Assembly (NCBI GenBank): GCA_937995665.1
Contig: CALKIX010000065.1
Coordinates: 1-40,206, forward strand
Reading direction: 5' to 3'
Length of the DNA: 40,206 bases
From: an uncultured Hellea sp.
Lineage (GTDB): Bacteria > Pseudomonadota > Alphaproteobacteria > Caulobacterales > Maricaulaceae
Shown here: positions 1 through 40,206 of the stretch, piece after piece
How positions within the stretch are numbered: position 1 is the first letter of the stretch
Layout: each line of letters opens with the position of its first letter
The notes under the pieces: model-generated
Databases searched by the model: none
Told to the model about the DNA's origin: nothing
What the model saw: only the letters and a program-made list of their open reading frames with translations
Translations under genes and position numbers: made by a program

Positions 1-709
1 ATCCAAGGCCGTCAACACCTGCATTTATGACATCTCCGCGCGATAAGAGGTCTACACCCTTTGGCGTTCCGGTAAGTATTATATCACCGGCTTTAAGTTC
101 ATTATGTCGCGAGAGTACAGCGATGATTTTTGGAATATTCCAAATCATTTTATTGATATTTGACTCCTGTTTCATCACGCCGTTCACACGCAGCCAAATG
201 CGGGCCTCTGTAACTATACCTGTTTCAGAGAGAGGATGAATAGCTGTGCAGGGGGCGGAGTTGTCAAAGCTTTTCGCTGGCTCCCATGGCCGGCGCTCGG
301 CTTTGGATATACTCTGCAAATCCCGCAAGGTCATATCTTGAGCCACGCCATAGCCAAAGATATGGGCATTGGCGTCAGACTCGCTGATGTTTTGCCCGCC
401 GCTTTTGAGCGCCACGAATAATTCCGCTTCATAGCTGAGCGCTTGGCTGATCTCGGGATAGACAAAATCATTATGGGCTTCGCAAACAGCGCTTGCGGGT
501 TTTTCAAAATAAAAGGGCGGTTTTTTCGGATCGCTCCCCATTTCAACTGCATGGGCGGCATAATTACGCGCAAGGCAATAGACCCGGCGAATAGGAAAAC
601 GCTGCCTGCTGCCCGCAATGGGCAGGCTAGTTATCTCGGGAAGCTCAATGGCATAGTCAGGCGGAGTATGGGGCATATCATTCATTTTTAATAGGGTGAG
701 CTCTTTCAT
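1..709 (-). CDS. Fumarylacetoacetate hydrolase family protein (3' end runs off the window)
   Basis: Reverse-strand reading gives MKELTLLKMNDMPHTPPDYAIELPEI...RRVYCLARNYAAHAVEMGSDPKKPPFYFEKPASAV...GDIILTGTPKGVDLLSRGDVINAGVDGLG, with FAH hallmarks (ARNYAAH, PPFYFEKP, GDIILTGTPKGV). It is absent from the ORF track because the stop is outside the window. The start may instead be at 685. Confidence 0.88.
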   Translation of the reverse strand, partial: MKELTLLKMNDMPHTPPDYAIELPEITSLPIAGSRQRFPIRRVYCLARNYAAHAVEMGSDPKKPPFYFEKPASAVCEAHNDFVYPEISQALSYEAELFVALKSGGQNISESDANAHIFGYGVAQDMTLRDLQSISKAERRPWEPAKSFDNSAPCTAIHPLSETGIVTEARIWLRVNGVMKQESNINKMIWNIPKIIAVLSRHNELKAGDIILTGTPKGVDLLSRGDVINAGVDGLG

Positions 710-776
710 ACGGTCATAATCTGGCTTTAGCCAGCCCTTTGCGGGGTGTGGATTTGATTGCAAAGAGCGCTTGATA

Positions 777-796
777 ATATGCAATTTATTGCATAT
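777..796. promoter_or_regulatory. Perfect inverted repeat ATATGCAA-TTTA-TTGCATAT, candidate operator between divergent genes
   Basis: 8-bp perfect arms with a 4-bp spacer, in the intergenic region between the FAA-hydrolase gene (-) and the SDR gene (+). Confidence 0.5.
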
Positions 797-827
797 GTCG
801 AAGGCGGTTAGTTAGTGAGAGGTCAAA

Positions 828-1751
828 ATGAGTGCAATAGAGTTTAACGAGCGCGTGGCTATTATCACGGGGGCTGGTGGCGGACTGGGCAAAAGCCATG
901 CGCTAGAGCTTGCCCGGCGCGGGGTCAAAGTTGTGGTCAATGATTTGGGTGGTTCTGTTGATGGTTCTGGCGGCTCGGCAACGATGGCAGAGCAGGTCGT
1001 GGCCGAGATAAAAGCCGCTGGCGGGGAGGCCATCGCGAACGGGGCCAATGTCACCAAAGAAGACGAAGTCGCAGCGATGGTTGAGCAGGCCATAGCCGCG
1101 TGGGGTCATGTCGATATCCTCGTCAATAATGCAGGCATTTTGCGCGATAAGTCTTTCTCCAAAATGAGCATGGATGATTTCCGCCTCGTTTTAGATGTGC
1201 ACTTAATGGGCTCTGCCATTTGTACAAAGGCCGTTTGGGACCATATGAAAGACCGCCAATATGGGCGTATTGTTATGACCACGTCCTCATCAGGAAATTA
1301 CGGGAATTTCGGGCAAACAAATTACGGCGCGGCAAAGGCCGGTCTCGTCGGCCTGATGAATACACTTTGCCTTGAAGGCGCAAAATATAATATCCGCGTC
1401 AATGCCCTCTCGCCCACAGCTGCCACGCGCATGACCGAAGGTCTTATGCCGCAAGCTGCCTTAGATTTACTGACTGTTGAAAGCGTCAGCGCGGGTCTTG
1501 TGCCGTTGGTTTGCGAGGACGCGCCCAACCGCCTGATATTATGTGCGGGCGCGGGAGGCTTTGCCGCGACAAAAGTTTATGAGACCCAGGGCATACATCT
1601 TCGTCCTGAGGAGCAAAGCGCTGAGAATGTGCTCGCGAAGATTAAAGAAATCCGTGACGGCGAAGGCCAAGAAGAATATACTTCAGGCGCTGGGCAAACA
1701 ATGAAATTTGTAGGCAATGCTGCAAAGGCGCTAGGAATGAAGCTGGGCTAG
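828..1751 (+). CDS. SDR family oxidoreductase (3-hydroxyacyl-CoA dehydrogenase / MFE-2-like)
   Basis: Rossmann GAGGGLGKSHAL, NNAGILRDKSF, and catalytic S/YxxxK (YGAAKAGLVGL); 307 aa. Confidence 0.92.
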   Translation: MSAIEFNERVAIITGAGGGLGKSHALELARRGVKVVVNDLGGSVDGSGGSATMAEQVVAEIKAAGGEAIANGANVTKEDEVAAMVEQAIAAWGHVDILVNNAGILRDKSFSKMSMDDFRLVLDVHLMGSAICTKAVWDHMKDRQYGRIVMTTSSSGNYGNFGQTNYGAAKAGLVGLMNTLCLEGAKYNIRVNALSPTAATRMTEGLMPQAALDLLTVESVSAGLVPLVCEDAPNRLILCAGAGGFAATKVYETQGIHLRPEEQSAENVLAKIKEIRDGEGQEEYTSGAGQTMKFVGNAAKALGMKLG

Positions 1752-1853
1752 CTAGATTAAAAATAGCAAGGCAGGGTTAGTTAAAGCGAAATTTGTCTTG
1801 CCCTGTCAGCTTATCGCTCTATTTTAGGTAGCCGATAATTTGAAAGCTGCTCA

Positions 1854-2666
1854 ATGCCTAATACACGCCCAAAACTTTCACATGAAGCCCTCTCTGAAGC
1901 CTTGATTGGGCTTCGTAAAACTTATGGCACCCTTGATGATTTTCCGGCGCAATTGCCGGCCACATTATCAGACAGCTATGATGTGCAAGATATCTCGCGC
2001 GCCAATTGGGGGGATGAGGTTTATGGCTGGAAAGTGGCGGGCATGTCAGCCGAAGCCCAAGCAAAGCTGGGCGCGGCGAAACAGACGGGTCCTGTCTTTG
2101 CTAAGAATGTGGTTGTGTTGCCCGAAGGCGGGGCCGCGGAGTTCCCGATTTTCGCGAAAGGTTATGGCGCGCCTGAACCTGAATATATGATTACGCTGAA
2201 AGACTGCGCCGCCCTGCCAAAAGAAGGGATTACGCTCGCGCAGATTCTTAGTGTGGTTGAGACCATCCACATAGGCGTTGAAATTGCGAGCAGCCCTTTT
2301 GCTAAGGTCACAGGCATGCGAGTCCTCTCGGATATTGCGGACTTTGGCAATAATTGGGGGCTTGTGATGGGGCCGGAGATTAAAGACTGGGGCAATATGG
2401 ATTTAACCAAAATTGACGTTATTTGCGAAATTGACGGTCAAGTGGTCGGGAATGGCCGCGCGAGCGAGGGGCTTGCTGGGCCGTTTGGGTCTGTAAAATT
2501 TTTGATCGAGCATCACAAAGCGCGCGGTTATGATCTGCCCGCGGGAAGTGTTGTTTCCTCGGGCGCCATTGGCGGCGTGACTCATATGAAAGTGGGCAGC
2601 CGCGCTAAGGTAAGCTTTGCGGGGCTAGGTAAATTCGACATCGGGTTTTTCGACCCGCTGGCTTAA
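1854..2666 (+). CDS. 2-keto-4-pentenoate hydratase-like protein (FAH superfamily)
   Basis: 270 aa; GWKVAGMSAEAQAKLG, EPEYMITLK, VVSSGAIGGVTHMKVGSRAKVSFAGLG resemble the MhpD/hydratase family. Confidence 0.8.
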   Translation: MPNTRPKLSHEALSEALIGLRKTYGTLDDFPAQLPATLSDSYDVQDISRANWGDEVYGWKVAGMSAEAQAKLGAAKQTGPVFAKNVVVLPEGGAAEFPIFAKGYGAPEPEYMITLKDCAALPKEGITLAQILSVVETIHIGVEIASSPFAKVTGMRVLSDIADFGNNWGLVMGPEIKDWGNMDLTKIDVICEIDGQVVGNGRASEGLAGPFGSVKFLIEHHKARGYDLPAGSVVSSGAIGGVTHMKVGSRAKVSFAGLGKFDIGFFDPLA

Positions 2667-2682
2667 AGCAGAGATATAAAAT

Positions 2683-2706
2683 AGGCGCGCCGCAAAGGAC
2701 GCGCCT
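2683..2706 (+). terminator. Rho-independent terminator downstream of the hydratase gene
   Basis: AGGCGCG-ccgcaaagga-CGCGCCT followed by TTcgTTTTTT. Confidence 0.65.
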
Positions 2707-2730
2707 TTCGTTTTTTAAAGGCGCAGTTGC

Positions 2731-3144
2731 CTAAAGGAACTTCTTGGCCATATTGGCAACGCCGCCAAGGCCGCCAACAGCATCAAGCAATGAACCGCCA
2801 CTGCTGGATTTATCGACCATTTGCGGGATAGCATCTTTGAGGCCATCAAGAAGTGAGCCTTCATCTGTGCCAAGCTCTTGGGCTGCGGCGGCAATTTTGT
2901 CTTGGCCAAGAACCTCTTTGAGCTGGTCTGGAGAAATGTCAGCATTTGCCCCGTCGCCAAGCCATGACGAAGCTACATCGCCTAGGCCTTTTGACTGCAT
3001 GCCGCCGACAAGATTGCCAATATCCAGTCCGCCTTGTTCTCCGCCGCCTAAGAGGCTGCCTAAAACCTGTTCAATTTGAGCATTATTGCCGCCAAGTTTT
3101 TGAGCGAGAAGGCCTTTTGCGAGGTTCATAATATCCATAGTCAT
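2731..3144 (-). CDS. YidB/DUF937 family protein
   Basis: 137 aa; GLGDVASSWLGDGANADISPDQLKEVLGQDKIAAAAQELG matches the DUF937/YidB signature. Confidence 0.8.
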   Translation of the reverse strand: MTMDIMNLAKGLLAQKLGGNNAQIEQVLGSLLGGGEQGGLDIGNLVGGMQSKGLGDVASSWLGDGANADISPDQLKEVLGQDKIAAAAQELGTDEGSLLDGLKDAIPQMVDKSSSGGSLLDAVGGLGGVANMAKKFL

Positions 3145-3279
3145 ATTTCCATAATTTAGGTGGGGTGGGTTATGTAACGTCTCTATAGGAGCTTGGCCTA
3201 AATGTTTAGCGGCTTATGCAGTAAATAGGGGTATAATATGCATTAAGTTTGTTTTTAGACTTTCTACTTGGGTCATAAA

Positions 3280-3306
3280 AAAAGCGGCTCAAGATGAGCC
3301 GCTTTT
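3280..3306 (-). terminator. Hairpin terminator (AAAAGCGGCTC-AAGAT-GAGCCGCTTTT)
   Basis: 11-bp perfect stem just 3' of the reverse-strand CDS ending at 3329; A-tract on + gives a U-tract on -. Confidence 0.75.
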
Positions 3307-3328
3307 GATGATTTATGCAAAGTGCTGA

Positions 3329-4903
3329 TTAGTTGTTACAACCCGATCCGCGGGCCATGAGTTCTCTGCCAAGAGCGTCATAACGCTTACTGGTATCGCT
3401 ATAGCAATATTCTTGCGCAGATGAATGTGCGGATGAACGTGCCGGCGCTTCCTCATATTGAACAACAGAAGGTGCGTGAGCAACCGTAGCAGGTGCTGAC
3501 ATCACAGGGGCTGTCGCCGTATATGTGCTTGACGTGCTATGCGTGATTGTTGGCGATAGGCAAGTCCCGTCAGATTGCTTGCTTGTTCCTGCCGGACAGC
3601 TTGGCGCAGGGGCTGGAGCCGTATAAACAGGGGCTGGAGCCGAATATGATGTGGCCTCAAGACAGGTGCCATCAGATTGCTTTCTTGTGCCCGATGGGCA
3701 GCTCGCGGCAGGTGCAGGAGCAGAATAGACAGGCGCTGGTGCTGAATACACAGGCGCCGGAGCCACGTAAGATGTCGCCTCAAGACAGGTGCCGTCAGAT
3801 TGCTTAGATGTCCCTGAAGGGCAATTTGCATATTCAGGAGCTGCTGGCGCACTATGAAGCTGGCTTACAATTGGCGCGAGTATTGGAGCTGGCGCTGCCG
3901 CGACTGAAACCGTACCTGCGGGTGCAGACAGACCTGCTGAAGAGAGCGGCGGCAATGTATTGCGAAGGCCAACGGGCTTAGCCATGATTGTATTTGTTGT
4001 TTCAAGACATGAGCCATTTTTAAGAAGCTTCATCCCAGCTGGGCAATCCGCATAGACGGAAGGTACCGGAAGTAGGACACGTGTGGCGCGAACGATAGGT
4101 CTTTGCTGAACGCGCGGCGCGACGCTCACCGTTCTCTGACGAACAGGTGGCGCAAGACGAACATTAGGGGCTGCAACGGTAATAGCCGGTGCTGGCGCCG
4201 TGAAGCCTGTTCTAGGTTGGGACACCATAACAGGACGCGCTGTTGGCTGCGCATAACGCGTCACTGGAATGACGGGTCCAGCGATATATTGACCTGAAGG
4301 CACATATGAGACGCCGCCGCGAGGGGGAAGACCGAGACCGCCGCCAATAATGCCAGCATTGCCAAAGTTTGGCGCGCCGTAGCGGCTCTTAAATCCAGTA
4401 GGGGCAAAACCGCCACCATTAAATCCAGCGGGCGCAAAACCGCCGCCGCCGTTAAAGCCTTGTTGGCCTTGGCCGCGATTTGCAAGGCCATAGCCCGCTA
4501 ATCCGCCTAGAACGGCCCCAATGGCTGTGCCCTCTTGGCGTACGCCAGACCCCGCAAGATTTGAGCCAATAGCGCCGCCAATACCAGCGCCAACGCCAGT
4601 TGCGAGAAGACTATTGCCTGTAAAGCCAGGGTTAAATGAGCCTGCAAAGGGGTTGCCCGCGAAATTGCTGCGGCTATTGCCAAAGCCTACGCCGGCCAAA
4701 CCGCCAAGGGCGGCTCCAATGGCTGTGCCTTCATCGCGATTGCCTGAACCTGCAAGGTTTGATCCTATAGCGCCGCCAATGCCTGCGCCGGCTAATCCAC
4801 CCAGAACGGAATTATTGTCAAAGCCGCCAAAAAGTTGCGCTTGCGCTGTAGCTGGCATGGCTACCAAAGCTGCAATTGCAGCAGTTGTCATAAAATATTT
4901 CAT
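3329..4903 (-). CDS. Exported glycine-zipper protein with four Cys-pair repeats (CPxGx6DGxCL)
   Basis: 524 aa; signal peptide MKYFMTTAAIAALVAMPATAQA; two GxGIGGAIGSNLAGSGxRxEGTAIGAxLGGLAG zipper repeats; Pro/Ala linkers separating CPAGMKLLKNGSCL, CPSGTSKQSDGTCL, CPSGTRKQSDGTCL, CPAGTSKQSDGTCL. Confidence 0.75.
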   Translation of the reverse strand: MKYFMTTAAIAALVAMPATAQAQLFGGFDNNSVLGGLAGAGIGGAIGSNLAGSGNRDEGTAIGAALGGLAGVGFGNSRSNFAGNPFAGSFNPGFTGNSLLATGVGAGIGGAIGSNLAGSGVRQEGTAIGAVLGGLAGYGLANRGQGQQGFNGGGGFAPAGFNGGGFAPTGFKSRYGAPNFGNAGIIGGGLGLPPRGGVSYVPSGQYIAGPVIPVTRYAQPTARPVMVSQPRTGFTAPAPAITVAAPNVRLAPPVRQRTVSVAPRVQQRPIVRATRVLLPVPSVYADCPAGMKLLKNGSCLETTNTIMAKPVGLRNTLPPLSSAGLSAPAGTVSVAAAPAPILAPIVSQLHSAPAAPEYANCPSGTSKQSDGTCLEATSYVAPAPVYSAPAPVYSAPAPAASCPSGTRKQSDGTCLEATSYSAPAPVYTAPAPAPSCPAGTSKQSDGTCLSPTITHSTSSTYTATAPVMSAPATVAHAPSVVQYEEAPARSSAHSSAQEYCYSDTSKRYDALGRELMARGSGCNN

Positions 4904-5084
4904 CTTTGGCTCCTTCGCCGAATATTACCTATCAACCCGAATTAGGCGTTTCTCGCATGGTCAATGCAAATACTGGGCCAATGAGGAAATAATATCAGGC
5001 TATATTTCGAAGCACAAAAATACTCTCGCAAAAGGCGAGTGGTTTCAAATTATCAGTTTAAGGAATCTGAATGAAACAAAATAA

Positions 5085-5112
5085 AAAGCCCGGAGTGTCA
5101 AATCCGGGCTTT
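5085..5112 (-). terminator. Rho-independent terminator (AAAGCCCGGA...TCCGGGCTTT)
   Basis: 10-bp perfect stem 3' of the reverse-strand CDS ending at 5124, with a U-tract on the minus transcript. Confidence 0.75.
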
Positions 5113-5123
5113 CTTAGTAAGTT

Positions 5124-5912
5124 TTACCAGCGTCTATCGTGACGCGCGGCTTTTTTAATGTAGCGTTTCTCGCGTTTGAGCTGTGCAATCTCATGCGCAA
5201 TATAGTCTAGCTCTTGGGCGCGCTGATGACTATAGCGGCGGCGCTGCTTGCGGGTAAGCTTATCGCATCTGCGCTCGAGCTGCTCTATAGAACTGTTAAT
5301 CCGTGAGAGCTCTTGATATCTATAGTCGCGTGAATGGTCCACATAAGCCACGCGCGTTGGCGTGTAAGTTGTGCTTACGGGCGGGCTATAGACGGGCTGC
5401 GTATAAACAGGCTCATTATAGACAGGGGCTGGGACCGTCGTTGCAATACGCGGTGATGTATAAACCGTGCGCGTCGAGCTTGTCTGCGGCTGCGTATAGA
5501 CTGTGCCGCTCGTTTGCGGGTAGCCATGCGTCGTTACGGGAGCTGGCTGAGAGTAGACTTGACTATATGTCGTTGTCGCCGGCTGTGTGTAGCGTGTGGC
5601 CCGTTTTTGCGATTCACGATATTTATCGCAATCATTCTGGCCATCCGCAATGGCCGCGCCTGCAACGCCGCCCAGAACAGCGCCAAGCGCTGAACCTTCA
5701 GAGCGGGCGCCTCTCGCGGCCACTTGCGATCCAAATACGCCGCCTGCAACCGCGCCAATAAGGCCGCCTATGACTTGCTCATCGGTATTCGTACGGCAAT
5801 CTTCATATGCGCGGGCGTAATCCACGGACGGCTGCGCGAAGGCAGGTGTCGTAAATGAGGCCGCAGCTAGAGCGGCGGCAGCGAGGGTCTTTTTAGCAGT
5901 AATATGTGCCAT
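5124..5912 (-). CDS. Glycine zipper 2TM-domain exported protein
   Basis: Start MAHITAKKTLAAAALAAASFTTPAFA (signal peptide); VIGGLIGAVAGGVFGSQVAARGARSEGSALGAVLGGVAGAAIADGQNDC; basic coiled C-terminus. Confidence 0.75.
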   Translation of the reverse strand: MAHITAKKTLAAAALAAASFTTPAFAQPSVDYARAYEDCRTNTDEQVIGGLIGAVAGGVFGSQVAARGARSEGSALGAVLGGVAGAAIADGQNDCDKYRESQKRATRYTQPATTTYSQVYSQPAPVTTHGYPQTSGTVYTQPQTSSTRTVYTSPRIATTVPAPVYNEPVYTQPVYSPPVSTTYTPTRVAYVDHSRDYRYQELSRINSSIEQLERRCDKLTRKQRRRYSHQRAQELDYIAHEIAQLKREKRYIKKAARHDRRW

Positions 5913-6048
5913 GATTTTTCTCCTGTCTTGGCTCTGGCCGGGAGAATGCCCGACCGTTAAAATAGGAGATAGCAAAGGGGCTCTGAACTTAATCTGAGAT
6001 TGGCCTTCATAAACCGTTCATCTGAATTACGATGCGGTTAGGCGGGCC

Positions 6049-6594
6049 CTAGCGCGGGGCGCGTTTGGCTAAAATGCGTTGCAATGTTCTGCGGTGCATA
6101 TTTAAGCGGCGGGCTGTTTCAGACACATTTTTTCCGCAAAGCTCATAGACACGTTGAATATGTTCCCAGCGCACCCGATCCGCTGACATAGGGTTCTCAG
6201 GCGGCTCTGGCGCTTCGCCTTTAGTGGCAAGCAAAGCCTTGCATACATCATCGGCATCGGCGGGCTTAGCTAGATAATCCACTGCGCCGCGTTTTACTGC
6301 TGAGACGGCGGTTGCGAGATTGCCATAGCCTGTGAGCATTACCATCTTACAGTCAGGGCGGGTTTCGTGAATTTTATCAATAACGTCCAGGCCATTCCCA
6401 TCTTCAAGGCGCATATCTAAAACGGCAAAAGCAGGTGGTTTGGCTTGCGCGATGGCTTTGGCCTCGGTCACAGTCTCGACGAGCTGGACGGAGAAACCAC
6501 GCTGTTCGAGCGCGCGCCCCAGCCTGTTCCGAAAAGGGCCATCATCGTCTAAAATCATCAGCGTATTGTCTGCGGGTATATTATAGTCAGTCAT
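6049..6594 (-). CDS. regA: Redox response regulator, RegA/PrrA/ActR family
   Basis: Receiver domain LMILDDDG...VLDMRLEDGNGLDVI...MLTGYGNLATAVSAVKRGAVDYLAKPAD; Fis-type HTH NVSETARRLNMHRRTLQRILAKRAPR, characteristic of the RegA family. The ORF extends to 6603. Confidence 0.9.
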   Translation of the reverse strand: MTDYNIPADNTLMILDDDGPFRNRLGRALEQRGFSVQLVETVTEAKAIAQAKPPAFAVLDMRLEDGNGLDVIDKIHETRPDCKMVMLTGYGNLATAVSAVKRGAVDYLAKPADADDVCKALLATKGEAPEPPENPMSADRVRWEHIQRVYELCGKNVSETARRLNMHRRTLQRILAKRAPR

Positions 6595-6672
6595 AATCGC
6601 CACTTATATAATTACTACATGCTGTAAATACTATAGCTGCGACGAATAAATTAAGCCAGAGAATTGGTGGCT

Positions 6673-8013
6673 TTAAGTAAATAGAACCGTATTCTTTCTG
6701 TCCCACTCAATATGGACCCGCGCGCCGCCTTCTGAACTGCGTCCAAATGTGGCTTTTCCGCCCGTTCGCTCAATCAAAGTTGTGGCAATGAAGACCCCCA
6801 GGCCCAGCCCTCCTGCAAGCTCGTCTATCTGCTTTGGTTTCTGGCGCCGACTGACATAGGGCTGGCCCAGACGCCCTAAAATTGTTGTGTCAAAGCCATT
6901 GCCATTATCTTCAATATCAATTGTCAGGATATCTTCCGTCCAGCGGCCCGTTAGCGTGACGGAGTCCTTGGCAAAATCTATCGCATTCTCAATGAAGTTT
7001 TTCAGTCCGTAAAGCAGCTCTGCTTGGCGGCGCAATGTGGGCTCATCACCGTCCCCTAATACGGATAAGGTAATATCCTTGCCATATGTAATGTAAGGTT
7101 CGGCGGCTTCTTCGAGCAGGTCTTCCAGTGAAAGTATATCGTGGATGGCATCCCCTTCATCCCCCCTCAAAGAGAGTTGTTCAAGGATGTCCCGGCAGCG
7201 CTGGGCTTGGGAGAGCATAAGGGCTGCATCGTCTCCTAAGGGGGTGCCGGGCTTGGTTTCACGGGTCATTTCTTTTGCGATAACCTGAATGGTGGCCAGT
7301 GGGGTGCCCAGCTCATGTGCAGCCGCGGCGGCCATCCCGCCAAGGGCGGCGAGTTTTTGTTCATGGGCGAGTACGGCTTCTGTTGCGGCTAAGGCATCTG
7401 ACATGCGGCGCGATTCTTGCGTGACGCGCCACGCATATAGTGAAGTAAAGGCGCTGCCGACAATAATCGCTATCCAGACGCCAAGGCGAAATATGAAGGG
7501 CAGGGAAAACGCGCCCATGGGCTCCCATGGTAGGGGATGATGGTAAAATAAGAGCGCAAAGGACAAGGCCATAGCCAGCATACCCAGTGCAAAGAGCACT
7601 TTCTTATTTAGCGTTGTGGCGCTGGTCACGATAGGCGCCAGAAATAAAATCGCAAAGGGATTGCTCATCCCGCCTGTCAGCCAAAGAAGCAGAGCAAGTT
7701 GAAGCAAATCAAAGGCAAGCTGGAAGCCCGCTTCGCCGTCCCCCACGCGCCTATCCAGCTCCAAAGAGGTGCTAACAACAATATTAAAGAGGATACTTAT
7801 GCCGACCACAGCCAGACAGGGCAGGATTGGATAATCAAATTTTAAAACATATGAGACGATTAAAAGCGCAAGGCATTGCCCCGCAATGGCCGCCCATCGC
7901 AAATAGACCAATGTATTGCGTTTAAGCTGTCCAGAGGTGCGGGCTGGTTTGCGCCCTGCGTCAACTGGCGGCTTGACGATTAGTGTTTCTGTGTCCATGT
8001 CGAGCGTGTTCAT
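6673..8013 (-). CDS. regB: Redox sensor histidine kinase, RegB/PrrB/ActS family
   Basis: Multi-TM sensor with GGMSNPF (quinone-binding heptapeptide), H-box AAAHELGTPLATI, redox-box Cys in SQAQRCRDILEQLS, and ATPase NGNGFD / GGLGLGVFIA. Likely start MNTLDMD; the ORF extends to 8040. Confidence 0.9.
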   Translation of the reverse strand: MNTLDMDTETLIVKPPVDAGRKPARTSGQLKRNTLVYLRWAAIAGQCLALLIVSYVLKFDYPILPCLAVVGISILFNIVVSTSLELDRRVGDGEAGFQLAFDLLQLALLLWLTGGMSNPFAILFLAPIVTSATTLNKKVLFALGMLAMALSFALLFYHHPLPWEPMGAFSLPFIFRLGVWIAIIVGSAFTSLYAWRVTQESRRMSDALAATEAVLAHEQKLAALGGMAAAAAHELGTPLATIQVIAKEMTRETKPGTPLGDDAALMLSQAQRCRDILEQLSLRGDEGDAIHDILSLEDLLEEAAEPYITYGKDITLSVLGDGDEPTLRRQAELLYGLKNFIENAIDFAKDSVTLTGRWTEDILTIDIEDNGNGFDTTILGRLGQPYVSRRQKPKQIDELAGGLGLGVFIATTLIERTGGKATFGRSSEGGARVHIEWDRKNTVLFT

Positions 8014-8042
8014 AATGTTGATATAGAAAGAAGCGCGCAAAG

Positions 8043-8639
8043 ATGAAAGCGGTGATACAATTATTTACGGTTTTAGCCGTTTTAAGCCTTGCGCCTGCCT
8101 GCGGCGAAAAACCGGCTGCGCGTTCGGGAAAGACCGTGACCTCTGGCGAGGCGGCTATAGGCGGGGCGTTTAGTCTCGTAAATCATGACGGGGTGGCTGT
8201 TACCGATGAGCACTTCCATGATAAGCCGCAGCTTGTCTATTTTGGCTTTTCTTATTGCCCTGATGTGTGCCCGATTGCGCTACAAAAAATGGGCGCGGCG
8301 CAGGCTCTATTGGGAAAGCGTGGGCAAGATTTGAACTATCTTTTTATTAGCGTGGATCCCGAGCGTGACACGCCAGAGAGCTTAAAGCTCTACACATCCG
8401 CCAATGGCTTTCCCGAAGGATTGATGGGGCTGACAGGCTCGCAAGATCAAGTGGACGGGGCCAAAGCGGCCTTTAAAGTTTACGCACAAAAAGTTCCAAC
8501 GCCTGATAGCGCGGCAGATTATACAGTCGATCATTCTGACATTATATATCTTATGAATAAAGACGGCTCCTTTGGGGAGTTCTTTACGGGCCGCTCAACG
8601 CCGGCTGAAATGGCCAAAGCCATTCGCGCGCGTCTTTAA
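8043..8639 (+). CDS. SCO1/SenC/PrrC family protein
   Basis: 198 aa; lipoprotein-like N-terminus; FGFSYCPDVCPIAL (CxxxC), SVDPERDTPE, and conserved His in VDHSDIIYLMNKDG. Confidence 0.92.
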   Translation: MKAVIQLFTVLAVLSLAPACGEKPAARSGKTVTSGEAAIGGAFSLVNHDGVAVTDEHFHDKPQLVYFGFSYCPDVCPIALQKMGAAQALLGKRGQDLNYLFISVDPERDTPESLKLYTSANGFPEGLMGLTGSQDQVDGAKAAFKVYAQKVPTPDSAADYTVDHSDIIYLMNKDGSFGEFFTGRSTPAEMAKAIRARL

Positions 8640-8662
8640 TAGACTTTACCTATTCTGGCCCT

Positions 8663-9238
8663 TTACCTGTTCTGACCGGGTACCCATTTAACATCTGTCT
8701 CGCCTTGGTCATTGCACCAGCGTCCTGCGACGAAGAGAAAGTCTGAGAGGCGGTTAAGGTAAGTCAAAGCATGGGGGTTCACATCAGCCTCTTGGCTTAG
8801 CGCGACGCAATTACGCTCGGCGCGGCGGCAGACGGTCCGCGCTTGATGCAGATAGGCTGCGGGCGGGCTGCCGCCCGGCAGTACAAAGCTAGTGAGCGGG
8901 GAGAGATCAGCATTTAGCGCATCAAGTTCAGTTTCCAGCCTCTCCGATTGCTCCGCCACCATGCGCAGGGCATATTCGCTATCGGCGTCTCCCTCTTTGG
9001 GCAGCGGCGTGGCAAGATCCGCGCCCAGATCAAACAGGTCATTTTGAATGCGAGCAAACATGGCGTCCAGCTTGCAGTTCTCAAGGTGCAGGCGGACAAG
9101 CCCTATAATGCTATTGGTTTCGTCAACATCGCCATAAGCGCAAACACGCGGGTCAGCTTTTGACAGGCGCGATCCATCGACAAGCCCCGTTGTGCCTTTA
9201 TCGCCAGTGCGCGTGTAGATCTTATTGAGCTTTACCAA
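8663..9238 (-). CDS. Cob(I)yrinic acid a,c-diamide adenosyltransferase, PduO/MMAB type
   Basis: 191 aa; KIYTRTGDKGTTGLVDGSRLSK, GDVDETNSIIGL, CRRAERNCVALS, LNRLSDFLFVAGRW. Confidence 0.93.
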   Translation of the reverse strand: MVKLNKIYTRTGDKGTTGLVDGSRLSKADPRVCAYGDVDETNSIIGLVRLHLENCKLDAMFARIQNDLFDLGADLATPLPKEGDADSEYALRMVAEQSERLETELDALNADLSPLTSFVLPGGSPPAAYLHQARTVCRRAERNCVALSQEADVNPHALTYLNRLSDFLFVAGRWCNDQGETDVKWVPGQNR

Positions 9239-9442
9239 TTAAGCGCCCTTGGTCTTAATATATAGAGTGAACATGAGCAGGCATACGGCACAAGCTTGCC
9301 CGACAACGCGCCGGCGCATCCATAGATTTGAGCGCGCGCGCGCCTCATCCGTTTTTCCGCCCATATTCTTGGCTCCCATAACAAGCGTGAATAAAACAAA
9401 GCCAAAGGCAAGGGCTGTCGCGGCATAAAGAATATATATCAT
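9239..9442 (-). CDS. Twin-TM HIG1-like small membrane protein
   Basis: 67 aa; two TM helices flanking RSNLWMRRRVVGQACAV, resembling the bacterial HIG1 family. Confidence 0.72.
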   Translation of the reverse strand: MIYILYAATALAFGFVLFTLVMGAKNMGGKTDEARARSNLWMRRRVVGQACAVCLLMFTLYIKTKGA

Positions 9443-9631
9443 AATTTTGCGTCCTTAGAGCCGAACCATAGCGCAATACGAGGGGGGATTAAAGCTAATA
9501 GGGGGGATTGCGACAATAGCGCCGTAAAAAAGCGGTTCATCCACAACTTCTTCGCTTTGGGTGCTGGCGCGCTTGGTGGGAGAAACTATGTTGCCTCAGT
9601 ACTCTACCTCATGCCTTAAGAAGGACTTATT

Positions 9632-9895
9632 ATGTTGTCTGATTCCGATCGCGCTGACCAGCTAGGCCAAGCGACCCGCGAAAAGCTAAAGCAGTTTATT
9701 GCGCGTATTGAGCGCCTCGAAGCTGAGAAAGCGGAACTTGCCGCTGATATTCGCGAGGTTTATGGCGAGGTGAAAACTTTTGGGCTGGATACCAAAATCA
9801 TCCGCAAGGTTATATCCCTGCGCAAGCAAGAGCCGGGCGAGCGCGCCGAGCAAGAAGCCTTACTTGATATGTATATGGAGGTAGTTGAAGATTAA
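9632..9895 (+). CDS. gapR: GapR family DNA-binding protein (DUF2312)
   Basis: 87 aa; QLKQFIARIERLEAEKAELAADIREVYGEVKTFGLDTKIIRKVISLRKQ-type sequence is diagnostic. Confidence 0.93.
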   Translation: MLSDSDRADQLGQATREKLKQFIARIERLEAEKAELAADIREVYGEVKTFGLDTKIIRKVISLRKQEPGERAEQEALLDMYMEVVED

Positions 9896-9917
9896 GAGAA
9901 AAATATGTTCTCTTTTT
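9894..9917 (+). terminator. Rho-independent terminator after gapR
   Basis: AAGAGAA-aaatatg-TTCTCTT followed by TTT; overlaps the gapR stop. Confidence 0.6.
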
Positions 9918-9942
9918 GTTCCGTTCGTGCTACAGGCATGAC

Positions 9943-10530
9943 ATGTCCGATTCTTATGATAAACTCCAATGGCAGGCTGAGCAGCTTGCGCGAGATAATG
10001 CCCTCGAAAAACAGCGCGATAAAGAGCGCAAAACGCGCGAGCGCGCGGCGCGCAATGCTAAGCGTAAATTAGAGCGTCTGCGCAGAGCGTTGAGCGAAAA
10101 TGGCGAAATTACAGATTTTGAAGATGAATTTGGCGAGAGCGTTGTCGAGCGCCTTGATAAATTCGGCTCGGCTTTTAATGATTTGGAGAAGGGCCGTCCG
10201 GGTGATGCGCTTAGCTTTGCGCAAAAACGTGTCCTGGCCTCTATGAATAAAAAGGTCAAAGACCTTAAAAAGGCCCCTAAAGATGATGGAAGCGCTGATG
10301 AATATGAACGCACAGCCGATCGCTGGAAAAATAAACCGTCCTCGTCTTTTAAATCTAAAGGCGGCTTTAAATCCAAATCTAAGTCAAAGTTCACCCCCCG
10401 CGTGCGTCATCTCGAAGATGATATGATGGCGCCGTCGGCCCCGCCAAAATTATTTGAGGCCTTGCCTGATATACCTAATTATACGCCGCCTCCCAAAAAG
10501 CCTTTTCTGCGTATTGTCAGTTCTGACTAG
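9943..10530 (+). CDS. Hypothetical charged coiled-coil protein
   Basis: About 195 aa from MSDSYDKLQWQAEQLARDNALEKQRDKERKTRERAARNAKRKLERLRR; a coding-like frame with no recognised family. Confidence 0.6.
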   Translation: MSDSYDKLQWQAEQLARDNALEKQRDKERKTRERAARNAKRKLERLRRALSENGEITDFEDEFGESVVERLDKFGSAFNDLEKGRPGDALSFAQKRVLASMNKKVKDLKKAPKDDGSADEYERTADRWKNKPSSSFKSKGGFKSKSKSKFTPRVRHLEDDMMAPSAPPKLFEALPDIPNYTPPPKKPFLRIVSSD

Positions 10531-10544
10531 GTGAAGGCCGAGGG

Positions 10545-11153
10545 TTAAAAGCGCATATTGAGCCGGAGTTTTACACCAGTTTCGTCAGGCAAGTTCTGTG
10601 ACGTCAAAGCACTCATAGACCTCGCGTGGCATTTCTCTTTGTAGACATATTCAACACCGAGGCTGGCGGCGTCAGTAATTTGGCGCTCCATGCCAAGGCT
10701 TTTGATAGATTTAGAACTTGCGGCGCAGGGGTGCTTTTTGCGCTGGATAGGCACATCTTCTGCAATATTGACAAGTTTGTCTGTGAACTCAATATGTTTA
10801 TAGTCTATGGGCTTATCGAGTTTTATCAAAGCCTCTGTTTCCTCAATAGCGGGGCTAAGGTCTATGGAAGGAATATCCTTAAGGGGCCTAGGCGCGGCCA
10901 CGAAGTGCGGCTGCGCAGGCTCTGAACGAGGTATTGGGGCCCTTTGGTAAAGATTGCCAAATGCGTGCAGAGAAAGTCGGCCCAAACGCCCCGCTTGATA
11001 ATAAGTCACTCTTTCAGGCTTTAGCTTTGGCGCAGGTGCCAGGCCCAAATTCACGGCATATGTAGCATCATTGAGGCCATCATAATTGCGCAGCGCATAT
11101 CCACTCGTCAAAACGAGCATAAGGGCCAGCGCGGCGACATTAAGATGTTTCAT
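10545..11153 (-). CDS. Hypothetical exported protein
   Basis: 202 aa; N-terminal signal-like MKHLNVAALALMLVLTSGYA; C-terminus ends in an amphipathic strand LPDETGVKLRLNMRF. Confidence 0.6.
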   Translation of the reverse strand: MKHLNVAALALMLVLTSGYALRNYDGLNDATYAVNLGLAPAPKLKPERVTYYQAGRLGRLSLHAFGNLYQRAPIPRSEPAQPHFVAAPRPLKDIPSIDLSPAIEETEALIKLDKPIDYKHIEFTDKLVNIAEDVPIQRKKHPCAASSKSIKSLGMERQITDAASLGVEYVYKEKCHARSMSALTSQNLPDETGVKLRLNMRF

Positions 11154-11167
11154 AATGCCGCCAGTTT

Positions 11168-12613
11168 TTAGGCAGATTTGACGCTATCTACGTCAAGCTC
11201 ATGCTCACGGACTTTGCGGTAAAGCGTTGAGCGGCCAATACCAAGCCGGCGGGCGACCTCGCTCATATGCCCTGAGTAGTTCTCAATGGCAAATTGAATA
11301 AGATCACGCTCAATATCTTCTAAGCTACGAAGATGTCCTTCGCGGTCAAGGAAGGTGACGGCCTCATCTGTGGCTGCGCTCGCATCTACCAGCGCGTTAA
11401 GCGGGTTTTCCATTTGGTTCGGCATTGCTGGGGCAAGGCCTGAGATTTGCGGAAAGTCATGCGGGGCAAGCTCATGCCCATCAGAAAGGATCATAGCGCG
11501 GAAAATCGTGTTCTCTAGCTGGCGCACATTACCTTTCCACTCAAAGGCTTTAAGCAGCTCAATCGTTTCGGGTTTCGCGCCTATAACATTCATCTGTTCC
11601 TGCGCGTTAAAACGCTTGATGAAATGATCTAAAAGGGCAGGGATGTCTTCGCGGCGTTCACGCAGCGGCGGAACAGCAATAGGGAAAACATTGAGGCGAT
11701 AATAAAGGTCTTCTCGGAATGTTCCAGCCTTTACAGCCTCGGCGAGGTCACGGTTGGTGGCGGAGACAATGCGTACATCGACAGGCACGGTGCGTTTTGA
11801 TCCGATGGGGTCAACTTCACCTTCTTGCAGAACCCGTAAAAGCTTGACCTGCATTTCAAGGGGAAGCTCACCGACTTCGTCCAGAAAAAGTGTGCCTGTA
11901 TGGGCTTCTTGGAATTTTCCAAGATGTTTTGCATTCGCGCCTGTAAAGGAGCCTTTTTCATGGCCAAAGAGTATGCTCTCAACAAGGTTCTCAGCAATGG
12001 CGCCGCAATTGACCGTAATGAACGGCTTGTCAGAACGCTCCGAGGCGCCTTGGATGGCGCGCGCAATAACTTCTTTACCCACGCCGCTCTCGCCCGTGAT
12101 GAGAATCGGAATATTGGCCTTGGCCCCGCGTTCACCCATCGCCACAACAGGGCGCATAGAGCCGGCATTGCCAATAAGATCTTTAAAGGTCAGCCCGCCA
12201 TTGGTCGTTTTCTTAAGGCGCTTAACTTCGCCAACAAGGGTGTTCACTTCGAGGGCATTGCGAATAGAGACAATGATGCGTTCAGGGGAGGCGGGTTTAA
12301 CCACGAAATCTCGCGCGCCCATCTGCATTGCTTTGACTACAGTATCAATCGAGCCCTTACCCGTAAGAACAATAACAGGAAGGTCAGGCCTCTTTGCCTT
12401 GAGTTCTTCCAGGGTTTCCATGCCGCCGCGGCCAGGCATAACAAGGTCAAGCATCATGACATGGATATTGGCCCCATCAGGGCTCAGGGCCATATCAAGG
12501 GCTGTATCGCCATTATCGGCTTGCAGAGTTGAAAATCCGCTCTTTTCGATGACAGCCTGTAATAGCCGGCGCTGAGTCGGGTCATCATCAACGATAAGAA
12601 CTGTTTTGCCCAT
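11168..12613 (-). CDS. Sigma-54-dependent response regulator (NtrC family)
   Basis: Receiver (VDDDPTQRRLL...LDLVMPGRGGM...KPAS), AAA+ (GESGVGKEV, GSFTGA, LFLDEVGELP, NVRQLENTIFR), Fis-type HTH (MSEVARRLGIGRSTLYRKVRE). RBS AGGTGG favours ATG at 12613; the ORF extends to 12622. Confidence 0.93.
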   Translation of the reverse strand: MGKTVLIVDDDPTQRRLLQAVIEKSGFSTLQADNGDTALDMALSPDGANIHVMMLDLVMPGRGGMETLEELKAKRPDLPVIVLTGKGSIDTVVKAMQMGARDFVVKPASPERIIVSIRNALEVNTLVGEVKRLKKTTNGGLTFKDLIGNAGSMRPVVAMGERGAKANIPILITGESGVGKEVIARAIQGASERSDKPFITVNCGAIAENLVESILFGHEKGSFTGANAKHLGKFQEAHTGTLFLDEVGELPLEMQVKLLRVLQEGEVDPIGSKRTVPVDVRIVSATNRDLAEAVKAGTFREDLYYRLNVFPIAVPPLRERREDIPALLDHFIKRFNAQEQMNVIGAKPETIELLKAFEWKGNVRQLENTIFRAMILSDGHELAPHDFPQISGLAPAMPNQMENPLNALVDASAATDEAVTFLDREGHLRSLEDIERDLIQFAIENYSGHMSEVARRLGIGRSTLYRKVREHELDVDSVKSA

Positions 12614-12626
12614 AATATCCACCTAT

Positions 12627-12640
12627 ACCAACCGGTTGGT
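12627..12640. promoter_or_regulatory. Perfect 14-bp palindrome ACCAACCGGTTGGT, candidate operator
   Basis: Lies immediately 5' of the RBS of the sigma-54 regulator gene. Confidence 0.5.
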
Positions 12641-12857
12641 CCCGGCCCTATGCGTTGCAATATGGGACAAAAAGGTGAAAAGCGGGTTAGGGAACAGGGT
12701 TAAAATAATGTGAGTCTGGTAAAATTGCCTGCTATCACCTGTGAGTATAACTAGCTATTTTTGTTACCGCCAGAGCCTCTAGCCTATTGAACCGCGCTGC
12801 CGTGCATGATAATGACCGACGATATTTTGAGCTGAATTGTCAATGATAGGAAGAAAA

Positions 12858-13160
12858 ATGGGATCAGAGTCTTCAAACTACGTTCGCGGTAACATGGACG
12901 TTGAAGAGCATAAGCACACCTTTGGGGGCTTTATGGGCCTTACGAAATATGGTGGTGCCGCTGTTGCCTTGACCGTACTATACCCTACGCTCGTCTTTGG
13001 CACGCCTCTGTCATGGTTGGCAGCGCTCATTACAACATTGCTTGTGGGCATCGTGGTCGCTATCGGCCTTAAACTCAAAGGCGGCTGGTATGCTGGCATG
13101 ATAGCAATGGCTGTGCCTGTTGCAATTGCAAGCGCTATATTGGCGGCCCTAAATAATTAG
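12858..13160 (+). CDS. aa3-type cytochrome c oxidase subunit IV-like small membrane protein
   Basis: YVRGNMDVEEHKHTFGGFM matches the bacterial COX4_pro_2 motif; about three TM segments; RBS ATAGGAAG. The ORF extends to 12837. Confidence 0.72.
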   Translation: MGSESSNYVRGNMDVEEHKHTFGGFMGLTKYGGAAVALTVLYPTLVFGTPLSWLAALITTLLVGIVVAIGLKLKGGWYAGMIAMAVPVAIASAILAALNN

Positions 13161-13169
13161 GATAAATCC

Positions 13170-14300
13170 TTGAAAATTTCTGTACTAAATGATGCGGGCG
13201 GCGATGAAGCTCGCGTGAGTGCAACACCTGACTCTGTTAAGGGTTATGTTGCCTCTGGACATGCTGTTAGCGTTGTAAAAAACGCTGGAGCAGACGCTAA
13301 TTTTTCTGATGCGGATTATAAAGCTGTAGGGGCAAAAATTGTAGCCTCAAATACAGCTGCGGCTAAAACCGCAGATCTGGTGATGTCGATTACAGGCCAA
13401 GACGCGAAACTCGTGACTGGCATGAAAAAAGGCGCAGGCATTACAGGCCTGATGAACCCGACTGATAATCCAAAATATGCCCAAGCCTGTGCGAAAGCAG
13501 GCGTTACGGCCTATGCTTTAGAATACATCCCGCGCATTTCGCGGGCGCAAAGCATGGATGTGCTCTCTTCACAGTCTAACCTATCTGGTTACCGCGCGGT
13601 TGTTGAAGGCGCAGGCATTTATGGCCGCGCTATGCCAATGATGATGACAGCGGCGGGCACAGTCGCTCCAGCCAAATGCTTTATCATGGGTGTTGGCGTT
13701 GCAGGCTTGCAAGCGATTGCGACAGCACGGCGCCTTGGCGCTGTCACCACGGCGACAGATGTGCGTCCTGCCACTAAAGAACAAGTGGCATCACTTGGCG
13801 CGAAATTTATCGCGGTTGAAAATGAAGAGTTCAAAGCGGCTGAAACGGCTGGCGGTTATGCCAAGCAAATGAGCGCAGAATATCAAGCGCTTCAAGCTGA
13901 GCTGACAGCCACGCATATCGCCAAGCAAGACATTGTCATTACAACAGCACTTATTCCCGGACGCAAAGCGCCTATCTTGGTAACGAAGAAAATGCTGGAC
14001 ACGATGCGTCCAGGGTCTGTCTTGGTTGACCTTGCGGTTGAGCGCGGCGGTAATGTCGAAGGCGCCAAAGCAGGCGAGATTGTCACGACAAAGAACGGCG
14101 TGAGAATTGTTGGCCTACTTAACTGGCCGAGCCGTATGGCGTCTGATGCGTCTAATATGTTCGCGCGGAACCTTAAAAACTTCCTACCACTCGTAACGGC
14201 TGAAGACGGCTCTTATGCGCCGGATTGGGACGATGAAATTATCCAAGGATGCACGCTGACGAAAGACGGCGAAGTTGTCCATGAAAGATTGAAGGGCTAA
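13170..14300 (+). CDS. pntAA: NAD(P) transhydrogenase subunit alpha part 1
   Basis: 376 aa; VLNDAGGDEARVSATPDSVKGYVASGH, YALEYIPRISRAQSMDVLSSQSNLSGYRAVVEGA; TTG start after an AGGA RBS. Confidence 0.95.
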   Translation: MKISVLNDAGGDEARVSATPDSVKGYVASGHAVSVVKNAGADANFSDADYKAVGAKIVASNTAAAKTADLVMSITGQDAKLVTGMKKGAGITGLMNPTDNPKYAQACAKAGVTAYALEYIPRISRAQSMDVLSSQSNLSGYRAVVEGAGIYGRAMPMMMTAAGTVAPAKCFIMGVGVAGLQAIATARRLGAVTTATDVRPATKEQVASLGAKFIAVENEEFKAAETAGGYAKQMSAEYQALQAELTATHIAKQDIVITTALIPGRKAPILVTKKMLDTMRPGSVLVDLAVERGGNVEGAKAGEIVTTKNGVRIVGLLNWPSRMASDASNMFARNLKNFLPLVTAEDGSYAPDWDDEIIQGCTLTKDGEVVHERLKG

Positions 14301-14304
14301 GATC

Positions 14305-14634
14305 ATGACGATAGCACTTATTATGGCAGGCGGGGCCGCAGTGTCTCCAATTGTATTTCAACTAACGATTTTCGTTTTGGCGATTTTTGTTGGATATTAT
14401 GTGGTGTGGTCAGTGACCCCTGCGCTTCACACGCCTTTGATGGCTGTAACCAATGCGATTTCTTCTGTGATTATCGTAGGCGCAATTGTCGCCGTGGCCG
14501 CAGGCACACAGGGCGGCTCAGCGCTCTCCACATGGACGGGTGTATTGGCCGTAGCCCTTTGCGCCGTAAACATTTTTGGCGGCTTTCTGGTCACCCAGCG
14601 TATGCTTGCCATGTATAAAAAGAAGGCGAAGTAA
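14305..14634 (+). CDS. pntAB: NAD(P) transhydrogenase subunit alpha part 2 (membrane)
   Basis: FVGYYVVWSVTPALHTPLMAVTNAISSVIIVGA and FGGFLVTQRMLAMYKKK are diagnostic. Confidence 0.95.
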   Translation: MTIALIMAGGAAVSPIVFQLTIFVLAIFVGYYVVWSVTPALHTPLMAVTNAISSVIIVGAIVAVAAGTQGGSALSTWTGVLAVALCAVNIFGGFLVTQRMLAMYKKKAK

Positions 14635-14636
14635 TC

Positions 14637-16046
14637 ATGCCTCAATTATCTGCTAATTTTGCAGCTGTTCTCTACACAGTTTCAGCTGTTCTCTTTATCT
14701 TGGCCCTACGCGGGCTTTCATCGCCAGAAACCTCGCGCCGCGGGAATGTTTTTGGTATGGTCGGTATCGCCATTGCGATAGTTACCACTGTTCTTGTGGC
14801 TGGTCTTGGCGGCCAAGGCCTTCTCCTTGCTGGCGGCGGTCTTGCTGTTGGCGGTGTTTTTGGCGCGCTTATCGCTAAGAAAATCCCAATGACAGATATG
14901 CCTCAGCTTGTGGCTGCTTTTCACTCACTCGTGGGTCTTGCGGCGGTGCTCGTGGCTGTTGCGGCCTTCTTTAGCCCTGAAAGCTTCGGTATTGGCAAAG
15001 TTGGAAGCATTAAAGCGGCGAGCTTGCTCGAACTTGCGCTCGGCGCAGCGATTGGCGCGATTACATTCTCTGGTTCTGTTATTGCCTTTGCGAAGCTAAA
15101 CGGCAATATGTCAGGTGCGCCTATCATGCTGCCGGCTCGTCACTTCATTAACATGGCGCTGGCCATCGCCATCGGCGTTGTCATCTTCTTGATGATGCAG
15201 TCAGGCGGCGCGGATACGCATCTTATGTGGGTCTTGTTGGCGCTAACATTTGTTATCGGCTTCTTGCTTATCATCCCGATTGGCGGCGCGGATATGCCCG
15301 TTGTTGTGTCTATGCTGAACTCATATTCAGGTTGGGCAGCGGCAGCGTTGGGCTTCACGCTTGGTAATCTTGCCCTTATCGTGACAGGGGCCTTGGTGGG
15401 CTCATCAGGCGCTATCCTGTCTTACATCATGTGTAAGGCGATGAACCGTAGCTTTATCTCTGTTATCCTTGGCGGCTTTGGCGCTGACGGCGCAGCGGCA
15501 GCTGCGGGAGATAAAGAGCAGCGTCCTGTTAAGCGCGGCTCTGCTGAAGATGCAGCCTTCATCATGAAGAATGCGTCTAAAGTCATCATCGTTCCGGGTT
15601 ACGGTCTTGCCGTGGCGCAGGCGCAGCACGCTGTGCGCGAAATGGCTGATAAGCTTAAAGAAGAAGGCGTAGAAGTTGTCTACGCTATCCATCCCGTTGC
15701 GGGCCGGATGCCGGGCCATATGAACGTGCTCTTGGCTGAAGCTAACGTGCCTTATGATGAGGTCTTTGAACTTGAAGATATTAACTCCGAGTTTGCGAAT
15801 GCAGATGTGGCCTTTGTGATTGGTGCGAATGACGTGACCAACCCAGCGGCGAAAACAGATCCGCAAAGCCCGATTGCTGGTATGCCAATTCTAGATGTTG
15901 ATAAAGCGGCCACAGTGCTCTTTGTTAAGCGCTCACTCTCTCCGGGTTATGCGGGGATTGACAATGATCTCTTCTATGAGGACCGCACGATGATGCTCCT
16001 CTCAGACGCCAAGAAATTGGTCGAAGAGGTTATTAAATCACTCTAA
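14637..16046 (+). CDS. pntB: NAD(P) transhydrogenase subunit beta
   Basis: 469 aa; ADMPVVVSMLNSYSGWAAAALGF, VIIVPGYGLAVAQAQHAVREM, KRSLSPGYAGIDNDLF. Confidence 0.96.
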   Translation: MPQLSANFAAVLYTVSAVLFILALRGLSSPETSRRGNVFGMVGIAIAIVTTVLVAGLGGQGLLLAGGGLAVGGVFGALIAKKIPMTDMPQLVAAFHSLVGLAAVLVAVAAFFSPESFGIGKVGSIKAASLLELALGAAIGAITFSGSVIAFAKLNGNMSGAPIMLPARHFINMALAIAIGVVIFLMMQSGGADTHLMWVLLALTFVIGFLLIIPIGGADMPVVVSMLNSYSGWAAAALGFTLGNLALIVTGALVGSSGAILSYIMCKAMNRSFISVILGGFGADGAAAAAGDKEQRPVKRGSAEDAAFIMKNASKVIIVPGYGLAVAQAQHAVREMADKLKEEGVEVVYAIHPVAGRMPGHMNVLLAEANVPYDEVFELEDINSEFANADVAFVIGANDVTNPAAKTDPQSPIAGMPILDVDKAATVLFVKRSLSPGYAGIDNDLFYEDRTMMLLSDAKKLVEEVIKSL

Positions 16047-16052
16047 TATTAT

Positions 16053-16078
16053 AGGGCTGGAACGAAAGTTTCAGCCCT
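16053..16078 (+). terminator. Rho-independent terminator after pntB
   Basis: AGGGCTG-g-AACgaaaGTT-t-CAGCCCT followed by TTTTTATTT. Confidence 0.75.
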
Positions 16079-16257
16079 TTTTATTTACGGCTATCTTGTA
16101 GATATATCTGCGCTTTGCTTTCCCTTTCTCAAAAATTTACCATCTGTAAACTATAGTTCTTTGACGTTCTTTTAACTTGTCGTGATAAATGATGTATATA
16201 TAGGGAAGCATAAATATGGCCGTGGGATATATTTTATCACCACCCAAATTGGGGACA

Positions 16258-17130
16258 ATGGTTAAAACAATCAGCATAGCCATGCTGTCTGCAAGCGCTA
16301 TTGTGCCGTCAACTGTTTCGGCGAGCATTATCGATAAACCCTACTTCAAAGCGAGCTCTATTGTGATCGTTTTTGGGGCTGATGATTTTGAAGAAAATGG
16401 CGGTGTTGCCCCTGTGGTCTATGATTTTTACCTGCTTGATGATGCGACGCCCGATACCGAAGCGCTTGACCTTATTGGCGTGGATGGGCGCACAATTAAC
16501 TACATTACGCAGCAGTATAATCCAATCCAAAGCGGCACGGCCTCAGGGTGGGAATTTCAAGTTAATGACCCGGTATCAGGCGGCGTTTTTAATAGCACCG
16601 CGCCGCACCAAACACTTGATGCTGATGATTCATATACCGCCTTTGGTTTGGATAATGATACGGATATAGATCTATTGGGTGGTGGACAGCGGGCGTCCCG
16701 CTTTTTTGTTGCTTCCAACACAGCTTTTGATATTTACGCTCATGCAACGAACCTCGTTGCATCAGGTGACTTCTCTACGCTGGACTATACCAATATCCGC
16801 TACCGCCTGCGCTATCAGGTTAACGGCGGCGGGGGCGTAAACCGCTGGGGGAATAGTGCGCAGGATCCTGCTATAGGCGGATTAGGCGTCATTCTTGGTC
16901 AACAGCCTGGGCCATTGTTTACGCTTGATGACATTTCTGCGGGCCCGACAAAGGTCTTTGATGGCGGTCAGCGGACTGCGGCCTCAGACGGATCTATTAT
17001 GTCTCATGCCGTAAGTTTCCAGTCTCGCTATAATCTGCGCGGTGCGGCTTTTGGCAGCAATGGCTATGACTTCTCATTGGGGACTGGTTCTATCAGCGCA
17101 GATATCGTTTACACAATTTATACGCCTTAG
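16258..17130 (+). CDS. Hypothetical exported beta-rich protein
   Basis: Start MVKTISIAMLSASAIVPSTVSA (signal peptide) followed by Gly/Asp/Thr-rich, strand-like sequence ending SISADIVYTIYTP. No family recognised with confidence. Confidence 0.65.
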   Translation: MVKTISIAMLSASAIVPSTVSASIIDKPYFKASSIVIVFGADDFEENGGVAPVVYDFYLLDDATPDTEALDLIGVDGRTINYITQQYNPIQSGTASGWEFQVNDPVSGGVFNSTAPHQTLDADDSYTAFGLDNDTDIDLLGGGQRASRFFVASNTAFDIYAHATNLVASGDFSTLDYTNIRYRLRYQVNGGGGVNRWGNSAQDPAIGGLGVILGQQPGPLFTLDDISAGPTKVFDGGQRTAASDGSIMSHAVSFQSRYNLRGAAFGSNGYDFSLGTGSISADIVYTIYTP

Positions 17131-17145
17131 CCGCGCGTTAACGCG

Positions 17146-19887
17146 CTAGCCAAACGCATCGTAATGATGGGTAATCGCAACTGTGATTTGGCGGGTTAAG
17201 TCACGTGCACGTTCTAGAGGCTTAATCACCGTATCAGAGATATGGGCGTAACCGCCAACAGGCACAGGGGGCATGCTACCCTTTTCTTGCAATTTCTCTG
17301 TCCATTCCAGAGCAGCGCGGCTGGCCGGATAGCGCTGTTGCAAGTCTGAGATAATACTGTCGATCTGGAAGGTCTGTAGCTTCTGCAGGACGTTCATTTG
17401 CGATGTGCCTTCCTCACCATAAGCCGGCAGCTCGGTCACGATAATCATCATCTTCATGATAACAGCCAAGCGTAGAGCATGGAGAATTTGCAGGGTCTCA
17501 ATATTGTCGAACTTTATGCCTTCATTACCCGACTCAAAGAAGCGTACAGAATCATAGACATCCATACGGATCATATTCGCTAGGTCCATGATGGTAGAGC
17601 GCCAAGGCGAATTCGTCAGAGTTCCAGCAACGGTCAGGCTTTTATCGGCTAAGCGCGGCTCATTACCTGAAAGCGCGCGGGAAATCCAAAATCCCGGATC
17701 AAAGAGGCGGCCATAGGCGGTCAGGATAGACAGGTTAGAGCGCTGCATAGAGCGCACAACGAGCGTAAAGATAGACTTCGCCCGCGCTGAGTTTTTAAAG
17801 TGGACCTCAAATTTTTCAGGGTCAATCGCGGCCGCGCGGCCTACACCGTAAAAGATATTCGCGGGCACGCCAAATTGCTGCAAAATCGCATTATGCGGAA
17901 TGGCGCGTAATTGGCGGGGATTGAACATCTCAGCCCCCGCCGCGTTCTTAGCGCGCTTGGCAGCGCGTGAGCCCGTTGGGATAAGCAGGTTTTGTCCAAA
18001 GCCGCCGAGCAAGCTGACATAGTTTTGGTCGTTATAAAGGCTATCTTGCTCGGACGCGATGGTACGAAAAACATCCCATGAAAAATCATTATCCGTATAG
18101 AATACGTCATTTTCGGCTTCAGACTTGTCAGCGTATCGCGCTTCGATAAGCGAGCCGACTGTTGCGCGTGCAAGTTCTGGCGTTTGGAACCACATGAACC
18201 CGTCTCCGCCTTGGAAACTTGTTTCGTGGCAAAGCGGCAGGTCTTGCTTCTCAAAGCGGTTGACCGCCCAGGGGCTCATGACGTAATTTACGCGCTCTTG
18301 AACCGTACCGGGATGACCTCCGCGGCCAAGGCCTTCCCCATGTGTATTAAAGACCAGCGAAACCGTGTCCTGCATATCATATTTGGCCATTTCCGCGGCA
18401 AAGTGAGATTGGAGGCGCTCAATCGCTAGAGTGGCAGGGATTTGACCCATAAAGCGGCCCGCATCGGAAAAACCGGTTTGAATCGCGAAGACACCGCGTG
18501 CTTTCACATAGTCACGATAAACCTCATTGCCGAGCATTTTGCCAATGATACGTCCGCCATTATTCAGCGCTGCGGCCGTTTCAAATAGGGGCGAAATATC
18601 CAAGACTTTTTCAAGGCCATAACGGCGCGCAAGATAGAGCATGGCCAGAGGCGTTAAGCTGTCCTCGCATTCAGCAATAAGCAGGCGGATAGGTGTCTTG
18701 TCATCAATATATTTATGGATGTGCGCGGTTAAAATCATTTTCTCATGCGCGGTTGATTTTTCCAGCGCGAGAGAGGCAAAGTTAACGGGTTTTGGCTTCA
18801 CATTCTTCGTCAGCTTAGAGGCGCGTTCAAGCAATGTGCGGTTATCGGCGGACTTATCCTTGATGCCAAAGACAGCCTTGACGCCAGAGACGACATGGCG
18901 GTTATTGAGGCGGAAGTGAATCCGTGCCGTGCCTAGGCCAAAGCCGGTCATAAGAGCGCGCAGGCAGATAAGCTCTTTTTTAAGCGCATCGGTTTGCGCG
19001 CCGCTAATGGCCTTACCTAGCAAAGGCATGGCGGGGTCAAGATTTAAGAAACGGCGGGTTGAGGTGCGCGTGAGGTTGTTGGCAGCAGCCACCAGATTTT
19101 CAGGCTCAGTAATATCTTCTTCAAATAAGGTCAGATCGCGCTCAGCGCTTTCATGGGCATTTGCGAGCTTTTCTGTCAGCTTCTTCAGCGCAGATTGGCC
19201 TTTTGAATCCAGCTTGGCGCCGCTTTGCAATTTGGCGGCGGCGCGGTGATACCGGCTGAGCTGGTCGCGCTTTTCTTGCAAGCGCAGGCGGAGTGCATCG
19301 CCCCATGTAATATCGGTACGTCCGTCAATGTCGTAACCGACCCAGCTATAAGCATCAACGAGATGGGGGGTGACTTTCGTCCATTTTTCAGGGAAGTTCT
19401 TTTTGGCGACGTCCAGAATTTTAGCATTGATATCCGTAATAGCGCTTTGGATACGCGTGAGGGCATCCTGCGCATCTGCGTGCTCTTCCTGCAGCGTCGG
19501 GGCGCGCTTGGGCAGGTAGGGATAGCTTTTAAGCTGCTTGACCTGCTTAGCATAACCGCCTTCCTCATTGGTGGCGATTTCGCCTAGACATTGGCGAATA
19601 TCCCGCGAGAGCGAGAAAGTAGGGTGCGCGGTGAGTACAATCCCAAGGCCGGGATGCTCGGCCCATGATTTAAAGGCTTTAAAGCCCTTTTTGGCCTCTC
19701 GGCTCGCAATATCCGTAATTACTTTATTCATCGCTCGCAAAGAACGCAAATTTGCACGCTCGCGCAAACGGCGCGCACGCGCTATCGCAGCCTTATCAGA
19801 GATAGACTTAATTAGTGCTTCAATATCTCGAAACGCGAAGTCACGCTCTTCCACAGATTTTGAAATATCATAGGCCAAAAGCTTCAC
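17146..19887 (-). CDS. ppc: Divergent phosphoenolpyruvate carboxylase-like protein
   Basis: 913 aa from the GTG at 19887; VLTAHPT, LFETAAALNN, GFSDAGRF, GLGRGGHPG, SRAAKR...LRAIPHN in PEPC order. The reading frame continues upstream to about 19986 (see findings). Confidence 0.85.
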   Translation of the reverse strand: MKLLAYDISKSVEERDFAFRDIEALIKSISDKAAIARARRLRERANLRSLRAMNKVITDIASREAKKGFKAFKSWAEHPGLGIVLTAHPTFSLSRDIRQCLGEIATNEEGGYAKQVKQLKSYPYLPKRAPTLQEEHADAQDALTRIQSAITDINAKILDVAKKNFPEKWTKVTPHLVDAYSWVGYDIDGRTDITWGDALRLRLQEKRDQLSRYHRAAAKLQSGAKLDSKGQSALKKLTEKLANAHESAERDLTLFEEDITEPENLVAAANNLTRTSTRRFLNLDPAMPLLGKAISGAQTDALKKELICLRALMTGFGLGTARIHFRLNNRHVVSGVKAVFGIKDKSADNRTLLERASKLTKNVKPKPVNFASLALEKSTAHEKMILTAHIHKYIDDKTPIRLLIAECEDSLTPLAMLYLARRYGLEKVLDISPLFETAAALNNGGRIIGKMLGNEVYRDYVKARGVFAIQTGFSDAGRFMGQIPATLAIERLQSHFAAEMAKYDMQDTVSLVFNTHGEGLGRGGHPGTVQERVNYVMSPWAVNRFEKQDLPLCHETSFQGGDGFMWFQTPELARATVGSLIEARYADKSEAENDVFYTDNDFSWDVFRTIASEQDSLYNDQNYVSLLGGFGQNLLIPTGSRAAKRAKNAAGAEMFNPRQLRAIPHNAILQQFGVPANIFYGVGRAAAIDPEKFEVHFKNSARAKSIFTLVVRSMQRSNLSILTAYGRLFDPGFWISRALSGNEPRLADKSLTVAGTLTNSPWRSTIMDLANMIRMDVYDSVRFFESGNEGIKFDNIETLQILHALRLAVIMKMMIIVTELPAYGEEGTSQMNVLQKLQTFQIDSIISDLQQRYPASRAALEWTEKLQEKGSMPPVPVGGYAHISDTVIKPLERARDLTRQITVAITHHYDAFG

Positions 19888-19997
19888 AGGATTAGATTGC
19901 GGGTCTGAAGCAATCTTATCCTGATGGGCACGTAATTGGTCTTGAAGGCTTTTATGTAGCTCTTTGGCCGTTGGAAGGCGGGCGATAGGACTGTCTC

Positions 19998-21008
19998 CTA
20001 GATAAATTTAGCCATGGCCCGAGCTGTGTCGAGCATACGGTTTGAGAAACCCCACTCATTGTCATACCAGCTCAGCACGCGGACAAGCGAGCCGTCAACG
20101 ATGACAGTTTCGCCGGTCACGAGGCTTGATGAATGTGGGTCGTGATTAAAATCAATAGAAACAACCTTATCGTCAATAACTTGCAACACGCCTTTAAGCG
20201 GGCCATTAGCAGCTGCATGGAAGGCGGCGTTGATTTCGTCAACAGTGGCTGATTTTGCCGTATTAACAGTGAGGTCGACAACTGAGACATTTGGCGTTGG
20301 AACGCGAATGGCTTTGCCGTCTAATTTGCCCTTAAGCTCAGGCAGCACAAGGCCGATGGCTTTGGCCGCGCCTGTGCTTGTCGGTATCATTGATAAGGCC
20401 GCCGCGCGGCCGCGATTATAATCTTTTCTATGGATAGTATCCAGCGTTGGCTGATCGCCTGTATAGGCGTGGACAGTTGTCATAAAGCCGTTTTCAATAC
20501 CGAGCATATCGTTCAAAACTTTGGCAACAGGGGCAAGGGCATTGGTAGTGCAAGAGCCGTTAGAAATAACAATATCATCTTTTGTGAGTGTGCTATCATT
20601 CACGCCATAAACGATCGTATTATCAGCATTGGCCCCTGGCGCAGAAATCAAAACGCGTTTCGCGCCAGCATCCAAATGCTTAGCCGCGGTGTCGCGTGCT
20701 GTGAAGATACCCGTACATTCCATAACGATATCAACATCATTATCCGCCCAGTTTTGATCCTCAAGATTACGCACAGCGGTCACTTGTATCGGGCCTTGGC
20801 CGATATCGAGTGTCGTATCTGTTGCCGTAACTTTTTGCCCAAAGCGGCCATGAACTGAGTCATATTTTAAAAGATGCGCTAGATTATCAGTTGAAGACAA
20901 ATCATTGATGGCAACCACTTGCAAATCATCACGTCCACTTTCAGAGATAGCGCGCAATACATTGCGTCCGATACGGCCAAATCCATTAATAGCTATTTTA
21001 GTAGTCAC
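19998..21008 (-). CDS. gap: Type I glyceraldehyde-3-phosphate dehydrogenase
   Basis: 336 aa; INGFGRIGRNVLRAI, SNGSCTTNALAPVAKVL, WYDNEWGFSNRMLD. Confidence 0.97.
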   Translation of the reverse strand: MTTKIAINGFGRIGRNVLRAISESGRDDLQVVAINDLSSTDNLAHLLKYDSVHGRFGQKVTATDTTLDIGQGPIQVTAVRNLEDQNWADNDVDIVMECTGIFTARDTAAKHLDAGAKRVLISAPGANADNTIVYGVNDSTLTKDDIVISNGSCTTNALAPVAKVLNDMLGIENGFMTTVHAYTGDQPTLDTIHRKDYNRGRAAALSMIPTSTGAAKAIGLVLPELKGKLDGKAIRVPTPNVSVVDLTVNTAKSATVDEINAAFHAAANGPLKGVLQVIDDKVVSIDFNHDPHSSSLVTGETVIVDGSLVRVLSWYDNEWGFSNRMLDTARAMAKFI

Positions 21009-21210
21009 AAAACATTCCTTTACTTTGACAACGCTGTCACGGGTGCTTCAATATGGGTAATTTACATATAAAGCAATTCTTAATTTTCGCGAGTCTTTAG
21101 CGCTCAAAAAATTACTTTTGAGAAAAATAATCAGCTTTTAACTCGATTGTCTTTATAATATTAGTCTCACTAATACTGGCCTTTGCCGCAAAAGGTCTTA
21201 GAATAGATTT

Positions 21211-22194
21211 ATGAAGCACAAAATAGCAATAATTGGGGCGGGTATGGCGGGATTAACGGCCGCTAATCAGCTAAAACACCAGAGTAAGGTCACCCTTTTT
21301 GATAAATCACGCGGCATGGGCGGACGTATGTCAACGCGATACGCAGAGCCTTATGAGTTTGATCATGGCGCTCAATATTTTACATGTAAAACAAACAAGT
21401 TTCGCGGTGCCGTTTTAGAGGCTATTTCAGCGGGTCACGCCGCGCCATGGATGGGCCGTGCCCGCTATTTGAAAGAGGATGGCCTGGTCCAAGATACGGG
21501 AGCAGATCGTTTTGTCTCCATCCCGCGCATGAATAGCTGGGCGAAAGCTATGGGCGAAAACCTTGATATAAGGTTGGACGCAAAAATTGTGAAAATAGGA
21601 AGGGACGACGCGCATTGGGTACTAAGCTTCGAAGGCGGCGCACGCGAGGGCGGATTCACCCATGTCATTTTAGCCGTCCCAGCCCCGCAAGCCATTGCGC
21701 TTTTGCCGGCCAATGCGCGCGAGTTTTCAAGAGCCCATGCCGCCAAGATGCGCGCCTGTTTTGCTTTGATGGTTGGGCTGGAAAGCTTGCCCGATTTGGG
21801 CTGGGAAACGCTGCGTAGTCATTACCCACAAGCCGCATGGATAGCCGTCAATAGCGCCAAGCCAGGCCGGCCTGATGGGAGCGCGCCGTGCCTCGTCATC
21901 CATAGCGGTCCTGACTGGTCCGATGCATATGCTGAAGCAAGCCGCGATTGGGTGCAGGCGCAGATGGAGGCGGCAAGCTCGAAATTATGCGGGATAGATA
22001 TTTCTGCCGCGCCGCACCGCGTGCTCCACCGTTGGCTTTACGCCTCTGGGGGGCTTGAAAGTGAAAGCGCAGCTGCGCCTTACGATCCCATGATGAAAAT
22101 AGGGCTGTGCGGGGATTGGCTAAAGGGCGGGCGCGTTGAAGGCGCCTATCTGTCTGGGGTTGAGACCGCCGAGGCGGTACTCAAAAATTTATAG
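21211..22194 (+). CDS. FAD-dependent oxidoreductase, renalase-like
   Basis: 327 aa; IAIIGAGMAGLTAANQL, KSRGMGGRMSTRYAEPYEFDHGAQYFT, and C-terminal GLCGDWLKGGRVEGAYLSGVETAEAVL. Confidence 0.87.
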   Translation: MKHKIAIIGAGMAGLTAANQLKHQSKVTLFDKSRGMGGRMSTRYAEPYEFDHGAQYFTCKTNKFRGAVLEAISAGHAAPWMGRARYLKEDGLVQDTGADRFVSIPRMNSWAKAMGENLDIRLDAKIVKIGRDDAHWVLSFEGGAREGGFTHVILAVPAPQAIALLPANAREFSRAHAAKMRACFALMVGLESLPDLGWETLRSHYPQAAWIAVNSAKPGRPDGSAPCLVIHSGPDWSDAYAEASRDWVQAQMEAASSKLCGIDISAAPHRVLHRWLYASGGLESESAAAPYDPMMKIGLCGDWLKGGRVEGAYLSGVETAEAVLKNL

Positions 22195-22205
22195 ATTTAT
22201 TGTCT

Positions 22206-24299
22206 CTAGAAACGTGTTGAGACGGAGACGCGTAAATTACGGCCGGGAAGCGGGACTTCATCCTTTAAGAATGACGTATGCTGACGCACATCAACATCAA
22301 AGACATTAAGTGCTGAAACACGCACAGAGATGTCCCGCTCAGCAAAATCTGGACGCCATGTAGCAAAGAGATTGACCTGCGTAGACGAGTCTGTCGGGAG
22401 CTCAAATGACGCGACTTTATTTTGCTCGGCAAGATAGTCGAGTTCTGCACGGAAGTTAAAGGCGTCGCTATCGGCTTCAAGGCCCGCAAGAATGCTCAGA
22501 GGCGGAATGCGGGGCATATCACCTGAGGTGCCTTTAGAGCGGACATATTCAGCCAGCGCATCGGCTGAAATATCAAAGCCTTTAAAGCGTGTAAGCTGAG
22601 CGCCGCCCTGAACTTCAAATCCTTTAAAGCTGGCATCTTCGCCAACAAATTGAAAAACAGGAAGCCCGTCTTCCTCATCGCCAGTTTCTTGCCCGAAAAT
22701 ATAGCCGTCATAGTCGGTATAGAAGGCATTAATCGTCAAAAAATGTTGTTCATCGCGATAGCGCAGCGCAAGCTCTGCGCCTGTGGCCGTTTCTTCATTC
22801 AGGTCAATATCGCCAAGTTCAAATTGCCCTGTGGCGAGATGAGGCCCATCTGAAAATAGCTCCTCAGATGTTGGCGCGCGCTCAGTCCTATAGACCGTAC
22901 CGCCTAATCTGAAACTCTCTGTCAGGTGAATATCCCCGCCTGCAGAAATGCTAAACAGGTTAAAGCTTCGGCCTATATTCGTCTCTGGGCTATCGATGTG
23001 TGAATCTTCAAAACGGGCTGCCCCCTCAAGATGGATATCGCCCATATCAAACTCTTGGAACGTATATGCACCGATCTGTTCGGTCTCAGTGGCCGGTACA
23101 AAGGCTTCTTCGCCAATCGCTGAAAAATCACGATTGCGAATTTGAAGACCCCAAGCCCCGTTCCAGTTATCACGCTCAACTTGAATGGCTTCTAGGCGGG
23201 CCTCATAACCTTTATTGGCAAAGATAGTTCCAACTTCGCCAGGCCCTTCAAACTCAGTATGCTCATAATCTGCAAAACCGCCAAAAAATTGAATGCGGGA
23301 GAATAGCTGTCCATCCAAATCAAGCGCGCCGTTTACATCAACGCGGATTTGATCAAGATCGATTGTGACGGCTTCTTCTTCATCATGTTCTTCGCCTTCT
23401 TCTTCTTCTTCTTCGCCTTCCTCATGACCGCCTTCTTCTTCATGACCGCCGGGAACGCCATAATTGGAGTCAAATTTGTGGACGGCAAAGCCAAGGTAGC
23501 CGCGCTCACCAACATAAGATAATCCGCCTGTAAATGAGGTTGTTTCCGTGGCGGAGTTTTCAAGCGTGCCGAAGACTTCTTCTTCCTCTTCATGTGCCTC
23601 GCCATCTTCCTCTTCTGCCTCTTCGGCTTCTTCAAGGGCGCGCAGAGCAGCACTCTCGGCAAAGCCCGGAATGTCGTAATCTTGGGTTTCTTTAAAGCTA
23701 CCATCAATATGGGCCACGAAATTGCCAAGGCCGAAATCAAAAGCGCCAGAGGCTTCAACGCCCTCATCAACGCTGCTTGCGCCAATTCGCGCCGCACCGT
23801 CAAAACCATCCTCTAGCTGTTCTGACGGGATACGACCGTCGATGACATTGACAATGCCGCCAGAGCCAGAGGAGCCATAACGCAGGAGCGAGGCGCCGCG
23901 CAACACTTCAATACGCTCGGCTTGGGCTGTTTCCGCGGCAACCGCATGATCAGGGGAGGCAGAGCTGGCATCAATAGAGCCAATGCCATTGGTGAGTACG
24001 CGCACGCGATCCCCGCCTTGGCCGCGAATAATCGGCCGTGACGCGCCTGCGCCAAAGAATGTCGAAGACACGCCTGGCTCGGCTTTAAGGGTCTCGCCAA
24101 TCGTGCTGGCAAGGCGTTGTTGTAACTCATCGCCGGTCAGCACTGAGACGCCGGTAATGGCCTCGTCAATGCTGCGGATAAGCGGTGAACCCGTGACGAT
24201 AATTTCGTCATCTTGGTAATTGGATTGAGCAACAGCTGGGGCTGCTAATAGCGTGCTCAATGATGCGCCCATTAGGGCGCGGTGTATAAATGTCGACAT
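22206..24299 (-). CDS. TonB-dependent receptor with His/Glu/Asp-rich loops (putative zinc/metal uptake, ZnuD-like)
   Basis: 697 aa; plug EIIVTGSPLIRSIDEAITGVSVLTGDELQQRL, RPIIRGQGGDRVRVLTNGIGSIDASS; C-terminal ...NLRVSVSTRF; acidic/His tracts GGHEEEGGHEEGEEEEEEGEEHDEEE. Confidence 0.88.
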   Translation of the reverse strand: MSTFIHRALMGASLSTLLAAPAVAQSNYQDDEIIVTGSPLIRSIDEAITGVSVLTGDELQQRLASTIGETLKAEPGVSSTFFGAGASRPIIRGQGGDRVRVLTNGIGSIDASSASPDHAVAAETAQAERIEVLRGASLLRYGSSGSGGIVNVIDGRIPSEQLEDGFDGAARIGASSVDEGVEASGAFDFGLGNFVAHIDGSFKETQDYDIPGFAESAALRALEEAEEAEEEDGEAHEEEEEVFGTLENSATETTSFTGGLSYVGERGYLGFAVHKFDSNYGVPGGHEEEGGHEEGEEEEEEGEEHDEEEAVTIDLDQIRVDVNGALDLDGQLFSRIQFFGGFADYEHTEFEGPGEVGTIFANKGYEARLEAIQVERDNWNGAWGLQIRNRDFSAIGEEAFVPATETEQIGAYTFQEFDMGDIHLEGAARFEDSHIDSPETNIGRSFNLFSISAGGDIHLTESFRLGGTVYRTERAPTSEELFSDGPHLATGQFELGDIDLNEETATGAELALRYRDEQHFLTINAFYTDYDGYIFGQETGDEEDGLPVFQFVGEDASFKGFEVQGGAQLTRFKGFDISADALAEYVRSKGTSGDMPRIPPLSILAGLEADSDAFNFRAELDYLAEQNKVASFELPTDSSTQVNLFATWRPDFAERDISVRVSALNVFDVDVRQHTSFLKDEVPLPGRNLRVSVSTRF

Positions 24300-24381
24300 G
24301 GTCGGGCCTTATAAAGTGATAAGTGAATTTGTTCTCACGAGAGGAGTGAAGGGGTTTGTTTCTGTTAAAGAGGGGCGCGCT

Positions 24382-24678
24382 TTAAACGGGAGGTGCACGC
24401 GGGGGCGGCACGTAAGCCGGGGCTTGCTTAGCAGCCTCACTCTGCGCAGTTGCGCCATAGCGCGCGGGCGCGCATATATAGAGAGCAGGCTTTACAGATG
24501 GCGAAGGCAGGCGTGTAATCTGCTCATCGCTGGAGACGATAAGCTCGCAAACTACACATTCATGCTCATGCGGCTCTTCCATATGTTCAACAGCATGGGC
24601 AGCCGAAAAGCTTTGCAAGCCTATAAATAAGAGCAGGCAAAAGGCAATAATGCTATGATATAACAGTTTTATTCTCAC
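24382..24678 (-). CDS. Small exported His/Cys-containing protein upstream of the TonB receptor
   Basis: 98 aa; hydrophobic N-terminus, then HAVEHMEEPHEHECVVCELIVSSDEQ. GTG start; same strand as the receptor, about 80 nt upstream. Confidence 0.6.
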   Translation of the reverse strand: MRIKLLYHSIIAFCLLLFIGLQSFSAAHAVEHMEEPHEHECVVCELIVSSDEQITRLPSPSVKPALYICAPARYGATAQSEAAKQAPAYVPPPRAPPV

Positions 24679-24683
24679 AAAAC

Positions 24684-24698
24684 GTGATATAGTAACAC
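24684..24698. promoter_or_regulatory. Quasi-palindrome GTGATATAGTAACAC, candidate metalloregulator (Zur/Fur-like) box
   Basis: Dyad GTGwTA-NNN-TAwCAC directly upstream of the His/Cys protein gene and TonB receptor. Confidence 0.35.
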
Positions 24699-24760
24699 CA
24701 TTATGCCTTGGTCAAGCAAATAAAGATTCTATTTTTTTTTAAACAATGGTGGGATGTTTT

Positions 24761-26095
24761 CTAGAGAATGGCGGGGTCGACAGCCTTTTCAACTACTTTT
24801 TTGACCGTCAAGCCTTGGACGATAATTGAGAAGACAACAACGCAATAGGTCGCTGTCAGGATAAGTGGCTTATACTCATTGTCTGGTAGGGAGAGCGCCA
24901 GAGCAACAGAAATGCCGCCGCGAACCCCGCCCCATGTGAGCACAGGGATTGCACCTTTGGTGAAGTTCTTAAAGGTACCAATAATCTTCATAGGCGCTGA
25001 GACGGCGCAAAGTCGAGCCAATAAAACAAGCGGGATCGCAATAAGGCCCGCAAAGGCATATTGCGGGACAAGCCCAAGGACTAAGAGCTCAAGGCCAATG
25101 AGAAGGAAGAGGACTGAATTTAAAATCTCGTCAATCATCTCCCAAAACCCAAAGAGATAATCTTTCGTATGTTCGCTCATGGCTTCGGCCGCGCCTTTAT
25201 TGCCTATCATCAACCCCGCGATCACGACGGCGATTGGGCCAGAGAGATGGTGGCCGAGTATTTCTATGCGCTGGGCCAAAGCATAAGTGCCCGCTACGAG
25301 GGCCAGCGTGATTAAAACTTCAATGGCGTGCTCATCAATTCTGGCCATCATTTTATAGCATAGCCATCCTGCTGCTAGTCCCAAAACAGCGCCGCCCAGC
25401 GCGTCGACGATGAAGAGCTCTGCAACGCTAAATACGGTGATAGGGGCATGACCGCCTGCCGCCCCAACAGGGCCTGCGAGCATAAATGTCTGTGTCCAAG
25501 CATGATCGCCCGAGTTGCCAACGGCTATCGCGACCATAATGGTGAAAACAACAACGCCAACGCCGTCATTAAACAGGCTCTCACCTGCGATTTTAGCTTC
25601 AAGGCTTTTAGGCATCTTCACGCTTTTAAGAATAGACAGAACAGCGACAGGGTCTGTTGGACTTATAAGGGAGCCAAAAACCAAGGCCCAGATGAATGGC
25701 AGATCTGCACCAAAGATTTTCGCAATATAATAAAAGCCCGTTCCGACAATAAAGGTCGAGAGGATAACGCCAAAAGTGGCCATGGAGCCAATGGCCCATT
25801 TGGCATCGCGTATCTTGTTTAAATCGACATGGAGCGCGCCTGCAAAAAGCAAAAAGCCCAGCATGCCTTTCATCAAAGTCTCATTAAAATCAATCTGCCC
25901 CAAGGCGCTTTGCAGCGTGTCAGTCAGCCCTATAGATGGAAAGAGCAGCTCCAAGCCCAGCAGGCCGAAAGAGGTAAAGAGCGCCATCACCAAAAGACCA
26001 ATCGTATGAGGCAGTTTAAAATAGGCCCGATTGAGCCATGACAGAATGGCAGAGAGAACAAGTAAAAGGGCGGCGATTTCAAATAAACTTAACAT
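24761..26095 (-). CDS. Cation:proton antiporter, CPA1/NhaP family
   Basis: 444 aa; about 12 [51 protein letters not shown]. Confidence 0.93.
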
Positions 26096-26169
26096 GCAGC
26101 CCCCATAGCGGGAGTCGCAAGCGAAGTCAGCACAAATCTAACCTGTCTTTTCAGGACGGTTGATTAGCC

Positions 26170-29100
26170 TTATGAGGGGTCTTTTATAACGCATAGCAGG
26201 TCTTTGGCTTCGACAACTTGCCCCACTTTTGTTGGGATTCGTTCGATAACTCCGCTTCTATCCGCTGGTATAGCCGTCTGCATTTTCATCGCTTCAAGCA
26301 CAAGAATGGTTTGGCCGGCCTCAACTATTTCGCCGACACTGACCTCAATTGAGGAGACGAGGCCCGGCATAGGCGCTGCTACATGGTTTTGATTACTCGG
26401 GTCTGCTTTTTCAAGGCGCACGACATCCGTGGCGACGCTTTGGTCATCGACTTTCACAGAGCGGCCGATGCCGTTGAGTTCAAAAAAGACATTGCGCTGG
26501 CCTTCCGCATCGGGGTCAGAGACTGCGAGGAAGCGGATAATCGCCTGGCGCCCGCGCTCAATATTGATGGTGATTTCATCGCCAGCTTCCATGCCGTAAA
26601 AAAAGGCGGGTGTGGGCAGTAAGCTCACATTGCCATATTCCGTGCGGTGCTTGGAATAGGCTTGAAAGACCTCTGGATATAATAGGTAAGAGGCCAGACT
26701 TTGATCTGACACTGGGCGACCCGTTTTCTCAGAGGCCGCTTTGCGCTCAGCGTCAAAGTCAATGGCGGGCAGGATACTGCCGGGGCGCGCTGTGATGGGC
26801 TTGCGTTTGCCTAGCACTTTCTTTTGCAGGGCTTTAGGGAAGCCATTGGGGGGCTGGCCCAGCTCGCCTGCAAAGAAAGACACAACTGAGTCAGGGAAGG
26901 CGATTTCCTTGTCTGGGTTTTCGACATCTGCGCGGCTAAGCCCCGCTGTCACCATCGCCAAAGTCATATCGCCAACAACTTTGGAGGAGGGCGTGACTTT
27001 CACGATATTGCCAAACATGGCATTGACGTCAGAATATGTCTGCGCGACTTCGGGCCAGCGCGTTTCAAGACCAAGAGAGCGGGCCTGCTCGCGCAGATTT
27101 GAATATTGGCCGCCCGGCATTTCGTGAATGTAAACTTCAGAGGCGCCAGCGCGGGTGTTTTGCTCAAAGGCCGCGTAATTATCGCGCACCTGCCCCCAAT
27201 AATGATTAAGCGCGCGTACATTATGTATGGAGAGGCCCGTTGGTTTTTCCGTATGCTCGAGCGCGGCAACGAGCGAGCCCATGCTTGGCTGAGAGGTAAT
27301 ACCGCTCATGCTATCAATAGCGGCGTCAAAGACGTCAACGCCCGCATCTACGGCCGATAGAATTGTCGCACTGGCAATACCCGACAAATCATGTGTATGG
27401 AAATGAATAGGCAAGCCAGTTTCATTTTTCAGCGCGCTGATAAGCTTATGGGCCGCGGCAGGTTTTAAAAGCCCCGCCATATCTTTGAGACCAAGTATAT
27501 GCGCGCCCGCTTTTTCCAGCTCTTTGGCCATATTGACATAATATTGCAGCGTGTATTTTGTCTCATTGGGGTCAAGAATATCGCCTGTATAACAAATCGC
27601 GGCCTCGACAATCTTGCCGGTTGCGCCAACGGCATCAATGGCCACACGCATATTTTCGGTCCAATTCAGACTGTCAAAAATCCGGAAGACATCTACGCCT
27701 GCCGCGGCCGCCTGCTCGATGAAAAACTTCACCACATTATCAGGATAGTTTTTATAGCCCACGGCATTAGAGGCGCGCAGTAGCATTTGCTGCATGATAT
27801 TGGGCATGGATTTTGACGTACGAGATAGGCGCGCCCAAGGGTCCTCTTTTAGAAAGCGCATGGCCACATCAAAGGTCGCCCCGCCCCAAGTCTCGGCGGA
27901 GAAAAGCTCGGGGAGGAGCTGCGCATAAGCGGGAGAAATGTTTGCAATGTCATGACTACGCATACGTGTGGCAAGCAATGATTGGTGGGCATCGCGCATG
28001 GTCGTATCTGTGACCATAGGGCCTTTGCGCGCGTGCAAGGCTTTGACGACGGCTTCGGGACCATCGGCGATAAGAATATTTTTCAGGCCAGCGGGAGGCG
28101 GGCTCTGCTCGAGCGCAGGAATCGCGGGCGCGCGGAAGGTGACGGGCTTTGGGCGGCCTTTAACTTCGGGCGAGCCATTAACGATAACATGGCCAATATA
28201 GCGCAAGAGCCGCGTGGCGCGATCTTGGCTCTCTGGGAACTTAAACAGCGCCGCATTGGTGTCGATAAATTGAGTATTATATTGTCCATCCAAGAAATTA
28301 TCGTGATTTATCAATATTTGAAGGAAGGGCAGATTAGTCTCAACGCCACGAATGCGGAATTCCAGCAAGCAGCGATTCATCCGGTCACAAGCTTCGGCGT
28401 GATCGCGCCCCCGCGTTGTCACTTTGACCAAAAGACTATCATAATAACGCGTGACGACGGCGCCGCTAAAACTATTCGCCCCGTCTAGCCTTACGCCTGG
28501 TCCTGCGGGAGAGCGGTAAGCGATAATGCGTCCGTAATCTGGGATGAAATTATTGGCAGGGTTTTCAGTGGTTACGCGGCACTGCATAGCCACGCCGTTC
28601 ATTTTTATGTCCTTTTGCGCCGGCAAGAAACGATGGCCCCCGCCCAATGTTTCTCCGCTGGCGATGAGGATTTGCGCTTTGACAATATCAATGCCCGTTA
28701 TTTCCTCGGTAATTGTATGCTCGACCTGAACGCGCGGATTGACTTCGATGAAGTAAAACTCGCCCGTTTTCGCATCGACCAGAAACTCAACGGTTGAGGC
28801 ATTATTTACGCCAACATGTTTACACAGATTGACAGCGGCGCTGCAAATATCCTCGCGCTGTCGATCCGAGAAGCTTGGCGCTGGAGCGCGCTCGATGACT
28901 TTTTGGTGACGGCGCTGCAGCGAGCAATCCCGTTCAAAGAGGTGAACAACATTACCCGCATTATCGCCAAGGATTTGTACTTCGATATGGCGCGCATCTT
29001 CGATGAGTTTTTCAAAATAAACTTCATCGCGTCCAAAAAAGTTTAGCGCCTCTTGCTTGGCAATGCGTACATTTTCAACAAGTGTTTTTTCGTCGCGGAT

Positions 29101-29616
29101 GACCCGCATACCGCGTCCGCCTCCGCCCCAGCTGGCTTTGAGCATAAGGGGCAAGCCAATCTTGCGGGCAATGGCCATAATTTCATCAGGATCATCGCTG
29201 AGCGGGTCAGTCGCGGGTATGACCGGCACGCCCGCCTCAATGGCGACTTGGCGCGCGCTGACTTTATCTCCCAGCTTTCGCATAACTTCGGGACGCGGGC
29301 CAATAAAAATAAGCCCATTCTCGGCGCAGCGTTCTGCAAAATTGGGATTTTCAGATAAGAAGCCATAGCCGGGATGCACGGCATTGGCACCGGTCTCCAG
29401 CGCGACGCGGATAATATCATCTATATCAAGATAGGCCTCAACGGGCCCTTTGCCAGCGCCCACGCGGTGAGCTTCATTCACTTTTAGGCGATGCAAAGAC
29501 ATACGGTCTTCTTGCGCGTAAATCGCTACGCCCTCACAGCCCAGCTCATTGGCGGCGCGCGAAATACGAATAGCAATTTCGCCGCGATTGGCGATGAGTA
29601 TTTTTGATATCTTCAT
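26170..29616 (-). CDS. pyc: Pyruvate carboxylase
   Basis: 1148 aa; biotin carboxylase (ILIANRGEIAIRI, SWGGGGRGMRVI), carboxyltransferase (TTMRDAHQSLLATRMR), BCCP (LVLEAMKMQTAI). Confidence 0.97.
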   Translation of the reverse strand: MKISKILIANRGEIAIRISRAANELGCEGVAIYAQEDRMSLHRLKVNEAHRVGAGKGPVEAYLDIDDIIRVALETGANAVHPGYGFLSENPNFAERCAENGLIFIGPRPEVMRKLGDKVSARQVAIEAGVPVIPATDPLSDDPDEIMAIARKIGLPLMLKASWGGGGRGMRVIRDEKTLVENVRIAKQEALNFFGRDEVYFEKLIEDARHIEVQILGDNAGNVVHLFERDCSLQRRHQKVIERAPAPSFSDRQREDICSAAVNLCKHVGVNNASTVEFLVDAKTGEFYFIEVNPRVQVEHTITEEITGIDIVKAQILIASGETLGGGHRFLPAQKDIKMNGVAMQCRVTTENPANNFIPDYGRIIAYRSPAGPGVRLDGANSFSGAVVTRYYDSLLVKVTTRGRDHAEACDRMNRCLLEFRIRGVETNLPFLQILINHDNFLDGQYNTQFIDTNAALFKFPESQDRATRLLRYIGHVIVNGSPEVKGRPKPVTFRAPAIPALEQSPPPAGLKNILIADGPEAVVKALHARKGPMVTDTTMRDAHQSLLATRMRSHDIANISPAYAQLLPELFSAETWGGATFDVAMRFLKEDPWARLSRTSKSMPNIMQQMLLRASNAVGYKNYPDNVVKFFIEQAAAAGVDVFRIFDSLNWTENMRVAIDAVGATGKIVEAAICYTGDILDPNETKYTLQYYVNMAKELEKAGAHILGLKDMAGLLKPAAAHKLISALKNETGLPIHFHTHDLSGIASATILSAVDAGVDVFDAAIDSMSGITSQPSMGSLVAALEHTEKPTGLSIHNVRALNHYWGQVRDNYAAFEQNTRAGASEVYIHEMPGGQYSNLREQARSLGLETRWPEVAQTYSDVNAMFGNIVKVTPSSKVVGDMTLAMVTAGLSRADVENPDKEIAFPDSVVSFFAGELGQPPNGFPKALQKKVLGKRKPITARPGSILPAIDFDAERKAASEKTGRPVSDQSLASYLLYPEVFQAYSKHRTEYGNVSLLPTPAFFYGMEAGDEITINIERGRQAIIRFLAVSDPDAEGQRNVFFELNGIGRSVKVDDQSVATDVVRLEKADPSNQNHVAAPMPGLVSSIEVSVGEIVEAGQTILVLEAMKMQTAIPADRSGVIERIPTKVGQVVEAKDLLCVIKDPS

Positions 29617-29765
29617 GGAGGTCTCTTATTGGGGGGCACTATATGTAGTTATAGTTCCTACTATACATCATTGCGCAGGCAAAAAGCAAAAAAAATCAAT
29701 TAAAGCACTCCGTAATTAGTATGATTGTTCTTGAGCTTATGAGAGGCCGCGCTAAAGACTATTAT

Positions 29766-31070
29766 ATGTCTGATCTCTTTCAATCTGCGGGTCTTGAAGC
29801 TGATGCGCCGCGCCCCTTGGCGGATAAATTACGCCCTCAAGAAATAGGAGATGTGGTCGGCCAAGATCATTTGCTGGGACCTGAAGGCCCGATTGGGCGT
29901 ATGTTAGAGAGTGGCCGCATGGCCTCGATGATATTATGGGGCCCGCCAGGGGTGGGCAAAACAACGATTGCTCGGCTTATTGCGGGCCACGCCGATCTGG
30001 AATTTGTGCAGCTCTCGGCCGTCTTCTCAGGCGTGGCGGATTTGCGCAAAGCTTTTGAAGCAGCCAAAGCGCGGCGCGCAACGGGACGCGGCACGCTTTT
30101 ATTTGTCGATGAAATACACCGCTTTAACCGCGCCCAGCAAGACGGGTTTCTGCCCTATGTTGAAGAGGGGGTTGTGACGCTGATTGGCGCAACAACGGAA
30201 AACCCAAGCTTTGAGCTTAATGGTGCTTTGCTTTCGCGCGCGCAGGTTTTTGTGCTAAACCGTCTTGGCGTGCCCGCCTTGGAAGACTTGCTTAGGCGGG
30301 CTGAGGCCTTAATGGAGGCCGAGCTGAAATTAACGCCAGATGGCCGCGAGGCATTAATTGGCTTTGCCGATGGGGATGGGCGCTATCTTTTGACGTTAGC
30401 CGACGAGATTTTTGCCGTAGCGCCCCAGGCGTTATTGGATAAAGCCGGAGTCGCTAAATTACTACAAAAGCGCGCCCCGGCTTATGATAAGTCACGCGAT
30501 GAGCATTATAATCTGATTTCTGCTTTGCATAAATCCATGCGAGGCTCTGATCCTGATGCCGCGCTTTACTGGTTGGCGAGAATGCTGACAGGCGGGGAAG
30601 ACCCGCTATATATTGCGCGCCGCTTAGTGCGCTTTGCGTCCGAAGATATAGGCCTAGCAGATCCGACTGCCCTAATGATCGCGAATGAAGCTATGGCGAC
30701 TTACCGCTTTCTGGGCTCACCCGAAGGCGAGCTTGCGATTGCGCACGCCGTTGTGCATCTAGCGACAGCGCCAAAATCCAATGCCGTTTATGCAGGTTTT
30801 AAGGCGGCGATGAGCGCGGCAAAACAGACAGGGTCTTTGCCGCCGCCTAAGCATATTTTGACAGCGCCGACCAAGCTGATGAAAGAGCTCGGCTATGGAG
30901 AAGGTTATACCTATGACCATAATTTGGAAGAGGGGTTCTCAGGCCAAAATTATTTCCCTGATGATATGGAACGCCCTGCGTTTTACACCCCTAAAGGGCA
31001 AGGCCGCGAGCGCGCCATTAAAGAAAGACTAGAACGCTGGGCGGCTTTACGCGCCCAGTCCCCTATATAA
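29766..31070 (+). CDS. rarA: Replication-associated recombination protein A (AAA+ ATPase)
   Basis: PLADKLRPQEIGDVVGQDHLLG, LWGPPGVGKTTIARLIA, FVDEIHRFNRAQQDGFLPYVE, GEDPLYIARRLVRFASEDIGLAD. The ORF extends to 29721. Confidence 0.95.
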   Translation: MSDLFQSAGLEADAPRPLADKLRPQEIGDVVGQDHLLGPEGPIGRMLESGRMASMILWGPPGVGKTTIARLIAGHADLEFVQLSAVFSGVADLRKAFEAAKARRATGRGTLLFVDEIHRFNRAQQDGFLPYVEEGVVTLIGATTENPSFELNGALLSRAQVFVLNRLGVPALEDLLRRAEALMEAELKLTPDGREALIGFADGDGRYLLTLADEIFAVAPQALLDKAGVAKLLQKRAPAYDKSRDEHYNLISALHKSMRGSDPDAALYWLARMLTGGEDPLYIARRLVRFASEDIGLADPTALMIANEAMATYRFLGSPEGELAIAHAVVHLATAPKSNAVYAGFKAAMSAAKQTGSLPPPKHILTAPTKLMKELGYGEGYTYDHNLEEGFSGQNYFPDDMERPAFYTPKGQGRERAIKERLERWAALRAQSPI

Positions 31071-31183
31071 ACCTCTAATGAGGTTATGAAGCGAGTTATT
31101 AGGTTATTAGGCGTGGTCTGTTTACTTGGCTGTCATATTCTGGCAAGACTGAACCAGTATGAATATCACTACAGGGGGTGGAG

Positions 31184-33259
31184 ATGGCTAATAAGAATCT
31201 CGACGATTATAAAAATATCAGTTTTTATAAAAAAAATTCAAAAGCACGTGACAATGGTTTCGCTAAATTCACTGAGGGAGATGAACATTATTTCGCCCTT
31301 TATAAAGATGGCGGCATCGCGCTCATTAGCCAAGCCTACGTTAATGTAGCAGGCCGCGATAATGGCATAGAGTCGGTTAAGAAAAATTCTAAATTAAAAG
31401 CGCGCTATAAATTTGATACGCGCGCAGGCACGAAACATGGCTTTAGCTTGAAAGCTGGCAATGGCCAGGAAATTGCTGTCAGTCCAGATTATGCCACTCT
31501 GGCCCAAGCGGAATATGTTGCAGGTCGTCTAAACGGTTCTGTGAAAGCCAAGCCTAAAGCTAAGCCGAAAGCTGCGGCAGCTGCACCGAAAAAGGCGCGC
31601 AAAGCCAATGATGAGGATAATTATCAGCGTCTGGCTTTTTATGAAAAGCACACAAAGGGCCGCAAAAACGGGATTGAAACTTTCAAAGGCGATGATGGAC
31701 TCTACTATTTTGCCTATTTCGAAAATAGCAAAATTCGCCTTATCTCAGAAGGCTATCCAACAAAAACTGCGCGCGATACGGGTGTGGCGTCTGTTGAGAA
31801 AAATATCAAAATTGAAAAGCGCTATGATTATCGCGGCCCGTTCAAAAATGGTAAATATGATTTCCGCCTAAAGGCAGGGAACGGCAAAGAAATCGCGCGC
31901 TCTATCTGGTACGGCTCCGCCGCTGCTGCTGCGACGGGCGCGGCATATCTTATGGGGACACGCAAACGAAGCGCGCCAAAGAAAAAACTGGCTGCGGCCG
32001 CCGTTGCAGCTGCTGCTGTTCCAGCCGCTGCTGTTCCAGCCGCTGCTGCGGCCTACCGCGCACCAGTGGATAAAGACGATGATTATCTAAAGTGCGAAGA
32101 ATATCACGGTCATAAGGTGACAGATAAAGTCAATAATGTTGCGTTCTTCTCCCATAAGAATAATCAAGAATATTTCGTGCTTTATGATGCTGATGGTGAT
32201 GTACGTCTGCGCAGTGAAGGCTTTAATTCAATCTCTAAGCGTAGCTCAGAGCTTGCCGCCGTCTTGCGCCTAAAAGATACAAAGTCAGCCTATAAGCGCA
32301 TCGAGAAGAACGGCTATTACATGGACGTTCTTTATGACGAAACAGGCCGCGAGGTTGGCCGCTCTTGTCTGCGCAAAATTAAGCCTGTCGTTGCCGCCGC
32401 GCCTATTGCTGCTGCTCCTGTGGCTTCCGCGGCAGCCGCCATACCCGCAGCCGCTGCCACAGGCGGCGGATTTAATTGGGGCTTCTTAAAATGGCTCCTC
32501 CCGCTCTTGCTCTTGCTTCTTGCGGCTTTGTTCTTGATGAAATCTTGTAAGCCTAAGGCGCCCGCGCCCATAGCGCTTGTCACTTGCTGGGATGGCAGTG
32601 AAGCGGAAGGGTTTAATGCTTGTCCCGACAAAGTAACGTGCTGGGATGGCTCTTTTGTTAAGCAAGCATCAAGTTGCGCGCCTGAGCCCGTCACATGTTG
32701 GGATGACAGCAAGGCCGAGACGCTAGAAACATGCCCTGTCAAGCCCGCGCCTAAGCCTGAGCCTGAGCCTAAGCCTAAGCCTAAGCCTGAGCCTGTCGCG
32801 CCTAAGCCTGCGTCAATTCCAGCGGGCTATCCGCTTTGCGGGCCATCTAATACGGCCATCTTTAATGTTCCGACATATCAGACGCCTGCAAATGTGAGAC
32901 GCCTTGGAACCTATCCTGAATTTGGGGATAGTCATGGGCTGAGCCCGCGTGAGTTTTATAACAAGTTACAGAGCCGTTATAATTCAAACAGTTTTGATGC
33001 GAGCTATCTCAACTATCTTGCGCGATCATTAGGTTATGCGGGCGGGTTTAGCGAGATGTCAGCGAGTGACTTCTCAAATGATACACTCGCCAAAGGGTCT
33101 AAGGGCTTGTTAGGCTATGGTGATCAACATGCTTATGCCTATTCACAGCTAAATGTAAGCTCATCACGTGATTTAGAAGCCTTCCGTGTCCGTGGGGCCA
33201 ATGGCCAAACGGTGCATTTTATGAAAACTTGCGGCAATTATATGTATGTCTGTGAGTAA
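31184..33259 (+). CDS. Tandem DUF1508 (YegP-like) modules + Ala-rich linker + TM helix + CWDGS Cys-repeats + novel C-terminal domain
   Basis: About 691 aa; three modules with YFALYKDGGIALISQAY / YFAYFENSKIRLISEGY / YFVLYDADGDVRLRSEGF; TM FLKWLLPLLLLLLAALFLMKSC; three TCWD[GD]S...CP repeats; KPEPEPKPKPKPEP; C-terminal about 130 aa. Confidence 0.8.
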   Translation: MANKNLDDYKNISFYKKNSKARDNGFAKFTEGDEHYFALYKDGGIALISQAYVNVAGRDNGIESVKKNSKLKARYKFDTRAGTKHGFSLKAGNGQEIAVSPDYATLAQAEYVAGRLNGSVKAKPKAKPKAAAAAPKKARKANDEDNYQRLAFYEKHTKGRKNGIETFKGDDGLYYFAYFENSKIRLISEGYPTKTARDTGVASVEKNIKIEKRYDYRGPFKNGKYDFRLKAGNGKEIARSIWYGSAAAAATGAAYLMGTRKRSAPKKKLAAAAVAAAAVPAAAVPAAAAAYRAPVDKDDDYLKCEEYHGHKVTDKVNNVAFFSHKNNQEYFVLYDADGDVRLRSEGFNSISKRSSELAAVLRLKDTKSAYKRIEKNGYYMDVLYDETGREVGRSCLRKIKPVVAAAPIAAAPVASAAAAIPAAAATGGGFNWGFLKWLLPLLLLLLAALFLMKSCKPKAPAPIALVTCWDGSEAEGFNACPDKVTCWDGSFVKQASSCAPEPVTCWDDSKAETLETCPVKPAPKPEPEPKPKPKPEPVAPKPASIPAGYPLCGPSNTAIFNVPTYQTPANVRRLGTYPEFGDSHGLSPREFYNKLQSRYNSNSFDASYLNYLARSLGYAGGFSEMSASDFSNDTLAKGSKGLLGYGDQHAYAYSQLNVSSSRDLEAFRVRGANGQTVHFMKTCGNYMYVCE
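32749..32794 (+). repeat. Hexanucleotide tandem repeat (GCCTRA)n within the DUF1508 gene
   Basis: About 7.7 uninterrupted copies of GCCTAA/GCCTGA encoding K-P/E-P dipeptides. Confidence 0.85.
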
Positions 33260-33280
33260 TCATTTTTAACATCATTGATA

Positions 33281-33307
33281 AAAGCCCCCATATGGGGGCT
33301 TTTTTTA
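33281..33307 (+). terminator. Rho-independent terminator AAAGCCCCC-ATAT-GGGGGCTTTTTTT
   Basis: Perfect 9-bp stem with T-run just 3' of the DUF1508 gene. Confidence 0.85.
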
Positions 33308-33405
33308 TGATGGTGCGACGATAGTAACCCTCTACTTGGGCTCATATTTCATTGACACTGGCGCGTCTCCCGCTAGTTTGCGCCATTGAAATGAGAGACG
33401 AAAAT

Positions 33406-33795
33406 ATGGCTTCCGAGTGGAATGATAAGCGGCCTATGTCGCCGCATTTACAAATCTGGCGTTGGCACCCCGCCATGGCGAGTTCAATCTTGCACCGTGC
33501 GAGTGCCATTATCTGCTATATTGGCTTGATTAAAGTGGCCATTGGCATCGCTTTGTTGACTTTCAAAGGCAAGTTACCACTTGAGGGACTTATCTTTAGC
33601 CCGCTTGGCGCCATTGGCCTTTTTGTTTTTCTCTGGGCGTTTATCTTTATGGCGATGGCGCAGCTTCGCCACGCGATTTGGGATAAAGGCGCAATGCTTA
33701 AGCCAGAGCTGAATAATGCGCTCTCTTATGTGATGATTGCCGTCTCTGTCATTGCGGCGGCTATCCTAACACTTATCGCGTCAGGAGTTCTCTAA
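33406..33795 (+). CDS. sdhC: Succinate dehydrogenase cytochrome b556 subunit
   Basis: RPMSPHLQIWRWHPAMASSILHRASA; three TM; RHAIWDKG heme-region motif. The ORF extends to 33352. Confidence 0.93.
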   Translation: MASEWNDKRPMSPHLQIWRWHPAMASSILHRASAIICYIGLIKVAIGIALLTFKGKLPLEGLIFSPLGAIGLFVFLWAFIFMAMAQLRHAIWDKGAMLKPELNNALSYVMIAVSVIAAAILTLIASGVL

Positions 33796-34148
33796 TGGCT
33801 CACGGAACTGGAACAGCACATCACAAGCTTCACGGCTTTGTCGGCTGGGGACTTATCATTGGATTGCCCTTTGCGATTTGTAGCGCGATTTGCGCCATTC
33901 GCACGGGAACAGCAGATGCCCCAGCGGCAGGATTTATAACATGGCTTTCAAACCCCCTTTATGCGGCGGGTTTCTTGGCTTTTTTCACAGCGGCCATTTG
34001 GTACGCTAAACTTGAATTTGACGAAGTAGTCATGGATTACTTCGATGGCGACTTGCGCTCATTTAGCTTGCTTGCCAACCGCGCGGTTTCGCTGATCGCT
34101 TGGGTCTTAATGGCGGCGACAATCGCCAAGCTAGCATTTTTAGGATAG
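33795..34148 (+). CDS. sdhD: Succinate dehydrogenase membrane anchor subunit
   Basis: 117 aa, three TM, overlaps the sdhC stop and directly precedes sdhA. Confidence 0.87.
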   Translation: MAHGTGTAHHKLHGFVGWGLIIGLPFAICSAICAIRTGTADAPAAGFITWLSNPLYAAGFLAFFTAAIWYAKLEFDEVVMDYFDGDLRSFSLLANRAVSLIAWVLMAATIAKLAFLG

Positions 34149-34151
34149 AAC

Positions 34152-35936
34152 ATGACTGAATGGATTGATCATACATATGACGTCGTTGTTGTTGGCGCTG
34201 GCGGCTCTGGCCTTCGGGCGACACTCGGCGCGGCTCAAGCAGGCTTAAAGACAGCATGTGTCTCTAAAGTTTTCCCAACGCGCTCTCACACAGTGGCTGC
34301 GCAGGGCGGTATCGCCGCCTCACTTGGTAATATGGGGCCAGATGATTGGCGCTGGCACATGTATGACACGGTCAAAGGCTCTGATTGGCTAGGTGACCAA
34401 GACAGCATTGAATATCTTTGCCGCGAAGCGCCCAAGGCGGTTTACGAGCTAGAACATTGGGGCATGCCTTTCTCGCGTAATGAGGACGGCAAGATTTATC
34501 AACGCCCCTTTGGTGGTCATACAACTGAGATGGGCAATGGCCCGCCCGTACAGCGCACTTGCGCGGCGGCTGACCGTACGGGTCACGCTATGCTTCATAC
34601 GCTTTACGGACAGTCGCTGCGTAATGATGCTGAGTTTTTCATCGAATACTTCGCGCTTGATCTTATCATGGAAGACGGCGTGTGCCGCGGTATTACCGCT
34701 TGGAAACTTGATGATGGAACACTTCACCGTTTCCGCGCGCAAAAAGTTATTCTCGCAACAGGCGGTTATGGCCGCGTCTTCTTCAGCGCGACCTCGGCTC
34801 ATACGTGTACGGGCGATGGGAATGCGATGGTGTTGCGGGCTGGCTTGCCGCTCCAAGATTTGGAATTCATCCAATTTCATCCCACCGGCATTTACGGCGC
34901 GGGCTGCCTGATTACAGAAGGCGCGCGCGGTGAGGGCGGTTACCTCACCAATTCCGAAGGCGAGCGCTTTATGGAGCGCTATGCGCCAAGCGTGAAAGAT
35001 TTGGCTCCGCGCGATATGGTATCGCGCGCTATGGTCATGGAAATTCGCGAAGGCCGCGGCGTGGGTAAAGATAAAGATCATATCTTCCTGCATTTGGACC
35101 ATCTTGATCCCAAAGTTCTGGCGGCGCGCCTGCCAGGCATTTCTGAAACGGCTAAGATCTTCTCTGGCGTTGATGTGACGCGCGAGCCTATTCCTGTGCT
35201 GCCGACGTGCCATTATAATATGGGCGGTATTCAAACCAATTATCACGGCGAAGTGCTTACGAAAAAAGGGAAGAACCCTGACGCCGTTGTCGAAGGCCTT
35301 ATGGCTGTGGGCGAAGCGGCGTGCGTGTCTGTTCACGGCGCAAACCGCTTAGGCTCTAACAGTTTGATTGACCTTGTGGTCTTTGGCCGCGCGGCCGGTC
35401 TTCGCTGCGGCGAAACGCTTAAGCCTAATCTAAATCAAAAGCCGCTGGCTGCAAATGCGGGCGAGGGTTCTATTGCGCGTCTTGAGAAGTTTAAAAATGC
35501 GAGCGGCTCTCTGAAAGTTGCCGAAGTGCGTCTTAATCTTCAAAAAGCCATGCAAGAGCATTGCGCGGTTTTCCGCACCGAAGAAAGCATGGCCGAGGGC
35601 GTTGTTAAAGTGACTAAGGTTGCCGAAACGCTTAAGGATGTTGCCGTCTATGATAAGAGCATGGTCTGGAATACGGACCTCATGGAAGCGCTAGAACTGG
35701 ATAACCTTGTGAGCCAAGCGATGGTCACTATGGCGTCTGCTGATAACCGCAAAGAATCGCGCGGCGCGCATGCCCATGAGGATTATTCCGAACGTGATGA
35801 TAAGAAATGGATGAAGCATACCCTTGCTTGGTATGATGGCGACAAGAATACCGTCAAAATCGACTACCGCCCTGTCCATGATTACACCATGACTGACGGC
35901 ATTGATTACATTAAGCCCAAGAAACGGGTTTACTAA
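34152..35936 (+). CDS. sdhA: Succinate dehydrogenase flavoprotein subunit
   Basis: 594 aa; [34 protein letters not shown] (FAD-His), [44 protein letters not shown]. Confidence 0.97.
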
Positions 35937-35965
35937 GCCTCGCCGCTCTGGATTTAAAGACGTTC

Positions 35966-35996
35966 AACGCGCTTCCTTTTGGAGGCGCGTTTTTTT
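35966..35996 (+). terminator. Rho-independent terminator after sdhA
   Basis: AACGCGC-TTCC-TTTT-GGAG-GCGCGTT followed by TTTTT. Confidence 0.8.
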
Positions 35997-36128
35997 GTGA
36001 TTCTAGTTTTTTGATTCTGGCCGCGCAGCAAGGAGGCCTATGAGAACTTAGGGGGAGCAAGGCGGTCATTTTTAAGCCATCACGATTAAAATGCCTTGCG
36101 ATTCTCTTTTCTGCTTGCATCTTTTCTG

Positions 36129-36144
36129 GCACTACATATTGTGG
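36129..36144. promoter_or_regulatory. Putative NrdR box 1 (gcaCtAcATaTtGtgg)
   Basis: Close to the recalled NrdR consensus acaCwAtATaTwGtgt, upstream of nrdB. Confidence 0.6.
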
Positions 36145-36159
36145 TTTTAGCAAATCAGT

Positions 36160-36175
36160 GAACCATATATGGTTT
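36160..36175. promoter_or_regulatory. Putative NrdR box 2 (gaaCcAtATaTgGttt)
   Basis: Second NrdR-like box, 31 bp from box 1 (about three helical turns); overlaps the upstream alternative start of the ORF. Confidence 0.6.
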
Positions 36176-36228
36176 TAATTTGTGTCTTATTATGTTTTAG
36201 CGCGCATTTAGGCCTTGAGGGGGTAATT

Positions 36229-37275
36229 ATGGGAAAAATAGACTTTGTAAAACAGCCAGGATCTGGCCTTTTAACGCCTAGCCATAGTTATAAACCCTTC
36301 CGCTATCCATGGGCCTATGAGTTTTGGCAAAAGCAGCAGCAGGTTCACTGGATGCCCGAAGAAGTGCCGCTGGGCGAGGACCTGAAAGATTGGTCGACGA
36401 ACCTCACTGATGTTGAACGCAATTTGCTCACACAGATTTTCCGCTTCTTTACCCAGTCTGATGTCGAAGTTGGCGGGAACTATATGGAAAATTATATGCC
36501 GCTCTTCAAACCTGTTGAAGTGCGCATGATGCTTGCCTCCTTCTCTAATATGGAAACCATCCACATCGCGGCCTATGCATTATTGCTCGAGACGATTGGC
36601 ATGCCTGATTCAGAGTTCTCTGCCTTTATGGAATATGAGGAAATGGCGGCTAAGCATGATTACCTCGGCAAGTTTGGCGTGGATAATGAGCGCGATATTC
36701 TCACTTCTATGGCGGTTTTTGGCGGCTTTACTGAAGGCTTGCAGCTTTTTGCCTCTTTCGCGATGTTGATGAATTTCCCGCGCCTGAATAAAATGAAGGG
36801 CATGGGCCAAATTGTAACCTGGTCAATCCGTGATGAAAGCTTGCATTGCGAGGGCATGATTAAGCTCTTCCACACATTCGCCCAAGAGACAGGCGCGCTA
36901 ACCCCTGCTGTTGCTGATGACATTATTGATTGTTGCAAAACGGTCGTCTCGCTTGAAGATAAATTCATCGATTTGGCTTTCGAAATGGGCCCAGTTGAAG
37001 GTATGACCTCTGAGGATATTAAGCGCTATATTCGCTATATTGCCGATTGGCGCCTTGGACAGCTCGGCCTGCCAGCGGTTTACGGTATTAAAGATCACCC
37101 TCTGCCTTGGCTGACAGAAATTTTGAATGGCGTTGAGCATGCGAACTTCTTTGAGGCGCGCGCAACGGAATATTCCAAAGGTGCTACGCAAGGAAAATGG
37201 CATGGCGATGAAGGTGTCTGGGGCAAGTTCGCAGACCTCCAAAGCCGTAAGCTAGAGGGTGTTGTTTCGAATTAA
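36229..37275 (+). CDS. nrdB: Ribonucleoside-diphosphate reductase small subunit (class I)
   Basis: FRYPWAYEFWQKQQQVHWMPEEVPLGEDLKDW, FSNMETIHIAAYALL (metal ligands and radical Tyr region), SIRDESLHCEGMIKLF. The ORF extends to 36169. Confidence 0.94.
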   Translation: MGKIDFVKQPGSGLLTPSHSYKPFRYPWAYEFWQKQQQVHWMPEEVPLGEDLKDWSTNLTDVERNLLTQIFRFFTQSDVEVGGNYMENYMPLFKPVEVRMMLASFSNMETIHIAAYALLLETIGMPDSEFSAFMEYEEMAAKHDYLGKFGVDNERDILTSMAVFGGFTEGLQLFASFAMLMNFPRLNKMKGMGQIVTWSIRDESLHCEGMIKLFHTFAQETGALTPAVADDIIDCCKTVVSLEDKFIDLAFEMGPVEGMTSEDIKRYIRYIADWRLGQLGLPAVYGIKDHPLPWLTEILNGVEHANFFEARATEYSKGATQGKWHGDEGVWGKFADLQSRKLEGVVSN

Positions 37276-37354
37276 AAGGCGGTAACTCAAAGCCATTGAT
37301 TTGAATAATTTGTTATCTATTTTGCTGGGGCGGCAAATTCGATTATAAGGATGT

Positions 37355-38128
37355 ATGACCAGCCGCATTAAAAACTTTGACGGTATTTTCAATTTCCGTG
37401 ACTTTGGCGATTACCCAACACAAGATGGGCGGCGAATTCAAAAAGATATTTTATATCGCTCCGCTCATCTAAACGCGATCAGTGCTGATGACAATAATAC
37501 CTTGTCTGAAATGGACATTGGCCTCGTTGTTGATCTTCGCTATGCGCCCGAACGTGCGAAGCAGCCGAGCCTATGGCAGCCCCAAAATGTATTTAATTAT
37601 CCCGACCCCATCGATAAACCCAGCACGAAAGTCGCACCGCATGAGGCTTTTTTAGAACATGAGCTGGAAACGCCAGCCGATGCACGCGCTTATATGATGA
37701 GTTCTTATGCGAGGCGCCCTGATATGCCGGGCTTTCGACAAATTTTTGGTGATACGCTGCGCCATATGGCGGCGACTGGGGAGGGGGTGCTTGTGCATTG
37801 CGCCGCTGGTAAAGACCGTACAGGCACGCTTTGCGCAATCATTCAAGGCGCGCTGGGCGTAAGTCCTGATCTTATCATGGAAGACTATATGCTGACAATG
37901 AAAGCCGTTGATATACCGTCTATTCTTGAACCCGCTGCACAGATGTATTCTGAGCGCTATGGGAAAAACTTTGAGCCTGCAGCGATTGAGCCCATGTTTA
38001 GCGTGGAAGAAGACTATTTGCGCAGCAGCATAAATATAATCGAAGATATGGATTATTATATTCGCGAAGGACTTGGGGTTTCTGACAAAGAAAAAGCCGC
38101 TTTGAAAGCGGCCTATCTCGTAAGTTAG
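37355..38128 (+). CDS. Tyrosine-protein phosphatase
   Basis: 257 aa; FNFRDFGDYPTQDGRRIQKDILYRSAHL and catalytic VHCAAGKDRTGTLCAI (CX5R). Confidence 0.92.
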   Translation: MTSRIKNFDGIFNFRDFGDYPTQDGRRIQKDILYRSAHLNAISADDNNTLSEMDIGLVVDLRYAPERAKQPSLWQPQNVFNYPDPIDKPSTKVAPHEAFLEHELETPADARAYMMSSYARRPDMPGFRQIFGDTLRHMAATGEGVLVHCAAGKDRTGTLCAIIQGALGVSPDLIMEDYMLTMKAVDIPSILEPAAQMYSERYGKNFEPAAIEPMFSVEEDYLRSSINIIEDMDYYIREGLGVSDKEKAALKAAYLVS

Positions 38129-38144
38129 TGATTCTGTCCGTTCA

Positions 38145-38834
38145 TTAACAGCTAGGTTTTCCCGCTAAAAAGCCGCAATCATATGTTGTGCTGCCTCCGC
38201 CAGCGCTGACATCAAATGTGACTTGAGCGGACTTACGCGGCTTTAACAAAAATGTGTCCGTCAAAGTCACCGCTCTCGGGTTTTTCGACAGAGGGGCAGT
38301 CGTATGGGTGTCTTCATTATAAGACATCAATGAAAATCTATAATCATATGCAACACGGGCCACAACAACGCCAGAGCTTGCGTTTAAGAGGCGCGCGTCA
38401 ATATCATTGGTGCTATATGCCTCTCCAAAGCTGCCACCTAATGTCGCTTGGCCATTAGTGACGATGTTACCATTCGTATCTAGAGAATAGCTCGTGATTT
38501 CGATATTTACTCGACTGCTATCGGGTTCTTCGAGGGTCAGGAGTACAGCATTCATGATATTTGACATATCGTCTTTTGTGACGCTTGACTTTTGCGTGGT
38601 CAAATCTCCTGCGACGTTAGCGGCATGAGAAACCCGCCGATCCTCGGCAATCAGAAGCGATAGCTCCGCGAGCCCTAGATACATTAAAATCATAATAGGG
38701 GCTACAAATGCGAATTCGATGGCTGCAACGCCCTCTCGAGAGGCGCGATAAGCTCTGACGGATTTTTTCGCCCATTCTTGGCTACTTCTGATTAAATATG
38801 TGAACACGTTATTCTCCTCAACCCCTAAGCGCAT
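38145..38834 (-). CDS. TadE/TadG-like pilus assembly protein
   Basis: N-terminal SREGVAAIEFAFVAPIMILMYLGLAELS prepilin/TadE-like motif. Confidence 0.82.
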   Translation of the reverse strand: MRLGVEENNVFTYLIRSSQEWAKKSVRAYRASREGVAAIEFAFVAPIMILMYLGLAELSLLIAEDRRVSHAANVAGDLTTQKSSVTKDDMSNIMNAVLLTLEEPDSSRVNIEITSYSLDTNGNIVTNGQATLGGSFGEAYSTNDIDARLLNASSGVVVARVAYDYRFSLMSYNEDTHTTAPLSKNPRAVTLTDTFLLKPRKSAQVTFDVSAGGGSTTYDCGFLAGKPSC

Positions 38835-39445
38835 GTCGGGCTCGTCCCAAGCGGAAAGGGCTCATTTTGGAAAGCCGTTGTACTATTAATTAGGTGAATA
38901 TTCTGGCCTGGCAAATTCTCAAGAAGTGTGAGCTGCTTAGGTAGAATAAGGCTATAATAGTATAGGCCTCTGACAACAACTGGAACATCGGCACTGGTTT
39001 CAACCAATCCAGCATATTCTCCATTTGGAATAGCAGGCGGTTCTGCATCGGGATCATCAGGGTCTGGCGCTGGTGGATTAGGCGGGGTAGCTAATACAAT
39101 TGAGCCGAAATTTGCACCGCTAACGACGTCAAGGCGGAGGCGGTTTTCGCAATCTCCGACAGAGACCATGTTGTTGCAAACCAGTTTTTTAAATGAAGCT
39201 TGTCCGCAATTTTGATAGTTACCCGTACGAATTTGTCGTCCAGCTTCACTTACTGCGAAATTTAGCGTCGAAGATATGAAAAATATAATGGCCAGCTCTA
39301 ATATCGCAAAAAGCAACATGAAAAAGGGCAGGGCCAGAAGTGAAAACTCTATCGCAGTTGCCCCCTCATTATCTTTTTTGAAGTTAGCAATTCTGTCTTT
39401 TAAATTTTGTCTAAAATCTATCATATCCCTTAGTCCCATAGGCAC
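38825..39445 (-). CDS. TadE-like pilus assembly protein
   Basis: DNEGATAIEFSLLALPFFMLLFAILELAIIFF; overlaps the downstream TadE/G gene by 10 nt. Confidence 0.85.
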   Translation of the reverse strand: MPMGLRDMIDFRQNLKDRIANFKKDNEGATAIEFSLLALPFFMLLFAILELAIIFFISSTLNFAVSEAGRQIRTGNYQNCGQASFKKLVCNNMVSVGDCENRLRLDVVSGANFGSIVLATPPNPPAPDPDDPDAEPPAIPNGEYAGLVETSADVPVVVRGLYYYSLILPKQLTLLENLPGQNIHLINSTTAFQNEPFPLGTSPTCA

Positions 39446-39552
39446 GCCTGCATGAAACTATGGCAGAGAGATTAACATTCACGTAAAGAATAGTCTTAAT
39501 AAAGAGTTAAGATTTGTCCTAATTGTTTAGTTTCTTGAGTACCTGCTAGGCC

Positions 39553-40137
39553 TTAGAACCCAGGTGAGGAAGAGAAACTTGACCCGCTACCATTTGGCGG
39601 CGTTGAAGATAATGACCCTCCCAGACTAGGTGAGCTTACAAATGATGTATTGGAGCCACCAAAAAGTGTTGGCGATGTTGAGGCCGCATTATTAGTGATA
39701 TTTTCGGCGGATCCTGAATTAGCGTCAATAAAACCTGGGCTATCGCCAAGAACAGGCGAGGGTAGGCAGTTTGGTGTACAGCTATAACTCTCGCGCACTT
39801 TACCATTATATAAGCGCACGCCGTGGCTTGGTTGTGTTTGAGTCACTTGAATATCAGCGTTTAAAATAGAATGGCCCTCAGCATTGAGAACAATGAGGTT
39901 AGTTTCGCCATACCCTCGGCCAACAACAAAGATAGTATTTGCAGAATGGATAGATATGTCTGCAATATTTGGATTACCTACGACAATCGCTCCAGCATTT
40001 TCAGGAAGATAAACGACTTCTGTCTTGTTTAAATCCACACTATAATGTTGACCGGCAAAGGCTGCCATTGAGCTGACGGTAAGACCCAGCACAGCAAGGC
40101 TGCATGAAATCATGTATTTTTTACAGCTAGAAATCAT
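39553..40137 (-). CDS. Standalone CpaC/RcpA N-terminal-domain (pilus assembly) protein
   Basis: Signal peptide; TEVVYLPENAGAIVVGNPNIADISIHSANTIFVVGRGYGETNLIVLNAEG resembles the secretin N-terminal (T2SS-T3SS pilus-N) domain; no secretin domain. Confidence 0.8.
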   Translation of the reverse strand: MISSCKKYMISCSLAVLGLTVSSMAAFAGQHYSVDLNKTEVVYLPENAGAIVVGNPNIADISIHSANTIFVVGRGYGETNLIVLNAEGHSILNADIQVTQTQPSHGVRLYNGKVRESYSCTPNCLPSPVLGDSPGFIDANSGSAENITNNAASTSPTLFGGSNTSFVSSPSLGGSLSSTPPNGSGSSFSSSPGF

Positions 40138-40206
40138 AGAACTTTCTCCAAAGCTTTTATGTCGTCTAGCTAAATGTAGTGAACGAACCGTTTACAAATG
40201 CGCGAG

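Follow-up and report, generated by a model that had tools for sequence, protein, structure and literature searches.

A C-terminal domain that alternates with OmpA_C may tether a membrane-anchored DUF1508 array to the cell wall in Hellea

The gene at 31184..33259 (+) of the window, a 40,206-nucleotide stretch of DNA from an uncultured Hellea sp., encodes a 691-residue protein in which three DUF1508 modules are followed by a transmembrane (TM) helix, a Cys-repeat spacer and a C-terminal domain (CTD) that constitutes a new family, outside Pfam. As judged from the domain content of homologues, a single position is taken by either the CTD or OmpA_C in three scaffolds. The reading that we favour, with modest confidence, is that the window protein is a bitopic inner-membrane tether whose cytoplasmic DUF1508 array would be held to the wall via a CTD doing the job of OmpA_C. 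For the fuller proposition, that the CTD is a peptidoglycan-binding or wall-associated domain of unsolved fold which displaced OmpA_C, is shared (probably horizontally) between marine Saprospiraceae and Robiginitomaculaceae, and tethers a DUF1508 array, we would put the chances at about even.

Architecture of the protein

The open reading frame starts with an ATG at 31184 and its stop codon ends at 33259. It is not a chance reading frame, since several relatives have orthologues at 41–68% identity over the full length; the whole-gene architecture is further defined by Pfam and by AF2 models. A sigma-70 scan, which says little in this organism, found no promoter-like site directly upstream of the gene. 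On the 3' side lies an intrinsic terminator-like hairpin with a 10-bp stem and a T-run at 33280–33303 (feature 33280..33306, +; the parts of this gene given below are all on this strand), in agreement with the suggestion that the gene has its own terminator.

DUF1508 is the sole Pfam match of the protein (E 7.8e-30, 103 bits against a cut-off of 22, in five stretches). Module 1 (residues 7–118; 31202..31537) and module 2 (residues 147–259; 31622..31960) can each be aligned by phmmer with a solved YegP-family structure, residues 31–107 with PDB 2k49 and residues 165–257 with PDB 2k8e (E 1.4e-8 in both cases). The membrane-proximal module 3 (residues 299–400; 32078..32383), delimited by sequence comparison and AF2, is a divergent subtype that shares about 30% identity with modules 1 and 2. 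In the AF2 model each of the three is a doubled b-b-b-a repeat at pLDDT ~80–93. Modules 1 and 2 are separated by a Lys/Ala/Pro linker (residues 121–146; 31544..31621) with pLDDT below 50, and module 3 is followed by an Ala/Pro/Gly-rich juxtamembrane linker (residues 401–433; 32384..32482) which leads into the predicted TM helix (residues ~434–453; 32483..32542). The latter is the one long hydrophobic helix of the protein by hydropathy, is modelled by AF2 at 434–451 and is conserved in the orthologues. Pfam, the PDB matches, hydropathy and AF2 therefore confirm what the sequence-only reading had described up to this point, namely three DUF1508 modules, Lys/Ala linkers and a TM-like helix. DUF1508 is also found fused to other proteins in Saprospiraceae, at the N-terminus of an S1-repeat protein resembling ribosomal S1 (L194:2174-4534, +) and at the C-terminus of a wax-ester synthase/DGAT (L189:1984-4230, -).

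Beyond the helix are three CWD[GD]S-x7-C units (residues 468–518; 32585..32737), evident in the sequence and in AF2 and found also in outer-membrane barrel proteins. They begin at residues 468, 486 and 505, and each is probably closed by its own disulfide. Three CWD[GD]S-x-CP repeats had been described here; the number of units holds, but the middle one reads SSCAP rather than CP. A Lys/Pro/Glu stalk (residues 520–547; 32741..32824) then connects to the CTD (residues 548–691; 32825..33256), which was delimited by homologue searches, AF2 and alignment. The KPEP stalk and C-terminal domain of the earlier description are thus both present, although the domain is ~144 residues long and not ~130. 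In a full-length AF2 model built with 11 orthologues the helix and the C-terminal domain are present, the Cys repeats form three small units and the linkers are disordered; confidence in how the domains are placed relative to one another is low (pTM 0.27).

A C-terminal domain outside Pfam

Residues from about 547 onwards are found again in further proteins encoded by the same genomes, as seen in a whole-protein search of 99 relatives. A barrel form of ~490 aa consists of a signal peptide, an 8-strand outer-membrane barrel, CWDGS or CPDGS repeats and the CTD, and a giant form of ~1900 aa, with a DUF11 domain and a large beta-rich part, ends in the CTD. Overall, the CTD terminates DUF1508-array-TM proteins, outer-membrane barrels and PD40 propellers. 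A Chitinophagales protein (L124:5088-8390, +) combines this anchor with another kind of cytoplasmic array, five helix-hairpin-helix (HHH_5-type) repeats followed by a TM helix and the CTD.

Searches of Pfam, NCBIfam and PDB sequences with the CTD gave no match, and 16 CTDs compared with Pfam gave only noise. An AF2 model of the CTD calculated from 30 sequences has pLDDT 96 and pTM 0.90, and Foldseek comparison of this model with the PDB and BFVD likewise returned noise only, with no PDB match at E < 0.05 and a best TM of ~0.21. The domain was accordingly rightly called unassigned, and its predicted fold appears to resemble no PDB or viral structure. The top PDB matches from Foldseek, CdiA-CT and a papain-like toxin, were rejected (TM ~0.2, E above 0.05).

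The window's own genome encodes a giant of 1920 aa (G000 contig C39, L040:6147-11909, -) with DUF11-type repeats, a large beta-rich part and an appended CTD. In homologues of this protein the barrel-like part is the end (G009, G010, G027, G079) or the reading frame stops in the linker (G005, G008), as if the CTD had been gained or lost. The giant was considered as a fourth OmpA/CTD swap and rejected, as its relatives simply end at the barrel and the CTD is an addition.

Either the CTD or OmpA_C at one scaffold position

DUF1508-array-TM proteins of Saprospiraceae are found with either head. A CTD is present in L098, L126, L186, L197 and L199, and an OmpA head matching PF00691 in L185 (9e-15), L191 (2e-15), L193 (5e-20), L202 (7e-14) and L183 (1e-7); the PF00691 match of the OmpA head in L195 lies under the curated cut-off. 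Module 3 of the window protein is 54–57% identical to the last module of both CTD-headed (L098, L126) and OmpA-headed (L185, L195) proteins, and this similarity across two phyla with either head shows that the head has been swapped on one scaffold. The architecture, which the sequence-only reading had proposed to seek in other genomes, therefore exists in the orthologues and, with CTD or OmpA heads, in Saprospiraceae. In the Bacteroidota phylum sample there is another DUF1508-array-TM protein whose head starts OmpA-like (L286:1045-3207, +), and the OmpA-headed scaffold may thus reach beyond Saprospiraceae.

The same alternation is seen in the other scaffolds. At an alphaproteobacterial locus (L036), two barrel-CWDGS proteins that closely resemble each other are encoded by adjacent genes; one ends in OmpA (PF00691, 4.7e-15) and the other in the CTD. 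Thrombospondin-3 (TSP3) barrel proteins of Saprospiraceae end in the CTD in L116 and L119 and in OmpA in their homologues L271, L272, L275, L277 and L283, and PD40-propeller proteins end in the CTD in L125 and L149 and in OmpA in their homologues L256, L261 and L263; these OmpA-headed homologues were taken from the top matches and are not an exhaustive count.

Topology

The window protein has no N-terminal signal peptide, a DUF1508 module starting directly at its N-terminus, and with its single TM helix it has the layout of a bitopic protein. We infer an N-in/C-out topology. In the alphaproteobacterial proteins the N-side carries a large positive charge and the C-side is near zero or negative in most, while the immediate flanks of the helix are ambiguous; in the window protein, the charges adjoining the helix are not enough to settle its orientation. 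The portion that follows the barrel is periplasmic in OmpA/OprF, and the CTD is placed in the periplasm because it occupies the post-barrel part of the barrel proteins. A probable disulfide between C552 and C690 of the CTD fits this location. In a Bacteroidota protein with the reverse domain order (L224:469-2043, -), a divergent CTD comes right after the signal peptide and is followed by a C-terminal beta-barrel-like region, an arrangement that again fits a periplasmic CTD.

Distribution and history

Across 84,980 species genomes a scan identified 101 relatives, the best 80 of which all belong to Robiginitomaculaceae/Caulobacterales (Hellea, Litorimonas, Algimonas, Robiginitomaculum) or to Bacteroidota (Saprospiraceae, Lewinella, Chitinophagales). 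The CTD is present in 37 of 137 genomes of the window's family, in 1 of 399 sampled Pseudomonadota (the window's own genome) and in 2 of 396 sampled Bacteroidota, one of the two being the query centre. It is absent from the plasmid and phage collections searched. The spread is therefore narrow: among the genomes sampled, the CTD occurs only in Robiginitomaculaceae and Saprospiraceae-type Bacteroidota.

In a tree of 93 CTDs diversity is higher among the Bacteroidota sequences, and the barrel copies from Alphaproteobacteria fall mostly in one clade (93/80), with most deep forks left open by the 142 alignment columns. This topology would fit a transfer between phyla, after which the domain spread among scaffolds within Robiginitomaculaceae; which way the transfer went is not proven, because the alignment is too short. 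The upstream neighbour is a rarA/mgsA-type ATPase gene in Hellea balneolensis (L222) and G010 (L223) as in the window, so the gene is vertically inherited in that part of the family. The downstream genes differ, and since only the upstream gene is shared the neighbourhood gives no function. Further along the window (38145-40137, -), TadE/TadG-like pseudopilin-type genes and a CpaC/RcpA-like secretin, recognised by eye in the translations, begin at the window end.

A proposed wall tether and its alternatives

Of the non-covalent wall anchors in Gram-negative bacteria, OmpA_C is one of the commonest. The OmpA_C head of the PD40-type protein PorE has been co-crystallised with a fragment of peptidoglycan (PMC7192894), and the stator is believed to be held to the wall by MotB-C (PMC3080404). 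Because the swap is read most simply in this way, the CTD is taken to do the wall-binding work of OmpA_C, and we infer that peptidoglycan is its ligand. The N-terminal 430 residues, comprising three YegP-type DUF1508 modules and their flexible linkers, would lie in the cytoplasm, where the array might act as a protein-binding scaffold (a guess). The single helix would cross the inner membrane and the spacer would then carry the 144-aa periplasmic CTD, which would grip the cell wall by non-covalent peptidoglycan binding, as OmpA_C does in the same scaffolds, and thereby fix the cytoplasmic DUF1508 scaffold to the wall much as the OmpA_C head of MotB fixes the stator. The function of the CTD is argued from position alone, because the domain has no similarity in sequence or fold to OmpA_C or to any solved wall-binding domain; position-specific replacement would also fit a CTD that binds another periplasmic partner. 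The CTD probably represents a novel means of attaching proteins to the cell wall.

The conserved residues of the CTD could point to another role, that of a periplasmic enzyme acting, for example, on peptidoglycan through C683 together with H649 and its neighbours, and not a passive anchor. C683 is present in 93/93 CTDs within the motif M-K-x-C-G-N (M and K are each changed once in the 93), and H649 in 91/93. C552 and C690 are jointly present in 82/93 and jointly absent in 5/93 (Fisher p 5e-5, shared ancestry ignored), the exceptions being mostly shifted cysteines and one sequence cut by a contig end, so that the two probably form a disulfide; C683 would then be the leftover, odd cysteine in most alphaproteobacterial copies. 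It is mainly because C683 is invariant, and H649 nearly so, that we keep the enzyme as a live rival, and the invariant cysteine leaves some room for chemistry. We nevertheless consider it unlikely: the CTD resembles no enzyme family or structure (best Foldseek E 0.05, TM 0.21), H649 is replaced by Ser and Gln in the two other sequences, C683 may be structural, and the heads that the CTD replaces are wall-binding.

The composition of the cytoplasmic part raises the question of whether the DUF1508 array and its H1-like Lys/Ala/Pro linkers bind nucleic acid and so link the envelope to the chromosome or to RNA. The cytoplasmic part is strongly basic in every alphaproteobacterial protein checked except one (~+4 to +13 per 100 aa), the Chitinophagales CTD protein has an HhH array of DNA-binding type in place of DUF1508, and in L194 DUF1508 is joined to an S1-repeat RNA-binding protein. 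The Saprospiraceae versions, however, are mostly near neutral or acidic (net -45 at the lowest, in L126), so charge-based nucleic-acid binding is not a conserved property. We regard this role as improbable; it would in any case describe the inner half of the protein only and is compatible with a wall-anchor head.

The sequence-only reading had pictured the cysteine-bearing head as part of a sensor, and a transmembrane redox or envelope-stress sensor, signalling from a Cys-rich outer head to the DUF1508 array, would fit the Cys-rich segment, the invariant thiol and a bitopic layout like that of signalling proteins. This view of the repeats is not supported, because the nearest orthologues, from Hellea balneolensis (L055, L056, L057), are without CWDGS repeats and carry an Ala/Lys-rich stretch in their place. 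The repeats also serve as a generic linker, joining barrel to OmpA or CTD in unrelated outer-membrane proteins. Judged by these comparisons they are an exchangeable spacer, and the conserved outer part is the CTD. Moreover, the window protein has no kinase, HTH, sigma or other output domain, and the same head is found on outer-membrane barrels without any cytoplasmic output. That the CTD takes the position of OmpA_C in several scaffolds speaks for an anchoring role and not for redox sensing, and we give a sensor little chance.

Least probable of all is a CTD-to-CTD connector, in which inner- and outer-membrane copies pair to bridge both membranes: inner-membrane, barrel and giant versions do co-occur per genome in Hellea and relatives, but 7 of 12 Bacteroidota genomes, as well as G014 and G024 of the window's family (all drafts), have a single CTD protein, so the partner of the CTD need not be another CTD.

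Piece-for-piece replacement of OmpA_C in several scaffolds amounts to a rare natural experiment. Wall binding by the CTD, if true, adds a wall-binding fold, and DUF1508/YegP, which is widespread but uncharacterised, would gain a physical setting as arrays under the inner membrane, tied to the wall. Among the open-access papers searched, DUF1508 is mentioned only in passing, and neither the CTD-headed nor the OmpA-headed array-TM form was found described there.

Comparison with known systems

Classical YegP/DUF1508 members are soluble proteins of ~110 aa. The modules of the window protein are likewise genuine DUF1508 double repeats (PF07411, UPF0339), in both profile match and doubled-repeat fold. 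The protein departs from the usual, though not strictly defining, small soluble stand-alone form in that it is 691 aa long, arranges its modules in an array and joins them to a TM helix and a periplasmic-type head.

Bitopic wall anchors of the MotB/PomB type similarly have an inner-membrane helix followed by a C-terminal wall-binding head, a role that is predicted for the head of the window protein. The window protein differs from them in its long cytoplasmic DUF1508 array and its different head, and no ion-channel partner is seen.

Compared with OmpA_C-like proteins (PF00691: OmpA/OprF, PorE, MotB), the CTD holds the same position in barrel, propeller and TM scaffolds, that is as barrel-linker-head, PD40-head and cytoplasm-TM-head. 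It is unrelated to them in sequence, giving no PF00691 match where the adjacent OmpA homologues do, and apparently also in fold, as the pLDDT 96 AF2 model and Foldseek against the PDB give no sign of an OmpA_C fold. The nearest relatives in layout are the DUF1508-array-TM-OmpA proteins of Saprospiraceae (L183, L185, L191, L193, L195, L202). These have the same scaffold as the window protein, with a module 54–56% identical to module 3 in L185 and L195, and differ in bearing an OmpA_C head where the window protein bears the CTD.
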